DNA of 64,000 nt. Source: an uncultured Bryobacteraceae bacterium (GTDB lineage: Bacteria > Acidobacteriota > Terriglobia > Bryobacterales > Bryobacteraceae). The translations under genes were made by a program, and so were the position numbers. Shown piece by piece: positions 1 to 64,000 of the stretch (its first letter is position 1; each line of letters starts with the position of its first letter). The notes beneath the pieces are model-generated. The model made no database searches. It was given only the letters and a program-made list of their open reading frames with translations, and was not told the DNA's origin. The stretch is from the NCBI GenBank assembly GCA_937924525.1, contig CALDSU010000001.1:1-64000 (forward strand), written 5' to 3'.

Positions 1-412
<412 letters not shown>

Positions 413-490
413 TAAAATTTACTGGCCGCATGATGGCGCTCTTGCCCATCCGCAGCCTCGTGGTTGGCCCGTCAATATTCAGTGTTGCAA

Positions 491-611
<121 letters not shown>

Positions 612-618
612 ATGACAC

Positions 619-645
619 AAAGCCCGGCCCTCAGGCCGGGCTTTT
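619..645 (+). terminator. Rho-independent terminator of the rRNA operon
   Basis: An 11-base stem (619-629 with 634-644) with a four-base loop runs into a short T run at 642-645, directly after 5S. It also lies just beyond the 3' end of the minus-strand methyltransferase, and the A run on its other side could make it work in both directions. Confidence 0.85.
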
Positions 646-685
646 GTGCTTCGGTGCCCCTGATCTTCCCGACCGACCCTGCCAC

Positions 686-1363
686 TCACTGCACCCGGAC
701 CGGCCGAAAGATCAAAATGTGCTGTCGGGGCAGAATCCGCAAGTTCTGTTCGAACTGGAAACCCTCCGCCTCCACCTCCACGCGGGCTTCTAACTCGGTC
801 ATCTTATGTTCGACCCGGATCGGGATCCAGGGCTCTTCCTTCTTGTATTCGATCAACACGAGCCTGCCGCCGGGTTTCAGCGCCCGGTGTAGCCTGCGTA
901 GCACTTTCTGGGGCTCGGCCAGTTCGTGGTAAACATCCACCATGAGCACCAAGTCCATGGCCTTCTCGGGCAGTCCGGGGTCGTCAACTTTCCCGAGTGT
1001 CGGAATCACGTTCCTGACCCCGCGGCGCGCCCTCTCCCGCTCGAGGAGGCGCAGCATCTCCGGTTGAATTTCGACGGCATATACGGTGCCCTGCGAACCG
1101 ACTCGCTCGGCCAGCAGCCAGCTAAAATAGCCTACTCCGGCGCCGACATCCGCGACCGTTTGTCCCTTTTGCAGGCGCAAGGCTTCCACCGCGCGTTCCG
1201 GTTGCTCTTCTTCCAGCCTCTCCGGGCGGACCAACCATTCCGCCCCAGCCACCCCCATCACCGGGGCAATGCGCCGCCCCGTGAGGGGGTGTACTCCCTG
1301 GGCGGCGAGTGGCGGACCCGCCAAAATCAACCCCAGAACCGCGGCGGCGCACCAATGCTTCAT
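686..1363 (-). CDS. Exported class I SAM-dependent methyltransferase
   Basis: A 225-residue protein with a Rossmann methyltransferase core. Motif I (VADVGAGVGYF, residues ~70-80) binds S-adenosylmethionine, and the VMVDVYHEL-type acidic segment and LKPGGRLVLIEY follow in the expected order. The chosen start opens an apparent signal peptide (positively charged MKHW, then a hydrophobic stretch ending AAQG near residue 23). An in-frame ATG 36 bases upstream would add a charged extension before it. A periplasmic methyltransferase of this sort is seen in many acidobacteria and planctomycetes; the substrate is unknown. It stands alone, converging on the rRNA operon. Confidence 0.8.
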   Translation of the reverse strand: MKHWCAAAVLGLILAGPPLAAQGVHPLTGRRIAPVMGVAGAEWLVRPERLEEEQPERAVEALRLQKGQTVADVGAGVGYFSWLLAERVGSQGTVYAVEIQPEMLRLLERERARRGVRNVIPTLGKVDDPGLPEKAMDLVLMVDVYHELAEPQKVLRRLHRALKPGGRLVLIEYKKEEPWIPIRVEHKMTELEARVEVEAEGFQFEQNLRILPRQHILIFRPVRVQ

Positions 1364-1499
1364 GCCTGCAGGATGCCGCAACTTGCCGCGCAGGCGCAAA
1401 TACCCGCAGGCAAGTACTGGTACGCCAAAAGCTATGCGGCTGGTACGTTATGTTACTGGTTCACAGAGACTTAAGGGACGCAATCGGCCCGTTTTTCCC

Positions 1500-1505
1500 T
1501 ATACT
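1500..1505 (+). promoter_or_regulatory. Candidate -10 element for the zinc-finger gene
   Basis: TATACT matches the sigma-70 -10 consensus in five of six bases and lies about 68 bases before the ATG at 1574. No good -35 hexamer is seen at normal spacing. The same hexamer recurs in front of other genes in this window. Confidence 0.35.
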
Positions 1506-1573
1506 GGGGCCAGGTGAACGCACGAGTCAGGCTGCGAGCGAGCATCGGCTCGCCGCTCAGGAAGGATTCCCCA

Positions 1574-1900
1574 ATGCCTTGTAAATTCGCACCACTGGTC
1601 TCCAGTTATCAGGATCAATCTCTGAACGCGGAACAGTCCCGCCGGGTGGAACTCCATGTTGCCCTCTGCCGGGAATGTCTGATCCAGTTGACCACGGGGG
1701 GCGTGGAATTGCGTGCCGTGCGCCCGGCGGGAACCGACACGATGTTTGCGTCGTATCGGAACCGCCTGGCCACGGAATTGGCGGTCGCCGGCGGGGAGGC
1801 GCCCGCGGCGCGCGCCAGCGCCGCGCGCTTTCGCTGGGCCGTCGCCCTGGTGGGACTGCTGGCCGGGGTCGCCTGGAGCTACGCCTTCTTGGTGCGGTAA
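1574..1900 (+). CDS. Small zf-HC2 (anti-sigma-like) membrane protein
   Basis: A 108-residue protein. Residues ~27-35 hold the H-x3-C-x2-C signature (HVALCREC) of the putative zinc-finger (zf-HC2) family, typical of ZAS anti-sigma factors. A single transmembrane helix near the C-terminus (about 86-107) is followed by only a few residues. ATG at 1574 is preferred because AGGAAGGA lies 8 to 15 bases upstream; a start 60 bases earlier adds an Arg-rich tail. ZAS proteins usually sit next to an ECF sigma factor and have a periplasmic domain. Here there is neither, so an anti-sigma role is only suggested. Confidence 0.7.
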   Translation: MPCKFAPLVSSYQDQSLNAEQSRRVELHVALCRECLIQLTTGGVELRAVRPAGTDTMFASYRNRLATELAVAGGEAPAARASAARFRWAVALVGLLAGVAWSYAFLVR

Positions 1901-2022
1901 TCGCATCTCCCGCGCCGCCGGGCATCCGGAGGGCTTCCGGCGCTTTTTGAATTCCTTGAAACAACTGATTCCGGGCTGCGTCTACCACCTCTAGAAGAGA
2001 GCCGCCGCGGCGCGGGCGGCGC

Positions 2023-2028
2023 TATACT
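2023..2028 (+). promoter_or_regulatory. Candidate -10 element for the S41 protease gene
   Basis: TATACT lies 25 bases before the ATG at 2054. A transcript would start near 2035, just ahead of the AAGGACAGG purine stretch that could serve as ribosome binding site. The -35 region is not convincing. Confidence 0.35.
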
Positions 2029-2053
2029 TGAGCAAGGACAGGTCTCAACCCGG

Positions 2054-3643
2054 ATGGGCTTTCAACGACGTTCGATTTATTTCTACCCGCTGATCATTGC
2101 GGGCTGCTCTGTGCTCGGCGGCTTTTACGGGTCCCGGGTTGAGGTGGCGGCCGCGGCCGCCGACGAGGACGTCATCCGCGCGAGCGTGCGCCAGTTTACG
2201 CGCGTCTACGCCGCGGTGGAAGAGAACTTCGCGGATCCCCTGACGCCCGACAAGTCGATCTATAAGGGCGCGATCCCGGGAATGTTGCGAACCCTGGATC
2301 CCCACTCCAGCTTTTTCGATCCGCGCGACTTCCAAATCCTGCGTGAAGATCAGAAAGGTCATTACTTCGGCGTCGGCATGACCGTGGCCGAACGTAACCG
2401 CAAGACGATCGTCATCGCTCCCTTTACCGGGTCGCCCGCCTACCGGGCGGGGATCCGGCCGGGAGACGTGATCCTGGAGGTGAACGGTAAATCCACGGAG
2501 AACCTTAACACCACCGAGGTAGCCGATCTGCTGAAAGGTCCGCGCGGCACCGCGGTCACCATCGTCATCGCGCGGGAAGGGAATGAAAAGCCGCTGGTCT
2601 TTCATGTGATCCGGGACGAGATCTCCCGCAAGAGCGTGCAGGATGCGTTCTGGCTGCGTCCCGGGATCGCCTACCTCGACATCGAGCACTTCAACGAAAC
2701 CACCAGTTCGGAAGTGGAGGAGAACCTCCGCAAACTGGGCGAGCAGAACATCAAGGGCCTCATCCTGGACCTGCGCGAGAACCCGGGCGGCCTGCTGAAT
2801 GAAGGAGTCGCCGTCGCCGATAAGTTTCTCCGCAAGGATCAGACGATCGTGTCCCACCGGGGCCGGGCCTCGGCGGAAAAACCTTACATCGCGCGCCGGG
2901 GGAATCGCGGCTACGAATATCCCATCGTGGTGCTGGTGAACCGCTACTCGGCATCCGCCGCCGAGATCGTCGCCGGGGCGCTCCAGGACCACGACCGCGC
3001 CTGGATCCTGGGGGAGAACACCTTCGGCAAGGGCCTCGTCCAAACTGTGTTTCCTCTGCCGGAAAACACCGGCCTTGCGCTGACTACCGCCAAATACTAC
3101 ACGCCGAGCGGCCGCCTGATTCAGCGGGATTACAGCAACACGAGCTTCTACGATTACTACAACCACAAAGACCTGGAAACCAAGAATCTCCAGGACGTGA
3201 AGATGACCGACAGCGGGCGAACGGTCTACGGCGGGGGCGGGATTGCTCCCGACGAGAAGTTTGAAACTCCCAAACTCAACCCATTTCAGATCAAGCTGCT
3301 CAGCAAGGCAGCCTTCTTCAACTTCACCAAGCGGTACTTCGGCAAGCGGGAGGCGTCGCTGCCGCCAAACTGGAAGCCGGACGACGCGATCATCGAGGAG
3401 TTCCGCCGCTTCCTGCGCGACGAGGGGGTCTCCTACACGGAAGCCGAGTTTGCGGAGAACTCCGACTGGGTGCATCGGCAGCTGCGGAAGGAAATGTACG
3501 TGACGGCTTTCAGCGTGGATGAAGCCCGGCGGATCATGGTGGAATCGGATCCCATCATCGAGCGCGCCATCGCCGCCCTGCCGAAGGCGAAGGCCTTGCT
3601 GGAGTCGGCGAATCGGAAAATGGCGCAGCGCCTGTCGAGGTAA
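2054..3643 (+). CDS. S41 family C-terminal processing peptidase (CtpA-like)
   Basis: A 529-residue serine protease of the carboxy-terminal processing family, expected to trim or degrade proteins in the periplasm. In order: an N-terminal membrane anchor (residues ~9-27), a helical lead-in with the LDPHSSFF motif (~81-88), a PDZ domain (~100-180), and the S41 core with ILDLRENPGGLL (~237-248). The Ser in the YSASAAEI motif (~298-305) and the Lys in FGKG (~324-327) form the Ser-Lys dyad. Length and order fit CtpA/Prc-like enzymes. The C-terminal ~130 residues are helical and charged. It is followed closely by guaA, with no clear functional link. Confidence 0.93.
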   Translation: MGFQRRSIYFYPLIIAGCSVLGGFYGSRVEVAAAAADEDVIRASVRQFTRVYAAVEENFADPLTPDKSIYKGAIPGMLRTLDPHSSFFDPRDFQILREDQKGHYFGVGMTVAERNRKTIVIAPFTGSPAYRAGIRPGDVILEVNGKSTENLNTTEVADLLKGPRGTAVTIVIAREGNEKPLVFHVIRDEISRKSVQDAFWLRPGIAYLDIEHFNETTSSEVEENLRKLGEQNIKGLILDLRENPGGLLNEGVAVADKFLRKDQTIVSHRGRASAEKPYIARRGNRGYEYPIVVLVNRYSASAAEIVAGALQDHDRAWILGENTFGKGLVQTVFPLPENTGLALTTAKYYTPSGRLIQRDYSNTSFYDYYNHKDLETKNLQDVKMTDSGRTVYGGGGIAPDEKFETPKLNPFQIKLLSKAAFFNFTKRYFGKREASLPPNWKPDDAIIEEFRRFLRDEGVSYTEAEFAENSDWVHRQLRKEMYVTAFSVDEARRIMVESDPIIERAIAALPKAKALLESANRKMAQRLSR

Positions 3644-3690
3644 TCCGCTCCCTGCTTGCGGCCGCTCCAGTTCCCACACCCCAGGTTACG

Positions 3691-5430
3691 GTGCTCGACG
3701 CCGGGGGCCAATACTGCCACCTGATCGCGCGCAAGGTGCGTGAACTCGGCGTCTACGCAGAGGTCCAGCCCAGCGACACTCCTGCCTCCCGCTTGGCGGG
3801 CCGCAAAGCGGTGATTATTTCCGGTGGCCCCAGCAGCGTGTACGAGCCGGGGAGTCCCACGGTGGACCCCGAGATCTTCCGGTCGGGCGCCGGCGTCCTG
3901 GGAATCTGCTACGGGCACCAGTTGATGGTGCATCTGCTCGGCGGCGTGGTCGAGCGCGGCGAGAAGGGCGAATATGGAGTCGCCACGCTGGAGGTTCACG
4001 CGCCGGGTGAGCTGTTCGCCGGAACCGAACCGCGCCAGCAGATCTGGATGAGCCACCGTGACCTCGTAACGGCGCCGCCTCCTTCGTTTGCAGTGCTGGC
4101 TGGGACTTCCACCTGCGCGATCGCCGCGATGGGAGATGCGGAGCGGCGCCTGTACGGGGTCCAGTTCCATCCCGAGGTGATCCACTCTCCGCGGGGCAAA
4201 GACCTGCTGGCGAACTTTCTGTTCCGCATCTGCCGCTGCACCCAGGACTGGGATCCGTCCCACCAGATTCCGCAGCTGGAAGAGGAGATCCGCGCCGCCG
4301 CCGGCGACCGCAAGGTGTTCTTCTTCGTGAGCGGCGGGGTGGACTCCACGGTGGCGTATCTGCTCTGCCTGCGGGCGCTCGGACCCGCCCGCGTGCGCGG
4401 CGTTTACGTGGACACCGGGCTCATGCGCGAAGGCGAAACCGAAGCGGTGGAGCAGATGTTCGCCTCGCTGGGCGCGGGCACCGTGACGGTGGAGCATGCG
4501 CGCGACCGCTTCCTGGGGGCGCTCGCGGGGGTCGTCGAACCCGAGCGGAAACGGCAGATTATTGGAGCGGAGTTCCTGCGCGTTCAGGAGCACGCCGCGG
4601 AAAGGTGGCATCTGCTGGATGGCCACTGGGTGCTGGGCCAGGGCACGATCTACCCCGACACGATCGAATCGGGGGGCACAAAGCAGTCCGCCACCATCAA
4701 GACCCATCACAATCGGGTCGAAGGCGTCCGGCGGCTGATCGAGGAGGGCCGCCTAGTCGAGCCGCTGCATTCCTTCTACAAGGACGAAGTGCGCGAGATT
4801 GGCAAACTGCTGGGAATTCCGCCAGACTGGCTCGATCGCCATCCGTTTCCGGGGCCCGGCCTTGCGATTCGCTGCCTTTGCTCCGAGGCGGACTTCCCGT
4901 TCTCCCGCCTTCAGGAGGGCTGGGTCATGCCGGTGCATTCGGTCGGGGTGCAGGGGGACTCGCGCTCGTACGCCCCGGTGCTGGCGCTCGATCGCCCCCC
5001 TGACGCGGAGGCCAAGGCCGCCGCCACGGATCTGATCAACCGCCTGCGCGGCTTCAACCGCGTCGTGGCGCTGGCGGCTTCGCACGCGCCGCTGGCCGCC
5101 ATGCGGGTCCGCGCCTCAGTCATGTGCGAAACCCGGCTGGAGCGGTTGCGCCGCGCCGACGCGGCGGTGCGGCGAATCTCGCGCGCCGGCGGCTTCGATG
5201 CCCGCATCTGGCAGTTCCCGGTGGTGTTGATTCCCGCCGGCACGGACGACCGCCCGGACTCGGTCGTTCTCCGGCCTGTGGATTCGGTGGACGGCATGAC
5301 CGCGGAAAGCGTGCTGATGCCCGAACCGCTCTTGCGGACGGTCGCCGAAGCGCTGCTCGCTTTGCCCGGCATCGCGGCGGTCTTCTTCGACCTCACGAAC
5401 AAACCACCGGCCACCATCGAGTGGGAGTGA
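3691..5430 (+). CDS. guaA: GMP synthase (glutamine-hydrolysing)
   Basis: Converts XMP to GMP with ATP and glutamine, the last step of GMP synthesis. The N-terminal class I amidotransferase shows GICYGHQ (Cys ~73) and FHPEV (His). The ATP-pyrophosphatase domain shows the P-loop FVSGGVDSTV (~212-221). The C-terminal dimerisation domain ends in TNKPPATIEWE, as in the family. At 579 residues it is longer than the common ~525. The start is uncertain: no ATG lies near the expected N-terminus. GTG at 3691 leaves the first beta strand (VTVLDAGGQ) cut short, while the frame is open upstream and a CTG at 3652 with GAGG 11 bases before it is an alternative. Confidence 0.92.
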   Translation: MLDAGGQYCHLIARKVRELGVYAEVQPSDTPASRLAGRKAVIISGGPSSVYEPGSPTVDPEIFRSGAGVLGICYGHQLMVHLLGGVVERGEKGEYGVATLEVHAPGELFAGTEPRQQIWMSHRDLVTAPPPSFAVLAGTSTCAIAAMGDAERRLYGVQFHPEVIHSPRGKDLLANFLFRICRCTQDWDPSHQIPQLEEEIRAAAGDRKVFFFVSGGVDSTVAYLLCLRALGPARVRGVYVDTGLMREGETEAVEQMFASLGAGTVTVEHARDRFLGALAGVVEPERKRQIIGAEFLRVQEHAAERWHLLDGHWVLGQGTIYPDTIESGGTKQSATIKTHHNRVEGVRRLIEEGRLVEPLHSFYKDEVREIGKLLGIPPDWLDRHPFPGPGLAIRCLCSEADFPFSRLQEGWVMPVHSVGVQGDSRSYAPVLALDRPPDAEAKAAATDLINRLRGFNRVVALAASHAPLAAMRVRASVMCETRLERLRRADAAVRRISRAGGFDARIWQFPVVLIPAGTDDRPDSVVLRPVDSVDGMTAESVLMPEPLLRTVAEALLALPGIAAVFFDLTNKPPATIEWE

Positions 5431-5434
5431 CGGT

Positions 5435-5466
5435 TTGACACTCCTCGAAAAGGCCGTTACCATAAT
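5435..5466 (+). promoter_or_regulatory. Promoter of the rplM-rpsI operon
   Basis: A perfect -35 hexamer TTGACA (5435-5440) is followed 17 bases later by TACCAT (5458-5463) and 20 bases later by CATAAT (5461-5466). Either could be the -10. It lies directly after guaA and 35 to 60 bases before rplM, which is where the ribosomal operon should start. Confidence 0.65.
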
Positions 5467-5500
5467 AAGTTTGTAGGCAATCCTGCGGAGACGTGTGTCA

Positions 5501-5929
5501 ATGAGTACGGAGTTTCCTTCCAAGAACGGCATTGAGCGCAGGTGGCACGTTATCGACGCCGCGGATCAAGTCCTCGGCAAAGTGGCTGCCACCACCGCCA
5601 AACTGCTGATGGGAAAGCACAAGGCCATCTTCACGCCGTTCTTGGATACTGGCGATCACGTGATCGTCATCAATGCCGCGAAGGTGAAACTGACCGGCAA
5701 AAAAGAAGAGCAGAAACTATATCGCCACTTCACCGGCTATCCGGGCGGATTGGTGGAGATTCAGGCCCGGCGGGTGCGCGCGACCAAGCCCATCCGCATG
5801 ATCGAAGACGCGGTGTTCGGCATGCTGCCCAAGACCAAGCTCGGTAAGCAGATGTACCGGAAGCTGAAGGTGTATCCCGGTCCCAAGCATCCGCATGCGG
5901 CGCAGCAGCCGGTGGCGTGCGAACTCTAG
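5501..5929 (+). CDS. rplM: 50S ribosomal protein L13
   Basis: A 142-residue protein matching L13 across its length: WHVIDAADQVLGKVA near the start, GDHVIVINAAKVKLTGKK in the middle and GMLPKTKLGKQMYRKLKVY towards the end. It binds 23S rRNA early in large-subunit assembly. ATG at 5501 has GGAG about 10 bases upstream; a GTG six bases earlier is possible. It is first in an operon with rpsI, 43 bases before it, as in most bacteria. Confidence 0.96.
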   Translation: MSTEFPSKNGIERRWHVIDAADQVLGKVAATTAKLLMGKHKAIFTPFLDTGDHVIVINAAKVKLTGKKEEQKLYRHFTGYPGGLVEIQARRVRATKPIRMIEDAVFGMLPKTKLGKQMYRKLKVYPGPKHPHAAQQPVACEL

Positions 5930-5972
5930 TCGAGTTTGAACCGAGAGAAATCAGCGAGAAAGGGAAGTTCGA

Positions 5973-6368
5973 TTGGCAGGCATTGTTCAGTACATGGGAA
6001 CCGGGCGCCGCAAGACTGCGGTAGCCCGCGTGTTCCTTCGTCCGGGCAAGGGCGACATTGTCATCAACCGTCGTCCTTTTGAGAATTACTTCCCCACGGA
6101 AGCCTTGCGCGTTCCCGTCCGGCAGGCGCTGCTGGCCACGGAAACCGCCGACAAGTTCGATGTCCTGATCCGGGCGACCGGGGGCGGGTTGAATGGCCAG
6201 GCGGAGGCGATCCGGCTGGGGATCGCCCGCGCGCTGTGCGAGTTCAACCTGGAGCTGCGCGGCAGGCTCAAGAAGCTTGGGTATCTTACCCGCGATCCCC
6301 GTGCGCATGAGCGCAAGAAGTACGGCCAGAAGGGCGCCCGCAAGCGGTTCCAGTTCTCCAAGCGTTAG
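5973..6368 (+). CDS. rpsI: 30S ribosomal protein S9
   Basis: A 131-residue protein. [14 protein letters not shown] near the N-terminus, [19 protein letters not shown] in the middle and the basic tail ending RKRFQFSKR are hallmarks of S9, whose C-terminal tail reaches the P-site tRNA. The start is a TTG at 5973 with AAAGGGAAG about 9 to 15 bases upstream; the next ATG would remove the first beta strand. Co-transcribed with rplM. Confidence 0.96.
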
Positions 6369-6543
6369 CTTCGATCGGGAGTCCGGGAACGTCGTATCCG
6401 GCGGGCCGGTTCCTTGACTCCCTTGTTCGCCATGCACCGGCTGCCGGATTTGTGGTTTGTTCCCAGGTTGCGCCCGCCGGCAAATCTCGCCTTGGACCGC
6501 CGGACCGGGGTTCTCCTGGCGCAGTGGAAGTGAAGGAGTTACG

Positions 6544-7446
6544 TTGCCTCAGATTACGATGAAGGAATTGCTCGAAGCTGGCGTTCACTTCGGGCACCAG
6601 ACCAAGCGCTGGAATCCGAAGATGAAGGAATACATCTTCGGCGAACGCAACGGGATCTACATTATCGATCTCCAGAAGACGCTCAAGATGTTCAAGGATG
6701 CGGCCCGCTTCGTCGGTGAAATGGCGGCGATGGGCAAGAACGTCCTGTTTGTCGGCACCAAGCGGCAGGCGCAGGAAGCCATCGCCGAGGAAGCCACGCG
6801 CTGCGGTATGTACTACGTCAACCAGCGCTGGCTGGGCGGCCTGCTCACCAACATGGTCACCGTGCAGCGGTCGATCAAGCGGCTGAAGGAGCTGGAACTG
6901 ATGTCCTCCAATGGCGGCTACGAGGCCCGTCCGAAGAAGGAGGTCATCCGGCTGGAGCGCGAACGCAAGCACCTCGATTCCAACCTGGCCGGCATCAAGG
7001 ACATGCCTGGCCTGCCGGACGTGCTGTTCGTCATCGATTCGAACAAGGAAGCGATCGCGGTGAAAGAGGCCCGGCGTCTGGGAATTCCCGTGGTGGCCAT
7101 CGTGGACACCAACTGCGATCCGGACGAGGTGGACTGGGTCATCCCTGGCAACGACGACGCGCTTCGGGCCATCCGCCTGTTCACCCAGAAGATTGCCGAC
7201 GCGATCATCGAAGGGCGTTCCCTGGCTACCGAGCAGGAGTTTGTGCCGGAGAAGATCGAGCCTGCCGCCGACGAAACCGCCGTGGAGGCCATGCCCGATT
7301 ATTCGCAGTACGTCGATCCCAAGTACGCGGAGGAGATCATGGCGGAGAGCTTCGCGGACGAGGACCTGCCTTCGGTGGGCCTCCGCAAGGGGCCGGCTGC
7401 GGAAACCGTGCCGGTGGCCCCGCCAGCCGCTGAATCCGGCGCCTAG
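6544..7446 (+). CDS. rpsB: 30S ribosomal protein S2
   Basis: A 300-residue protein with the S2 landmarks: [46 protein letters not shown] and [15 protein letters not shown]. The start is taken as TTG at 6544, five bases after GAAGGAG. The ATG at 6559 would also keep the conserved part but is too far from that site. A long acidic C-terminal tail (about residues 240-300) extends beyond the core, common in S2. The 175-base leader from rpsI may carry its own promoter or autoregulatory RNA, but no known S2 leader fold was recognised. Heads the rpsB-tsf-pyrH-frr group. Confidence 0.96.
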
Positions 7447-7664
7447 CCGCCCGTGGATCGCGATGCTGACCGATCGTCGTTCCGGGAACGACCGAGCCGG
7501 GCCGCGTGCGGAAGCGAGCGGTCCGCCGCGGCTTTAAACACGGGCGTCCGGCCGGAAACGAAGCGCCGCGGGCCGTGCGGCTAGAAACACCGAAGACGGA
7601 CCGGCGCTGCTCGCGCCGGCCGCCCAACTGTCCGGGAAACCGGGAGAAGAGAGCTGAAAATCGT

Positions 7665-8582
7665 ATGGCGGAAATTACCGCGCAACTGGTGAAGGAACTT
7701 CGCGACCGGACGGGCGCCGGCATGATGGAGTGTAAGAGCGCCCTCAAGGAGGCCAACGGCGACTTGGCCGAGGCGGAAGTGGTGCTGCGTAAGAGAGGTA
7801 TCGCTTCGGCGGTGAAGAAAGCCGCCCGCTCCACCAAGCAAGGGCTCATCGGCAGCTTTGTGGACGAGGGCGCGCGGGTTGGCGTGCTGGTGGAAGTGAA
7901 TTGCGAGTCGGACTTCGTCGCCCGCACGGAGGACTTTCAGCAACTGGCTGCTTCCTTGGCCCGGCAGATCGCGGCTACCCGGCCGGCGGTGGTCCGTGCA
8001 GAGGATGGCCCGGGCGACGCTCTGTATGCTCAGCGATCCTTGGACGAACCCGGCTTGACCGTCGAAGAGTTGATCAAGACCAAGATTGCGAAACTGGGAG
8101 AGAACATCTCCGTGGCCCGCTTTGTCCGGCAGGAATTGGCGGCGCCCGGCCGGGAAGGCGTCTACATCCACCACGGCGGGCAATTGGGAGTGCTGCTGGA
8201 AATGGAATCTGGCAGCGCGGAAGCGGCGGCCCACGAGGAGTTCGCGGAATTGGTCCACGACTTGGCCATGCACGTGGCGGCCGCCGATCCCCGGTTCCTG
8301 TCACGCCAGGATGTGACCGCGGAACTGCTTGATAAGGAGCGTGCGATTCAGAAAGCCCGGGTGATTGCCGAGGGTAAGCCCGAGAAGGTGGCCGACAAGA
8401 TCGTGGAAGGCCGCCTGGGCAAATTCTTCGAGGAGGTCTGCCTGCTGGAGCAGCCGTTCGTGAAGGAGAACTCCCTGACGGTCGACCAGCTGGTCAAGCA
8501 GAAGGCCGCCAAGTTCGGCGCCGCCATCCGGGTTACTCGTTTCACGCGTTTCAAAGTCGGCGACGCCGCCCCGGCCGAGTAA
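7665..8582 (+). CDS. tsf: Elongation factor Ts
   Basis: A 305-residue guanine-nucleotide exchange factor for EF-Tu. The N-terminal UBA-like domain with [20 protein letters not shown] and the TDVN-like [16 protein letters not shown] (~residues 75-90) are diagnostic. ATG at 7665 is chosen because GGGAGAAGAGAG lies before it. The frame is open further upstream, but that part is low-complexity Arg-rich and unlike EF-Ts. The stop overlaps the start of pyrH in TAATG, so the two are translationally coupled. Confidence 0.96.
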
Positions 8583-9289
8583 TGGCCGCCTACCACAGGA
8601 TCCTGCTCAAGCTGTCCGGCGAGGCGCTGGCCGGGGGGGGTACCTCCGGCATCGATGCCGGCCGCGTACAAAGCCTGGCCGAGGAGATCGCCGCCGTAGT
8701 CCGGGCGGGCGTGCAACTGGGGATCGTCGTCGGGGGAGGCAACTTCTTTCGCGGCGTGGCTGCGGCCGCCAAAGAGATGGATCGGGTCACGGCGGACCAC
8801 ATGGGCATGCTCGCCACCGTGATCAACGGTCTCGCGCTTCAGGATGCGCTCGAGCGTTGCGGCGTCCCGACCCGCGTGCTCAGCGCCATCGAGATCCGGC
8901 AGGTGGCCGAACCATACATCCGCCGTCGCGCTCTGCGCCACCTGGAGAAGGGCCGGGCGCTCGTCTTCGCCGGAGGAACCTCGAATCCGTATTTTTCGAC
9001 GGATACCGCGGCCACTCTCCGGGCCCTCGAAATCAAGGCGGACGTTATCGCCAAGGCGACGCGCGTGGACGGCGTGTTCGATCAGGATCCGCTGCGCCAC
9101 CCGGGCGCGGTGCTGTTCCGGGAGATCGGATATACCGAGGTCCTGACCAAGAACCTCGCGGTGATGGACGCTACGTCGATCGCCATGTGCCGCGACAACA
9201 AGCTGCCCATCGTGGTTTTCAATTTGAACACACCGGGAAATATAATGCGTATGTCAATGGGTGAGCATGTCGGCACCATCATCCGCTAG
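8582..9289 (+). CDS. pyrH: Uridylate kinase
   Basis: A 235-residue amino-acid-kinase-fold enzyme that phosphorylates UMP to UDP. It has LLKLSGEAL at the N-terminus, [10 protein letters not shown] (~48-57), the [16 protein letters not shown] active-site segment (~137-152) and [12 protein letters not shown]. Length is as expected for bacterial UMP kinase. Its ATG overlaps the tsf stop codon by one base. Confidence 0.96.
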
Positions 9290-9322
9290 ACCGCGCGCTC
9301 CCCTCTGTTTGGATGAGGATCT

Positions 9323-9925
9323 ATGAAATCTGCGCAATCGACCCCATCGGGTCCCGCCCCCTTTGCGAACTTGAAGGAAGTGGAGACCAGCGTCAAGACC
9401 CGCATGGACAAGGCCCTTCAGGACCTGCTGCACGCGATGTCCACCATCCGCACTGGACGCGCCTCTATCGCCCTGCTCGATTCGATTCGCGTCGACTACT
9501 ACGGCACGCCGACGCCGCTCAACCAGTTGGCCAACCTCCACGTCCCGGAGCCGTCGCTCATTACGGTTCAGCCGTGGGACGTGTCCCAGATCGGGCCGAT
9601 TGAAAAAGCCATCCGCAGTGCGGACCTTGGGTTGAATCCTTCCAACGATGGCAAGGTGATCCGCATTCCCATTCCGCCTCTCACCCAGGAGCGCCGCAAG
9701 GAAATCGTCAAGCATCTGCATCACGTTGCCGAAGACCACCGGGTGGCGATCCGCAACATCCGGCGCGACGGCAACGAGGCAGTGAAAAAATTGCTGAAGG
9801 ACAAGAAGATCACCGAAGACGAGGACCGCCGCGCCCACGACGAGATTCAGAAGCTGACCGATCAATTTATGCAGAAACTGGACCAGGCGGCCAAAGCCAA
9901 GGAGAAGGAAATCCTCGAGATCTGA
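9323..9925 (+). CDS. frr: Ribosome recycling factor
   Basis: A 200-residue protein with the RRF signatures STIRTGRASIALLD, YYGTPTPLNQLANL, IRIPIPPLTQERRKE and the helical KKLLKDKKITEDEDRR segment. It splits post-termination ribosomes with EF-G. It is about 15 residues longer than the usual 185, the extra lying at a Ser/Pro-rich N-terminus. ATG at 9323 follows GGATGAGGAT closely, and a second in-frame ATG exists 27 codons later. Last gene of the rpsB group, 33 bases after pyrH. Confidence 0.96.
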   Translation: MKSAQSTPSGPAPFANLKEVETSVKTRMDKALQDLLHAMSTIRTGRASIALLDSIRVDYYGTPTPLNQLANLHVPEPSLITVQPWDVSQIGPIEKAIRSADLGLNPSNDGKVIRIPIPPLTQERRKEIVKHLHHVAEDHRVAIRNIRRDGNEAVKKLLKDKKITEDEDRRAHDEIQKLTDQFMQKLDQAAKAKEKEILEI

Positions 9926-10174
9926 TTCCGGACCGCCCCGCGATCTTCCCGCGCCGGATGCCGCGCGCAGGCTTTTGTCCTCTGCGCTGTGGAGCGAGCC
10001 TGGTGCGCTTTCTTCTTAGAACTCGGAGAAACGCCCGTCCCGTACGAGCAGGATTTCCAGGCGAACAAAAGGCGTCGTATTCTGCGGTAAACCCCTGATT
10101 CTGCCGCTTTCTCGTCTCTAGGCCATTGCTGAACGTCCCAGTACCGCGGTATCAATGAGGTACCGGGAAATGTC

Positions 10175-11365
10175 ATGTTCCAGGGTTTCATGCTGGTGCA
10201 CAATCCGGGAGTGGCCGCGGCGATCGAGCAGTTAAGCCGCGATTCCCGGATGGTGGAACTGATCCGGAGCCTGGACCGCTTCCCCACTTCCTACGAGTTG
10301 ATCCGGCAGATCAATTCGCTCAATCCCGACGTGCTGTTCCTGGAACTCACGCGCTGGGAGCAGGCGCGGTCGCTCGTGAAGTCCATTCGCCAGCACGGCG
10401 CTCCCGTCACCATCATCGGCGTCGGCGACGAGGACCTCGCGGAGCGGGAGGAGGCCCTGCGGCAGGAAGGCGTGCATGCCCTGCTGCTCGATCCTGCTCT
10501 TGAAAGTTTCCAGCACGCCCTGGATGCGGCGTTCCACCGCGCCAAGGCCGAAACCTTCCCGAATCTCTCGGCTTTTGTGCCGGCCAAGGCCGGTTGCGGC
10601 GCAACAACCTTGGCCCTGACCGCCACCGGCTACCTGGCCGAACTGCTGGACCGCGAGGTCCTGTACATCGAGGGCGACCTGCGCACCGGCATCGCCTCGT
10701 TCCTCATGAACCAGGAGCCGGCGCAATCCGTGCAGGAAGCGCTGGAGAACAGCGGCGCGCTGGGCTATGCGCAGATCCGAAACTACGTCCGACGCGTGCG
10801 CGGCGCCGGCGAGCGGGGTCATGTCGATCTGCTGCTGGCCAAGCGCCAACAGCGGCACTGGAAACCGGTGTGGCCGTCAGCCTACCTGCTGCTGCGCGCC
10901 GCCGCCGGCCGCTACGAGCGCATGATCGCCGACCTGCCCGACACGCTGGACGAAACCAGCGGAGAATTCGCGCGGCGGGCGGCCTCTGTCTACCTGGTGG
11001 TTTCCAATGAACTCGCCTCGCTCAGTCTGGCCCGCGAACGTCTCGAAGACCTCGAACGGTTCGGCGTCCCGGCCGGCCGGGTGGAAATCGTGCTGAACCG
11101 CTGGCATCCCGCCGGGATGAGCCTTGAAGCCGTCGAACGGGCGCTGCGCCGGCCGGTTCACGCCAGGTTCCATGAGGACTTCCCGGCTGCCTACGCAGCC
11201 TCGGTGAGCGGCGGATACATCGACCTGGAGACTCAACTCGGGCGCTCCGTCTGGTCTTTTGTGTTGCAGATGGCGGGATTGGATCAAGGCGAATCCATGC
11301 CTCGGCCAAAACTCGGCCTAGCCGATTGGCTGCCCTTGAAGCTGAAACCGCGCGCGACCACATGA
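10175..11365 (+). CDS. TadZ/CpaE-like ATPase (deviant Walker A)
   Basis: A 396-residue protein with the CpaE/TadZ architecture. An N-terminal receiver-like domain (residues ~1-125) is followed by a MinD/ParA-type ATPase domain opening with the deviant P-loop AKAGCGATT (~138-146) and continuing with YIEGDLRTG. CpaE/TadZ proteins place Flp (Tad) pilus machines at a cell pole. No other tad/cpa gene is nearby: upstream is frr and downstream a tRNA gene. It is therefore an orphan, and a different positioning role is possible. The 249-base gap before it shows no clear promoter; a GTACC/GGTAC inverted repeat (10141-10163) lies just ahead of the start. Confidence 0.72.
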   Translation: MFQGFMLVHNPGVAAAIEQLSRDSRMVELIRSLDRFPTSYELIRQINSLNPDVLFLELTRWEQARSLVKSIRQHGAPVTIIGVGDEDLAEREEALRQEGVHALLLDPALESFQHALDAAFHRAKAETFPNLSAFVPAKAGCGATTLALTATGYLAELLDREVLYIEGDLRTGIASFLMNQEPAQSVQEALENSGALGYAQIRNYVRRVRGAGERGHVDLLLAKRQQRHWKPVWPSAYLLLRAAAGRYERMIADLPDTLDETSGEFARRAASVYLVVSNELASLSLARERLEDLERFGVPAGRVEIVLNRWHPAGMSLEAVERALRRPVHARFHEDFPAAYAASVSGGYIDLETQLGRSVWSFVLQMAGLDQGESMPRPKLGLADWLPLKLKPRATT

Positions 11366-11390
11366 ACGAGGTCCTCCGCGCCCCGAATGC

Positions 11391-11396
11391 TATAAT
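11391..11396 (+). promoter_or_regulatory. -10 element of the tRNA-Leu promoter
   Basis: A perfect TATAAT lies 20 bases before the mature tRNA 5' end at 11417, placing transcription start near 11403. No strong -35 hexamer is seen at 17 bases, where the sequence is GAGGTC. Confidence 0.6.
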
Positions 11397-11416
11397 TTGG
11401 GAGCCAAGCCCCTCCC

Positions 11417-11503
11417 GCGAACGTGGCGGAACTGGCAGACGCACTGGATTTAGGTTCCAGCGCCCGCAAGGGCATGGGGGTTCGACTCCCCCCGTTCGCA
11501 CCA
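11417..11503 (+). tRNA. tRNA-Leu (anticodon TAG), CCA encoded
   Basis: An 87-base class II tRNA. The acceptor stem GCGAACG pairs perfectly with CGTTCGC and is followed by A and an encoded CCA. The anticodon arm is CTGGA-TTTAGGT-TCCAG, giving anticodon TAG. A long variable arm (GCGCCCGCAAGGGCAT region) and the T-arm with GGTTCGACTCC complete the leucine-type fold. Confidence 0.95.
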
Positions 11504-11592
11504 GAAAAGAACTCGCTGATCCACTCACTGAAGGATCCGCTGGATCCGCCAGTGGCCCAGCCTCTGCGGCGTCCCGCGCGGACGCCGGGCGC

Positions 11593-12435
11593 TTACGCCG
11601 GATTCATGATCCACTTTCCGTCGCGCTTCTCCACCCGCCCGAACGCCTGCGTGCTGTCGTGGCTGAAGCCCATCAGCCAGTGGCCCTTGGCGGCCTGGTC
11701 CAGCCATTTCTGCTTGTTCTCAATCGATTCGAGCGGATAGAGGTCGAAGGCGGTCACCCAGGTAGGCGTCACGTGCGCGGCGGTGGGCAGCAGGTCGGCG
11801 AGAAAGCAAAACGTCGCTCCCTTGGACTCGGCGCGCAGCACCATCATGTCGCGATTATGGCCGGGCGCCCGGTCGAGGCGGATGCCCGGCAGCACCTCGC
11901 CATCGTCCTCGAGCAGGATCATCTTGCCCGATTCCACCAGCGGGTCGTAGTTGTCGTCGATGTAGCTGACTGCGTCGCGCGGGTGACGCGTGTGGGCGTA
12001 TTCCCATTCGCTGCGCCTGGCATAGTAGGTGGCGTTGGGAAAGCACGGGCGAACGCCCCCGGGGCCGCGCTCGGTGTTCCAGCCGCAGTGGTCCCAGTGC
12101 AGGTGGCTGTTGATCACCACATCGATCGATTCGGGATCAAAGCCGGATTGCTCCAGCGCTTCCGGCAGCGAAGGCGGGGGGCAGGGCAGGCGCATGCGCT
12201 CGTACGCGCGGGCGTCCATTTTGTAACCCCCGCCGGTCTCCAAGACCACGGTGCGGTCTCCCGTTTCGATGACATAGGAATTGAAGCCGAGCGGAATGCG
12301 GTTCAACTCATCCGCCTCCACGAAACGGCTCCAAAGGCTTTTGGGAACCACGCCGAACAACACTCCGCCGTCCCAGTAGTAGACGCCGGAACGCACCAGC
12401 GTCACCCGGAAATCGCCGACGACCCGATGCTCCAT
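11593..12435 (-). CDS. Metallo-beta-lactamase-fold hydrolase
   Basis: A 280-residue protein with the metal-binding HLHWDHCG motif (~residues 110-117), a later PGHNRD (His ligand, ~169-174) and FLADLL (Asp ligand). This is the order of glyoxalase II/lactonase-like enzymes. It resembles AHL-lactonase-type and quorum-quenching relatives in layout, but such enzymes act on many esters and thioesters, so the substrate is not assigned. No signal peptide; probably cytoplasmic. It follows the YtxH gene by 19 bases on the same strand and may be co-transcribed. Confidence 0.85.
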   Translation of the reverse strand: MEHRVVGDFRVTLVRSGVYYWDGGVLFGVVPKSLWSRFVEADELNRIPLGFNSYVIETGDRTVVLETGGGYKMDARAYERMRLPCPPPSLPEALEQSGFDPESIDVVINSHLHWDHCGWNTERGPGGVRPCFPNATYYARRSEWEYAHTRHPRDAVSYIDDNYDPLVESGKMILLEDDGEVLPGIRLDRAPGHNRDMMVLRAESKGATFCFLADLLPTAAHVTPTWVTAFDLYPLESIENKQKWLDQAAKGHWLMGFSHDSTQAFGRVEKRDGKWIMNPA

Positions 12436-12454
12436 GCCTGCGGCGGCGCCATCC

Positions 12455-12709
12455 TCAACCGTTGACGAGCCGGCGGCCGCGCTCCACCAGTTCGGCGGCC
12501 TCCTCGGCGATCTCCCGGCCGCGCGCGTAAAGCTCTTTACTCTTCTCCAGGAAGTCGCGGCCCGTTTCCCCCAGGTACTCCCCCGCCTCCTCCGTCTTGC
12601 GGCTGATCATGGCCCGGGTTCGCCTGCCGCTTTGTGGCGCGTACAGCAACGCAATCGCCCCGCCTACCGCGCAACCAACCAGAAACCAAACAGCGCCATT
12701 GTCTCTCAT
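12455..12709 (-). CDS. YtxH-domain small membrane protein
   Basis: An 84-residue protein. One transmembrane helix with glycines (VWFLVGCAVGGAIALLYAP, ~7-25) is followed by SGRRTRAMI and an amphipathic, charged helix. This is the YtxH family pattern (GxxxGxxxGLLxAPxSGxxxR). Family members are stress-related in firmicutes, but the molecular role is unknown. It is divergent from the DUF2007 gene, with 50 bases between starts. Confidence 0.8.
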   Translation of the reverse strand: MRDNGAVWFLVGCAVGGAIALLYAPQSGRRTRAMISRKTEEAGEYLGETGRDFLEKSKELYARGREIAEEAAELVERGRRLVNG

Positions 12710-12759
12710 GGTGAGGGATGCTCCTGTCCCTTTTGATTCTATCGCGTTATGCTGGAGCC

Positions 12760-13278
12760 ATGTTAGATTCAGGCAACGCGGTCACGGTATTCCGCTCCGC
12801 CGATCCAGGCCGGGGCGCCCAGGCCGGCCTGGTGGCGTACCGGCTGCGGGAGGCGGGTATCGAAGCCGAGATCTTCGATCCCGGCGAGATCGTCGGCACT
12901 TGCGAGGTCCGGGTGGATGAGGCTAACCGCGCCCGCGCCGAGGAGATCATTGCCGCCATGCCGGGCCACTTGGAGGGCGACACCTCGCCTGCCTACGACT
13001 TGGTGACGGTGTTCACATCCGACGGCGCGGCCGCCGAAATCGAGGCCCTGGCCGTGAAGGGAATTCTGGAATCGGCCGGCCTCCATGTGACGCTGATGGG
13101 CGCGCCGCAGATCCCCTCGCTGCCTTTTGAAGTCAAAGTGCCGCGGGCGGAGGCTGAGATCGCGCTGGAGGCCATCGCCGCAGCCCAGGCCGCCGGACCC
13201 GCCGCCGCCGAGGCCGCGGAAGCCGAGGCGGAATCGTTCCCGCCGCCGGAGGAGATCGGGCAAGACCAGAATCAGTGA
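12760..13278 (+). CDS. Tandem DUF2007-type putative signal-transducing protein
   Basis: A 172-residue protein with two DUF2007-like units: VTVFRSADPG...RVDEANRARAEEII (~8-60) and LVTVFTSDGAAAEIEAL...KVPRAEAEIALEAI (~75-145). An Ala/Glu-rich tail follows. DUF2007 folds are small ferredoxin-like domains of unknown function. The start at 12760 leaves only six bases after a TATGCT hexamer (12748-12753), so the transcript may be leaderless. An earlier start 42 bases up adds a hydrophobic stretch that does not belong to the family. The stop overlaps an ATG (TGATG) of the next frame. Confidence 0.7.
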   Translation: MLDSGNAVTVFRSADPGRGAQAGLVAYRLREAGIEAEIFDPGEIVGTCEVRVDEANRARAEEIIAAMPGHLEGDTSPAYDLVTVFTSDGAAAEIEALAVKGILESAGLHVTLMGAPQIPSLPFEVKVPRAEAEIALEAIAAAQAAGPAAAEAAEAEAESFPPPEEIGQDQNQ

Positions 13279-13307
13279 TGGCCGCAAACTTGTTGTATGT
13301 TTTCTGG

Positions 13308-14531
13308 ATGCGGCTTACTTTTCTGGCGGGCGGTTTCGCCGCCCTGCTGGCGGCTCAGCCTTACGACTTATTGATCAAGGGCGGCCGGGTCCTCGATCCG
13401 GCCAACCACGTCGACCGGGTCACGGACGTGGCCATCGCCCAGAAAAAGATCGCCCGCGTCGCCGACGACATTCCGGCCGCGGACGCCAGAAAGGTTCTCA
13501 ACGCGCACGGCCTGCTCGTCACTCCCGGACTCATCGATCTGCATGCGCACGTGTTCGGTTACGAGGGTTCGATCTTTCCCGACGACAGCGCCTTGCCCGC
13601 CTGCACCACCACCATCGTCGACGCCGGAGGCGCGGGCTGGCGCACCTTCGACGAGTTCAAGGCAAAGGTCATCGACCGCTCCCGCACGCGGATTTACGCG
13701 TTCCTCAACATCGTCGGACACGGCATGGTGGGACCCACGTTCGAGAGCGACACCGGCGACATGGACTCCGCCAAAACCGCGGAGAAGGTCCAGCAGCACC
13801 GCGGCCTCATCGTCGGCATCAAGACCGCCCACTTCGGCCGCTCGGGCTGGACCGCCATCGACCGTTCGGTGGCCGCGGGCAAGCTTGCCGGCGTGCCCGT
13901 CATGGTCGACGACAAGATCACCACCGGCTCCGGGCGCACCAGCGCCGAAAAACTGATCGAGCATATGCGCCCCGGCGACATCCACACGCACGTCTTCAAC
14001 GACCGCCAACTGGAAGTGATTGACCGCTACACCGGCAAGGTGCAGCCGTGGATCTGGGAGGCGCGCAAGAAGGGCGTTCTGTTCGACCTCGGCCATGGCG
14101 CGGGCAGTTTCCTCTGGCCGGTGGCGAGCAAGGCGATCGAGGACGGGTTCTTCCCGGACACCATCAGCACGGACCTGCACTCGTCCAGCATCATGATCCA
14201 GCAGGCGGACATGACCAACTGCATCTCGAAGATGATGCACCTGGGCATGAAACTGGAGGACGCCATCGCGCGCTCGACCATCGCGCCGGCCAAGGCGATT
14301 CGCCGCCAAGAGGAAATCGGCACGCTGGGCGTCGGGCGGGCCGCGGACATCGCCGTTCTGCAACTCCAAAACGGCGTGTTCGCGTTCAAGGACGCGTGGG
14401 GCAAAAAAGCGCTGGCCCAACGGCGTCTCGATTGCGCGCTTACGGTGCGGGATGGCGCGGTCGTCCACGATGCGCTGGGACTGGCTTATCCGGAATGGCG
14501 GAAGGCCGGCAACTACGAGGTGCTGCCATGA
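13308..14531 (+). CDS. Exported amidohydrolase/deacetylase, paralogue A
   Basis: A 407-residue amidohydrolase-superfamily enzyme. GLIDLHAHVF (~72-81) gives the HxH metal site of the TIM barrel. GIKTAHFG (~173-180) holds the bridging Lys, GDIHTHVF (~223-230) and DLGHGAGSF give later ligands, and DTISTDLH (~282-289) holds the catalytic Asp. The pattern is that of the dihydroorotase-like deacetylase group (EF_0837/AHA_3915 type). The start at 13308 opens a signal peptide ending LLAAQ. An ATG at 13278 overlapping the previous stop is an alternative. It overlaps paralogue B by ATGA. The natural substrate is unknown; N-acetylated amino-acid derivatives are known for related enzymes. Confidence 0.83.
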   Translation: MRLTFLAGGFAALLAAQPYDLLIKGGRVLDPANHVDRVTDVAIAQKKIARVADDIPAADARKVLNAHGLLVTPGLIDLHAHVFGYEGSIFPDDSALPACTTTIVDAGGAGWRTFDEFKAKVIDRSRTRIYAFLNIVGHGMVGPTFESDTGDMDSAKTAEKVQQHRGLIVGIKTAHFGRSGWTAIDRSVAAGKLAGVPVMVDDKITTGSGRTSAEKLIEHMRPGDIHTHVFNDRQLEVIDRYTGKVQPWIWEARKKGVLFDLGHGAGSFLWPVASKAIEDGFFPDTISTDLHSSSIMIQQADMTNCISKMMHLGMKLEDAIARSTIAPAKAIRRQEEIGTLGVGRAADIAVLQLQNGVFAFKDAWGKKALAQRRLDCALTVRDGAVVHDALGLAYPEWRKAGNYEVLP

Positions 14532-15742
14532 AGCGAATCGCGCTGGCGCTGCTGATGGCGGTTTCCGCGGGCGCTCAGCCCGTTTACGATCTGCTGCTGA
14601 AGAACGGCCAGGTCCTCGATCCCGGCGCCGGCCGCCACGGAAGGATGGACATCGCCATCTCCGGCAACACCATCGCCCGCATCGCTCCGGACCTGCCGCC
14701 CGCCGCCGCCCGGAAAGTGGTGGACCTGACCGGCTACTACGTTACCCCGGGTCTGATCGATATCCACACGCACATCGATGCGCAGGGGGCGGGGCTCAAC
14801 GTGAATCCGGATCACCAGAACCTCCGCAACTGTGTGTGCACCGCGGTGGACGCCGGCAGCTCGGGCTGGAAGAACTTCGAGGCGTTCAAGACCAAGGTGA
14901 TCGACCACGCGCACGTGCGCGTGCTGGCCCTGCTGAACATTGTCGGCGCGGGCATGTACGGCGGCAAAGTGGAGAATGACGTCAACGAAATGGACGTCGA
15001 AGCCGCCGTCAAAATGGTGAAGAAATACCCGGACCTGATCGTCGGCATTAAGACCGCGCACTTCCAGCCTCCCACCTGGGATGCCGTCGACCGGGCCACA
15101 CAGGCGGCCGAGCGGTCGAATACCGTGCTGATGGTCGACTTCCACCCGAAACCCGGCAGAGGCTACGCGGAACTGCTCCAGCGGATGCGGCCCGGCGACA
15201 TCCACACGCACTTCTACGGCCGTCTGACCCCGCAGCTCGATGAGAACCAGCGCGTGCAGAGCTATCTTTGGGAGGCGCGCCGCAAAGGCGTGCTGTTCGA
15301 TGTCGGCCACGGCTCAGGGAGTTTCTGGTTTCGCATCGCGGCGCCCGCGATTCAGCAGGGATTCCTCCCGGACACGATCTCGACCGACCTGCACAAGGGC
15401 AGCATCATGCTGCCCCGGGCGAACATGCCGATGACGATGTCAAAGTTCCTCAACCTAGGGCTCACGCTGGAGCAGGTGATCGAGCGGAGCACTTTCAACC
15501 CGGCCCGCGCGCTGCGGCTCAAGGGAGTCGGCACGCTACGCGAGGGCGGAGAAGCCGATATCGGCGTCCTAAAATTGGAAACGGGCCGGTTCGCCTTCCT
15601 CGACTCGGGTTTTGGCAAACATTACGGAGATAAATTGTTGCGTTGCGCCCTGACCGTGCGCGCCGGAAAAGTGGTGTGGGACGCCGATGGCCTGTTCGCC
15701 GAGGACTGGCAGTACGCGGGCCCCTACAGCAACTACAAGTAG
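14528..15742 (+). CDS. Exported amidohydrolase/deacetylase, paralogue B
   Basis: A 404-residue paralogue of the preceding gene with the same signature order: GLIDIHTHID (~80), GIKTAHFQ, GDIHTHFYG, DVGHGSGSF and DTISTDLHKG. The signal peptide is MKRIALALLMAVSAGAQ. Both copies keep all metal and catalytic positions, so neither looks dead. They differ in the loop after the first HxH (FGYEGSIFPDD in A, DAQGAGLNVNPD in B), which shapes the active site, suggesting related but different substrates. ATG overlaps the stop of A, so the pair is translationally coupled. Confidence 0.83.
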   Translation: MKRIALALLMAVSAGAQPVYDLLLKNGQVLDPGAGRHGRMDIAISGNTIARIAPDLPPAAARKVVDLTGYYVTPGLIDIHTHIDAQGAGLNVNPDHQNLRNCVCTAVDAGSSGWKNFEAFKTKVIDHAHVRVLALLNIVGAGMYGGKVENDVNEMDVEAAVKMVKKYPDLIVGIKTAHFQPPTWDAVDRATQAAERSNTVLMVDFHPKPGRGYAELLQRMRPGDIHTHFYGRLTPQLDENQRVQSYLWEARRKGVLFDVGHGSGSFWFRIAAPAIQQGFLPDTISTDLHKGSIMLPRANMPMTMSKFLNLGLTLEQVIERSTFNPARALRLKGVGTLREGGEADIGVLKLETGRFAFLDSGFGKHYGDKLLRCALTVRAGKVVWDADGLFAEDWQYAGPYSNYK

Positions 15743-15761
15743 TTGATACAATCCAGGCGTC

Positions 15762-16280
15762 ATGTTTACCGTGCGCACCCTGTTCGTGGAGACCGGCCGT
15801 GTGGAATCCGGCGAGTTCGAACTGACGCCCTCGGGCGAACAGGCGCGGCAGGTGTGCAACCTGTTTCTCGAATACCTCTCCCACCGTCCCCCGCAGTTCC
15901 GCGACCGGCTGGGCTTTCTCACCAAAGGTTCCTTCGAGCTGGACTGGTCGGCGGCGCCTGGCGGAGCGGCGTTCGCGGCGCTCTATGAGGGCGGCGAGCC
16001 ACTCTCGATGAGCGTGCTGTTGAGCGGAGTGCATCCCGAAGTGGACCAGCAGATGCTCGAAGCGCTCCGCACCGCCGTGCTCGACTCCGCCCGCCCGGAT
16101 GAAGCCGCGGCGCTGGCCGCGTCTCCCGAAAGGCCCCTGCTGTTGAATGCGGTGTTCCCGGGCGCGCCCGAACACACCCCCACCCTTCAGCTCCTGTCGG
16201 CGGCGCTCGCCAGCGTGTACTTCCGCGCCATTTTGCAGATTCATCGGGACGAACGCAACGGTTCGGAGAAAGGTGCGTAG
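15762..16280 (+). CDS. Protein of unknown function
   Basis: A 172-residue protein that I do not recognise. It starts MFTVRTLFVETGRVESGEF and has an alpha/beta look with no signal peptide, membrane segment or known catalytic motif. TACAAT (15747-15752) lies nine bases before the ATG, so a leaderless transcript is likely. Base composition and codon use match the neighbours. The gene seems intact and sits between the amidohydrolase pair and a decayed capA-like gene. Confidence 0.6.
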   Translation: MFTVRTLFVETGRVESGEFELTPSGEQARQVCNLFLEYLSHRPPQFRDRLGFLTKGSFELDWSAAPGGAAFAALYEGGEPLSMSVLLSGVHPEVDQQMLEALRTAVLDSARPDEAAALAASPERPLLLNAVFPGAPEHTPTLQLLSAALASVYFRAILQIHRDERNGSEKGA

Positions 16281-16473
16281 CCCGGTGGCTGGAACACGCG
16301 GAGCACTCGCCGACGGCCGCCAGCAGGGACATGAGGCACTCCCTCAAGGGTGATGATCATGGGCGCGCTGCGGGTATGCCGCACTGGGCCCGCGGACCCG
16401 CGACCGGCGCGGGAGGGGCTTCTCCGGTTGCGAGCACGGCCTGCTAGGGTGATGGCCGAAGGAGGCCGCGGCC

Positions 16474-17074
16474 ATGCCCACGCGGAGAGACCGGCTCCAG
16501 CGAGCGGGGGTAACCGGCATCCAGCTTGCGAGTGGCCTGCGATGCGTGGCCCCGCCCCGCAAGCCGGATTACTCGCCGCGCACGGCCGAGTCCGCCGCAA
16601 GGCGCCTTGCCGCGGTAAGGCGTCCCGGCGATCTCGTGGTGGTGGTCGACTCACTGGGGACCCAACTGGGGCTACCAGATTCCCGAGACGCACCGGGCGT
16701 TCGCCCGCCGGCTGGTGGACGCGGGCGTCGCGGATGCGGTGCGCGGTCATTGCTCCCATCACCCGAAAGGCATCGAAATCTACCGCAGTAAGGCGATCCT
16801 TTACGGCTGTGGAGATTTCCTCAATGACTACGAAGGAATCGGGGGGTATGAGCAGTTTCGCGGCGATCTGGCTCTGGCGTTCTTCCTGACGCTGGGGCAG
16901 GGGACCGGCGATCTCCTGCGCCTGGAAATCAAATGCTTCCAACTCCGGCGATTTCAACTCCGCCGCGCCGCGCAGCGGGACCAGGAATGGCTGAGGGACA
17001 TGTTGAACCGGGAGGGGCCGGAGTTGGGCGCGCATTTTGTGTCTCAACCAGGTGGCGGACTGGCGCTGGGATAA
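16474..17074 (+). pseudogene. Frameshifted, 5'-truncated CapA-family remnant
   Basis: Two frames joined by a shift near 16650 encode the C-terminal half of a CapA/PgsA (poly-gamma-glutamate or capsule synthesis, metallophosphatase-like) protein. The first frame gives SPRTAESAARRLAAVRRPGD. The second gives HWGPNWGYQIPETHRAF, then GHCSHHPKGIEIYRSK and LYGCGDFLNDYEGIGGYEQF. Removing one G from the GTGGTGGTGG run around 16640-16650 restores a continuous frame (LVVVSTHWGPNW). The family's N-terminal metal-binding half is not found upstream, where stops and low similarity prevail, so this is a true remnant, not just one read error. The 190 bases before it hold nothing else I recognise. Confidence 0.75.
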
Positions 17075-17159
17075 ACAGCCGGGAGAAACGGAGGCGGCTA
17101 GAACAGAATGCTCAATGTATCGGCGCGCCCCCCCGGCGCGATATCATAAAGGGCTCGCC

Positions 17160-19094
17160 ATGAGTCAATTGGAAGTTACCCTGCCGGACGGAAACCGCCT
17201 GGTGGTCCCGGCCGGGACCACCCCTTTGCAAGTTGCCGAGGGCATTAGCCCGCGTCTGGCGGAAGCTGCGATCGTCGCCCGCGTGAACGGACAACTGTTC
17301 GATCTGACGCGGCCGCTCGAGGGCGACGCCACGCTGGAGATCCTCACCGCGAAGAATCCCGAAGCGCTGGAGGTCTACCGTCACTCCACGGCTCACTTGC
17401 TGGCCGCGGCGGTGCTCGAATTGTTTCCCGAGACGCAACTCGGGATCGGTCCGCCCACCGAGACAGGCTTTTTCTACGACTTTCTGCGGCCTACCCCGTT
17501 TACGCCGGAGGACCTCGAGAAGATCGAGCAGCGCATGTGGGAAATCCAGGCCCGCAACCTGCCCTACGAGCGCGTTCTGACCGCCAAGCAGGAGGGGCTG
17601 CGAAAGTACGCGGATCAGAAAATGAAGATTGAGCTGATTTCGGAGAAGGCCGACGAGGTGTTCTCCGAATATACGCTCGGTCCGCATTTCATCGACTTTT
17701 GCCGCGGTCCGCACGTGCCTTCCACCGCCCGCTTGAAGGCGTTCAAGCTGTTGTCCATTGCCGGCGCGTACTGGAAAGGGGACGAGAAGAACCAGCAGCT
17801 CCAGCGGATTTATGGCACCGCGTTCTTTTCCAAGAAGGAGCTGGACGAGTACCTGCACAAGCTGGAAGAAGCCAGGAAACGAGACCATCGCAAGCTCGGC
17901 AAGGAACTCGATTTGTTCAGTGTTCAGGACCTGGCGGGGCCCGGCCTGATCTACTTTCATCCCCGCGGCGGCACGGTGCGCAAGCTTCTTGAGGACTGGA
18001 TGCGCGACCAGTACGTGGCGCGCGGCTACTCGCTGGTGTACACGCCTCATGTGGTGCGCCGCGACCTGTTCAAGGTCAGCGGCCACGCCAATTTTTATGC
18101 GGAGAACATGTTCACGCCGATGGAGTTGGACGATGCCGAGTACCAGCTCAAGCCAATGAACTGTCCCGGTCACATCCTGATCTATGCCGACCGGCAGAGG
18201 AGTTACCGGGATCTGCCGGTGCGGCTGGGCGAACTGGGCACGGTGTACCGCTACGAACGGTCCGGCGTGATGCACGGGCTGTTGCGCGTGCGCGGCTTCA
18301 CCCAGGACGACGCGCACATTTTTTGCACGCCCCAGCAAATCGAAGATGAGGTGGTCGCCTGCCTGGAGTTCGCGCGGGATGTTTTGCATACCTTCGGTTT
18401 TGACCGGTACGAGGCCGAGCTGTCGACCTGGGATGGCGGCGCCAGCGGCAAATACGACGGCGAGGCCGGCCAATGGGAACTGGCCGAGACCGCGCTCCAG
18501 AAGGCGGTGGACCGGCTGGGCTGGCGCGTGAAGGTAATGCCCGATGAAGCCGCTTTCTACGGGCCGAAGATCGACGTGAAGCTGGTGGACGCCATCGGCC
18601 GGCTATGGCAGCTCTCCACCGTGCAGTTTGACTTTACCCTTCCCAGGAGATTCGACCTCAAGTACATCGGCGAGGACGGCCATGCGCACCAGCCGCTGAT
18701 GGTGCACCGGGCGTTGTTCGGCTCGGTGGAACGCTTCTTTGGCATTTTGCTGGAGCACTACGCGGGAGCGTTTCCGGTTTGGCTGGCGCCCGAGCAGGTG
18801 GTGGTGCTCCCGATCACGGACCGGCAGATTCCATACGCCCGCCAAGTCAAGGAACGGCTGGTCAAGGCCGGGCTGCGCGCGGGCGTCGATGAACGCAACG
18901 AGAAGGTCAATGCCAAGATCCGCGAGGCGCAGTTGATGAAAGTTCCGTTCATGCTGGTGGTCGGCGCCCGGGAAGCGCAAGAAGGCACGGTGTCTGTCCG
19001 CAACCGCAAGCACGGCGACCAGGGCGTTTCGACGCTGGAGGAGTTCCTTCAGCGGATTTCGTCTCTGGTCGAAACCAAAGCGCCCTCGGAATAG
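17160..19094 (+). CDS. thrS: Threonyl-tRNA synthetase
   Basis: A 644-residue class II synthetase close to the usual ~640. Domains in order: TGS domain (~1-62); editing domain with HSTAHLLAAA (~77-86) and the later HFIDFCRGPHVPST; class II catalytic core with PMNCPGH (zinc Cys, ~335-341), VRGFTQDDAHIF and MVHRALFGSVERFFGILLEH; C-terminal anticodon-binding domain with VVLPITDRQIPYA. ATG at 17160 opens the TGS domain; upstream in-frame codons overlap the capA remnant. TATCAT (17142-17147) lies 12 bases before it, and no T-box leader can fit in the short gap. Confidence 0.96.
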   Translation: MSQLEVTLPDGNRLVVPAGTTPLQVAEGISPRLAEAAIVARVNGQLFDLTRPLEGDATLEILTAKNPEALEVYRHSTAHLLAAAVLELFPETQLGIGPPTETGFFYDFLRPTPFTPEDLEKIEQRMWEIQARNLPYERVLTAKQEGLRKYADQKMKIELISEKADEVFSEYTLGPHFIDFCRGPHVPSTARLKAFKLLSIAGAYWKGDEKNQQLQRIYGTAFFSKKELDEYLHKLEEARKRDHRKLGKELDLFSVQDLAGPGLIYFHPRGGTVRKLLEDWMRDQYVARGYSLVYTPHVVRRDLFKVSGHANFYAENMFTPMELDDAEYQLKPMNCPGHILIYADRQRSYRDLPVRLGELGTVYRYERSGVMHGLLRVRGFTQDDAHIFCTPQQIEDEVVACLEFARDVLHTFGFDRYEAELSTWDGGASGKYDGEAGQWELAETALQKAVDRLGWRVKVMPDEAAFYGPKIDVKLVDAIGRLWQLSTVQFDFTLPRRFDLKYIGEDGHAHQPLMVHRALFGSVERFFGILLEHYAGAFPVWLAPEQVVVLPITDRQIPYARQVKERLVKAGLRAGVDERNEKVNAKIREAQLMKVPFMLVVGAREAQEGTVSVRNRKHGDQGVSTLEEFLQRISSLVETKAPSE

Positions 19095-19101
19095 CGTCGC
19101 C

Positions 19102-20232
19102 ATGCTCGTGGGGTGGCTGCTGGCGGCGATCTGCGCAGGATGCGCGGTGTACTGCGTCATTACCGTGATCGCGGCTCGCCATTACCGGGCGCAGCGGCCG
19201 CCCGCCGACGCGCCGCAACCGCCCCTGAGCGTGCTGAAGCCCCTGGCGGGAGCAGAGGACGATCTTTACCCGAACCTTCGTAGTTTCTTCGAGCAAGACT
19301 ATCCCGCTTTTGAGATTCTCTTTGCGGTGCGTCAGCCGGAGGACCCGGCGGTGGCAGTCGTTCGCCGGCTGAAGGCCGAGTTCCCGCGTGTGCCGGCTGC
19401 CCTGATCGTGACGGGAGAGCCCCCTTACCCGAACGCTAAGGTATGGTCTTTGTACCACATGACCCAGACGGCCCGTCACGACATCCTCGTCATGAGCGAC
19501 AGCGATATTCGCGTGAAACCGGACTTTCTGTCCACCGTCGCCCGCGAGTTCGCGGACCCTCGCGTAGGCATCGCGTCCTGTCCCTACCGGGCGGCGCCGG
19601 GGCGGGGGCTGTGGTCCCGGCTGGAAGCAATCGGCATGAACACCCAGTTTCTGGGCGGGGTGCTCTCGGCCAGATTGTTGGAAGGCATGAAGTTCGCGCT
19701 CGGTCCGACGATTGTCGCCCGCAAACAGGTGCTGGCCGCCATTGGCGGGTTTCCCCGCCTCAAGGACTATTTGGCCGAGGACTTCGTGATGGGGAAGTTC
19801 GCCGCGGAACAGGGGTTTGGCGTCATCCTGTCCTCGTACGTCATTGAGCACCACATCGGCTCGTCAAGCCTGGCCGGGAACTTCGGGCACCGGCTGCGGT
19901 GGGTCCGCTCCACCCGGAGGTCGCGTCCCGCCGGGTACGTCGGCGAACTGTTCACCATGCCCCTCCCGTGGGCGATCCTTCTGGTCTTGGTTTGGCCTGC
20001 GATGTGGCCGGGGGCGACCATCCTGCTGGCTCTGCGCGCGGTTTCCGCCTGGGTATGCGCGGGGTGGATCCTGCGGGACCCGGTTACCGGGCGGTTTTGG
20101 TATCTGCTTCCATTCCAGGACTTTTTGGCATTCGGTTTCTGGCTGGCCGGCTTCTCCGGCAACACCATCCACTGGCGAGGGAGGCGCTACTACCTGCGGC
20201 GGGACGGCACGTTCGAGCTGGTCTCCCGGTAG
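19102..20232 (+). CDS. hpnI: HpnI-like GT21 glycosyltransferase
   Basis: A 376-residue membrane glycosyltransferase of the ceramide glucosyltransferase (GT21) type. It has an N-terminal transmembrane anchor (~3-24), LSVLKPLAG, a VMSDSDIRV motif (~131-139), LAEDFVMGK and the HRLRWVR form of the (Q/R)xxRW motif, then two or three C-terminal membrane segments. In hopanoid producers HpnI adds N-acetylglucosamine to bacteriohopanetetrol. No other hpn gene is in the window, so the symbol rests on domain resemblance; a ceramide-like or other lipid acceptor remains possible. It starts 7 bases after thrS. Confidence 0.7.
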   Translation: MLVGWLLAAICAGCAVYCVITVIAARHYRAQRPPADAPQPPLSVLKPLAGAEDDLYPNLRSFFEQDYPAFEILFAVRQPEDPAVAVVRRLKAEFPRVPAALIVTGEPPYPNAKVWSLYHMTQTARHDILVMSDSDIRVKPDFLSTVAREFADPRVGIASCPYRAAPGRGLWSRLEAIGMNTQFLGGVLSARLLEGMKFALGPTIVARKQVLAAIGGFPRLKDYLAEDFVMGKFAAEQGFGVILSSYVIEHHIGSSSLAGNFGHRLRWVRSTRRSRPAGYVGELFTMPLPWAILLVLVWPAMWPGATILLALRAVSAWVCAGWILRDPVTGRFWYLLPFQDFLAFGFWLAGFSGNTIHWRGRRYYLRRDGTFELVSR

Positions 20233-20317
20233 GTCTCGCCACGCTTGGTAAAGTCCTGTAAACTCGAGCACCGAAGCGGCGGCGAAAAGTAACCCTTTCT
20301 TCGGCGGAGACGTTCAC

Positions 20318-20323
20318 TATAAT
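20318..20323 (+). promoter_or_regulatory. -10 element for the M48 protease gene
   Basis: A perfect TATAAT lies 20 bases before the ATG at 20344. With transcription starting near 20330 the leader would hold little more than the GGGGAG ribosome binding site. The -35 position reads CTTTCT, a weak match. Confidence 0.6.
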
Positions 20324-20343
20324 AGACTCGGGGAGTGACGCGG

Positions 20344-21330
20344 ATGAAAAAGCTTACCACGCTTGCTCTGGCGCTCCTGGTGACGCTCGGCGCGTTCGCC
20401 AAGGACAAAAAGAAGGATCCCGAACAGATCGGCAATCGGGACGTCGGGAAAGGGGTGAACTTCTACTCGATTGAGAAGGAGATCGCCCTCGGCAAACAGC
20501 TCGCCCAGGAGGTCGAGCGCCAAGCCAAGATTGTCGACGATCCAATCATCGCCGAGTACGTGAACCGGGTGGGCCAGAACCTGGTGCGCAACTCCGACGC
20601 CAAGATCCCTTTTACCATCAAGGTGATCGACGCCGAAGAGATCAACGCCTTCGCGCTGCCGGGCGGGTTCTTCTTCATCAACACGGGCATCATTCTGGCC
20701 GCCGACTCGGAAGCCGAGATGGCGGGGGTGATGGCTCATGAAATTGCGCACGTCACGGCTCGCCACGGCACCCGGCAAGCCACCCGCGGCACCCTGGTGA
20801 ACTACGCCAGCATCCCGCTGATCTTCATGGGCGGCTGGACCGGATACGCCATTCGGCAGGGCGCGGGGTTGGCGATTCCGCTCGGGTTCCTCACCTTCTC
20901 GCGAGCCTTCGAGGAGGAAGCGGACCTGCTGGGTTTGCAGTACCTGTTCAAGTCCGGCTACGATCCCACGGCGTTCGTCGACTTTTTTGAGAAGATCCAG
21001 ACCAAGGAAAAGCGGAAGCCGGGTACGATGGCCAAGGTGTTCTCCAGCCACCCGCCTACCGGAGACCGGATCACGAAAGCGCAAAAGAACATTCAGGAGA
21101 TCCTGACGGAGAAACCCGAGTACGTGGTGACCACTTCCGAGTTCAACGAGGTGAAGGAGCGGCTGATCGCCCTGAACAATCGGCGGAAGCCGGATAAGGA
21201 TGACCCGAACCGGCCTCGGCTGCGCCGCGCGCCGGGAGGCGGCGCCGGACCCATCGACGAGGATGGCGAGGAAAAGACTCAGAAGGACGATGAGGACGAG
21301 CGTCCCACTCTGAAACGGCGCGACAATTGA
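20344..21330 (+). CDS. Exported M48 family zinc metallopeptidase
   Basis: A 328-residue protein with a signal peptide (MKKLTTLALALLVTLGAFA) and the M48 core. HEIAH (~139-143) carries the two zinc His and catalytic Glu, and EEEADLLGLQYL supplies the third ligand. SSHPPTGDRI near 235-245 is the usual downstream mark. It belongs with the BepA/LoiP-like periplasmic proteases that degrade misassembled outer-membrane proteins, but lacks their TPR repeats. The last ~50 residues are highly charged. ATG at 20344 is preferred over a GTG nine bases earlier because GGGGAG then has normal spacing. Confidence 0.88.
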   Translation: MKKLTTLALALLVTLGAFAKDKKKDPEQIGNRDVGKGVNFYSIEKEIALGKQLAQEVERQAKIVDDPIIAEYVNRVGQNLVRNSDAKIPFTIKVIDAEEINAFALPGGFFFINTGIILAADSEAEMAGVMAHEIAHVTARHGTRQATRGTLVNYASIPLIFMGGWTGYAIRQGAGLAIPLGFLTFSRAFEEEADLLGLQYLFKSGYDPTAFVDFFEKIQTKEKRKPGTMAKVFSSHPPTGDRITKAQKNIQEILTEKPEYVVTTSEFNEVKERLIALNNRRKPDKDDPNRPRLRRAPGGGAGPIDEDGEEKTQKDDEDERPTLKRRDN

Positions 21331-21358
21331 TCTCTCCAACAGCGAAGTTGAGATTGAC

Positions 21359-21387
21359 GGGGCAGGCGTGCGAGTCTGCCCCTTTTT
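21359..21387 (+). terminator. Rho-independent terminator after the M48 gene
   Basis: A seven-base stem (21359-21365 with 21376-21382, GGGGCAG/CTGCCCC) and ten-base loop are followed by five T residues. It lies 29 bases after the M48 stop codon. Confidence 0.8.
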
Positions 21388-21404
21388 GTTGGATGCCGAG
21401 CCCA

Positions 21405-21431
21405 CAAAAAAAGCCGGCCAAGCGGCCGGCT
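21405..21431 (-). terminator. Rho-independent terminator of the trans-sulfuration operon
   Basis: Read on the minus strand, an eight-base stem (AGCCGGCC with GGCCGGCT, 21412-21419 and 21424-21431) with a four-base loop is followed by seven T residues (21405-21411). It lies about 200 bases after the stop of the cystathionine enzyme and only 18 bases from the plus-strand terminator. Confidence 0.78.
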
Positions 21432-21631
21432 CTAGAAGACGCGTCGTCCGGAAGATTCCCCCCGAAATCTTCCCCGGCAGCGTCTCGTACCGTTTCGATT
21501 CTGGCAGCAAGTCACTGAAAACACAATAGACTTTTGGTAACAGAACCGAAAAATGAGAGTACTAGGCTAGAAGCGCCACCGGACGCCGTCACTCCGTTCG
21601 CAGCGCCCCGTCTGACTGGCGCTTCCCGGGC

Positions 21632-22801
21632 CTAACACAAACCCGCCGCGCGGAACGCGCCGTCAAGATCCTCGCGAAGGTCCTCCAGATCCTCCACGCC
21701 CACGGAAAGGCGGACCAGCGTATCGCCGATCCCGAGAGCCTCACGCTGAGAGGCGGGCAGGGAGGCGTGCGTCATGATCGCCGGGTGCTCGATCAGGCTC
21801 TCAACCCCGCCCAGACTTTCGGCAAGCGCAAAAACGCGGCAGTTCTCGAGAAAGCGCCGCGTCGTGTCAAGCCCGCCGCGCAGCACGGCAGTGATCATGC
21901 CGCCGAACGCACTCATCTGTCGGCGGGCGAGCGCGTGGTGCGGATGGCTGGCGAGGCCGGGGTAATGGACGCATTCCACTGCCGGGTGCGTCTCCAGCCA
22001 CGCGGCCAGCGCCGCGGCGTTGCGGCAGTGGGCTTCCATGCGCAGGTGCAGCGTTTTGAGCCCCCGCAAAGCCAAGAAACTGTCAAACGGACCCGCAATC
22101 GCTCCCACGGCGTTGTGCAGGAACGCGAGCCTCTCCGCCAGCGCGGCATTCCCGCCTACCACCACCACGCCTCCCACGATATCCGAGTGGCCGTTGAGGT
22201 ACTTGGTGGCCGAGTGCACTACCGCGTCGAAGCCGAGTTCCAGCGGCCGCTGGAGATAGGGAGTCGCAAAGGTGTTGTCCGCCACCGCGAGAATTCCGCG
22301 GGCGCGGGCCACGCGCGCTACTTCGCTCAGATCGGCCAACTTCAGCAGCGGATTCGATGGCGTTTCCACCCAGATCATCCGCGTCTCCGGGCGCAGGGCG
22401 GACTCCAGGGCGCCGGGCCGGGCCATGTCCACGTAGGTGGTGTCGAGCGCCGCGGAGGCTTTCCGGACCCTCTCAAAAAGACGGAAAGTCCCGCCGTAGA
22501 GATCGTCGCTCGCGACCAGGTGCGACCCAGCGTCCAGCACCTCGAGCAGCGTGGACATCGCCGCCAGGCCGGAGGCGAAGGCGAATCCGCGCGCGCCGCC
22601 CTCCAGGTCGGCGACGCAGCGCTCGTAGGCCAGGCGGGTCGGGTTCTGCGTCCGGGCGTACTCGTAGCCCTTGTGCACGCCGGGACTCGTCTGCACGTAA
22701 GTCGAGGTGGCGTAAATCGGCGTCATGATGGCGCCGGTCGCGGGGTCGGGCTCCTGGCCGGCGTGAATGGCGCGCGTGCCAAAGCGGGGTTGGGTGTTCA
22801 T
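21632..22801 (-). CDS. Cystathionine gamma-lyase/synthase family enzyme
   Basis: A 389-residue PLP enzyme of the Cys/Met metabolism family. It has YARTQNPTR (~48-56), FASGLAA, YGGTFRLFE, ETPSNPLL (~146-153), VADNTFATP and the PLP-binding Lys in HSATKYLNGHSD (Lys ~200). C-terminal SLGGVESLIEHPA and LVRLSVGVED are also typical. Members split cystathionine to cysteine (gamma-lyase) or make it from O-succinyl/acetylhomoserine (gamma-synthase), and sequence alone does not separate these well. Coupling by ATGA to a cystathionine beta-synthase favours the lyase, completing reverse trans-sulfuration from homocysteine to cysteine. Confidence 0.88.
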   Translation of the reverse strand: MNTQPRFGTRAIHAGQEPDPATGAIMTPIYATSTYVQTSPGVHKGYEYARTQNPTRLAYERCVADLEGGARGFAFASGLAAMSTLLEVLDAGSHLVASDDLYGGTFRLFERVRKASAALDTTYVDMARPGALESALRPETRMIWVETPSNPLLKLADLSEVARVARARGILAVADNTFATPYLQRPLELGFDAVVHSATKYLNGHSDIVGGVVVVGGNAALAERLAFLHNAVGAIAGPFDSFLALRGLKTLHLRMEAHCRNAAALAAWLETHPAVECVHYPGLASHPHHALARRQMSAFGGMITAVLRGGLDTTRRFLENCRVFALAESLGGVESLIEHPAIMTHASLPASQREALGIGDTLVRLSVGVEDLEDLREDLDGAFRAAGLC

Positions 22802-24156
22802 GGGAGTCTGCGGCGCAGGTGGTTCAACAGATCGGTGCGGGTGATCAGCCCGAGAAAGCGGCCGTCCTGCATGATGAGCGCGACTTTGCCGGCATCCAGA
22901 ATCCGGGTGACTTCGTCGAGACTGGCGGTGTGCGGCAGCGTCTCCAGACGGCTGGTCATCGCGGCGCGCACGGGCTGGCGAAAGCGCGCGGGATCGCCGT
23001 GCACGGCCAGCAGCACGTCGGATTCATCCAGGATGCCCACGACCCGCCCCTGCTCGACGACCGGCGCCTGCGAGATGTCCGCCACGCGCATGCGCTGGAA
23101 CGCGGTCAGCAGCGGGTCGTCCGGCCCCACCGTGAGGATGGCGCCTTCCTCGTAGCGACGCGTGAACCAGTCGCGGAGGTCGCCGGTTTGCGGGCGTTGC
23201 AGGTATCCCTGGTCGAGCATCCAGTAGTCGTTGAAATGTTTCGACAGATACTTGTTCCCGGTGTCGCAGAGAAACGTGACCACGCGTTTGGGTTGCGTCT
23301 GCTGGCGGCAGTAACGCAGCGCGGCGGCTACGAGCGTGCCGGAAGAGGAGCCGCCAAACAAACCCGCGCGCTTGAGCAGCGCGCGGGAGGTTTCGAAGCT
23401 CTCCGCATCGGCGATGGTGAAGGCCCGCCGGACGCGCGACAGGTCGGCGACCGGCGGAAGCGTGTCGCCGCCGATTCCCTCGACGGCATAAGGGCCCGTG
23501 GGGCGTGCTTCACCGGTGACCAGGCCGGACAGCGCGGACCCGGCGGGGTCCGCCAGCACCAGTTCGACGTACGGCGCCACGCGGGCGAAGTAGCGGCTGA
23601 GCCCGGTCAGGGTGCCGCCCGACCCGACGCCGCAAACCACCGCGTCCACCGCGCGCCCGGTCTGCTCCCAGATTTCCGGTCCGGTGGTTTCCTCGTGCGC
23701 CCGCGGATTGGCGGGATTGGCGAACTGGTTCACCGCGAACGCGCCGGTCTCCCGGGCGATCCGTTCGGCCAGCGTGATGTAGTGGTCCGGGTGTCCCTTG
23801 GAAACATCGGAACGGCACAGCCGCACCTCGGCGCCGAGCGCCCGGCAATGTGCAATCTTCTCCTGCGACATCTTGTCGGGGATCGTGAGGATCAGCCGGT
23901 AGCCCTTGGCCGCCGCCACCAGGGCCAGCCCGATACCCGTGTTGCCGGCGGTGGCTTCCACGATGACGCCGCCGGCGCCCAGCGCGCCGCGCCGCTCGGC
24001 GTCCTCCACCATCGCCAGGGCCATGCGGTCCTTGATCGAGCCGCCCGGGTTCTGTGTCTCCAGTTTCACGAACAACCGGCAGGGACCGGTATCGAAGCCC
24101 TGGAGTTCGACGAGGGGGCTGTTGCCGATCAGTTCGAGTACGCTCGCCGGTATCAT
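22798..24156 (-). CDS. Cystathionine beta-synthase with C-terminal CBS pair
   Basis: A 452-residue protein. The fold-type II PLP core has the Lys in PGGSIKDRMAL (Lys ~42), EATAGNTGIGLAL and the phosphate loop GVGSGGTLTGL. The last ~120 residues form two CBS motifs (LTVGPDDPLLTAF..., LETLPHTASLDEV...), as in eukaryotic and some bacterial cystathionine beta-synthases, where they regulate activity. It condenses serine and homocysteine. The start at 24156 is the only one that opens the PLP domain; a much longer open frame upstream is antisense to the next gene. TATACT on the minus strand (24177-24182) is a likely -10. Confidence 0.9.
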   Translation of the reverse strand: MIPASVLELIGNSPLVELQGFDTGPCRLFVKLETQNPGGSIKDRMALAMVEDAERRGALGAGGVIVEATAGNTGIGLALVAAAKGYRLILTIPDKMSQEKIAHCRALGAEVRLCRSDVSKGHPDHYITLAERIARETGAFAVNQFANPANPRAHEETTGPEIWEQTGRAVDAVVCGVGSGGTLTGLSRYFARVAPYVELVLADPAGSALSGLVTGEARPTGPYAVEGIGGDTLPPVADLSRVRRAFTIADAESFETSRALLKRAGLFGGSSSGTLVAAALRYCRQQTQPKRVVTFLCDTGNKYLSKHFNDYWMLDQGYLQRPQTGDLRDWFTRRYEEGAILTVGPDDPLLTAFQRMRVADISQAPVVEQGRVVGILDESDVLLAVHGDPARFRQPVRAAMTSRLETLPHTASLDEVTRILDAGKVALIMQDGRFLGLITRTDLLNHLRRRLP

Positions 24157-24176
24157 CGCAGGACGCTTACCGCCTG

Positions 24177-24182
24177 AGTATA
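24177..24182 (-). promoter_or_regulatory. Candidate -10 element of the trans-sulfuration operon
   Basis: On the minus strand TATACT ends 20 bases before the cystathionine beta-synthase ATG at 24156. On the plus strand TACAAT (24219-24224) faces the other way towards the enolase-superfamily gene, so this short gap probably holds divergent promoters. No clear -35 is visible for either. Confidence 0.4.
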
Positions 24183-24267
24183 CCGCTCCGTCTTCCTGCG
24201 GCGCGGGAACGCGGGAGCTACAATGAGAGGCGATTTTGCGGTCAGTTTCCACCCGGAGGTCAGTGCT

Positions 24268-25689
24268 ATGAAGAACGCGACGCAGCGGCCGGTGGGCCGC
24301 CGTGGTTTTTTGCGGACGGCGGCGGGCGCCGCCGCCTTTGGTCTTGGCGGCTCCTTCTGGGACGACGCAACCCTGGAGGCGGCTCCGCAGAACGTGAATC
24401 GCAATTCCCGCCCCTCGCAGTTGAAGATTACCGATCTGCGAGTGGCGGTGGTCAAAGACGCGCCGATGACCTGCCCGCTCCTCCGCCTCGACACCAATCA
24501 AGGTTTGGTGGGCTGGGGCGAAGTGCGCGACGGCGCCAGCAAGACCTACGCCCTGATGCTCAAAAGCCGCATCCTGGGCGAGAACCCCTGCGACGTCGAC
24601 CGGATCTTTCGCAAGATCAAGCAATTCGGCTTTCACGCGCGGCAGGGCGGCGGCGTCTGCGGCATCGAAATGGCGCTGTGGGACCTGGCGGGCAAGGCTT
24701 ACAACGTCCCGGTTTACCAGATGCTCGGCGGCAAGTTCCGCGATCGCATTCGCGGTTACGCCGACACCACCCAGTCGAAAGATCCCACCGAATTCGGTCG
24801 GCGCCTGAAGGCGCGCAAGGATCAGGGGTTCACTTTTCTCAAAATGGACCTGGGCTACCAACTGGTCGCCGATACCCCGGGAACGGTAACCATGCCGGCG
24901 GGAATGACTCCGCACGAATTGCGGAACACGCAGCATATGTTCACCGGTATTGAACTCACCGACAAGGGCGTGGCCATGTTGGCCGAATACGTCGCGAAGG
25001 TGCGGGAGCAGGTGGGTATGGAAATCCCGCTGGCCGCCGACCACTTCGGGCACATCGGCGTCAACTCCTGCATCAAGCTCGGCAGGGCGTTGCAGCCCTA
25101 CAACATGGCTTGGCTGGAGGACATGATCCCCTGGCAGCATGCCGAACTCTGGAAGAAGATCACCGACGCGATCGAGGTGCCGACCCTGACCGGCGAGGAC
25201 ATTTATCTGAAAGAAGACTTTGTCAAACTGGCCCAAATGCACGCGGTAGACATCCTGCACCCCGATCTGGCGACTTCCGGCGGCATTCTGGAAACCAAGA
25301 AGATCGGCGACATGATTCAGGACTATGGAGTGCCCATGGCGATGCACTTCGCCGGCACGCCGATCTCCTGCATGGCCAATGTCCACTGCGCGGCCGCCAC
25401 GGAAAACTTCCTGGTGCTGGAGCAGCACTCGGTGGACGTGCCCTGGTGGGACGATCTGGTCACGGGCATCGAAAAGCCGATCGTCAATCAAGGCTTCGTG
25501 AAGGTGCCGGAGGGGCCGGGGCTGGGCGTGGAACTGAATCTGGAAGTGGTCCGGCAGCACCTGGCGCCGGGCGAGCAATTGTTCGCGCCTACGCCGGAAT
25601 GGGACAAGGAACGCTCGCACGACCGCTTGTGGAGCTTCGACTACCGGATGGCTGAACCTCCGGTCGCCAACCCGCGGCGGGCCGACTGA
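24268..25689 (+). CDS. Tat-exported enolase-superfamily (mandelate racemase-like) enzyme
   Basis: A 473-residue protein. A twin-arginine signal (GRRGFLRTAAGAAAFGLGG, ~10-28) is followed by the capping domain and the barrel of the mandelate racemase/muconate lactonising group. FLKMDLG has one lysine of the usual KxK; metal ligands are likely in AADHFG, WLEDMIP and TGEDIY; a His is in AMHFAGTP. The loss of the second Lys and the late His recall D-galactonate-dehydratase-like sugar acid dehydratases, but substrate is not assigned. ATG at 24268 has GGAGGT eight bases upstream. A dihaem cytochrome follows after 49 bases. Confidence 0.82.
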   Translation: MKNATQRPVGRRGFLRTAAGAAAFGLGGSFWDDATLEAAPQNVNRNSRPSQLKITDLRVAVVKDAPMTCPLLRLDTNQGLVGWGEVRDGASKTYALMLKSRILGENPCDVDRIFRKIKQFGFHARQGGGVCGIEMALWDLAGKAYNVPVYQMLGGKFRDRIRGYADTTQSKDPTEFGRRLKARKDQGFTFLKMDLGYQLVADTPGTVTMPAGMTPHELRNTQHMFTGIELTDKGVAMLAEYVAKVREQVGMEIPLAADHFGHIGVNSCIKLGRALQPYNMAWLEDMIPWQHAELWKKITDAIEVPTLTGEDIYLKEDFVKLAQMHAVDILHPDLATSGGILETKKIGDMIQDYGVPMAMHFAGTPISCMANVHCAAATENFLVLEQHSVDVPWWDDLVTGIEKPIVNQGFVKVPEGPGLGVELNLEVVRQHLAPGEQLFAPTPEWDKERSHDRLWSFDYRMAEPPVANPRRAD

Positions 25690-25738
25690 TACCGGACGAG
25701 CGGCGGCGGAAGTCTCTGCCTGAAATGAACCGATCCCC

Positions 25739-26719
25739 ATGCCCTGGAAAAAAGCTCTGCTGTCGTGCGTGGCGACGTTTGCCCTCGTGACGGGGGGATG
25801 GCTTGGCTACCTCTACCTCAGAAAGCCGGCGATGGCGGAACCGTGGAAAGAAAAGTTCGACCCTACCCCCGAACGCCTGGCGCGCGGCAAGGTCCTGTTT
25901 CACCATGTCACGCACTGCGGCGATTGCCACTCCAAGCATGACGATACGCGGTTCGGCCGTCCGGTGTGGCCGGAGGCGGAGGGCATCGGCACGCCTTTTC
26001 CGGCCGGGGAGGATTTTCCGGGAACGCTGACGTCGTCCAACTTGACTCCCGACCCGGAAACCGGCTTGGGGAACTGGACCGACGGCGAAAAGGCGCGGGC
26101 GATTCGCGAGGGCGTCAGTCGCGACGGGCGCGCGCTGTTTCCCGTGATGCCGTATCAAGACTACCGATGGTTGAGCGATGAAGATGTGCGCTCGCTGGTC
26201 GTGTTCATGAATACGCTCACGCCGGTGCGGAATCCCCTGCCGCCAACCAAGATCAATTTCCCGGTCAACCTGTTCATCAAAGCTTTGCCGCAGCCGGTGG
26301 GGCGCGTGCCGCAACCCGATCCGGCCAACCGCCTGAAGTACGGTGAGTATCTGGCGCACATCTCCGGCTGTGAAAGCTGCCACACGCCGATGGTGAGAGG
26401 GGAGCACGACTACACCCGGCGGTTTGGCGGAGGACGGGAGTTTCCCGGCCCCCATCGCTCCCGCGTGGTGAGCGCCAATATCTCGTCCGATCCGGAAACG
26501 GGCATCGGCCGGTGGTCGGCGGGGCAATTTGTCGAGAAGTTTTACCAATACCGGAAGTATCTGGAGGAAGGGTCTCCGCCGGTCGGGCCGGAAGGCTTTA
26601 CCGTCATGCCGTGGTTGGGGATCTGCCAGTGGCCGCAGGAGGACCTGGAGGCGGTGTACTCGTTTCTGATGTCGCAGCCAGGGGTGAAACAGGCGGTAGA
26701 GACACACCCAGGTTCGTGA
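25739..26719 (+). CDS. Membrane-anchored dihaem cytochrome c
   Basis: A 326-residue protein with an N-terminal membrane anchor (~6-27) and two c-type haem sites: CGDCH (~60-64) and CESCH (~212-216). Each lies in a similar cytochrome domain (GKVLF...; GEYLAHISGCESCH), and each is followed by an NLTPDPETGLGNW / NISSDPETGIGRW motif. That repeated motif is typical of the cytochrome subunits of membrane-bound dehydrogenases for sugars, alcohols and gluconate. It may take electrons from a periplasmic oxidoreductase; no catalytic partner is adjacent. It converges on the next gene with a 19-base gap. Confidence 0.85.
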   Translation: MPWKKALLSCVATFALVTGGWLGYLYLRKPAMAEPWKEKFDPTPERLARGKVLFHHVTHCGDCHSKHDDTRFGRPVWPEAEGIGTPFPAGEDFPGTLTSSNLTPDPETGLGNWTDGEKARAIREGVSRDGRALFPVMPYQDYRWLSDEDVRSLVVFMNTLTPVRNPLPPTKINFPVNLFIKALPQPVGRVPQPDPANRLKYGEYLAHISGCESCHTPMVRGEHDYTRRFGGGREFPGPHRSRVVSANISSDPETGIGRWSAGQFVEKFYQYRKYLEEGSPPVGPEGFTVMPWLGICQWPQEDLEAVYSFLMSQPGVKQAVETHPGS

Positions 26720-26738
26720 CGCAGGCCCGCCTGTCCGC

Positions 26739-27578
26739 TCACTTGGTCTGAGCCTGCACGTTGGCGGGCGATACGACGACGTAGAGGACTTGGCCTGTCT
26801 GCTCCACGGTCAGGCGGACCAGAACGCCGGTCCGCAACGGTTCCTGGGGGTCCAGATGAAAACGCAGGAGAGTCGATCCGCGCGCGGGCAGCTCGGGGGA
26901 CTCGAGGGATGCCGAGAAACCGGGAACCTTGGGGAATTCCAGCTTTAGACTCAGCCGGCCCGGCGCGGCGCTGGCCACGCGGACCGGAGGGGGAGTTTCC
27001 CCGGAGGACACCTGCACCCGGTCGCGCTCGACGCTCACCATGGTTTGCAGGGCCTGCACATCGGGTCCGCTGGACAGATTGGGCATCGCGTCGCCCGCGC
27101 CCTCGCCTGGGGCGCTGGCGGTCGCCTTCAACCCGCCAAACGGCATCGCGTTGATCTCCTGCTGGTCCACGAAGAAGAACCAGTCCCCATTCTCGATCTT
27201 CCAATGGCTCGGCACGGGCACGCCCACCACCTGGCCGTTGAACCCGGGCAGCATCACGTTCTGGTGGCAGATGACGGTGGCTTTGGCCCGCGTGAAGTTG
27301 TCCGAGTAGACCACCTCCTTAAGCTCGAACCTGAGGATTCCGGACTTGCGCCGCTCGTAAAAGAAGTCCTTGGTATCTTCGGCGACGTACTGCTCGGCTT
27401 GGCGGAATTTGCGGTCGACGTGCGCCTGGTAAAACGCGGTAATGCGCTCGCGGAGGCGTTGATCCACCTCGGGAGGGGCCTTTTGCAGTTGGTCGGCCAG
27501 CGACTGGGCCGCCAGCGGCCACGCGGCCATGCCGCACGCCAGCATCAGCATGCCTCTCGACAATCGCATTTTCTTCAT
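26739..27578 (-). CDS. Exported protein of unknown function
   Basis: A 279-residue secreted protein: signal peptide ending WPLAAQ, then a helical N-terminal part (about 25-150) with YQAHVDRKFRQAEQYVAEDT and KIENGDWFFFVD, which looks like an NTF2/SnoaL-type cone fold, and a C-terminal beta-rich domain (about 185-279). I do not recognise a family function. Met4 (27569) may be the true start, because TACAAT on the minus strand (27577-27582) overlaps the first ATG and lies seven bases before the second. Confidence 0.6.
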   Translation of the reverse strand: MKKMRLSRGMLMLACGMAAWPLAAQSLADQLQKAPPEVDQRLRERITAFYQAHVDRKFRQAEQYVAEDTKDFFYERRKSGILRFELKEVVYSDNFTRAKATVICHQNVMLPGFNGQVVGVPVPSHWKIENGDWFFFVDQQEINAMPFGGLKATASAPGEGAGDAMPNLSSGPDVQALQTMVSVERDRVQVSSGETPPPVRVASAAPGRLSLKLEFPKVPGFSASLESPELPARGSTLLRFHLDPQEPLRTGVLVRLTVEQTGQVLYVVVSPANVQAQTK

Positions 27579-27586
27579 TGTACAGT
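27577..27586. promoter_or_regulatory. Overlapping divergent -10 elements
   Basis: The plus strand carries TACAGT (27581-27586) and the minus strand TACAAT (27582-27577). The two share a TGTA core. On the plus strand TCGACA (27557-27562), 18 bases upstream, is a good -35. Start codons lie nine bases (27596, plus) and seven bases (27569, minus) away, so both transcripts would be nearly leaderless. Confidence 0.5.
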
Positions 27587-27595
27587 GACTCGGAA

Positions 27596-29089
27596 ATGGC
27601 TCCGGACCTGGCCGGCACGATCACGGGCGTGGCGTTGACCGCCCTGCTTCTGGGACGCGCCATTCGCGAACACCGGGTACGGCTGCAATTGATTTGGTGG
27701 TGGTTGGCGCTGGCCGTGACGGCGGGCCTGGCCGGGCGTTGGGGGCCGCCACTGGGCATGCCGACGGCGACGGGCGTCACCGCCGCCAGTCTGGCCTGGA
27801 TGTTCGCCTGGCTGGGCCTGGTGCACACCGGCGCCATCCTGGTCTTTCATGTCCTCCTGCGCAGACTCCGTCTGCCGCGCTTGGCGAGCGATCTGACCAT
27901 CGGAGCGGGGTATGCGGCGGTCGTCGCGATTTTCCTCCGCCGTATGGGGGCTGATCCCGCCAGCCTGCTAACCACCTCGGCGGTGTTGACCGCGGTGCTG
28001 GGCTTCGCGCTTCAAGACATGCTGGTCAACCTGGCCGGCGGACTGGTGCTGGAATTCGAGAAAGTATTCGTGCCGGGAGACTGGATCCGCACCGAGCACG
28101 GGACCGCGCTGGTCCGGGATATCCGCCTGCGTCACACGCTGCTCGAAAACCCGGACGGCGACCTCGTGGTCTTGCCCAACAGCATCTTGACCCGCGCGCC
28201 AGTCGTAGTGCTGGGCCGCGCCCTCGATGGCGAGCAAATTCGCCACCGGATGCTGACCCGCTTCCATGTGGATTACGAACACAGTCCTCCCGCGTTGATC
28301 GACGCTGTCGAGCAGGCCCTGCGCCAGTCCCCGGTCGAGGGAGTGGCGGAGGATCCGCCGCCTCGCTGCGTGCTGTTCGAGTACGAACCCCACCACGCGC
28401 AATACGGGGTGCTGACCTGGATGCAGCGGCCCGGCCTCGAGTACATCGACGCTTCTTCCGTGCGGCTCCGCGTGTACTATGCGTGCTCGCGGCTCGGCGT
28501 TCCGCTTTCCGCGATTCACTACCGGTTGGACAACTACTCGCCCACGCCGCGCGCCACGAGCCAGCGGCTGGCCGCGCTCGAGGCGGTCGAAATCCTGTCC
28601 GCGCTGACACCGGAGGAGCGGCAGGAGCTGGCGGAAAGCATCACGGAGGTTTCGTTTGCCCCCGGGGAAACCATTCTCAAAGAAGGCGACCCAGGCGACT
28701 CCCTGTTCATGGTCAAGCGCGGCCGCGTCCGCGTGCTGCTGGCGAGGGCGAACGGGTTGTCCGAGCAGATCGCGTTGTTGGGACCAGGTCAGATTTTTGG
28801 AGAGATGTCGTTACTGACGGGTGAGCCCCGGTCGGCGACGGTGGTGGCGGCGGAGCAGACGGACTGCCTCGTCATGGGGAAGGTCGACTTGCTGCATTTG
28901 CTGGAGCGCCGTCCCGCTTTGGCCGAGCAAATTTCCGCCATCGTGGCCGCGCGCCAGCGGGGGCTGACCGAAGCCCGCCAGCGCATGACCGAACCCAGCT
29001 CGCAATTGGCAAGGATGAGCTTTGAGCACCTGCTCGGCCGCGTGCAGCGCTATTTCGGGTTGGAAAAGAGCGGCGGGAATACCGGCTAG
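27596..29089 (+). CDS. MscS-family channel with cyclic nucleotide-binding domain
   Basis: A 497-residue inner-membrane protein. About four transmembrane segments fill residues 1-130. The MscS pore helix and beta domain follow ([36 protein letters not shown]), then the MscS C-terminal region, and a CRP-type cyclic nucleotide-binding domain at ~340-455 ([40 protein letters not shown]). This is the layout of bacterial cyclic nucleotide-gated (bCNG) members of the MscS superfamily. The phosphate-binding cassette keeps [15 protein letters not shown], so nucleotide binding is plausible. The 3' end overlaps the rpmE 3' end by four bases on the other strand. Confidence 0.87.
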
Positions 29090-29319
29090 TTGTTCCTGGC
29101 TGCCGCGCGCTCGCCGCGGAATTTCTTGTACTTCTTCTCGAAGCGATCCACGCGGCCCGTGGTATCCACCAACTTTTGCCGCCCGGTAAAGAACGGGTGG
29201 CAGTTGGAGCAGATTTCCACCCGAATGTCGCCTCTGTGGGTCGACCGCGTGGGGAACGAGAAGCCGCAAGCGCAGATCACGCGCACTTCGTTATAGGCGG
29301 GGTGAATACCAGCTTTCAT
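29086..29319 (-). CDS. rpmE: 50S ribosomal protein L31 (zinc-binding type)
   Basis: A 77-residue protein: [14 protein letters not shown] at the N-terminus, cysteines in ICACGFSF (~16, 18) and [18 protein letters not shown] (~37, 40). These four Cys mark the zinc-containing C+ form of L31. The start at 29319 is the conserved one; earlier in-frame codons do not fit the family. The basic tail is longer than in Escherichia coli. It lies about 60 bases downstream of a strong hairpin and a possible small gene on the same strand. Confidence 0.93.
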
Positions 29320-29381
29320 GGAAAACCTTTCGAACCCTCTCAGGATACCACGACGAGCGGGCAAGCGAGGCAGTAGGCCAT

Positions 29382-29422
29382 TCCCGGGGGCGCCCTGTGC
29401 ACGACAGGGAGGGCCCCCGGGA
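29382..29422. repeat. Strong GC-rich hairpin upstream of rpmE
   Basis: A ten-base perfect outer stem (29382-29391 with 29413-29422, TCCCGGGGGC/GCCCCCGGGA) and a five-base inner stem (29393-29397 with 29405-29409, CCCTG/CAGGG) enclose a seven-base loop. There is no T run on either side, so it is not a standard intrinsic terminator. On the minus strand it falls between the small reading frame and rpmE. Confidence 0.7.
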
Positions 29423-29432
29423 CAAGGTAGCT

Positions 29433-29576
29433 CTACAGAATCAACTGAGGCTCAATACTGCGATCCGCGCCGAAGCGGCCGGTCCACAGGAACTTGACCC
29501 CCACCACTGGAGCGGGGATCGGCCACGTTAGAACGGTCGACTCAACAGTCGGCCACCTCGCGCGGTCTACGATCAT
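29433..29576 (-). CDS. Possible small protein or leader peptide, 47 codons
   Basis: A 47-codon frame starts at ATG 29576 and ends 11 bases before the hairpin. The peptide opens [11 protein letters not shown], has a Pro/Trp/Val-rich middle and ends [15 protein letters not shown]; it has no Cys. Upstream lies AAAGGAGGTG (29600-29591), a full anti-16S match. Its spacing is 16 bases to this ATG and 12 bases to an overlapping out-of-frame ATG at 29580, which gives only 12 codons. 35 of 47 codons end in G or C, compatible with coding in this genome but not proof. Not recognised; it could be a small protein, a leader peptide for rpmE, or chance. Confidence 0.4.
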
Positions 29577-29759
29577 TCATGTTACTGGACCACCTCCTTT
29601 CCCAGTGATACCTACATCTTTTACCACTGCCCCGATTTTGTCAATACATTTGGCGAGTGATCTATTTGAGCCCTGCATGTTGGGGTGCGCTTCCCGATTG
29701 AGTTGCGCGGCCCGAAGCGGGGCTTACGCTCGGCAAGACGCGGTGGTAGGCTGGCGGCC

Positions 29760-32700
29760 ATGAGAGGCCTGTTTCTCTATGTGGGGTCCGTGGCGGCGAT
29801 GACGATGTTCGCGCAAACCGAGGCAGCCGGTCTTCGACCCGGATACCTGCGCTGCGAATATCTCACGAATCCACTGGGCGTGGACGCCGTGCGCCCGCGC
29901 CTGAGTTGGGTGCCCGAAGCGGCGGCGCCCGCGGCGGCGCGCGGGCAGCGCCAAACCGCCTATCAGATCCTGGTGGCGTCGAGTCCGGAGACGCTGGCCG
30001 CGGGAAAGGGCGATCTTTGGGATAGCGGCCGCGTCGCGTCGGCCCGCACGTTTCACATCGAATACCAAGGCAAACCGCTCGTGAGCCGCGCGTGGGCGTG
30101 GTGGAAAGTGCGATTGTGGGACGCGCGGAACCGCCCGGGCGCCTGGAGCGAGCCGGCTTACTGGTCCATGGGACTGCTCGATCGCGAGGAATGGGGCGCG
30201 CAGTGGATCGCCAATCCTGCGCTGGCGGCGCCGGCCGATGCCGATGCGCGGGCGGAACGCACGTGGCGCCGGGGTTACCGTTCGGCATCCAGCCGCTCCG
30301 CGGCCCAGGAACGTTCGGTGACGGTGGATTGGGGATCGCCCCAAACAATCGAAGAAGTGCGGCTGTACGCCGCGCAGTCTGAGCCCGGAGGCCCCGTCTA
30401 CCGGTATCCCAAGCGCTTCCGCATCGAAGCGGCGGAGGCGGAGGCGTTCAGCGTGGTTGTCGACCACACCCGGGAAGACGCCAAAGCACCCCAGCCGGGG
30501 GAACCCGCAGTCTTCCGCTTCCCCGCGCGTCCCGCGCGGCAACTGCGGCTCACCGCCACCGAGACCCGCCGCGACAATGAGATCACCTACCACCTCGCCC
30601 TGGCTGAACTCGAAGCCTGGGGCGGCGGCCGCAACGTGGCTCGCGCCGCGAAGGTAATCGCCGCGGACGCAACCGAAAGCCACGGCTGGTCTCGCGAGTA
30701 TCTGACCGACGGAGTAACCATGGTGCGGGAAGGCGAACGGGTTTTCCAGCCGGCGCCGCTGTTTCGGAAGACGTTTCGTGTCGACGGCGCGGTGCGGCGC
30801 GCCGTGGTTTTCGCCACGGCGCGGGGCGTGTATGAACTGCGCCTGAACGGCCGCAAAGTGGGCGAGCACATTCTGGCGCCGGAATGGACCAGTTATCAGC
30901 GCCGCGTGCAGTATCAGGCGTACGACGTGACCGCCCTGGTGCGCTCCGGTGAAAACGTGCTGGGCGCCGCGCTCGGCGCGGGCTGGTATGCGGGCCGGAT
31001 CGGCTTGTTTCCCAAGCGGGGCATCTATGGCAAACACCCCTGGCTGCTGGCTCGCCTGGAGGTCGAACTCGACGATGGACGCACCGTCGCGGTGGTTACC
31101 GACGGGACGTGGCGGACCGCTCCGGGTCCGATCCTCTCCGCGGATATCCTGGACGGCGAAACCTATGACGCCCGCCGGGAAGAGGCAGGCTGGGACTCGC
31201 CGGGGTTCGACGATTCCGCCTGGACCCCAGCTTCCGCCGATCCGGACCTGGGCAAGGCGCTCCTGGTGTGGCAGCCCAACGAGCCCATCCGCGTGGTGCG
31301 GGAGATCCGCCCCGTCCGCATCTTCAAGTCCCCCGCCGGCGACTACGTCTTCGACATGGGCCAGAACATGGTGGGCTGGTGCCGCGTGCGCGTGCGCGGT
31401 CCGGCGGGAACCCAGGTGACCCTCCGGCACGTGGAGGCCATCGACGAGCAGGGCTACCCCTACTACAACAACTTGCGGAAATCGCCGCAGATGGATGAGT
31501 TCATCCTGCGCGGCGCGGGCGAGGAGGTGTTTGAGCCGCGCTTCACTTACCATGGATTCCGCTACGTGGTGGCCAGCGGGTTGCCGGCGCCCCCGGACGA
31601 AGGCACGCTGCTGGGGCGCGTATTCCATTCGTCGTCGCCGGACGCGAGCCGCCTGGAGACCTCCAGCCCCCTGCTGAATCAGCTCGTCGCCAATGTGATG
31701 TGGACCCAGCGGGCCAACCTGCAAAGCTCGCCGAACGATTGCCCGCAGCGCGACGAACGCCTGGGGTGGACCGGCGACATCCAGGCCTTCGCGCAGACGG
31801 CAATTTTCAACATGGATATGGCCGCCTTCTTCACCAAGTGGCTCCGCGACCTGCGCGACGATCAGACCGCCGACGGTCGCTATCCGGATTTCTCCCCCAA
31901 TCCGAACTCGGCGCTCGGCAGCGACAAATTCTACGGCGTGCCTGCGTGGGGCGACGCCGGGGTCGTGGTGCCTTGGCGCGTCTGGCAGAACTACGCCGAC
32001 CGGCGGCTGATCGAAGAGCACTACGATTCGGCCCGGCGCTGGGTGGAATTCATCCGCTCCAAGAACCCCAACTTACGCTGGGAACACAGCCGCGGCAACG
32101 ACTACGGCGACTGGTTGAACTCCGACACGATTGTGCAGGAAGGCTGGCCCTCCTCGGGCGGGCAGGCGCCCAAGGCGCTGGTCGGCACGGCCTTCTTTGC
32201 CCACTCCACCGACTTGCTGGCCAAGATGGCGGAGGCGCTCGGCAGGACCGAGGACGCCCGCCGCTACCAGGCTCTGTTCGAGGCGATTCGCAAGGCCTTC
32301 CAGCAGGCGTACGTCAAGCCGGACGGGCGCATGGAATCGGACACGCAGGCGGCCTACGCGCTGGCGTTGCACTTCAACCTGCTGCCCGAGGCGCAGCGCC
32401 CGGCCGCCTTCCAGCATATGTTGAACGGGTTTGCCCGGTACCACGGGCACCTGTCGACCGGGTTTCTGTCCACCCACCGCCTGCTGCTGGAACTGGCGCG
32501 GGCCAACCGCTACGATGAAGCGTACCGCCTGTTGAACCTGCGCTCCTTTCCGTCCTGGGGCTTCATGATTGAGAACGGGGCCACCACCATCTGGGAGCGC
32601 TGGGATGGGTTCGTCAAGGGCCGCGGATTCCAGGATCCGGGCATGAACTCATTCAACCATTGGGCGTTCGGTGCGGTGGTGGAGTGGATGTGGCGGGAGG

Positions 32701-33044
32701 TCGTCGGGCTGAACCCGGACGACCGGTACCCCGCCTACGAACGCTTTGCGATCCGGCCGCGCCCGGGCGGCGGCCTGACCCACGCTAGGGGCGAGTATCG
32801 GTCGATTCGAGGCCTCATCCGCGCGGCGTGGCGGATTGAAGACCAGTCCCTGGCGTTGGAGCTGGCGGTTCCCCCCAACACCACCGCCACGGTGCGGGTG
32901 CCCAGCGCGGCGCCGAGGCAGGTGACCGAGAGCGGTAAGCCGGTGTCTCGCGCGCCGGGCGTCCGCTGGCTCCGCGAGGAGGCGGATGCGGCGGTGCTCG
33001 AGGTGACTTCCGGGGAGTACCAATTCCGCGCCCCTTACCGGTGA
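29760..33044 (+). CDS. Exported alpha-L-rhamnosidase (GH78)
   Basis: A 1094-residue glycoside hydrolase that removes terminal L-rhamnose from plant or microbial glycans and glycosides. A signal peptide (~1-22) precedes the N-terminal fibronectin-like domain (LRCEYLTNPLGVDAVRPRLSW). An inserted discoidin-like segment (~180-320, SVTVDWGSPQTIEEVRLYA) follows, then the rhamnosidase N domain with LRLNGRKVGEHILAPEWTSY-type sequence. The (alpha/alpha)6 barrel has NDCPQRDERLGWTGD (~658-672), GNDYGDWLN and MNSFNHWAFGAVVEWM. A C-terminal beta domain ends the protein. All expected motifs are present. No sugar transporter or rhamnose catabolic gene is adjacent. Confidence 0.92.
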   Translation: MRGLFLYVGSVAAMTMFAQTEAAGLRPGYLRCEYLTNPLGVDAVRPRLSWVPEAAAPAAARGQRQTAYQILVASSPETLAAGKGDLWDSGRVASARTFHIEYQGKPLVSRAWAWWKVRLWDARNRPGAWSEPAYWSMGLLDREEWGAQWIANPALAAPADADARAERTWRRGYRSASSRSAAQERSVTVDWGSPQTIEEVRLYAAQSEPGGPVYRYPKRFRIEAAEAEAFSVVVDHTREDAKAPQPGEPAVFRFPARPARQLRLTATETRRDNEITYHLALAELEAWGGGRNVARAAKVIAADATESHGWSREYLTDGVTMVREGERVFQPAPLFRKTFRVDGAVRRAVVFATARGVYELRLNGRKVGEHILAPEWTSYQRRVQYQAYDVTALVRSGENVLGAALGAGWYAGRIGLFPKRGIYGKHPWLLARLEVELDDGRTVAVVTDGTWRTAPGPILSADILDGETYDARREEAGWDSPGFDDSAWTPASADPDLGKALLVWQPNEPIRVVREIRPVRIFKSPAGDYVFDMGQNMVGWCRVRVRGPAGTQVTLRHVEAIDEQGYPYYNNLRKSPQMDEFILRGAGEEVFEPRFTYHGFRYVVASGLPAPPDEGTLLGRVFHSSSPDASRLETSSPLLNQLVANVMWTQRANLQSSPNDCPQRDERLGWTGDIQAFAQTAIFNMDMAAFFTKWLRDLRDDQTADGRYPDFSPNPNSALGSDKFYGVPAWGDAGVVVPWRVWQNYADRRLIEEHYDSARRWVEFIRSKNPNLRWEHSRGNDYGDWLNSDTIVQEGWPSSGGQAPKALVGTAFFAHSTDLLAKMAEALGRTEDARRYQALFEAIRKAFQQAYVKPDGRMESDTQAAYALALHFNLLPEAQRPAAFQHMLNGFARYHGHLSTGFLSTHRLLLELARANRYDEAYRLLNLRSFPSWGFMIENGATTIWERWDGFVKGRGFQDPGMNSFNHWAFGAVVEWMWREVVGLNPDDRYPAYERFAIRPRPGGGLTHARGEYRSIRGLIRAAWRIEDQSLALELAVPPNTTATVRVPSAAPRQVTESGKPVSRAPGVRWLREEADAAVLEVTSGEYQFRAPYR

Positions 33045-33130
33045 AGCACCGGTTCGCGTGCTACGATGAAAAAGGTTTTGAACCCTCCTTCGGCCGAAGC
33101 CGTATCTACTCCGTGGAGTATTGTGTCCCC

Positions 33131-34555
33131 GTGCAACGAAAATGGAAAGTATTGATTGGGATCGGTGTGGTTCTGACCGCGGCGGCGGGCGGGTATGCAG
33201 CCTACCGTTATAACCAGCGCGGCATTGTGACGGTGCAAACCGGGTGGGTGGTGCGGCAGGATCTGGTGTCCCAGGTGACGGCATCCGGCGAGATTAAACC
33301 CCGGAACTACGTTAATATTGGGGCCAACGCCATGGGGCGCATCACGGAGATCCTGGTACGCGAAGGAGACCGGGTGCGGCGCGGCCAGTTGCTGGCTAAG
33401 CTGGAGTCCGTCCAGCCGGAAGCGGAGGTGAATGCGCAACGCGCCGCCCTCAGTTCGGCCCAGGCTGAGTCCGCTGCGGCCGAGGCGGCGCTCAAGTCCG
33501 CCGACCAAAACATCGCTGCTCTAGAAGCCACGCTGGATCGCGCGAAGGCCGAATTGGATCGGGTGCGGCTGGACATGGAGCGGGGCGAAAAACTGTATGC
33601 AGAGAAGCTGATCGCCCGACAGGAATACGACCAGCGCCGGGCGCTGTTTCTGGCGCAGGAAGCCGCCGTGCGCGAGGCCCAGTCCCGGCTGGTGGTGGCC
33701 CGCGCGAACCGGGAGGAAACAGCGGCCCGCCTGACGGCAGCCCAGCGGCGGGTGGCCCAGAGCCAGGCGATCCTCACCCGGGTCGATGACGTCCTGCAAA
33801 AACACTTCGCGGTTGCGCCGCTGGATGGCATGGTCACCAATTTGCCCGTCCGCGTCGGCGAGACGGTGGTGACCGGCATCCAGAACTCGCCCGGCAGCCT
33901 CATTATGACCATCGCCGACATGTCGCTCATCACCGCGGAGGTGAAGGTGGACGAGACGGATATCGTGAATGTGAAGCTCGATCAGCCGGCCTCGGTAACC
34001 ATCGACGCGATCCCGAATCGCACCTTTCGTGGACATGTGATCGAAATCGGCAACACGGCGATCCTCCGCTCCACCGGACTGGCGGCGTCGCAAAGCACCA
34101 TCTCCAGCCAGGAGGCCAAAGATTTCAAGGTAGTCATCGCGCTGGAAGATCCGCCGGAAGAAATCCGTCCCGGCCTGTCCTGCACCGCCAAGATCACCAC
34201 GGCCACCCGGCAGAACGTCCTGACCGCTCCGATTCAGGCCCTGACCATCCGGCAGAAAGGCGACCTGGATCCGCCTGCCAGGGAAAAGGAGAAAAATAAC
34301 CCGAAACCGCCGGATCCTGCGGAAGAAAAAGCCCGCCGTGAGGAATTGCAGGGCGTCTTTGTGATCCAGGGCGACAAGGCCGTATTTCGCAAGGTGGAAA
34401 CCGGGGTTGCCGGCGCCACGGAAATTGAGGTGCTTAGCGGTCTCCAGGAGGGTGACCAGATCATCACGGGCAGCTACAAGGTGATCCGGACCATCCGTAA
34501 CGAAACGCGCGTAAAAATCGACAATAAACAACAGACCACCAAGAGCGAGGGTTAA
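33131..34555 (+). CDS. MacA/HlyD-type periplasmic adaptor of an ABC exporter
   Basis: A 474-residue membrane-fusion protein. A short N-terminal membrane anchor (VLIGIGVVLTAAAGGYAAY) leads to a lipoyl half-motif (GRITEILVREGDRVRRGQLLAKLES), a long coiled coil (~95-215, with LERAKAELDRVRLDMERGE-like heptads), the second lipoyl half (FAVAPLDGMVTNLPVRVGE) and beta-barrel domains. A Pro/Lys/Glu-rich insertion lies near residue 385. The GTG at 33131 directly precedes the anchor and is chosen as start; the frame is open back to 33041. It is followed by an ABC ATPase after six bases. Confidence 0.87.
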   Translation: MQRKWKVLIGIGVVLTAAAGGYAAYRYNQRGIVTVQTGWVVRQDLVSQVTASGEIKPRNYVNIGANAMGRITEILVREGDRVRRGQLLAKLESVQPEAEVNAQRAALSSAQAESAAAEAALKSADQNIAALEATLDRAKAELDRVRLDMERGEKLYAEKLIARQEYDQRRALFLAQEAAVREAQSRLVVARANREETAARLTAAQRRVAQSQAILTRVDDVLQKHFAVAPLDGMVTNLPVRVGETVVTGIQNSPGSLIMTIADMSLITAEVKVDETDIVNVKLDQPASVTIDAIPNRTFRGHVIEIGNTAILRSTGLAASQSTISSQEAKDFKVVIALEDPPEEIRPGLSCTAKITTATRQNVLTAPIQALTIRQKGDLDPPAREKEKNNPKPPDPAEEKARREELQGVFVIQGDKAVFRKVETGVAGATEIEVLSGLQEGDQIITGSYKVIRTIRNETRVKIDNKQQTTKSEG

Positions 34556-34561
34556 CGACAC

Positions 34562-35299
34562 ATGGCGCAAGTAGCCGCGGAACTCCTGGAACGAGGCGAG
34601 CAACTCAAACGGGATGGCATTGTCATCCGGACGTTTGATCTCTGGAAGACATACCTGATGGGCGATCAGGAGATCAACGCGGTTGCGGGCATCGACATCA
34701 CGATCCGCCGGGGCGAGTACGTCGCCATCATGGGTCCCTCGGGTTCCGGCAAATCGACGCTGATGAACCTGATCGGTTGTCTCGATACTCCCACCCGCGG
34801 GCAGTATTACATCAACGGGCGGCTGGTGAGCGAAATGTCGGACGACGAGTTGGCGTACATCCGCAACAAGGAGATCGGGTTTGTGTTTCAAACATTTAAC
34901 CTGCTGGCTCGCGCCACTTCGCTCCACAACGTCGAGCTGCCCCTGATCTATGCCGGATTGCCGGCGCACGAACGCCAGGAGCGGGCCAAACAGGCGTTGC
35001 GGCACGTGGACCTCGAATCGCGCATGTACCACAAGCCAAGCGAGCTTTCCGGCGGGCAGCGGCAGCGCGTCGCGATTGCGCGCGCTCTCGTCAACAACCC
35101 CTCGATTCTGCTGGCGGATGAACCTACCGGAAACCTGGACTCGGCCACCGGCGTGGAAATTATGGGCCTGTTTGAGCGCTTGCACCGGCAAGGCAACACG
35201 ATCGTGCTGGTCACGCACGAGCACGACATCGCCCAACACGCGCACCGCGTGATCCATATTCGCGACGGCAAAGTCGAGAGGGACGAGCAAGTCAAGTAG
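34562..35299 (+). CDS. MacB/LolD-type ABC transporter ATPase
   Basis: A 245-residue ATPase with Walker [10 protein letters not shown] (~60-68), Q-loop region FVFQTFNLL, signature [15 protein letters not shown] (~161-175), Walker [13 protein letters not shown] and the switch His in LVTHEHD. It is closest in pattern to the MacB/FtsE/LolD group. A 25-residue N-terminal extension precedes the nucleotide domain. It forms an operon with the adaptor gene upstream. A MacB/FtsX-type permease normally follows, but the next gene is on the opposite strand and unrelated, so the permease must be encoded elsewhere. Confidence 0.9.
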
Positions 35300-35303
35300 C
35301 TGG

Positions 35304-36275
35304 TTACGGGATCGCGATCCACCAGATCACCCGCTCACCGACGGCGAGCAGGCGGCCGCGCACCAGAAACCCCCTCACGACGGGATGGCCCTGCGCCAGT
35401 AGCCTCGGGCGCTTGGAGAAGTTGGCGGGATAAAAAAGAACTCGTCCGCGCGGTCCGCGTTCAGCCACCAGCAGACCGGCTCCGGGCACTGCCGCGAGCG
35501 TGGCCGGCTGATCCAGGCCCGAATCCACCACACGTTCCTCCCAAAGTTGCCGGGGATCCGCCGGACGCCGATACCAAGCCAGTCTGGCAGAGCCTTTTGC
35601 CCGCTGGGCGGCGGCCAGGTCGCCGGACGGCAAGGCCGCCCACGCGGTCAGCGCGGCGAGCGGGTCTTCCGACCACCGCTTGATGGCGAACAGCCGCCAG
35701 GATTCCTCGAAGCGCGCTGGAGGCCGCAGCCAGTAGTTGCCGCACAGCAGGTCGTCCCGGCCGTCGCGATCCACGTCCACCGTCAACAGCCCGCCCTGAT
35801 CGACCGCGCTGTAAAAGGAATAAATGTCGCGCGCCGTCCACGAGGCGCCGCCGCGGGCCGGCGCGCCATAGAAACGGAGTTGCCCTCCGCGGTGCAGAAC
35901 CAGCACGCCCCGGCGTCCTTCCGGGGCGGCAAAGACCACGTCGCCCGAGACCACGCCGGGGTCGATCACCTGCTCACGCCACCCCGGCGCCTGCCGCCAG
36001 GTGAGACCATGCGTTCCAGCCAGCACGAGGTCGGCCGCGCCGTCGATGTCGACATCCGCGAAGGCGCCCCCTTCCCCGTAAGAGCCCGGCATCACCGGCG
36101 ACCAGCGCCGCGCGTTCAGGTCGTACAACGCCGCGCCGCCTGCTCCCCAGACCGCCAGCATGGCTCCGTCCAGCGCCGCGCCGGCGGGGCGCTGGCCGTC
36201 CGGCAGCGGAGTCGCTTCCGGACCCGCTGCCAGCAGTCCCAGCGTCGCCGCCGCGAGCAGAAAAGGGACTCGCAT
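35304..36275 (-). CDS. Exported FG-GAP/VCBS-repeat protein
   Basis: A 323-residue secreted protein: signal peptide MRVPFLLAAATLGLLAAG, then beta-propeller-like repeats, two of which carry the calcium-type loops FADVDIDGAADLVLAG (~93) and TVDVDRDGRDDLLCGN (~169). These are FG-GAP/VCBS repeat marks, common in acidobacterial exported proteins. Function is unknown. Its start codon overlaps that of the plus-strand neighbour in one CATG, and its 3' end is only four bases from the ABC ATPase gene. Confidence 0.7.
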   Translation of the reverse strand: MRVPFLLAAATLGLLAAGPEATPLPDGQRPAGAALDGAMLAVWGAGGAALYDLNARRWSPVMPGSYGEGGAFADVDIDGAADLVLAGTHGLTWRQAPGWREQVIDPGVVSGDVVFAAPEGRRGVLVLHRGGQLRFYGAPARGGASWTARDIYSFYSAVDQGGLLTVDVDRDGRDDLLCGNYWLRPPARFEESWRLFAIKRWSEDPLAALTAWAALPSGDLAAAQRAKGSARLAWYRRPADPRQLWEERVVDSGLDQPATLAAVPGAGLLVAERGPRGRVLFYPANFSKRPRLLAQGHPVVRGFLVRGRLLAVGERVIWWIAIP

Positions 36276-37116
36276 GAGAGTGGTATTCTACGACAAAGTG
36301 CAGGCTCTCTCCGATCTCTTGGCCGGCCGCCGGGACACGGTGGAACTGGATTCAGCCGCCTTGCTGGTCGCCACGATCGAGTATCCCGGTCTCGAAATCA
36401 ACCGCTACCGCCGCGAAATCGACCGGCACGCGGAACTGGTTTCCCGGCGGTTGGGGCCCTGTTCGAGCGGCCGCGACTTCGTCATGGCCGCCAATGCCTA
36501 CCTGTTCGAGGAGCTTGGCTTCCATGGCAACACCACGGATTACTACAACCCGGCGAACAGTTGTCTGAACGACGTATTGACGCTGCGAACCGGGATTCCC
36601 ATCACGCTTTCCGTCCTGTACATCGAAATCGCGCGGCGTCTTGCCCGGCCAGTGCGGGGCATCGGGCTCCCCGGGCACTTCGTGGTCCGCTACGACGACG
36701 GCGCGTTCCAGACCTATATCGATCCGTTCCACGGCGGCCGCCTGCTGGACGCAGGCGATTGTCTGGAAGTCGCCAGATCGGTTTCGCGAGGCGCCGCCCC
36801 GTTTGACCGCTCGGTGCTCGCCCCGGTGACCAACCGGCAGATCATCACCCGCATGCTCAACAACTTAAGGGGGATTTATTTCGCGCGCCGGGCGCACCGA
36901 AAGGCGCTCGCGGTGTTGAATCTGCTGATCGGGGCGAATCCGGGGTCCGCCGAGGAGTACAAACAGCGGGCGTTGGTCCACCAGCAGACCGGGCGGATGC
37001 GCGAGGCCCGCGCCGATTTCGAGCGCTATCTGGAACTGGCTCCCGAAGCCGCGGATCGCGCCGAGGTGGAAACGCAGTTGGGCTCGATCCGGCGTTGGCA
37101 AGTCCGACTGAACTGA
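36274..37116 (+). CDS. SirB1-like transglutaminase-fold/TPR protein
   Basis: A 280-residue protein with the SirB1 (DUF1347-type, transglutaminase-like) domain: DSAALLVATIEYPGLEIN, YYNPANSCLNDVLTLRTGIPITLSVLYIEIARR (read around residues 90-122) and GIGLPGHFVVRY. A short TPR-like helical tail follows (RMREARADFERYLEL). Role unknown; the Cys and His that could form a transglutaminase-like site are in NSCLND and GLPGHF. ATG at 36274 has AAAAGGGA eight bases upstream. Confidence 0.82.
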   Translation: MRVVFYDKVQALSDLLAGRRDTVELDSAALLVATIEYPGLEINRYRREIDRHAELVSRRLGPCSSGRDFVMAANAYLFEELGFHGNTTDYYNPANSCLNDVLTLRTGIPITLSVLYIEIARRLARPVRGIGLPGHFVVRYDDGAFQTYIDPFHGGRLLDAGDCLEVARSVSRGAAPFDRSVLAPVTNRQIITRMLNNLRGIYFARRAHRKALAVLNLLIGANPGSAEEYKQRALVHQQTGRMREARADFERYLELAPEAADRAEVETQLGSIRRWQVRLN

Positions 37117-37215
37117 ACAAGCGGAGCCGGCGCCGGGCTTGCGGGAGCCCGTCGCCACGGATCGGCCGCGCTGCCCGAAAACAGGCCGGCTGGCTGGCCA
37201 CGCTCCCGGACTTAC

Positions 37216-37665
37216 CTACGCCGGATAGCTGCCGGCGATGAACGCCCGCAGATGCTGGATCGTCTCCTCCTGCGCGGAGATGATCCAGTTGACGGTATCG
37301 CCAATGGAAATCATGCCGATCACTTCTTCGTCTTCCACCACGGGCAGATGCCGGACGCGGTAGCCGGTCATCAACTCCATGCAGTCCTGCACCGTGTGGT
37401 TCGGCGTCACCGCCGCCGGCCGTTCCGACATGACTTCTTCCACCCTGGTCTCGCGCGAAGCCTTGCCGTGCAGAATGAGCTTGCGCGCGTAGTCCCGTTC
37501 GGAGAATACCCCCGCCAGGCGCCCGTCGCGGAGCACGATCAGCGCGCCAATGTCGTGTTCCGCCATGATGCGCAACGCATCGTAGACCGAGGTTTCCGGG
37601 CTCACCGCCAGCACGTGACGCCCCTTTTTGTCGAGCACGGCTCGCACCGTATCCGTCATTTGCAT
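37216..37665 (-). CDS. CBS-domain pair protein
   Basis: A 149-residue protein made almost wholly of two CBS motifs: HVLAVSPETSVYDALRIMAEHDIGA (split over ~17-41), with GVFSERDYARKLI, and PAAVTPNHTVQDCMELMT, with HLPVVEDEEVIGMISIGD. Such Bateman modules bind adenine nucleotides. It lies 19 bases after korB on the same strand and is probably co-transcribed, so it might sense energy state for this operon; that is inference. Confidence 0.88.
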   Translation of the reverse strand: MQMTDTVRAVLDKKGRHVLAVSPETSVYDALRIMAEHDIGALIVLRDGRLAGVFSERDYARKLILHGKASRETRVEEVMSERPAAVTPNHTVQDCMELMTGYRVRHLPVVEDEEVIGMISIGDTVNWIISAQEETIQHLRAFIAGSYPA

Positions 37666-37684
37666 GGAGTACCTCCTGGAACTG

Positions 37685-38725
37685 TCACCGCAGTTCTTCC
37701 ATCGCCTGTTCGAGCGCCTCCCGCGGCGGGCGGACGCGGTCCTGCGGGAGCGTCGCGAGCGGCGCGTCTACCAGGCCAAGGCTCTGCGTGAATGACTCCC
37801 TGGTCTTGTCCACGTAAAGAATGCCCGTGAGCACTTCACCCGTGGTTTCAAATTCGTGCAAGGCTGCGACCGCGTGCATGCGGTCGGTCGGATCGTAGTC
37901 TCGGTCCAGCTTGCGCAAGCGCAGCCGCGAGCCGTCGTGCATCACGACCTCGCGCAGGGTTCCCTCTTCATAGTCGACGGAGATGTCCTCGAAGAAGGGG
38001 ACAAAGTGAAGATCGTGGAGCGGTTCTTCATGCTCGCGCATGTACGAGTAGCTCTTGGTCGATCCCTCGTGATCGTTGAACGTCGTACACGGCGAAATCA
38101 CGTCGATGACGGCCAGCCCGTGGTGGCCGATGGAAGCTTTCAGGATGGCGCTGAGCTGTTTTTTATCGCCGGAGAAGGAGCGGGCGACGAAGGTAGCGCC
38201 CATCTCGATGGCGGCCAGGCAGCAGTCGATGGGCGGCATCTCGTTGACGATGCCGTTTTTCTGCCTGGACCCGACATCCGCCGTCGCGGAGAACTGGCCT
38301 TTGGTCAGCCCGTAAACGCCATTGTTCTCGATCACGTAAACCAGCGGCACGTTACGGCGGAGCATGTGCATAAAGTTGCCCAAGCCGATCGACGCGGTGT
38401 CACCGTCGCCGCTGACGACGATGCACTGCAATTGGTGGTTGGCCAGAATGGCTCCCGTGGCGACGGCGGCGGCCCGCCCGTGCACCGAATTGAACCCGTG
38501 GGACAGGCCGAGAAAGTACGCGGGCGTTTTCGACGAACAGCCGATGCCGGAGAGCTTAATCACCTTCCACGGGGCGACGCCCATTTCCCAGAACGCCTCG
38601 ATCAGGCGCTCGGTAATCGCGTTATGCCCGCAGCCCGCGCAAAGCGTGGTTTTGCCCCCCTTGTAACTGATTACCTCCAGGCCCAGCCGGTTGGTCTTGC
38701 GAGGCGGTGCGGCGGCGGCGCTCAT
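37685..38725 (-). CDS. korB: 2-oxoacid:ferredoxin oxidoreductase, beta subunit
   Basis: A 346-residue thiamine-diphosphate subunit. TLCAGCGHN (~28-36), GIGCSSKTPAYF and ISPCTTFND supply the four Cys of the [4Fe-4S] cluster. SGDGDTASIGLGNFMH and VIENNGVYGLTKGQ form the diphosphate/Mg site (GDGD...N). With KorA it oxidises 2-oxoglutarate (or another 2-oxoacid) to acyl-CoA, reducing ferredoxin, in place of the NAD-linked dehydrogenase. Its ATG overlaps the korA stop (ATGA). The exact oxoacid is not fixed by sequence alone. Confidence 0.9.
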   Translation of the reverse strand: MSAAAAPPRKTNRLGLEVISYKGGKTTLCAGCGHNAITERLIEAFWEMGVAPWKVIKLSGIGCSSKTPAYFLGLSHGFNSVHGRAAAVATGAILANHQLQCIVVSGDGDTASIGLGNFMHMLRRNVPLVYVIENNGVYGLTKGQFSATADVGSRQKNGIVNEMPPIDCCLAAIEMGATFVARSFSGDKKQLSAILKASIGHHGLAVIDVISPCTTFNDHEGSTKSYSYMREHEEPLHDLHFVPFFEDISVDYEEGTLREVVMHDGSRLRLRKLDRDYDPTDRMHAVAALHEFETTGEVLTGILYVDKTRESFTQSLGLVDAPLATLPQDRVRPPREALEQAMEELR

Positions 38726-40587
38726 AGACCCTCCTGTTGCACAATCTGATTGGTGACGGAGCGGGCATCGACCGGCAGCCCCGTGTAGTGACGGACGCTG
38801 CGCAGGCGGCCCAGTAACGGTACGGGCAGATCCAGCCGCATCAGGCCGAGCAACTGGGCGTCCCGGTTCTGGTCGATGACGTAGACCCGTTCGTGCGCCT
38901 CGAGAAAGCGCTCCAGTTCGGAGGTAAACGGGTACGCCTTCAGCCGCAGGTAGCTGGCCGCGACGCCATACTCGCGGGCAAGCTGGTCGCGGCTTTCCTC
39001 GGCGGCGTAGCGGGACGTGCCATAGCAGACGAAGCCGATGGCCGCGCCGGGGGCGAGCTGAATCTCCGGCGGCGGCACGTCTCCGCGCAGCGCCTCCAGT
39101 TTGCGCGCCAGCCGGTCCAGGTTGTTGACGTAGTCATCTTCCCGCTCGCTGTATTGGGCTTTGTCATTGTGGCCGCTGCCGCGCGTGAAGTAGGCCGCCG
39201 CCGGGTGGGGCGTTCCGGGCAGGGTCCGCCAGCCCACCCCGTCGCCGTCGACATCGCGGTAACGGGCAAACCCGCCCAGCCGTTCGAGATCTTCCGCAGT
39301 CAACACCTTGCCCCGCCGGATCGGCTCCTCCGGATACGGGAACGGATCGGTGACCCAGTTGTTCATCCCCAGATCCAGGTCCGTGTTGATGAAGACCGGA
39401 GTCTGATAGCGCTCGGCAAGGTCGAACGCCAGGCCCGCGAACGTGAAGCACTCCTCTGGTGAAGAAGGGAAAAGAACCGGATGGCGCGTGTCGCCGTGGG
39501 AGAGCACCACGTTCTTCAACGTGTCGCCCTGCGCCGTGCGCGTCGGCAGCCCCGTGGACGGACCTGCCCGCTGCACGTCCACAATCACCACCGGGATATC
39601 GGCATAGTAAGCCAAACCGACGAATTCGGCCATCAGCGAAATCCCAGGACCGCTGGTGGCCGTCATGGCGCGCGCGCCGGCCCAACCCGCCCCGATCGCC
39701 ATCCCGACCGCGGCCAGCTCGTCTTCCGCCTGGACTACGGCGAACGTCGCCTTGCCGGTCTCGGGGTCCTCGCGGAACCGCGCCAGGTAATTGATTAGCG
39801 CCTCGGCCAGCGACGAGGACGGCGTAATGGGATACCACGTGAGCACCGTGACGCCCGCAAAAACGCATCCCAGCGCCAGCGCCGAGTTGCCGTCGATGAT
39901 CAGTTGCCGGCCGCTGGTTCCCAGACGCTCGATCCAGTAGGGATCCTGCTTCGTCAGGTTCTCTTCCGCCCATCGCTTGCCGGCCTGCACCGCGTTCCAG
40001 TTCAATTCGGCCGCTTTCACCTTCCGGGGACCGAACTGCTTGTAGAGCGCCTTGCGCATCTCCTCCAGGTCGATTCCCAGCAGGTGCGCCACCACGCCGT
40101 CGTAGACCATGTTACGGACGAGTTTGCGCAGTCTCGCTTCGGGGCACACCGGGACCGTCAGCTTGTCGAACGGAACTGAATAGAAGGTGACATCCGAGCG
40201 CACGCGGCTCAGGTTCAGCGGCTCGTCGTAGACCACCGCAGCGCCGGCGTCCAGCTTTTCCACGTCTTCCACTCCCGTCTCCGGGTTCATCGCGACCAGG
40301 AAGTCGGTCTCCTTCTTGCGGCCGATGTAGCCCGCCGCGCTGGCGCGGATGGTGAACCAGGTGGGCAACCCGGCAATGTTCGACGGAAACAGATTCTTGC
40401 CGGACACCGGGACACCCATCTGGAAAATGGCCCGCATCAGGACGTTGTTCGCAGTCTGGCTGCCGGATCCGTTGACGGTGGCGACCTGAATGCTGAAGTC
40501 GTTCACCACGCGGGCGGGTTGATCGTTTCGGTGCGCCGAGCGCGCATCGGCGGAGGACAAAGTGGCAGTTACACCAGTGATCGACAT
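38722..40587 (-). CDS. korA: 2-oxoacid:ferredoxin oxidoreductase, fused gamma-alpha subunit
   Basis: A 621-residue subunit with the gamma domain fused in front (~30-200, NDFSIQVATVNGSGSQTANNV) and the alpha pyrimidine-binding domain behind (GNSALALGCVFAGVTVLTWYPITPSSS in parts from ~235; QAEDELAAVGMAIGAGWAGARA; TSGPGISLM). The fused gamma-alpha form is widespread in aerobic bacteria. The start at 40587 is the first that gives a compact N-terminus; upstream codons run into the promoter. A perfect TATAAT on the minus strand lies 30 bases before it. Confidence 0.9.
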   Translation of the reverse strand: MSITGVTATLSSADARSAHRNDQPARVVNDFSIQVATVNGSGSQTANNVLMRAIFQMGVPVSGKNLFPSNIAGLPTWFTIRASAAGYIGRKKETDFLVAMNPETGVEDVEKLDAGAAVVYDEPLNLSRVRSDVTFYSVPFDKLTVPVCPEARLRKLVRNMVYDGVVAHLLGIDLEEMRKALYKQFGPRKVKAAELNWNAVQAGKRWAEENLTKQDPYWIERLGTSGRQLIIDGNSALALGCVFAGVTVLTWYPITPSSSLAEALINYLARFREDPETGKATFAVVQAEDELAAVGMAIGAGWAGARAMTATSGPGISLMAEFVGLAYYADIPVVIVDVQRAGPSTGLPTRTAQGDTLKNVVLSHGDTRHPVLFPSSPEECFTFAGLAFDLAERYQTPVFINTDLDLGMNNWVTDPFPYPEEPIRRGKVLTAEDLERLGGFARYRDVDGDGVGWRTLPGTPHPAAAYFTRGSGHNDKAQYSEREDDYVNNLDRLARKLEALRGDVPPPEIQLAPGAAIGFVCYGTSRYAAEESRDQLAREYGVAASYLRLKAYPFTSELERFLEAHERVYVIDQNRDAQLLGLMRLDLPVPLLGRLRSVRHYTGLPVDARSVTNQIVQQEGL

Positions 40588-40617
40588 GGGCCACCAGCCT
40601 AGGTTTTGATTCCGCAA

Positions 40618-40648
40618 ATTATAAGCCAAAACGGACTCGGTTTGTCCT
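40618..40648 (-). promoter_or_regulatory. korA promoter
   Basis: On the minus strand TATAAT (40623-40618) is a perfect -10, with AGGACA (40648-40643) 19 bases upstream as a partial -35. Transcription would start near 40611, 24 bases before the korA ATG. Confidence 0.6.
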
Positions 40649-40653
40649 AAAAA

Positions 40654-40697
40654 TCGCAAACAAGCCCTGGATTCGCTCTATCTTCGCTTGTTTGCGA
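40654..40697. promoter_or_regulatory. 12-bp perfect inverted repeat between korA and mraZ
   Basis: TCGCAAACAAGC (40654-40665) and GCTTGTTTGCGA (40686-40697) are perfect inverted copies with a 20-base centre. It lies just upstream of the korA -35 and about 30 bases before the first mraZ-type boxes. The half-sites are about three helical turns apart, consistent with a dimeric regulator site; an RNA hairpin is the other option. There is no T run. Confidence 0.5.
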
Positions 40698-40723
40698 CGG
40701 AATCCCGTGCGCACTGAGAGCCT

Positions 40724-40759
40724 AGCGGCACAAGATGGTGTACAGCGGCACAAAATGGT
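40724..40759 (+). promoter_or_regulatory. Four-box, 10-bp-period array before mraZ copy 1
   Basis: GCGG (40725), ATGG (40735), GCGG (40745) and ATGG (40755) recur at exactly ten bases. At the 20-base level AGCGGCACAAGATGGT and AGCGGCACAAAATGGT differ by one base. MraZ proteins are known to bind short direct repeats with 10-bp spacing in front of their own operon, so this is the likely operator. Confidence 0.6.
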
Positions 40760-40802
40760 AAGCAACTCTGGAGTCCGGGTACCCTTGCCCCCGCCGAACG
40801 GG

Positions 40803-41252
40803 ATGTTCGACGTCCGGATCGACGACAAGGGCCGGTTCGCGCTGCCCGCCGGAAACCGCCGGTTTCTGGAGAGTTACGACGGCAGCCTCGTGTTTGTCAC
40901 CAGTTTGGATCACCGGAGAGTCCATGTGTTCTCGCAGTCGGTCTGGCGAGCCATCCGGGAACGAATGCCCGCCGCGGCGAGGTCGAATCCCGACTTGAAG
41001 GATGAGTTGGAGCGGTTCCTGACCCGTGTCAATCTGATCGGCGTCGATACCGAGATGGACAAACAGGGCCGGATTGTTCTCGCTTCCCGGCTGCGGGCGC
41101 GGATGCCGCTGGAGAATACCACTGCGTATGCCTGGGCGCCGGGAGACCGGGTCGAGATGATTCCGGAGGCCGAGATGGTGGCCATCGAGCAGGAACTGCA
41201 CGCGACCAGTGTCCGCGACTACCAGGCGCTTTCTCGGGCATGTTTGATTTGA
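40803..41252 (+). CDS. mraZ: MraZ-type transcriptional regulator, copy 1
   Basis: A 149-residue protein with two SpoVT/AbrB-type half domains, each carrying the DxxGR mark: IDDKGRFALPAGNRRF (~5-20) and MDKQGRIVLASRLRAR (~83-98). MraZ binds DNA as a ring-shaped oligomer and represses the division/cell wall operon in several bacteria. ATG at 40803 gives the family-like N-terminus MFDVRIDDKGR. An in-frame ATG at 40755 inside the fourth operator box would add 16 residues (VSNSGVRVPLPPPNG). Neither has a good ribosome binding site. Confidence 0.82.
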   Translation: MFDVRIDDKGRFALPAGNRRFLESYDGSLVFVTSLDHRRVHVFSQSVWRAIRERMPAAARSNPDLKDELERFLTRVNLIGVDTEMDKQGRIVLASRLRARMPLENTTAYAWAPGDRVEMIPEAEMVAIEQELHATSVRDYQALSRACLI

Positions 41253-41410
41253 ACCAGCAGCACACAAGATGTTGGGTCCCGCGCGGGCTGCCACCCATGC
41301 CGCTGGTGTCCGTCTCCGGAAAACAGGCCACCGCCGGGCTACGGCAAAATTTCTGGAAATCGAGCGAGAAAACCCTTGCATTCATTGAGTTGATCGGGTT
41401 ACGATCGGCC

Positions 41411-41450
41411 TGTGGCCTAAAGTGGCCGATTGTGATAGAAAGTGGCCGAA
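41411..41450 (+). promoter_or_regulatory. Four-box, 10-bp-period array before mraZ copy 2
   Basis: TGTGGCCTAA, AGTGGCCGAT, TGTGATAGAA and AGTGGCCGAA follow each other without gaps, so GTGG or GTGA recurs at 41412, 41422, 41432 and 41442. The 11-base unit AAAGTGGCCGA occurs at 41419 and 41439. AAAGTGG boxes at ten-base spacing are the known MraZ sites of Mollicutes. A weak promoter (TTGCAT 41376-41381, TACGAT 41400-41405, spacing 18) would start transcription inside the array. Confidence 0.65.
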
Positions 41451-41954
41451 CCAGAGCAACGAACGGCGACCACAGTCCCGGCAGAGCCTGCTGGACCGCC
41501 GTTGCTGCCCACTTGGCTCATCTCGGCTTCGGTGGACAAGAAGGGGAGGCTCAAGTTCCCCAGCCTGGCGTTGCAGTACTGGAGGAGCCAGGGCAACCCG
41601 AAGCTGTTTGTGACGAGTCTGGACCGGAAAGTGGGACGCGTATACGCCGCCGCCGACTGGTGGAAAAAGGTCGCGGTGCTGTCGACGCCGGGACCAAACG
41701 CGGCCAAGGCGAACGGACCGCTGTTTCATGCCATCGATCTCGGCGAAGAGGTGGAGATCGACAGCGAGGGGCGGGTGTTGCTGCCGTCGAACATGCGGCG
41801 GGAATTGGGTTTGGAAGACAGCCAAGTCTGGTTGTACCTGAAAAGGGGCCGAATCGACATTCTAAGCGCCTCCGTGTACGAAGCGCGGAAGCGCGAGGCG
41901 ATGGTCAACATTGAAGCTAACCTGGCGGATCTGGAGAACGAAGGGTATCTGTGA
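41442..41954 (+). CDS. MraZ-type transcriptional regulator, copy 2 (divergent)
   Basis: A 170-residue MraZ paralogue. The two half domains carry DKKGRLKFPSLALQYW (~32-47) and DSEGRVLLPSNMRREL (~104-119). It differs strongly from copy 1 outside these motifs. From the GTG at 41442 the protein has a ~20-residue Pro/Ala-rich extension and its start lies in the fourth operator box. A TTG at 41502 (LLPTWLISASVDKKGR) would give a normal-length MraZ and leave the operator in the leader. It overlaps rsmH by GTGA, so this copy sits in the place of the canonical mraZ. Confidence 0.8.
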   Translation: MAEPEQRTATTVPAEPAGPPLLPTWLISASVDKKGRLKFPSLALQYWRSQGNPKLFVTSLDRKVGRVYAAADWWKKVAVLSTPGPNAAKANGPLFHAIDLGEEVEIDSEGRVLLPSNMRRELGLEDSQVWLYLKRGRIDILSASVYEARKREAMVNIEANLADLENEGYL

Positions 41955-42835
41955 CGCACCCACCGGTGATGTTGCGGGAGGTGCTGGAGTGGCTGGCGAT
42001 CCGGCCGGACGGAGTGTACGTCGATATGACTGCGGGTCTGGGTGGGCACACGCGGGAAATTGCGCGACGGCTGACCACCGGATGGGTGCTGGCCAACGAC
42101 CGTGACGCCGCCAGCCTGGAACAGGCGCGGCGGAACACCAGGGAGGAAGCGGACCGTATCCGCTTTCATCGCGGGGATTTTTCCGGCCTCCGGGAGGCCT
42201 TGAGGGAGCAGGGCGTGGAACAGGCGGACGGCGTGCTCGCGGATTTGGGCGTCAGCCGTTATCAGCTCACCTCGCCGGAAAGAGGATTTTCGATCTTGTC
42301 GGATGGGCCGCTCGATATGCGAATGGACCAAAGCCAGGAGGTAACGGCGGCTGATCTGATCAATCACGGTGCGGAAAAGCAACTCGCCGACTGGATCTTC
42401 CAGTACGGGGAGGAAAGGAGGGCGCGGAAGCTAGCCAGAGCAATCGTTCGGGCGCGGCCGATCCGGAGCACTGCACATCTGGCCGATGTGCTGGAGAAGG
42501 CCGTGCCCCGAACGGGTCCCTTGCATCCGGCTACGCGCGTCTTCATGGCCCTGCGCATCGTGGTGAACCAGGAATTGGAGCAGCTCGGTGAATTGTTGCA
42601 GTCCGCTCCGGAGGCGACCAGGCCGGGCGGCCGGATCGTCATCATCTCGTTTCATTCGCTCGAGGACCGCATGGTGAAAGAGCGGTTTCGGAATCTGGCG
42701 CGCGCGGGCCAGGCGGTGTTACTGACCCGAAAACCGCAGCGTCCGGGCGAGGACGAGGTGCGGGACAATCCATCGGCGCGGAGCGCCCGGTTGCGGGCTA
42801 TCGAGGTACGGGGGAGCGTTCAGGCGGCGGCCTGA
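41951..42835 (+). CDS. rsmH: 16S rRNA (cytosine(1402)-N4)-methyltransferase
   Basis: A 294-residue protein (MraW/RsmH) with HPPVMLREVLEWL at the start, the SAM site VDMTAGLGGHTREI (~25-38), DGVLADLGVSRYQL and RVFMALRIVVNQELEQL. The late IISFHSLEDRMVKERF and NPSARSARLRAIE are also typical. It methylates C1402 in the ribosomal P site. GTG start overlaps the stop of mraZ copy 2 by four bases. It is shorter than the usual ~310 by trimming of the helical insertion. Confidence 0.94.
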   Translation: MTHPPVMLREVLEWLAIRPDGVYVDMTAGLGGHTREIARRLTTGWVLANDRDAASLEQARRNTREEADRIRFHRGDFSGLREALREQGVEQADGVLADLGVSRYQLTSPERGFSILSDGPLDMRMDQSQEVTAADLINHGAEKQLADWIFQYGEERRARKLARAIVRARPIRSTAHLADVLEKAVPRTGPLHPATRVFMALRIVVNQELEQLGELLQSAPEATRPGGRIVIISFHSLEDRMVKERFRNLARAGQAVLLTRKPQRPGEDEVRDNPSARSARLRAIEVRGSVQAAA

Positions 42836-42905
42836 CGGCGCTTCCCGGGTCAGGGCGTAGGCCGCTCCAGGCGGCGGCTGTGGACTGGAAGGGCGAGAGG
42901 AAGAG

Positions 42906-43403
42906 ATGGCGACGTTGGCAACGTGGTTTCGGCGGGCGGAGGCGGGGGCGGAGCCGCGCGAGACAGGGTTGGGAAAGAATCCCTATGCGCTGCGGGCGCT
43001 CCCTTACGAGGATCTATACTTCTTTCGGAAGTCCATCGACAATTCGCGCCTGGTGCGCCAGCACGATCCGAGCGAAGGCAGCGAATGCTGGTCGACCATC
43101 GGCGCCGTGTGCGTGGTCACCATCATTGTGATTACGGCGCTGGCCCCCAGCGTGGCCGGACTGCTGGCCGGATACCAGATCCATGAACTGGAAACCGAAC
43201 ACGCCCGCCTGCTGAACGAACAGCGCGTGCTGGAAGCGCGCGAAGCGGAACTGTTGAATCCGCAGCGGCTCGAACGCCTTGCCGTGGACCTTAAGTTGCA
43301 AGTGCCGGATCGCGGCCAGGTCGTCCACCTCAACCAGACCAGCGCGGGCGCCGTCGCGCTGAATCTCGAACCCCGTCCCGCCGCGGACAAGAAGGAGCCC
43401 TAA
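42906..43403 (+). CDS. ftsL: FtsL-like cell division protein
   Basis: A 165-residue bitopic protein in the ftsL position between rsmH and ftsI. A ~65-residue N-terminal cytoplasmic tail (with LPYEDLYFFRKSIDNSRLV, ~32-50) is followed by one transmembrane helix (~65-88). A periplasmic coiled coil with leucines at heptad spacing (YQIHELETEHARLLNEQRVL) and ERLAVDLKLQVPDRGQVV come next. FtsL joins FtsB and FtsQ and activates FtsWI. Sequence conservation in this family is low, so the call rests on topology and position. The N-terminal tail is long for FtsL. Confidence 0.78.
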   Translation: MATLATWFRRAEAGAEPRETGLGKNPYALRALPYEDLYFFRKSIDNSRLVRQHDPSEGSECWSTIGAVCVVTIIVITALAPSVAGLLAGYQIHELETEHARLLNEQRVLEAREAELLNPQRLERLAVDLKLQVPDRGQVVHLNQTSAGAVALNLEPRPAADKKEP

Positions 43404-43451
43404 TCCCGGGACCGTCGCGGGCGGGCTGCGGACCCGTTTCATGAGCACGGC

Positions 43452-45470
43452 ATGTGGATCCGGACCAAGAACCAGGAGGATAAGCGGCTCCTGATCCTCG
43501 CGGGCGTCGCCGCCCTTTGGGGCGCCGCCATTGTCTTTCAGCTTTTCAAGCTCCAGATCTGGCAGCATCACGAGTATCTCCGCCAGGCGGAAGCGCAGCA
43601 GGTCCAGACGGTGGAGGTGCAGGCGCCGCGCGGGAGCCTCTTTGACCGCAACGGTGAACCGCTGGCGCTCAGCGTCAAAGTCGAGTCGGTTTTCGTGAAC
43701 CCGCGCCTGGTGCCGGACCTGGAGGTAGCGGCCGACCTGCTCGCGCCCACTTTGAACCTGGACCGGAAAACGCTGTTCGAGCGCCTGTCGATGAAAATTG
43801 ACCCGGGCAAGGGAAAAACGCTCCGCGGTTTCGTCTGGGTCAAGCGCCGTGTCACCCCGGAGGAAGCCCGGCAACTGCGGAGCCTGGAACTCGACTGGAT
43901 CGGCTTTCAGAGCGAGAGCCAGCGGCTCTATCCCAAGGGCGAATTGGCGGCCACCGTGATCGGCGGCGTCAACCACGAGGAGCGGGGCAACGCCGGCGTC
44001 GAACTGAAGCTGAACGAGGAACTCACGGGGCAGGACGGCGCCGCGCGCGTCCTTACGGATGTGCGGGGAGCTTCCGTGGAGACGATCGAAGTGCGCGCGC
44101 CGCAGCCGGGAACCAACCTGGTGCTCAGCATTGATGAACGCATTCAATTCCTGGCCGAACGCGAACTGCAGGCCGCCTGCGCCCGGACCGGCGCCCATGC
44201 GGGGACGCTGGTGATCATGAAGCCCGACACCGGCGATTTGCTCGCCGTAGCCAGTTACAACCGGGAAGACCCGGCGTCGCGGCAGAACCTGGCCGTCCTG
44301 GCGCCCTTCGAGCCGGGCAGCGTCTTCAAAGTGTTTACCATCGCGGGGGCGCTGGAAGCCGGCGTTGCCCGGCCGGAAACGATTTTTCCCTGCGGCATTC
44401 TCACCATGTTCGGGAGGGTCCTGCATGAAGCCAAGAGCGCCTACGGTCCGATGCCGGTGACGGATATCCTGGTCAAGTCCAGCAACGTGGGCGCCGCGCA
44501 GATTGGCTTGCGCCTGGGCTCCGAAAAGCTTTACGAGAGCTTGCGCAAGTTCGGCTTCGGCCAGAAGACAGGCGTGCCTCTGCCGGGCGAGGAGACGGGT
44601 AGGCTGCAGAACGCCCGTCGTTGGAATCGGGACACGATTCTTTCGATCCCGATGGGCCATGAGGTCAGCACGACGGCGGTGCAACTGGCGCGCGCCGCCT
44701 GCGTGATCGCCAACGGCGGGTTCCTGGTGAAGCCCCGCCTGGTGCTGCGAAAGCAGTATGCGAACGGGATGGTGGAGACCTTGCCCCCGGGCCGCCTGGA
44801 ACGTGTCCTGTCGCCCGAGCGCGCGCACGAGTTGCGCCAGATGATGGAGGCCGTGGTGCTTCGCGGCACGGGCAAAGCCGCGCGGCTGAAAGGTTACACC
44901 GCGGGCGGCAAGACCGGCTCGGCCCAGATCTACGACCACCGGATCGGCCGGTATACCCACACCTACAATGCGTCGTTCCTCGGATTTGCGCCGGTCACCA
45001 AGCCCTCCGTGGTGGTGGTGGTGACCCTGAACGGCACCTCCGGCGGGTCGGCCGGTTACGGGGGCGCGGCGGCGGCGCCCGTGTTCCAAACGGTCACCCA
45101 GGAGACGCTGCGCATTCTCGAAGTCCCGAAAGATCTCCCCGAGGATGATTCCTCTCCCTCCGCCGCCGAACCTGCCGAGGAAGGCCCCACGGAGGAAGCC
45201 CCGGTTCCCGCCGTCTTACGGGCGGAAGCGCACCCTGATCCGGATGAGGCGCTACTGATGGCGCAGGCGCTGTCCCGCCAGGCCGGACAGGTCGCCGGTC
45301 CTCGCGTTCCCGATTTCCAGGGGAAGTCCGTCCGCGCGGTGATGGAAGAAGCCTCGGCCCTCGGATTGCCGGTAATCTTGAACGGAAAGGGGCGGGCTTT
45401 CCTGCAAGTGCCTCCCGCGGGCGCGGTCCTGCCGCCCGGCCAAAGTGTACGCGTCGAGTTTGCGCGGTAG
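43452..45470 (+). CDS. ftsI: Penicillin-binding protein 3 (FtsI) with PASTA domain
   Basis: A 672-residue class B transpeptidase that crosslinks septal peptidoglycan. It has an N-terminal membrane helix (~13-33), a pedestal domain with APRGSLFDRNGEPLA (~58-72), and a transpeptidase domain with SxxK at EPGSVFK (Ser 290), SSN (~343-345) and KTGS (487-490). An acidic linker (~565-600) leads to a C-terminal PASTA domain (VPDFQGKSVRAVMEEASALG). PASTA on the division PBP is usual in firmicutes and actinobacteria and is also seen in acidobacteria. Located 48 bases after ftsL. Confidence 0.94.
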   Translation: MWIRTKNQEDKRLLILAGVAALWGAAIVFQLFKLQIWQHHEYLRQAEAQQVQTVEVQAPRGSLFDRNGEPLALSVKVESVFVNPRLVPDLEVAADLLAPTLNLDRKTLFERLSMKIDPGKGKTLRGFVWVKRRVTPEEARQLRSLELDWIGFQSESQRLYPKGELAATVIGGVNHEERGNAGVELKLNEELTGQDGAARVLTDVRGASVETIEVRAPQPGTNLVLSIDERIQFLAERELQAACARTGAHAGTLVIMKPDTGDLLAVASYNREDPASRQNLAVLAPFEPGSVFKVFTIAGALEAGVARPETIFPCGILTMFGRVLHEAKSAYGPMPVTDILVKSSNVGAAQIGLRLGSEKLYESLRKFGFGQKTGVPLPGEETGRLQNARRWNRDTILSIPMGHEVSTTAVQLARAACVIANGGFLVKPRLVLRKQYANGMVETLPPGRLERVLSPERAHELRQMMEAVVLRGTGKAARLKGYTAGGKTGSAQIYDHRIGRYTHTYNASFLGFAPVTKPSVVVVVTLNGTSGGSAGYGGAAAAPVFQTVTQETLRILEVPKDLPEDDSSPSAAEPAEEGPTEEAPVPAVLRAEAHPDPDEALLMAQALSRQAGQVAGPRVPDFQGKSVRAVMEEASALGLPVILNGKGRAFLQVPPAGAVLPPGQSVRVEFAR

Positions 45471-45474
45471 CCGC

Positions 45475-46974
45475 ATGGAGCAGAGCATTGCAATTCGCGA
45501 CCTCTTCGCGGGAATCGCCTGGGAGGGGAAAGGCGCGGCTCCGCTCGAAGCGCTGGTGACAACCGGCTTGGAGTACGATTCCCGGCGGGTAACCCCGGGC
45601 GTGCTGTTCTTCGCTTTTCAAGGGTCCCGCGAAGACGGCCGCCAGTATGCGGCGGATGCCCTGGCGCGGGGCGCGGTGGCGGCGGTGGGCGAGACGGCCG
45701 CGCCGTCCGGCTACGCCGGACCCTGGATCCGCGTGCCGCATCTCCGGCAGGCGCTCGCGCTGGCGTCCCGGCGCTTCTACGGCGCGCTGGACGAGCGGCT
45801 TCATTTGACCGGCGTTACCGGGACCAACGGCAAGACGACCACGACCTACCTGGTGGACGCCATCTGGCGCCAGGCGGGATACCGCAGCGGCCTCATCGGC
45901 ACCATTCAGTACCGGATTGGGGACGAAATCCTGCCCGCGGTCAACACGACTCCCGAGTCGCTGGACCTGCACCGCCTGATGGCGCGCCTGGCGGCGGCGG
46001 GCGGTTCGCATCTTACGCTGGAGGTTTCTTCCCACGCGCTGGAGTTGCGGCGCGTCAGCGGGTTGCGCTTTCAAACCGCGGCGTTCACCAACCTCACCCG
46101 CGACCACCTGGACTTCCACATCACCATGGAGCGCTACTTCGCCGCCAAGCGCCGGCTCTTCGAGGGGGCGGACGCGCCTCCGCCCCGCAACGTCGTGTTG
46201 AACGCCGACGACGCGTGGAGCCGGCGCATCCCGGCGCCTCCTGGCGCGCAAGTGTGGTGGTACGGCCTGACCGAAGCCGCCCAGGTCCGGGCGGTAGACA
46301 TTCGCTCGCACCTGGGCGGGCTGGATCTTTCCATCGTCTACGATGGCCGGCGCGTGCCGGTCCGCTCGCCGCTCGCGGGCCGGGTGAACGTCTACAACTT
46401 GTTGGCCGCGTTCTGTTGCGGTCTGGCTGGCGGCGTTCCCGGGGATGTCGCGGCGGCGGGACTGGCCGCCTGCGCCGCTGTGCCCGGACGCCTGGAGCGC
46501 GTTGACGAGGGCCAGCCCTTCGGCGTGTTCGTCGACTACGCCCACACCGACGACGCGCTGCGCAACGTCGTGGCCGCGCTGCGGGAGATCACGCGCGGAC
46601 GCGTGATCACGCTCTTTGGCTGCGGAGGCGACCGGTACCGCGACAAGCGCCCGCTGATGGGACAAGCCGCCGGCGAGGCTAGCGATTTCGTGGTGCTGAC
46701 GAGCGACAATCCGCGCTCGGAGGACCCGCTTGCGATCATCAACGACGCGCTGGTGGGCCTGCGCCGCACGGATGTACCGCATGCCGTCGAACCGGACCGC
46801 GCCGCGGCCATCCGCCGCGCGATCTCCGAAGCCGCCAGCGGCGACGTCGTCCTGCTGGCAGGCAAGGGCCATGAAACGTATCAGGCGGCTGGGGGGCGGA
46901 TGATTCCTTTCGACGACCGGGAAGTCGCGCGCGCCGTGTTGCGCAGTTTCGGCTACCGCAAGGAGCGCCCATGA
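45475..46974 (+). CDS. murE: UDP-MurNAc-tripeptide synthetase (meso-DAP adding)
   Basis: A 499-residue Mur ligase adding the third stem amino acid to UDP-MurNAc-Ala-Glu. The ATP loop is GVTGTNGKTTTTYL (~111-124), followed by LEVSSHAL and FTNLTRDHLDFH. DNPRSEDP (~414-421) is the motif that selects meso-diaminopimelate, where lysine-adding enzymes differ. The start at 45475, four bases after ftsI, is chosen over a GTG inside ftsI. Overlaps murF by ATGA. Confidence 0.95.
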   Translation: MEQSIAIRDLFAGIAWEGKGAAPLEALVTTGLEYDSRRVTPGVLFFAFQGSREDGRQYAADALARGAVAAVGETAAPSGYAGPWIRVPHLRQALALASRRFYGALDERLHLTGVTGTNGKTTTTYLVDAIWRQAGYRSGLIGTIQYRIGDEILPAVNTTPESLDLHRLMARLAAAGGSHLTLEVSSHALELRRVSGLRFQTAAFTNLTRDHLDFHITMERYFAAKRRLFEGADAPPPRNVVLNADDAWSRRIPAPPGAQVWWYGLTEAAQVRAVDIRSHLGGLDLSIVYDGRRVPVRSPLAGRVNVYNLLAAFCCGLAGGVPGDVAAAGLAACAAVPGRLERVDEGQPFGVFVDYAHTDDALRNVVAALREITRGRVITLFGCGGDRYRDKRPLMGQAAGEASDFVVLTSDNPRSEDPLAIINDALVGLRRTDVPHAVEPDRAAAIRRAISEAASGDVVLLAGKGHETYQAAGGRMIPFDDREVARAVLRSFGYRKERP

Positions 46975-48293
46975 CGGTGGAGCTCACGGCCGCCCTCGGC
47001 GCGGCGGGCGAACCGCTCAGCGCCTCGGGCTGGAGCATCGACACCCGCACCTTGCAGCCGGGCGACGTGTTTTTCGCCATTCGGGGCGCGTCGCACGACG
47101 GACACGACTTTGTGGGCGAGGCCGCGCGCCGCGGCGCGCAGGCCTGCGTGCTCAGTCAAGACGTCCCCTGCCCGGTGCGCCGTTACCCCGTGAAAGACAC
47201 CGTCGCCGCGCTGCAACAGGTCGCCGTCTACGCGCGCAGCCAGTGGTCGGGCGACATCGTGGCCGTCACCGGCAGCGCCGGCAAGACCTCAACCAAGGAC
47301 GCGATCGCGCACCTGCTGGCCAGCGAGTTCGAAACCGGCCAGACCGTGGGCAATCTCAACAACCACCTGGGCGTGCCCCTCTCGCTCCTGCGCATTCCCG
47401 ACGGTGCGCGCGCCGCCGTGCTGGAAATGGGGATGAATCATGCCGGTGAGATCCGCGCGCTGGCCCGCCTGGCCCGGCCGCGCATCGGCGTGGTCACCAA
47501 TGTGGGCTACGCGCACATCGAAAACTTCGCCTCGATCGAGGGGATCGCGCTGGCCAAGCGCGAATTGATTGAGGAATTGCCCGCCGACGGCGTGGCCATC
47601 CTGAACGCGGACGATCCGCGGGTCCGCGCGTTCGCGGCCGTGCATCCGGGCCGGAGCCTGTTTTACGGTCTGGCGGAAGATGCCGGCATCCGCGCCACCG
47701 AGGTGGAACTGGGCAGCGAGAGAAGCCGCTTCACCGTGGACGGCGTCCGGTTCGAGATTCCCCTGGCCGGGCGGCACCAGGTGCGCAACGTGCTGGCCGC
47801 CGTGGCCGTGGCGCGGCTGTTTGGGATCGCGCTGCCGCGGCTGGCGGAATCCGCCCGGGGATTGCGGCCCGCCGCCATGCGCGGCGAGCGCTTCGAGCAC
47901 GGCGGCCTGACGATTTGGAACGACTGCTATAACGCGAATCCCGGCTCGCTCCAGGCGATGCTGGAGGTGCTGGCGGGCGCCCCCGCCGCGCGCCGGATCG
48001 CGGTCTGCGGAGAGATGCTGGAATTAGGGGGCGAAGCCGCGGCGCTGCACCGCGAGGCTGGCCGGATGGCGGCCGCGGCCGGCGTCGACGTGCTGGTCGC
48101 CGTCGCCGGGGCGGCCCGTGAAATGGCCGCCGCGGCGGCCGCAGCCGGACTGCGCGAGACATTCTTTTTCGAGACGCCGGACGAGGCCGGCGACTTCGTG
48201 CGCGCCCTGGCGCGGCCCGGCGACGCCCTCTTGTTTAAAGGTTCCCGGGGCGTCCGCATGGAACGGGCCCTCGCCCGGGTAGTGGGAGAGTAA
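46971..48293 (+). CDS. murF: UDP-MurNAc-tripeptide:D-Ala-D-Ala ligase
   Basis: A 440-residue Mur ligase adding D-Ala-D-Ala. It shows DTRTLQPGDVFFAIRG near the N-terminus, the ATP loop VTGSAGKTSTKDAI (~99-112), VLEMGMNHAGEI, TNVGYAHIENF and WNDCYNANPGSLQAML (~312-327). The D-Ala-D-Ala ligase gene (ddl) that makes its substrate is not in this cluster. Translationally coupled to murE by ATGA. Confidence 0.95.
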   Translation: MTVELTAALGAAGEPLSASGWSIDTRTLQPGDVFFAIRGASHDGHDFVGEAARRGAQACVLSQDVPCPVRRYPVKDTVAALQQVAVYARSQWSGDIVAVTGSAGKTSTKDAIAHLLASEFETGQTVGNLNNHLGVPLSLLRIPDGARAAVLEMGMNHAGEIRALARLARPRIGVVTNVGYAHIENFASIEGIALAKRELIEELPADGVAILNADDPRVRAFAAVHPGRSLFYGLAEDAGIRATEVELGSERSRFTVDGVRFEIPLAGRHQVRNVLAAVAVARLFGIALPRLAESARGLRPAAMRGERFEHGGLTIWNDCYNANPGSLQAMLEVLAGAPAARRIAVCGEMLELGGEAAALHREAGRMAAAAGVDVLVAVAGAAREMAAAAAAAGLRETFFFETPDEAGDFVRALARPGDALLFKGSRGVRMERALARVVGE

Positions 48294-48297
48294 GCGG

Positions 48298-49434
48298 GTG
48301 TTTTACTGGCTTCTGTACGAATGGCTGTATCCGCACATCAGCCCCTTCCGGATCTTCCGGTACGTGACCTTCCGCACGGCGGCGGCCAGCCTCACCGCGC
48401 TCTTCCTGTGCGTCGTGCTCGGTCCTTGGCTGATCCGGAAACTGAAAGAGTTTCAGATCGGGCAGCACATTCGGGAAGATGGCCCGCGCTCGCACCACCA
48501 CAAGGCGGGCACTCCCACCATGGGCGGCGTGCTGATCATCCTGTCGACCGTGGCGCCCACGGTGCTCTGGGCCGACCTGCGGAACCCTCAGGTCTGGGTC
48601 GGCCTGTTCGGACTGGCGGCCTTCGGCCTGATCGGCTTCGTGGACGACTACGCCAAGGTAAGCCGCAAGCAGAACCTCGGGCTGACCGCGCGGCGCAAGT
48701 TCGGCCTCCAGGTGCTGGCGGCGCTCCTCCTCGGCGGCATGCTGCTGACGCTGCACGCCGCCGGCGTGTACACGACGCGGATGAACGTGCCGTTCTTTAA
48801 AGAACGGCGGCCCGATCTGCTGATCAACAGCCTGCTCGACTCCCCCTGGACCTACCCGCTGGCCTTCGTGCCGTTCTTCGCGTTTCTGATTCTGGTGGTG
48901 GTGGGCGCCTCCAACGCGGTGAACCTGACCGACGGCCTCGACGGGCTCGCCACCGGCCTGATGGTGATCGCCTCCGGGGCGCTCACCGTGCTCACCTACA
49001 CCAGCGGCCATGCGGACTTCTCCAACTACCTGGGGCTGGAGCGCAACCCCGGAGCGGCCGAACTGACGATCTTCTGCGGCGCACTGACCGGCGCCTGCCT
49101 CGGCTTCCTGTGGTACAACGCGCATCCGGCGGAAGTGTTCATGGGCGACGTGGGGTCGCTGTCGCTGGGCGCGGCCATGGCCACGGTGGCCGTGCTGATC
49201 AAGCAGGAGATCCTGCTGCTGTTCATCGGCGGGGTGTTTGTGCTCGAAGCCCTGTCGGTGATTCTCCAGGTGGGCAGTTACAAGCTGCGCGGCGGCAAGC
49301 GCATCTTCAAGATGGCGCCGCTACACCATCATTTTGAGGCGCTCGGCTGGGCCGAGAGCAAGGTGATCGTGCGTTTCTGGATCGCCGGCCTGGTGCTGGC
49401 GCTGTTCGCGCTGACCACGCTGAAGATCCGTTGA
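48298..49434 (+). CDS. mraY: Phospho-N-acetylmuramoyl-pentapeptide transferase
   Basis: A 378-residue polytopic membrane enzyme making lipid I on undecaprenyl phosphate. It has HHHKAGTPTMGGVLI (~66-80), FGLIGFVDDYAKV with the catalytic Asp pair (~109-121), ASNAVNLTDGLDGLA (~204-218), and VFMGDVGSLSLGA and LHHHFEALGW near the end. About ten transmembrane helices. The GTG start has GGGAGAG about ten bases upstream, at the end of murF. Confidence 0.95.
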   Translation: MFYWLLYEWLYPHISPFRIFRYVTFRTAAASLTALFLCVVLGPWLIRKLKEFQIGQHIREDGPRSHHHKAGTPTMGGVLIILSTVAPTVLWADLRNPQVWVGLFGLAAFGLIGFVDDYAKVSRKQNLGLTARRKFGLQVLAALLLGGMLLTLHAAGVYTTRMNVPFFKERRPDLLINSLLDSPWTYPLAFVPFFAFLILVVVGASNAVNLTDGLDGLATGLMVIASGALTVLTYTSGHADFSNYLGLERNPGAAELTIFCGALTGACLGFLWYNAHPAEVFMGDVGSLSLGAAMATVAVLIKQEILLLFIGGVFVLEALSVILQVGSYKLRGGKRIFKMAPLHHHFEALGWAESKVIVRFWIAGLVLALFALTTLKIR

Positions 49435-49443
49435 AAGGCGCCT

Positions 49444-50778
49444 ATGGAACTGGAGGATAAGCGCGTCGTGGTGGCCGGGATGGAACGCTCGGGGCTGGCG
49501 GCCTGCGCGCTGCTGGCGGCCCGCGGCGCGCGGGTCCTGGCTACGGATCTGAGGCCGCTCGCCGAACTGCCCAGAGCAGCGGAGCTGCTGCCGGCCCTGG
49601 CCGTGCCATTCGCGCTGCAAACGCCCGAGGTCTTTGCCGGCGCCGGCCTGATCGTGCTGTCGCCGGGGGTTCCCGCGGACCTGCCCCCGCTGGCGGACGC
49701 CCGCGCGCGCGGCGTGCCCGTCTGGGGCGAGGTCGAACTGGCCGGGCGTTTCCTGCGCGGCCCCAACATCGGGATTACGGGCTCGAACGGTAAGACGACC
49801 ACCACCGCGCTCACCGGACATCTGCTGGCGGAAGCCGGCATCCCCGCGCGCGTGGGCGGCAACATCGGCGAGCCGGTCTGCGCGCTGGTGGATTCCTCCC
49901 GCCCGGACCAGTGGAATGTCCTCGAGCTCTCGAGCTTCCAGTTGGAGACCATCGAGACCTTCCGCTGCCAGCTGGGCGCGTGTCTGAACGTCACGCCGGA
50001 CCACCTGGACCGGCATGGGACCTTCGCGGCTTACGCCGCGGCTAAAGCTCGGCTCTTCGCTACCCAGCAAGCAGAGGACGTGGCGGTCCTGAACGCCGCG
50101 GATGAAACCTGCCGCGCTTATGCCTCCCTGACGCCGGGACGCACCTGCTGGTTCCAGTCCGCCCCCGCCCGAACGGGCGCGTGGCTGGAAAACGGCGCGT
50201 TGTGGCTCGAGGGACGCCGGCTGATGGCGGCCCGGGAGATTCCCCTGCGCGGCGGCCATAACGTGGAGAACGTGCTGGCCGCGGCGCTGCTGGCGTCTCT
50301 CGCCGGCGCGCCCCCCGAAGCCATCGCGGCCGGGGTGCGCACGTTCCGCGCCGTCGAGCATCGCCTGGAGTTCGTGCGCCGCGTGCGCGGCGTCGACTAC
50401 TTCAACGACAGCAAGGCCACCAACGTCGACGCCGCGCGCAAGTCCATCGACGCATTCGACGGCGGCCTTTGGATTATTCTCGGCGGCAAGGACAAGGGCG
50501 GCGACTACACCCCGCTCGGGGAGCCGTTGCGCCGCAAGGCGAAAGCCGCCTTGCTGATCGGCGCGGCCTCCGCCAAAATCGCCGCGCAACTGGAGCCCCA
50601 CATCGCGCTGCTGGAGACGGGCACCCTCGCCGAGGCGGTCCGCGTCGCCGCAGCCAGCGCCGCGCCCGGCGACACCGTCCTGCTCGCGCCCGCCTGCGCC
50701 AGCTTCGACCAGTTTGAGAATTTCGAACACCGCGGGCGGGTGTTCAAAGAACTCGTCTTCGCCCTGGAGGAAGACTGA
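49444..50778 (+). CDS. murD: UDP-MurNAc-L-Ala:D-Glu ligase
   Basis: A 444-residue Mur ligase adding D-glutamate. N-terminal Rossmann domain (VVVAGMERSGLAAC), ATP loop GITGSNGKTTTTAL (~112-125), LELSSFQLETIE, NVTPDHLDRHG and C-terminal YFNDSKATNVDAA and ILGGKDKGGDY, all standard. Lies nine bases after mraY; its stop overlaps the ftsW start in TGATG. Confidence 0.95.
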   Translation: MELEDKRVVVAGMERSGLAACALLAARGARVLATDLRPLAELPRAAELLPALAVPFALQTPEVFAGAGLIVLSPGVPADLPPLADARARGVPVWGEVELAGRFLRGPNIGITGSNGKTTTTALTGHLLAEAGIPARVGGNIGEPVCALVDSSRPDQWNVLELSSFQLETIETFRCQLGACLNVTPDHLDRHGTFAAYAAAKARLFATQQAEDVAVLNAADETCRAYASLTPGRTCWFQSAPARTGAWLENGALWLEGRRLMAAREIPLRGGHNVENVLAAALLASLAGAPPEAIAAGVRTFRAVEHRLEFVRRVRGVDYFNDSKATNVDAARKSIDAFDGGLWIILGGKDKGGDYTPLGEPLRRKAKAALLIGAASAKIAAQLEPHIALLETGTLAEAVRVAAASAAPGDTVLLAPACASFDQFENFEHRGRVFKELVFALEED

Positions 50779-51917
50779 TGCCGCAACTGGTCCGTACCGA
50801 CCGGACGCTCTTCTACACCACCGTGGTGATGACTTGTTTCGGGCTGCTGATGGTCTACAGCGCCTCTTCGATCATGGCGGAGATCAAATACGGATCGGCG
50901 AATCATTTCACCCTGCGGCAGGGACTGTTCCTGCTGCTGGGGCTGGCGGCGATGATGCTGTTCAAGCGGCTGCCCTACCAGGCGCTGAACAGTCCCGCCG
51001 TCGCCTTCGCCGCCTTGGGAGGCGCCATCATTTTGCTGGGCGTCGCGTACGCGCTGGGCGCCAAGCACCGCTGGCTGAATCTCGGCTTTGGCATCAGCCT
51101 CCAGCCCTCGGAGTTCGCCAAGCCCGCGGTGGTGATCTTTCTGGCCTACTTCATCAGCCGGCGGGCGAAGGCGATCAACAACCGCCATACGCTGCTGCCT
51201 GCGGCGCTGGCCGTCGGCCTGCTGGCGCTGTGCGTCGCCATCGCCGACCTCGGCTACGGCTTCCTGATCGCCCTGACCGCCGCCGCGCTGTTCTATGTCG
51301 CGGGGCTGGACCGGCGGTACTTCGCCGGGATGGCCGTGGCCGGAGTTTTCGCCGGCGTCGTGCTGATCGCCATGAAACCGTACCGCGTCGCGCGCGTCAT
51401 CCAGTTCTTCGATCCCAAGTACGAATGGGTGGCCAAAGTGGACCAGGGCGGCTGGGTGCGGAACTATCTGCGGAAGGCCATGACCGTCAAGGACACTAAC
51501 TATCAGGCGGAACAATCCAAGATCGCCGTGGGCGCCGGGGGGATCGCCGGGCGCGGTCTGATGCAAGGCAAGCAGAAATTGCTGTACCTGCCCGAAGCGC
51601 ATACGGACTTCATCTTCGCGGTGATCGGCGAGGAATGGGGAGCCGCCGGATGTCTCGCGATCCTCACGGGCTTCGGGCTGATCCTGTGGCGCGGCCTGCG
51701 GGTCGCGCTGAATACGGAGGACGACTTCGCCCGCTACCTGGCGGCGGGCCTGTCGATTCTGGTGGTTTTGCAGGCGCTGATCAACATCAGCGTCGTCCTG
51801 GGCATGGGGCCGACCAAGGGATTTCCGCTGCCGATGATCAGCGCGGGCGGCAGTTCCCTGCTGGCCACCATGGCGACGATGGGCATTCTGATGAACGTGT
51901 CCGAGCACCACCCATGA
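50778..51917 (+). CDS. ftsW: Septal peptidoglycan glycosyltransferase FtsW
   Basis: A 379-residue SEDS protein with about ten transmembrane helices, the polymerase partner of FtsI. It has VYSASSIMAE early, GAKHRWLNLGFGISLQPSEFAK (across ~95-116, with the conserved W and PSEFAK), LPEAHTDFIFAVIGEE (~272-287) and GPTKGFPLPMISAGGSSLLATM, typical of FtsW rather than RodA. The position between murD and murG confirms FtsW. Overlaps murG by ATGA. Confidence 0.94.
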   Translation: MPQLVRTDRTLFYTTVVMTCFGLLMVYSASSIMAEIKYGSANHFTLRQGLFLLLGLAAMMLFKRLPYQALNSPAVAFAALGGAIILLGVAYALGAKHRWLNLGFGISLQPSEFAKPAVVIFLAYFISRRAKAINNRHTLLPAALAVGLLALCVAIADLGYGFLIALTAAALFYVAGLDRRYFAGMAVAGVFAGVVLIAMKPYRVARVIQFFDPKYEWVAKVDQGGWVRNYLRKAMTVKDTNYQAEQSKIAVGAGGIAGRGLMQGKQKLLYLPEAHTDFIFAVIGEEWGAAGCLAILTGFGLILWRGLRVALNTEDDFARYLAAGLSILVVLQALINISVVLGMGPTKGFPLPMISAGGSSLLATMATMGILMNVSEHHP

Positions 51918-52993
51918 CTTTTGCGCTGGCGGGAGGCGGAACGGGCGGGCACGTGATCCCGCTGTTGGCGGTGGCGCGGGAATTGGCGCGCCGCGGTCAC
52001 CAGTGTGTGTTTATCGGGACCCAAACGGGACTGGAAGCCAAGCTCGTGCCGGCCAGCGGCTTTCCGCTGGAATCGATTCGCATCGGCGGCCTGAAGGGAC
52101 TCGGCTGGGGGCGGCGGCTGCAAACGGCCTGGCAGTTGCCGGTCAGCGCCGGGCGCGCGCTCCGCCTGTTGCGGCGGTGGCGGGCCTCCGCGGTGTTCAG
52201 CATGGGCGGCTACGTGGCGGGCCCGACGGTGATCGCCGCGCTGCTGGCCGGCATTCCCGTGCTGGCCATGGAGCCCAACGCGCGGCCGGGCCTGACGAAC
52301 ATCCGCCTTGGGCGTTACGTGGCGCGGACGCTCATCGCTTTCCCCGAGGCCGCGGCGTACTTCCCCGCGGGCAAGACGGAACTCACCGGCCTGCCGGTGC
52401 GGGAGGAGTTCCTGGCGATTCCGCCCAAGCCTCCGGACGGCGTGCTCGAAATTCTGATCACGGGCGGCAGTCGTGGTTCCCGGACCTTGAACCGGGCCGC
52501 GCGGGAAAGCTGGCCGCTGTTCCTCCGCTCCGGCCTCGCCGTGCGCCTGATTCAGCAAACCGGCCGCGAGGAATGCGAGGCGATGCGGGAGGCCTTTGCC
52601 GCCACCGGCCTCGCGGGCCAAGTGCGGGCCTTTATCGACGACATGCCGAAGGCGTACGCCTCGGCGGATCTGGTGGTGAGCCGCGCCGGCGCGGGCGCGG
52701 TGGCGGAGTTGGCCGCGGCCGGTCGGCCCGCGATCCTGGTGCCCTTTCCCTACGCCGCCGACGACCACCAGCGCCACAACGCCGAGGCGCTCGCAAGGGC
52801 GGGCGCGGCCCGCATGATTCTGGACGACCAGATGACGGGCGAGCGGCTGTGGGAAGAGGTGTCCCGGCTGGCGACGCAGCCTGGGCGGCTGGCCGAGATG
52901 GGCGCCGCCGGACGACGCCTGGCGCGCCCCGGCGCCGCCGCGCGGGCCGCCTTTCTGCTGGAGGAACTGGCCCGGCCGGCCGAATCCCGTTGA
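51914..52993 (+). CDS. murG: UDP-GlcNAc:lipid I N-acetylglucosaminyltransferase
   Basis: A 359-residue GT28 enzyme forming lipid II on the inner face of the membrane. It has AGGGTGGHVIPLLAVA (~5-20), SMGGYVAGPTVIAA, the lipid-contact segment EPNARPGLTN, LITGGSRGSRTLNR, and the UDP-GlcNAc site SRAGAGAVAELAAAGRPAILVPFP (spread over ~256-279). The ATG lies inside the ftsW stop overlap. Its TGA forms part of the TTGACA hexamer ahead of murC. Confidence 0.95.
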   Translation: MTFALAGGGTGGHVIPLLAVARELARRGHQCVFIGTQTGLEAKLVPASGFPLESIRIGGLKGLGWGRRLQTAWQLPVSAGRALRLLRRWRASAVFSMGGYVAGPTVIAALLAGIPVLAMEPNARPGLTNIRLGRYVARTLIAFPEAAAYFPAGKTELTGLPVREEFLAIPPKPPDGVLEILITGGSRGSRTLNRAARESWPLFLRSGLAVRLIQQTGREECEAMREAFAATGLAGQVRAFIDDMPKAYASADLVVSRAGAGAVAELAAAGRPAILVPFPYAADDHQRHNAEALARAGAARMILDDQMTGERLWEEVSRLATQPGRLAEMGAAGRRLARPGAAARAAFLLEELARPAESR

Positions 52994-53018
52994 CAGGCCG
53001 CGGCGAAGTCGAAACAAT
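52990..53018 (+). promoter_or_regulatory. Internal promoter before murC
   Basis: A perfect TTGACA (52990-52995) overlaps the murG stop codon. AACAAT (53013-53018) lies 17 bases later and matches four of six -10 positions. A start near 53025 would leave only about five leader bases before the murC ATG at 53030, and no Shine-Dalgarno sequence is visible there. Confidence 0.5.
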
Positions 53019-53029
53019 ACGCTAAAGAA

Positions 53030-54427
53030 ATGTTTTTTAGACCCCAACCCGTTCACTTCACCGGCATCGGCGGCATCGGCATGAGCGGCCTGGCCGAGGT
53101 GTTGCTGAACCTGGGGTACCCGGTTTCCGGCTCCGATCTGCGTTCGTCGCCGATCACCAGCCGTCTCCGCGGCCTCGGCGCGCGCATCTTTGAAGGGCAT
53201 GACGCGGCTCATCTCGGGGAGGCGCGGGCGTTGGTGGTCAGTTCCGCCGTCGATCCCGGCAACCCGGAAGTGGCCGAGGCGCGCCGCCGCGGGATCCCCG
53301 TCATCCCCCGCGGGGAATTGCTGGCCGAACTGATGCGCCTGAAGTTCGGCGTCGCCGTCGCGGGCAGCCACGGCAAGACCACGACGACCTCGATGGCGGC
53401 GACCATCCTCAGCGAACTGGGGCTCGATCCCACCGTGGTGGTCGGTGGGCGGGTGAGCACGATGGGCGGCGCCAACGCCCGCGTCGGCCGGAGCGACTTT
53501 CTCGTCGTCGAGTCGGACGAGAGCGACGGCTCCTTTCTCCGGCTGGCGCCCATCATCGCGGTGGTGACCAACATCGACCGCGAGCACCTGGACCACTACC
53601 ACGATTTCGCCTCCATCCGCCAGGCCTTTCTCGAGTTCATCAACAAGGTGCCTTTTTACGGCGCAGCCATTCTCTGCCTGGACGACCCGCCCCTGCTCTC
53701 GCTGCTGCCGGAGGTGCGCCGCCGCACCCTTACCTACGGCCGCTCCCCCCAGGCCGACCTGATGATCCAGAACGTCACGCCGCAGCCGTTCGGCAGCCGC
53801 TTCACGGTGCGCGGCCGCCAGGGAGACCTGGGCGAGTTCACGCTGCTGGTGCCGGGCGAGCACAACGTCCTGAACGCCACCGCCGCCATCGCGGTGGCGC
53901 TGGAATTGGAGCAGGAACCGGACGCCATCCGGCAGGCGCTGGCGGCGTTCCGCGGCGTGGACCGCCGCTTCCAGGTGCGCGGCGAGGCGGCGGGGGTCAC
54001 GGTCGTCGACGATTACGGCCACCACCCCACCGAGATCCGCGCCACCCTGGCGACGGCGCGCGCGTGCGGATTTGCGCGGGTGCTGGTGTTATTCCAACCC
54101 CACCGGTACTCCCGGACCGAACTGCTGATGGACGAATTCGCGGGCGCGTTTCACGATGCGGATGTAGTCCTGGTCACCGAGATCTACGCCGCCTCCGAAG
54201 CGCCGCGCGCCGGGGTCACCGGCGCCGCGCTGGCCGATCGGATGCGGGCGTTCGGCCACCGTGCGGTGGAATTCGTGGACACGCTGGCTGAGGGCGTTCG
54301 TCGCGCGGCCGAAGAAGCGCGGCCCGGGGACGTGGTGCTCACGCTGGGCGCGGGCAGTGTCTCCCAGGCGGCGGACCTGATTCTGGCGGCGCTGACGGAC
54401 CCGCGGGAGGTCAACGCCCATGGCTAA
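53030..54427 (+). CDS. murC: UDP-MurNAc:L-Ala ligase
   Basis: A 465-residue Mur ligase adding the first stem residue. It has [17 protein letters not shown] (~9-25), [12 protein letters not shown], the ATP loop [13 protein letters not shown] (~107-119), [20 protein letters not shown] and [10 protein letters not shown] (~327-336). Usually murB and ddl follow; here ftsQ follows directly with an 8-base overlap. It is the only gene after rsmH-ftsL separated from its upstream neighbour by a promoter-like sequence. Confidence 0.95.
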
Positions 54428-55250
54428 GAACCAGCATGCGAAACCGGCGGCCGGCCCCCCGGCTTGGCGGCTTTGGGTGCGCATCCTCGCCTGGGCGGCC
54501 GTGCTCGCCGCGACGGTCTGGACCGCGCGGGCGCTCCAGCACCATCTGCTCGCCGACCCGCGCTTCGTGATGGCGGGCGTGCCGCCCGACGGGCAAAACG
54601 CCCCGGACTTCGTCATCGCGGGCGCGGTGTACACCTCGCGCGATCGCGTGCTAGAAGTGTTCGGCGACGACTTTGGCAAGAACATTTTCCGCATTCCCAT
54701 CGCCGAACGCCGCCGCCGCCTGCTGGCGATCGACTGGGTGGCCGACGCCTCCGTTTCGCGCCTGTGGCCGAACCGCCTGATCGTCCGCATCCGGGAGCGG
54801 ACGCCCGTGGCCTTTGTCAAGCTGGCCGCCGACCCTTTGCGGCCCAAAGCCGCCCGCCCCGCCCTGATCGACGGCGACGGCGTGATTCTCCAGCAACCGG
54901 AGAAGGGCCAGTTCTCCTTCCCGGTGCTGAACGGCGTCAGCGAGAAACAGCCGGAGGCGGAGCGCAAAGCCCGGGTGGCGCGCATGCAGCAGGTGCTCCG
55001 CGAAATCGCCTCCCTGCCCCGGCCGCTGCGGCTGAGCGAGGTGGACGTCGGCTCCCGCGACATCCGGGTCTCCGCCGAGGTGGACGATCGGGAAGTGGAA
55101 CTGATCCTCGGGGATCGGGATTTCGCTTCCCGCGTGCAGACGTTTTTGGCGCACTATCCCGAGATCCACAAGCGGACGCCCCAGTTCACGATCTTCGACT
55201 TGCGCCTGAACAAGAGCATCATTGCCCGGGATACGGAACGATCGGAGTAA
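54420..55250 (+). CDS. ftsQ: Cell division protein FtsQ
   Basis: A 276-residue bitopic protein: cytoplasmic tail, one membrane helix (~18-40), a POTRA domain (~67-130 with [20 protein letters not shown] and [21 protein letters not shown] in sequence) and the FtsQ/DivIB beta domain ([19 protein letters not shown]). It links FtsL/FtsB to the divisome. Its start lies inside the end of murC, and it ends two bases before ftsA. Confidence 0.9.
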
Positions 55251-55252
55251 AC

Positions 55253-56452
55253 ATGGCGACCAAGCACAGACTGGCGGTGGGCGTGGACCCCGGAAGCGCG
55301 GGGACGCGTTGCGTGATCGGCGCGCTGGAAAACGGCGTCCTCCGGTTTCTCGCCTGCGGCGCCGCACCCTCCCACGGCTGGGCCAAAGGCCGCGTGGCGG
55401 ACCAGAAAGCCATCGCCGATTCGATTCTCCAGGCGGTCCGCGAGGCCGAGCGCCAGGCCGGCGTTTCCGCGGAAGCCGCCGTCCTGGGCCTGGGCGGGCC
55501 CACCGTGCGCGGCGGGCACAGCCGGTCTTACATCGAGTTCGGCCGCCGCCGGGAAATCGACCAGCGCGACGTCACGCGCGTGACCGAACGCGCCGCGAAG
55601 GTCAATCTGCACGAGGACCGCATGGTGCTCCACGTGGCCTTGCAGGATTTCACCGTCGACGATCAACCCGGCCACCGCGACCCCCGCGGCATGGTCGCCG
55701 CGCGCCTGGAAGCCCATGTCTACGTGCTGACGGTCTCCGAGCAGGAGCATCGCCTGCTGGTCGGGGCCGCGAACCTGGCCCACCTGGAGGTGCAGGAAAC
55801 GGTCTACGAACCGCTGGCGGCCGCTTACGCGGCGGTGCTGCCGGAAGAGCGCCGCGAAGGCGTGGTCCTGCTCGACATCGGCGCGCACACCAGCGAACTC
55901 GTGGTGTTTTTCGGCGACGCCCTCTACTTGGCCGGCGCCATTCCGCTAGGCGGCCATCATTTCACGACGGACGTCGCCTATGGTTTGAAGACCACCTCCA
56001 CCGACGCGGCGCTGTTGAAGGAAGAATACGGCTCGGCGCTGCTGGCCCAGACTCCCGAGCGCACGTGGATCGAGGTCCCCTCGCGCGACGGTCAGGAACC
56101 GCGCGAGGCTCCTTTGCGGCGGCTGAACGCCATCTTGGAGGCCCGCGCCGCCGAATTGTTCCGCCTGGTGCGGCGCGACCTGGGCGAAGCGCAACTCGAT
56201 CAGTCGCTGCTCGGCGGCATGCTGCTGGCGGGCGGCACGGCCCGGCTGGCCGGATTGTGCGACATGGCCGAAGCGGTCCTCCCGTGCAGCGCCCGCAAGG
56301 GCCTAGCGCTGGGCATTCGCGACTGGCCCGACGAGATTGACGACCCGATCTGGACGACCGCCGCCGGGCTGATGATGTATTCGGCCAAGCTGGGCGCGCG
56401 GGAAGAAGCGGCGCGGAAGGCGAAACGGTTCCTGCCGTTGGCCTCCCGCTAG
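55253..56452 (+). CDS. ftsA: Cell division protein FtsA
   Basis: A 399-residue actin-like ATPase that tethers FtsZ to the membrane. It has VGVDPGSAGTRCVIG (~9-23), the SHS2/1C insertion with REIDQRDVTRV and EAHVYVLTVSEQEH, VLLDIGAHTSELVVF (~203-217), PLGGHHFTTDVAYGL and LLAGGTARLAGL. The C-terminal REEAARKAKRFLPLA is an amphipathic, basic end consistent with the membrane-targeting helix. 32 bases before ftsZ. Confidence 0.94.
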   Translation: MATKHRLAVGVDPGSAGTRCVIGALENGVLRFLACGAAPSHGWAKGRVADQKAIADSILQAVREAERQAGVSAEAAVLGLGGPTVRGGHSRSYIEFGRRREIDQRDVTRVTERAAKVNLHEDRMVLHVALQDFTVDDQPGHRDPRGMVAARLEAHVYVLTVSEQEHRLLVGAANLAHLEVQETVYEPLAAAYAAVLPEERREGVVLLDIGAHTSELVVFFGDALYLAGAIPLGGHHFTTDVAYGLKTTSTDAALLKEEYGSALLAQTPERTWIEVPSRDGQEPREAPLRRLNAILEARAAELFRLVRRDLGEAQLDQSLLGGMLLAGGTARLAGLCDMAEAVLPCSARKGLALGIRDWPDEIDDPIWTTAAGLMMYSAKLGAREEAARKAKRFLPLASR

Positions 56453-56484
56453 CAACCGGTTTTGCAGCGATGGAAGGAGAGACG

Positions 56485-57741
56485 ATGAGCCTGCTGGATC
56501 CTCAGGTGGATGCCTTGAAATACGAATTGGAAGAAGAGTTCCGCGGCGCGCGCATCAAGGTGATCGGCGTGGGCGGCGGCGGCTCGAACGCGGTGGCCCG
56601 GATGGTGGCCGAGGGTGTCGAGGGCGTCGAGTTCTACATCCTCAATACGGACATGCAGGCCCTGCTGTCCGCCAAGGCGCCGCACAAACTGCAAATCGGC
56701 GCCAAGATCACGGGCGGTCTCGGCGCGGGCGCCGATCCCGCCGTGGGACGCCAGGCCGCCCTGGAGGACACCGACCGGATCTGCGACATCCTCCACGACG
56801 CCGATATGGTCTTCGTCACCGCCGGGCTGGGCGGCGGCACCGGTACGGGCGCGGCGCCCGTGGTGGCTTCCCTCGCCAAAGAACTTGGCGCGCTCACCGT
56901 CGCGGTGGTCACCAAGCCGTTTCAATTCGAAGGCGCGCGCCGCATGCGCGCGGCCGACGCCGGTCTGGCCGACCTGGCGGCTACGGTCGATACCGTCATC
57001 GCGATTCCCAATGACCGCCTCCTGAGTCTGGTGCCGAAAGGAACCAGCTTCCTCGACGGCTTCCGGGTCGCCGACGACATCCTCCGCCAGGCAGTGCAAG
57101 GGATCAGCGACATCATGGTGACCCCCGGCCTCATCAATCGCGACTTCTCCGACATCAAGGCGACCATGTCCGGCATGGGATACGCCATGATGGGCACCGC
57201 CGTCGCGCACGGCGACGGCGCGGCCGCCGAAGCGGCCCGCAAAGCGATCAACAGCCCGCTGCTCGAGGACTCCCGGATCAAGGGATCCCGCGGCATTCTG
57301 ATCAACATCACCGGCTCGTCCAAGCTGGGGCTGCACGAGGTGAACGAGGCCTGCGAGATCGTGCGCGCCGCCGCCGAATACGAGGACGCCATGGTCAACT
57401 TCGGCGTCATCATTAATGACAGCATGGGCGACGCGGTCAAGGTCACGGTGATCGCCACCGGCTTTCAGCCGGAAAGCCACCCCGCTCCGGCGCGCAAGGT
57501 CGCGGTTTTCGAGGGGCGGGCCCTGGCCGGCGCCACGCCCGGGGCCGCCCCGGTCATGCCGGTCCTCGCCGCCGCTCCGCCGCCGGTCACGCCCGAACCG
57601 GAGCCGCTCCCTGTGGCGGAGGGCCATCCTCCGAGCCACGAGAGCGCCCCGCCGCCCCCGGCCGCGCCGGCGCAACTCGATTTCGATCCCGAGGACTTGG
57701 ATGTGCCGGCTTTTCTCCGCCAGGGCCGGCTGCTCCAGTAG
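56485..57741 (+). CDS. ftsZ: Cell division protein FtsZ
   Basis: A 418-residue tubulin homologue forming the Z ring. It has IKVIGVGGGGSNAV (~25-38), NTDMQALL, the tubulin signature GGGTGTGAAPVVA (~114-126), PNDRLL and NFGVIINDSMGD. A ~85-residue Pro/Ala-rich linker leads to the C-terminal peptide DLDVPAFLRQGR (~404-415), which binds FtsA. ATG at 56485 has GGAGAG upstream; an earlier in-frame ATG adds five residues. Last gene of the dcw cluster; no terminator was found in the 62 bases after it. Confidence 0.96.
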   Translation: MSLLDPQVDALKYELEEEFRGARIKVIGVGGGGSNAVARMVAEGVEGVEFYILNTDMQALLSAKAPHKLQIGAKITGGLGAGADPAVGRQAALEDTDRICDILHDADMVFVTAGLGGGTGTGAAPVVASLAKELGALTVAVVTKPFQFEGARRMRAADAGLADLAATVDTVIAIPNDRLLSLVPKGTSFLDGFRVADDILRQAVQGISDIMVTPGLINRDFSDIKATMSGMGYAMMGTAVAHGDGAAAEAARKAINSPLLEDSRIKGSRGILINITGSSKLGLHEVNEACEIVRAAAEYEDAMVNFGVIINDSMGDAVKVTVIATGFQPESHPAPARKVAVFEGRALAGATPGAAPVMPVLAAAPPPVTPEPEPLPVAEGHPPSHESAPPPPAAPAQLDFDPEDLDVPAFLRQGRLLQ

Positions 57742-57789
57742 CGGCCGGGGCGCCTCCGGCCCGCGCCGCGAACCCGCCGCAGGCTCTGG

Positions 57790-57795
57790 TATAGT
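57790..57795 (+). promoter_or_regulatory. Candidate -10 for the DUF1549 gene (leaderless)
   Basis: TATAGT, five of six consensus bases, lies eight bases before the ATG at 57804, so transcription would start at or next to the start codon. No ribosome binding site precedes that ATG. Confidence 0.45.
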
Positions 57796-57803
57796 CCTTT
57801 CCC

Positions 57804-60104
57804 ATGAGGCATTCCTGGTTCCTCTGCCTGGGCTTTGCGGCGGGCGCGGCGCTCGCCGCCGACCCGCCCGCCGACTTCATGCGCGATGTCCACCCGGTGC
57901 TGGCCGCAAAGTGCTTTTCCTGCCATAGCGGTGACAAACGGTTCGCCAACCTCTCGCTGGCCACCTATCGTGATGTGCTGCGCGGCGGCCGCACGGGCAA
58001 GGTGGTCAACCCAGGTTCGTCCGGGGATAGTCTGCTGGTCCGCCGGGTGCTGGGTGATGGGGTTCCCATCATGCCTCCCGCCGGCGAAAAGCTGACGCCC
58101 GCGGAAATCGCCCGGCTGCGCGCCTGGATCGACCAGGGGGCCAGGGAAACGCCGTCTTCCGCCGCCGCCCGCCCGAACTGGGTTCCCCCGCTCGGGCTGG
58201 CTTGCGCGCCCTCCTCCGGCGACTCGCTGGAAGAGCTGACGCGGCAATACTTCCGCGCGCGGAACGCGCCCTTGCCCGCCCCAGTCGGCGACGAGGTGTT
58301 TCTGCGCCGCGTGTACCTGGACCTGTGGGGCCTGCTCCCGTCGCCCGAAGAGCAGGAAGCGTTTCTTTCCGACCGGTCCCCCGACCGCCGCGCCAGACTG
58401 GTAGACCATCTGCTCGCTGACCGGCATCAATACGCCGGCCACTGGATCAGTTGGTGGAACGATCTTCTCCGCAACGACGAAGGCGTCAACTACGCCGGCG
58501 CCCGAAAGTCGATCACCGAATGGCTGTACCCGGCGCTGGTGGAGAACCTCGCCTACGATGAATTCGCCCGCCGCCTGCTGAATCCCTGGCGGAGCGGCGA
58601 TCCGGACGGCTTCTTGCTGGGCGTGAATTGGCGTGGGGATGTCAGCGCCAGCCAGACGCCCGTCATGCAGGCCGCCCAGAACAGCGCGCAGATCTTCCTG
58701 GGCGTGAACCTGAAATGCAATTCCTGCCACGACAGCTTTGTCAGCAAGTGGAAGTTGAAGGACGCCTACGGCCTGGCGACATTCTTCACCGAGGGTGAAC
58801 TCGAGATGGTCCGGTGCGACGCCCGGACCGGCCAGATGGCTAAACCGGAGTTCCTCTACCCCGAGCTGGGCGGGGTCGACCCCCAGGCGAGTCTGGGTGA
58901 ACGCCGCCTCTGGGCCGCGGCGCTGTTCACTTCGCCCGAGAATGGCCGGTTCGCGCGCACCATCGTCAACCGGGTGTGGCACAAACTGCTGGGCCGGGGC
59001 ATCGTCGAGCCCGTGGACGACATGGATGCCGAGCCGTGGAGCCCCGCCATCCTGGACGCGCTGGCCTGCGAGTTCCGGGCCAACCGCTACGACCTGAAAT
59101 GGCTGATCCGGCGGATCATTCTTTCGCGCGCCTACCAGCTTCCCGCGGTGGATCCGCCGCCGGCCGGCGAGGAAATGTTCGTCTTTCGGGGGCCGCTGGT
59201 GCGGCGGATGACGGCCGAACAGTTCGCCGACGCGGTCGGCGCCATGACCGGTGAGTGGCATGCCCGCATTGCGCCGCGCAGCACCGTAGCCGAGCTGGTG
59301 CGGGAGTGGCGGCTGGCCTCGAGTCCGCTCACGCGCGCGCTGGGCCGCCCCATTCGCGACCAGGTGTTCACGGAACGCGACGCGAGCGCCACCACCCTCC
59401 AGGCGCTGGAACTGACGAACGGCGAGACCTATATGCGCCTGCTGCGCCGCGCCTCGCGGCGGATGCTAGACGAACTGCCGCCCGCCCCGGCGAACCTGTT
59501 CGACTCCGGACGCGTCAGCAGCGAATCCGTCCCGGTGGACCTCAACATCACCGGCCTGAAACAACTGCGCCTGATCGTCTACGACGTCGATTCGTACTCC
59601 CCGGAGCGCGTGCAGGCCGTGTGGGCGAACGCCCGCCTGGCGGGACCGGACGGCGAGACGCGGCTCGGCCAGCTCTCGCCCGGCAAAATGAAAAGCCTTG
59701 CGTTTGCGAGCGCCATCCGCGTGAAGACGCCTTCGGAGTTTGTCATCAATCTCGAGGGCAAGCATTACACCCGGTTCCGCGCCGTCGCCGGGGTGGAGGA
59801 AGAGAGCCTGGCCTCGGATATCAACCCGCGCATCCGGTTCTTCATCTTCTCCGAGCCGCCCGATATGGAGAGGCTGGTGCGCGTGGAGGGTGCGCCGCCG
59901 GTGACGCCGCCGGAGGGGCCGTTCACGCCCGCTTCGCTCACCACGCGGCTGTTTCGCCACGCGCTTGGCCGCCTGCCTCAGGACCGCGAGGCGGACGTGG
60001 CGCGACAACTGCTGGCCGGACCGGGGGGCAAACCGCGCGCCGACGGCTTGGCCGACCTGCTGTGGGCGCTCACGATGCTGCCGGAGTTCCAGTTGATCCG
60101 GTAG
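57804..60104 (+). CDS. Exported DUF1549/DUF1553 protein with planctomycete-type cytochrome domain
   Basis: A 766-residue secreted protein. Signal peptide (~1-19); PSCyt1 domain with the haem site CFSCH (Cys 37, Cys 40, His 41); DUF1549 (~148-345, VFLRRVYLDLWGLLPSPEEQ), which contains a second CxxCH, KCNSCHDSF (~305); DUF1553 (~360-766, GRFARTIVNRVWHKLLGRG). A ~140-residue NPCBM-like beta insert (~570-705) splits DUF1553. Such proteins are abundant in planctomycetes, verrucomicrobia and acidobacteria and are thought to act in polysaccharide degradation, but the activity is unproven. The DUF1501 partner that usually follows is absent. Confidence 0.85.
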   Translation: MRHSWFLCLGFAAGAALAADPPADFMRDVHPVLAAKCFSCHSGDKRFANLSLATYRDVLRGGRTGKVVNPGSSGDSLLVRRVLGDGVPIMPPAGEKLTPAEIARLRAWIDQGARETPSSAAARPNWVPPLGLACAPSSGDSLEELTRQYFRARNAPLPAPVGDEVFLRRVYLDLWGLLPSPEEQEAFLSDRSPDRRARLVDHLLADRHQYAGHWISWWNDLLRNDEGVNYAGARKSITEWLYPALVENLAYDEFARRLLNPWRSGDPDGFLLGVNWRGDVSASQTPVMQAAQNSAQIFLGVNLKCNSCHDSFVSKWKLKDAYGLATFFTEGELEMVRCDARTGQMAKPEFLYPELGGVDPQASLGERRLWAAALFTSPENGRFARTIVNRVWHKLLGRGIVEPVDDMDAEPWSPAILDALACEFRANRYDLKWLIRRIILSRAYQLPAVDPPPAGEEMFVFRGPLVRRMTAEQFADAVGAMTGEWHARIAPRSTVAELVREWRLASSPLTRALGRPIRDQVFTERDASATTLQALELTNGETYMRLLRRASRRMLDELPPAPANLFDSGRVSSESVPVDLNITGLKQLRLIVYDVDSYSPERVQAVWANARLAGPDGETRLGQLSPGKMKSLAFASAIRVKTPSEFVINLEGKHYTRFRAVAGVEEESLASDINPRIRFFIFSEPPDMERLVRVEGAPPVTPPEGPFTPASLTTRLFRHALGRLPQDREADVARQLLAGPGGKPRADGLADLLWALTMLPEFQLIR

Positions 60105-60230
60105 AGATTGCGTGAACGCCCGCTCCCTGCCGGTCGCGGCTCGGCGACGGCGGGCGGCTTCTCCCGCTGGAGGCCGGTGGCTTACAATCGAGGGGGAATT
60201 TCCCAAAACTTTGTTCTTCCGGATCCTTCC

Positions 60231-61445
60231 ATGTCGAACACCGCTCTGCTACGCGAAACGCTCGCTGCCGGAGAAGGCATCGTCCGCCTGGCGCCCTGCT
60301 GGGTGCCCCGTTCGTTTCTGATGCCCGGCGGCCGCCTGAAACTCGATCCCCGCGATCTCTATGCGCTCGGCGCGCACCGCGGCGGCATCGACGAACGCTG
60401 GTTCGCCTCCACCACCAATGCCGACAATGGTCCGGGCACCCCGCCGGACGAAGGCCTGAGCTACATCGCCGCGGAAGGCAAGCGGGTTCTGCTCAAAGAG
60501 GCGGTCGAGCTGCTCGGCGACGAATTCCTCGGCGCGGACGTCATGCGGGAATACGGCGGCTGGAATGTGCTGTGCAAATTCTTCGACAACCTGGGGCCGA
60601 TTCCGCACCACATGCATCAGATGGAGGAGCACGCGCGCAAGGTAGGCCGCAAGGGCAAGCCGGAGGCGTACTACTTCCCGCCCCAGTACAACTTTAAGGA
60701 CAACAACTTCCCCTACACCTTCATGGGTCTCGAACCGGGCACGACGAAAGACGACATTCGCCGCTGCCTGGAGCGCTGGAACGAAGGCGACAACGGCATC
60801 CTGTACCATTCGAAGGCGTACCGGCTGCAACCGGGGACCGGGTGGCAGGTGGACGCCGGCATCCTGCATGCCCCTGGGTCGCTGGTGACCTACGAGCCGC
60901 AGGTGAACTCGGACGTCTTCGGGATGTTCCAGTCGCTGGTGGAGGGCCGCGCGGTGCCGTGGGCGCTGCTGGTGAAGGATGTGCCGGAAGAGCACCACCA
61001 CGATCTCGACTACCTCATTGACATGCTGGACTGGGAGGCGAACGTGGATCCCGAATTCGCCAGGCACCGGCGGTTCTTCCCGACTCCCGTCCGGGATGAG
61101 GCGGAAATGCGCGACGCTGGCTACAGCGAGAAGTGGGTGGTTTATTCGACCGCGCACTACTCGGCCAAGGAACTCACGGTCTTCCCGAAGCGGACGGTCG
61201 AGATCCGGGACGCCGCGGCCTACGGGCTGATCCTGACGCAAGGCTACGGCAAGATCGGCGTGCACGCAGTGGAGACGCCGGCGTTGATCCGCTTCGGTGA
61301 AATGACGCGCGACGAGTTGTTTGTGACGGCGGCCGCGGCGGCGCGGGGCGTGCTGATTACGAACGCGAGCGAAACCGAAAACCTGGTGATGTTGAAACAT
61401 TTCGGGCCGGGCAATCCGGACGCGAAAGGACTGATCAAAGCATGA
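60231..61445 (+). CDS. Cupin-fold sugar-isomerase-like protein
   Basis: A 404-residue protein with a double cupin layout resembling type I mannose-6-phosphate isomerase. IPHHMHQMEEHARK (~124-137) and the downstream GWQVDAGILHAPGS (~204-217) provide the His/Glu metal ligands of the first barrel, and TQGYGKIGVHAVETP (~337-351) belongs to the second. Substrate unknown. ATG at 60231; TACAAT (60183-60188) is a possible -10. It is coupled by ATGA to a TIM-barrel epimerase and followed by an aminotransferase, suggesting a sugar or keto-sugar pathway. Confidence 0.65.
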   Translation: MSNTALLRETLAAGEGIVRLAPCWVPRSFLMPGGRLKLDPRDLYALGAHRGGIDERWFASTTNADNGPGTPPDEGLSYIAAEGKRVLLKEAVELLGDEFLGADVMREYGGWNVLCKFFDNLGPIPHHMHQMEEHARKVGRKGKPEAYYFPPQYNFKDNNFPYTFMGLEPGTTKDDIRRCLERWNEGDNGILYHSKAYRLQPGTGWQVDAGILHAPGSLVTYEPQVNSDVFGMFQSLVEGRAVPWALLVKDVPEEHHHDLDYLIDMLDWEANVDPEFARHRRFFPTPVRDEAEMRDAGYSEKWVVYSTAHYSAKELTVFPKRTVEIRDAAAYGLILTQGYGKIGVHAVETPALIRFGEMTRDELFVTAAAAARGVLITNASETENLVMLKHFGPGNPDAKGLIKA

Positions 61446-62311
61446 AGTTCGGCGTGAACACCTTCATTTGGACGGCGGCGTTCGGCCCGGAGCAGCTCGA
61501 CCTGCTCGGGCCGATTAAGGCGGCGGGCTTCGACGGGGTTGAAGTGCCGCTGTTCGACGCCGCCGGCTTTCAGGCGGACGTGATCCGCAAGGGGACCGAA
61601 GCGCACGGTCTGGAGTGCACGGTGTGTTCCGTCATGGCCGGCGGGCGCAGCCTGATCTCGTCCGACGCCGCCGTGCGGGCGGCCTCGCTCGCGCACTGCA
61701 AGGATGCCGTGAAGGCCGCGGCCGAGGCGGGCGCGCGCCTGATCGCGGGACCGCTGTACGCGCCCGTGGGCTACCTGCCGGGACGGCGGCGCACCGCCGA
61801 CGAATGGCGGTGGTGCGTTGAAGCCTACCAGGAACTGGGCCCCACGCTGGATCAATACGGCGTGACCGTCGCCATCGAGCCGCTGAACCGCTTCGAGACG
61901 TACTTCCTCAACACCGCCGCCGACGCCCGGGCGCTGGTGGAAGCCATCGGCCATCCGCGCGTGGGCGTGCTGTTCGACACGTTCCACGCCAACATCGAGG
62001 AGAAGTCCATCGCGGACGGCTACCGCACCGTGGGCCCCTACCTGAAGCACGTGCACACGTGCGAGAACGACCGCGGCACGCCGGGCAGCGGGCACGTCGA
62101 CTGGCAGGGCGTATTCGCGGCGCTCAAGGAAGTGGGCTACGACGGGTGGCTCACCATCGAGAGTTTCGGGTTTTCGCTGGGTGAGTTGTCCGCCGCCGCG
62201 CCCATCTGGCGCGACCTGGCGCCCACGCCCGAGACCATCGCGTTTGAGGGCGTCAAATTCCTCAAGCAGGCCGCTTCCAGCCAGGCGCGCGCCGCGCGCA
62301 TGGACCTGTAA
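61442..62311 (+). CDS. Sugar phosphate isomerase/epimerase family TIM-barrel protein
   Basis: A 289-residue AP-endonuclease-2-like barrel. Metal ligands typical of D-psicose/D-tagatose 3-epimerases are visible: Glu in AIEPLNRFE (~142-150), Asp in VLFDTFHANIEE (~177-188), His in KHVHTCEND/GSGHVDW (~203-222) and Glu in LTIESFG (~238-244). The closest functional analogy is ketose 3-epimerase, but myo-inositol and hydroxypyruvate enzymes share the fold. ATG lies inside the stop overlap with the cupin gene. Confidence 0.85.
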   Translation: MKFGVNTFIWTAAFGPEQLDLLGPIKAAGFDGVEVPLFDAAGFQADVIRKGTEAHGLECTVCSVMAGGRSLISSDAAVRAASLAHCKDAVKAAAEAGARLIAGPLYAPVGYLPGRRRTADEWRWCVEAYQELGPTLDQYGVTVAIEPLNRFETYFLNTAADARALVEAIGHPRVGVLFDTFHANIEEKSIADGYRTVGPYLKHVHTCENDRGTPGSGHVDWQGVFAALKEVGYDGWLTIESFGFSLGELSAAAPIWRDLAPTPETIAFEGVKFLKQAASSQARAARMDL

Positions 62312-62330
62312 AGTTCAGTAGGAGGCCGCC

Positions 62331-63638
62331 ATGACCCGGGACGAGATTATCCTGGCGCACAAAACCCACCTGTTCCCCGCGGTGTTCCACTATTACTCCC
62401 AGCCGCTGGTGATCGACCGCGCCAAGGACCAATGGGTTTGGGATGCCGACGGAAACCAGTACCTGGACTTTTTCGGCGGTATCGTGACCATCAGCGTCGG
62501 ACACGCCAATGAGTACGTGAATGCGCGCGTCAAGGAGCAGATGGGCCGTTTTGGACACGTCTCGACCGTGTTCGCGAGCGAACCGCAGGCGAGACTGGCC
62601 GCCAGGATCGCCGGCATAACGCCCGAACAAAAACTCACCAAGACGTTTTTCACCAACAGCGGCACCGAGGCGAACGAGACAGCTATCGTGGCGGCGCGCT
62701 GCTACACCGGATCGAGCGAAGTGATCGCGCTGCGGCACTCGTATCACGGCCGCTCCGCGCTGATGATGACGCTGACCGCTCACGGCTCCTGGCGGCTGGG
62801 CGGCGTGCCGCAACCCGGCGTCGTGCACGCGCACAACGCCTACTGCTATCGCTGCCCGTTCGGGCTGACTTATCCGGCGTGCGAAGTCCGCTGCGCGCGC
62901 GACGTCGAAGAACTCATCCGGACCACGACCTCCGGGAGAGTGGCCGCGTTCATCGCCGAGCCGATTCAGGGCGTCGGCGGCTTCATCACGCCCCCCCGGG
63001 AGTACTTCGCCATCATCCAGGAGATTGTCAGGAAGTACGGCGGCCTGCTGATCTCCGACGAGGTGCAAACCGCCTGGGGCCGGACCGGCGGGAAATGGTG
63101 GGGCATCGAACAGTACGGCGTGACGCCGGACATCATCACCTCCGCCAAAGGCCTGGGCAACGGCGCGCCCATCGGGCTGACCGTCGCGAAACCGGAGGTC
63201 GCCGACGCGCTGAAGGGACTGACGATCTCGACTTTCGGAGGTAACCCCATCTCCACGACCGCCGGACTGGCGGTGCTGGACTTCATCGAGGAACACCAGC
63301 TCCGCGTGAACACGGCGGAGGTGGGCGCGTACCTGCGCGGGAAACTGGAAGAGCTCAAACAGAAACACGAGGTGGTCGGTGACGTCCGCGGCATGGGGTT
63401 GCTGCAAGCCTGCGAACTGGTGGAGGACAAGGCGAGCAAAACGCCTGCCCCGGCGCTCACGAACCGGCTGATGGAGGCCGCGCGCGCGCAGCGGATCCTG
63501 GTAGGCAAGGGCGGACTGTATGGCAACGTCCTCCGCATCTCGCCGCCGATGAATATCGGCAAGAGCGACGTGGACGAGTTCGTGCTGCGGCTGGACCGGG
63601 CGCTGGCGGCGGTGGCGGCGCCCGCGGCGGTGCGGTAG
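62331..63638 (+). CDS. Class III aminotransferase (AGXT2/4-aminobutyrate type)
   Basis: A 435-residue PLP enzyme. It has WDADGNQYLDFFGGIVTISVGH near 42-63, TNSGTEANETAI (~107-118), RHSYHGRS, ISDEVQTAWGRTG (~242-254, Asp contacting the PLP ring nitrogen) and the Schiff-base Lys in ITSAKGLGNGAP (~270-281). Similar to alanine-glyoxylate aminotransferase 2 and omega-amino acid transaminases. A CYRCPFGLTYPACEVRC segment near 168-184 has four Cys and is known in AGXT2-like members. It follows the epimerase gene by 19 bases, with GTAGGAGG before the ATG. Confidence 0.88.
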   Translation: MTRDEIILAHKTHLFPAVFHYYSQPLVIDRAKDQWVWDADGNQYLDFFGGIVTISVGHANEYVNARVKEQMGRFGHVSTVFASEPQARLAARIAGITPEQKLTKTFFTNSGTEANETAIVAARCYTGSSEVIALRHSYHGRSALMMTLTAHGSWRLGGVPQPGVVHAHNAYCYRCPFGLTYPACEVRCARDVEELIRTTTSGRVAAFIAEPIQGVGGFITPPREYFAIIQEIVRKYGGLLISDEVQTAWGRTGGKWWGIEQYGVTPDIITSAKGLGNGAPIGLTVAKPEVADALKGLTISTFGGNPISTTAGLAVLDFIEEHQLRVNTAEVGAYLRGKLEELKQKHEVVGDVRGMGLLQACELVEDKASKTPAPALTNRLMEAARAQRILVGKGGLYGNVLRISPPMNIGKSDVDEFVLRLDRALAAVAAPAAVR

Positions 63639-63947
63639 GCGGCGCCCTTCGGCGCGATCGTGGCGGAGGAAACTCCTCTCCTTTGCTCAAGTCGGCGAGG
63701 CGCATGCGGAGGAATTGCTGGCCGCGGTCGCGGCGCCGCCGGGCGGATCATGTTCGCCATGTATTCGCCTTCTCTCCCCAATGCCGTTTAATTCTCCAAA
63801 CTGCCGTCCAACCGGGGAAACCGACCTTTAGATCTTCGGCTATAGGCGGCTTAACGCGTTTTGGGTATACTCCTGGACGGCATTACGCTCACATTACACT
63901 TTGGAGAGGATCTCCCCGGCACAACACCACCGGCGAGGGGTGACTAA
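63639..63947 (+). other. Intergenic region after the aminotransferase gene
   Basis: A 309-base gap. No gene is seen in it. TATACT (63866-63871) is a likely -10 for the gene starting at 63948, giving a leader of about 70 bases. GAGAGGATCTCC (63903-63914) is a short inverted repeat in that leader. No intrinsic terminator for the aminotransferase operon was found. Confidence 0.5.
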
Positions 63948-64000
63948 CATGCATAAGCCAGTCAAATACGCAGAAAAGGCCCTGACTTACGTGGCCAAGG
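63948..64000 (+). CDS. Start of an unidentified gene (partial)
   Basis: ATG at 63948 follows GAGGGG with an eight-base gap and opens a frame that runs off the window after 17 full codons (MHKPVKYAEKALTYVAK). A -10-like TATACT lies 77 bases upstream. Too little is present to name it; the Lys/Ala-rich, amphipathic N-terminus has no obvious signal peptide. Confidence 0.5.

Follow-up and report, generated by a model that had tools for sequence, protein, structure and literature searches.

In most bacteria the first gene of the dcw cluster is mraZ, and the purpose of MraZ autoregulation is unclear. The MraZ boxes of Escherichia coli are of the TGGG type. The single E. coli MraZ is described as a repressor that acts on its own cluster by way of repeats lying 5' of mraZ (Eraso et al. 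2014, as cited in PMC8475190 and PMC7761207), and its loss, as told in PMC8475190, is without apparent phenotype. Repression of the own cluster has also been described for Mycoplasma genitalium MraZ, the box of M. genitalium and M. gallisepticum being AAAGTG[T/G] (PMC8475190), and an activator role in mycoplasmas is mentioned among the work cited in PMC7761207. In the case of Burkholderia cenocepacia, MraZ binds a fragment upstream of mraZ, with four 7-nt repeats separated by 3-nt spacers downstream of the -10 (PMC7761207).

The locus described here, found in a 64,000-nt stretch of DNA from an uncultured Bryobacteraceae bacterium (the window), shares much with these systems. As in the two mycoplasmas, direct repeats with a GTGG/GTGT core stand before mraZ, the fold modelled for one of the proteins is the same, and the Mollicutes-type box AAAGTGG, which a preliminary description of this DNA had pointed out in the second array, is present there twice (41419 and 41439). 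As in B. cenocepacia, the -10 of a dcw promoter is closely followed by four 7-nt boxes separated by 3-nt spacers. However, M. genitalium, M. gallisepticum and E. coli have one mraZ and the window has two, with a second, off-consensus array and with start codons inside the last boxes, whereas the mraZ start of B. cenocepacia is 100 bp from the transcription start (PMC7761207). The features of the locus are the following:

40672 to 40687, + strand: TTCGCTCTATCTTCGC, a copy of the TTCGC-N6-TTCGC element that many members of the family carry before mraZ
40723 to 40762, + strand: array 1, four boxes with a period of 10 (GCGG 40725, ATGG 40735, GCGG 40745, ATGG 40755), assessed with a relatives-trained matrix and by family percentile
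40755 to 41252, + strand: mraZ1, the distal copy, 165 aa, likely ATG start within the last box of array 1; PF02381
41376 to 41405, + strand: predicted promoter of array 2, TTGCAT-N18-TACGAT, from a family-trained promoter model
41410 to 41449, + strand: array 2, four boxes with a period of 10 (GTGG 41412, GTGG 41422, GTGA 41432, GTGG 41442), the best four-box site of the window
41442 to 41954, + strand: mraZ2, the rsmH-proximal copy, 170 aa, GTG start within the last box of array 2; PF02381
41951 to 42835, + strand: rsmH (mraW), the first downstream dcw gene; TIGR00006, 295 bits versus a cut-off of 154

The two genes and their products

The + strand carries mraZ1, mraZ2, rsmH, ftsL, ftsI, murE and murF in this order (the names of ftsI, murE and murF were assigned from their reading frames), with an overlap of 4 nt between mraZ2 and rsmH. 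Both mraZ genes are the first genes of the dcw cluster, directly 5' of rsmH, and mraZ2 occupies the same place as the single mraZ of relatives. The upstream neighbour of mraZ1 is a divergent gene for a 2-oxoacid:acceptor oxidoreductase, and the best named relatives of rsmH come from subdivision-3 and Bryobacteraceae or Acidobacteriaceae MAGs.

That the two genes encode divergent MraZ paralogues, each with two DxxGR half-domains, had been proposed from the reading frames and is borne out by the matches to PF02381 (34.2 bits for MraZ1 and 25.5 bits for MraZ2, both above the cut-off of 23), by the half-domains in the alignment (DDKGR/DKQGR in MraZ1 and DKKGR/DSEGR in MraZ2) and by a mutual identity of about 20%. 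When both proteins are aligned with MraZ families, as the same description had advised, every invariant column of the 13- and 15-member alignments is retained by the two of them. In an NCBIfam scan that covered these two proteins only, the best matches were all MraZ equivalog models, at 48 and 29 bits versus a cut-off of 162. The nearest family members share 34% identity with MraZ1 and 41% with MraZ2. The AlphaFold model of MraZ1 has a pLDDT of 91.4, and all 16 of its Foldseek matches below E 0.001 in the PDB are MraZ (E 1e-8), with no other fold among them; they include M. genitalium MraZ in complex with its promoter (9r4j) and with a 4-box promoter (9sz7). The GC3 of mraZ1 is 78%, like that of the neighbouring genes, and its coding composition is thus kept. 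MraZ1 holds 20 of the 26 family-conserved columns; just behind the first DxxGR it has an alanine in place of the lysine found in 107 of 115 relatives (lysine or arginine in 111 of 115), a loss that could change DNA binding.

Box arrays, promoters and start codons

Direct reading of the sequence places the boxes of both arrays, and their ten-base period, exactly where they had first been reported. The arrays do share this phase and differ in box letters, as had been claimed, but array 1 has to be described otherwise than as a simple series: its boxes are of two kinds that alternate in a 20-bp repeat (AGCGGCACAARATGGT twice) with long identical stretches. The GCGG boxes are off-consensus, and the ATGG boxes are common before the single mraZ genes of the family.

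A four-box matrix was trained only on the upstreams of relatives' single mraZ genes, the window being excluded (consensus aAgTGGtccA). Among the 127,922 possible positions of a four-box site on the two strands of the window, array 2 comes first with 27.9 bits and array 1 scores 16.1 bits, the best site unrelated to either array reaching 10.9 bits with the same matrix. The ranking is unchanged when the training set is enlarged and steps of either 10 or 11 are permitted (29.5 bits for array 2, 14.9 for array 1 and 8.8 for the best unrelated site). The boxes of array 1 keep phase and outscore every background site of the window, and a site of this quality is expected about 6e-6 times per base under a Markov-1 model of the local sequence. 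According to pattern searches, each array occurs once in the 5.5-Mb genome, with other matches at about background level, and such uniqueness is the expectation for autoregulatory sites.

Before the roughly 115 single mraZ genes of the family, a -35 like TTGCAA and a -10 like CACAAT are followed by boxes, so the conserved boxes that the preliminary description wished to see in related genomes are there, in the same promoter-then-boxes layout. Array 2, with at least three GTG-type boxes at 10-bp steps next to a dcw promoter, follows this plan. A sigma-70 consensus scan of 40500-42100 gave no promoter, but the family-trained model did detect the one before array 2, which ranks at the 29th percentile among 93 promoters of the family (consensus TTGCAA/CACAAT). 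With the same model, no promoter is recognisable before array 1, whose upstream region scores below all 93 family promoters, and mraZ1 may therefore be weakly expressed. Among the family arrays, whose box chains were found by maximising the very matrix that they train, array 2 stands at the 80th percentile and array 1 at the 16th. We take array 2 with its promoter as a putative ordinary MraZ operator of the family, and array 1 as a worn yet recognisable, putative MraZ-type operator.

A start codon in the fourth box of both arrays (ATG 40755 and GTG 41442) had been noted as a property of the pair; the codons are present, although they are not special to it. In 87 of 116 family loci (75%, with one third expected), mraZ and the core of its last box share a reading frame, counts that are not independent since the loci are related and that, like all those over relatives given here, are uncorrected for shared descent; in 79 of those 87 the in-frame last box reads GTG or ATG. 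The rule is absent from the order-level outgroup, where 3 of 15 last boxes are in frame. Between the start codon in the box and the first DxxGR, 66 nt is the most frequent spacing among the family loci (28 of 116). As ATG 40755 is in frame with MraZ1 at this very distance from its first DxxGR codons, it is likely to be the start of MraZ1, rather than 40803. Across the family, a start codon inside the last operator box suggests a physical tie of MraZ sites to the translation of mraZ. The fitted arrays also contain box steps of 11 bp instead of 10 bp (127 of 393 steps, for example in L103, L069, L066, L109 and L112), which were not found in the published accounts of MraZ operators that we compared.

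Tandem mraZ pairs in the Acidobacteriota

Whether related genomes hold conserved pairs, as had been suggested, has a divided answer. Within the family, an adjacent mraZ pair is found in 1 of 200 genomes, that of the window; no further species of its genus turned up, nor did close relatives of MraZ1 in a search of genome contigs. The second MraZ-like genes of other family genomes sit on separate contigs, none of them in tandem. One of these, full-length and with its own rsmH alongside (G075), may represent a second cluster or a stray contig. Diverged MraZ-like proteins of 183-194 aa with two half-domains were also seen in three genomes (L344, L345 and L346, in G126, G187 and G136), with no rsmH found alongside. 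Tandem pairs are present in four other genomes among 247 sampled across the phylum, and in another Acidobacteriota order, to which two of these four belong (e.g. G281 and G435), 16 of 17 genomes have mraZ-mraZ-rsmH, with full-length genes close together on the same strand; the 17th is a 63%-complete genome without any MraZ match. Two genomes of a third family show the tandem arrangement too. From 80 named rsmH loci, mostly of other phyla, 62 carry mraZ and none of these has it in tandem, and we found no description of mraZ pairs in the titles and abstracts retrieved from the open-access literature.

The tandem of the other order resembles the window in that two MraZ stand in series before rsmH with a box array before each. 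Strict three-box patterns precede 10 of 18 distal copies (0.03 expected in shuffles) and 16 of 19 proximal copies (0.02 expected), and most of the remaining upstreams show box variants by eye, such as AATGTGGAAAAGTGGAAGAAAGTGTGG. Both arrays of one genome carry GTGGAA-type boxes in this order, which favours cross-recognition there. The distal clade (L336-L339, L348-L379) has an array GTGTGGAAAAGTGGAAGAAAGTGTGG, near the Mollicutes box.

In the phylogeny, the distal copies of the other order are united in a single clade (100/100), with the proximal copies in a group of their own. MraZ1 is outside the distal clade: it is placed within a clade of Bryobacteraceae-type MraZs that is separated (100/99) from the distal clade of other families. 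A tree in which MraZ1 is made to join the distal clade is worse by 16 lnL and is weakly rejected (AU p 0.04). Since MraZ1 groups with Bryobacteraceae-type MraZs, tandem pairs have most likely arisen on at least two occasions. Both window copies are long branches, MraZ1 being the second longest in the family trees, and neither a sister grouping of MraZ1 with MraZ2 (p 0.53) nor one of MraZ1 with the G003 copy (p 0.47) is rejected.

Readings of the paired locus

Taken together, these data make it probable that the head of the dcw cluster holds a duplicated, putatively autoregulated mraZ unit, in which dcw control stays with the copy next to rsmH and its distal partner has diverged. MraZ2 would retain a promoter of the ordinary type and, between the -10 and the start codon, a canonical operator of four boxes. 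By the precedent of the MraZ proteins that bind such repeats and repress their own cluster, an MraZ ring on array 2 would then cover the transcription start as well as the start codon, blocking mraZ2-rsmH-ftsL-ftsI and the following genes, and perhaps also the translation start of mraZ2, given that the last box is the start codon. MraZ1, the faster-evolving copy with a degenerate MraZ-type operator, would most likely regulate itself through array 1 and might be capable of acting on MraZ2 or of mixing with it; MraZ1 may share array 2, because array 1 is within the range that is paired with ordinary MraZs of the family.

The preliminary description had instead seen a regulator split into two DNA specificities, MraZ1 reading GCGG/ATGG and MraZ2 reading GTGG, in two insulated loops that together set dcw expression. 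It is true that the box letters differ between the arrays, that MraZ1 is without the near-invariant lysine and that both copies evolve fast, but the score of array 1 is within the variation seen among operators serving single MraZs of the family, where ATGG boxes are common, so its deviation needs no second specificity; moreover, where pairs are conserved order-wide, both arrays of a genome have the same box type. Such a split is conceivable and, in our opinion, unlikely. The 20-bp repeat with its long identical stretches, together with the off-consensus GCGG boxes, might also mean that array 1 serves another regulator or is due to chance. We hold this to be very improbable, as a matrix trained without array 1 ranks it directly behind array 2 in the window, and it has a start codon in its last box at the modal spacing, as in the family.

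If MraZ1 and array 1 were a decaying relic without regulatory function, leaving MraZ2 and array 2 as the working unit, then the lack of a recognisable promoter at array 1, the long branch of MraZ1 and the fact that no other family genome keeps the pair would all fit. Such decay nevertheless seems distinctly unlikely in view of the intact 165-codon frame with its coding composition, the full set of alignment-wide invariant residues, the confidently predicted MraZ fold and the four boxes still in phase. There is also little reason to favour the acquisition of MraZ1 by transfer from another lineage over local duplication: its phylogenetic place is unstable and beyond the family its best pairwise matches go up to 41% across some 100 residues, but it falls inside the Bryobacteraceae-type clade, the distal clade is a weakly rejected home for it, and a family-typical TTCGC element precedes mraZ1.

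This element, a TTCGC-N6-TTCGC direct repeat with an 11-bp step, occurs at 44 of 130 related mraZ loci (among them L066, L069, L103 and L105), where shuffles expect 0 and other spacings give 0-2. It tracks mraZ rather than the divergent neighbour gene, and we regard it as a candidate regulator site of the dcw cluster. In the window it stands before mraZ1 and is absent before mraZ2. With the TTCGC element at mraZ1, and the promoter and canonical operator at mraZ2, the ancestral control region looks divided between the copies, an arrangement that fits the putative tandem duplication of the preferred reading.

More tentatively, and as a proposal that could well prove wrong, Acidobacteriota may at least twice have placed two MraZ regulators one after the other in front of the dcw genes, each with its operator and once fixed order-wide, such that the two would be coupled in one circuit, through mixed rings or as a cascade, and would set division gene expression as a single MraZ cannot. 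A pair of MraZ with separate, comparable operators, together with an order of conserved pairs, offers a direct means of finding out what MraZ reads in DNA, and the same pairs let one ask what a second copy adds.

Two further repeats were seen in these upstream regions. Between the oxidoreductase gene and mraZ1, a perfect 12-bp inverted repeat (TCGCAAACAAGC/GCTTGTTTGCGA, 40654-40697) flanks the TTCGC repeat. NrdR-box-like palindromes, such as CCACAATATATTGTGG, precede mraZ at 5 of 130 loci (L084, L085, L086 and L098 among them), with 0.05 expected.
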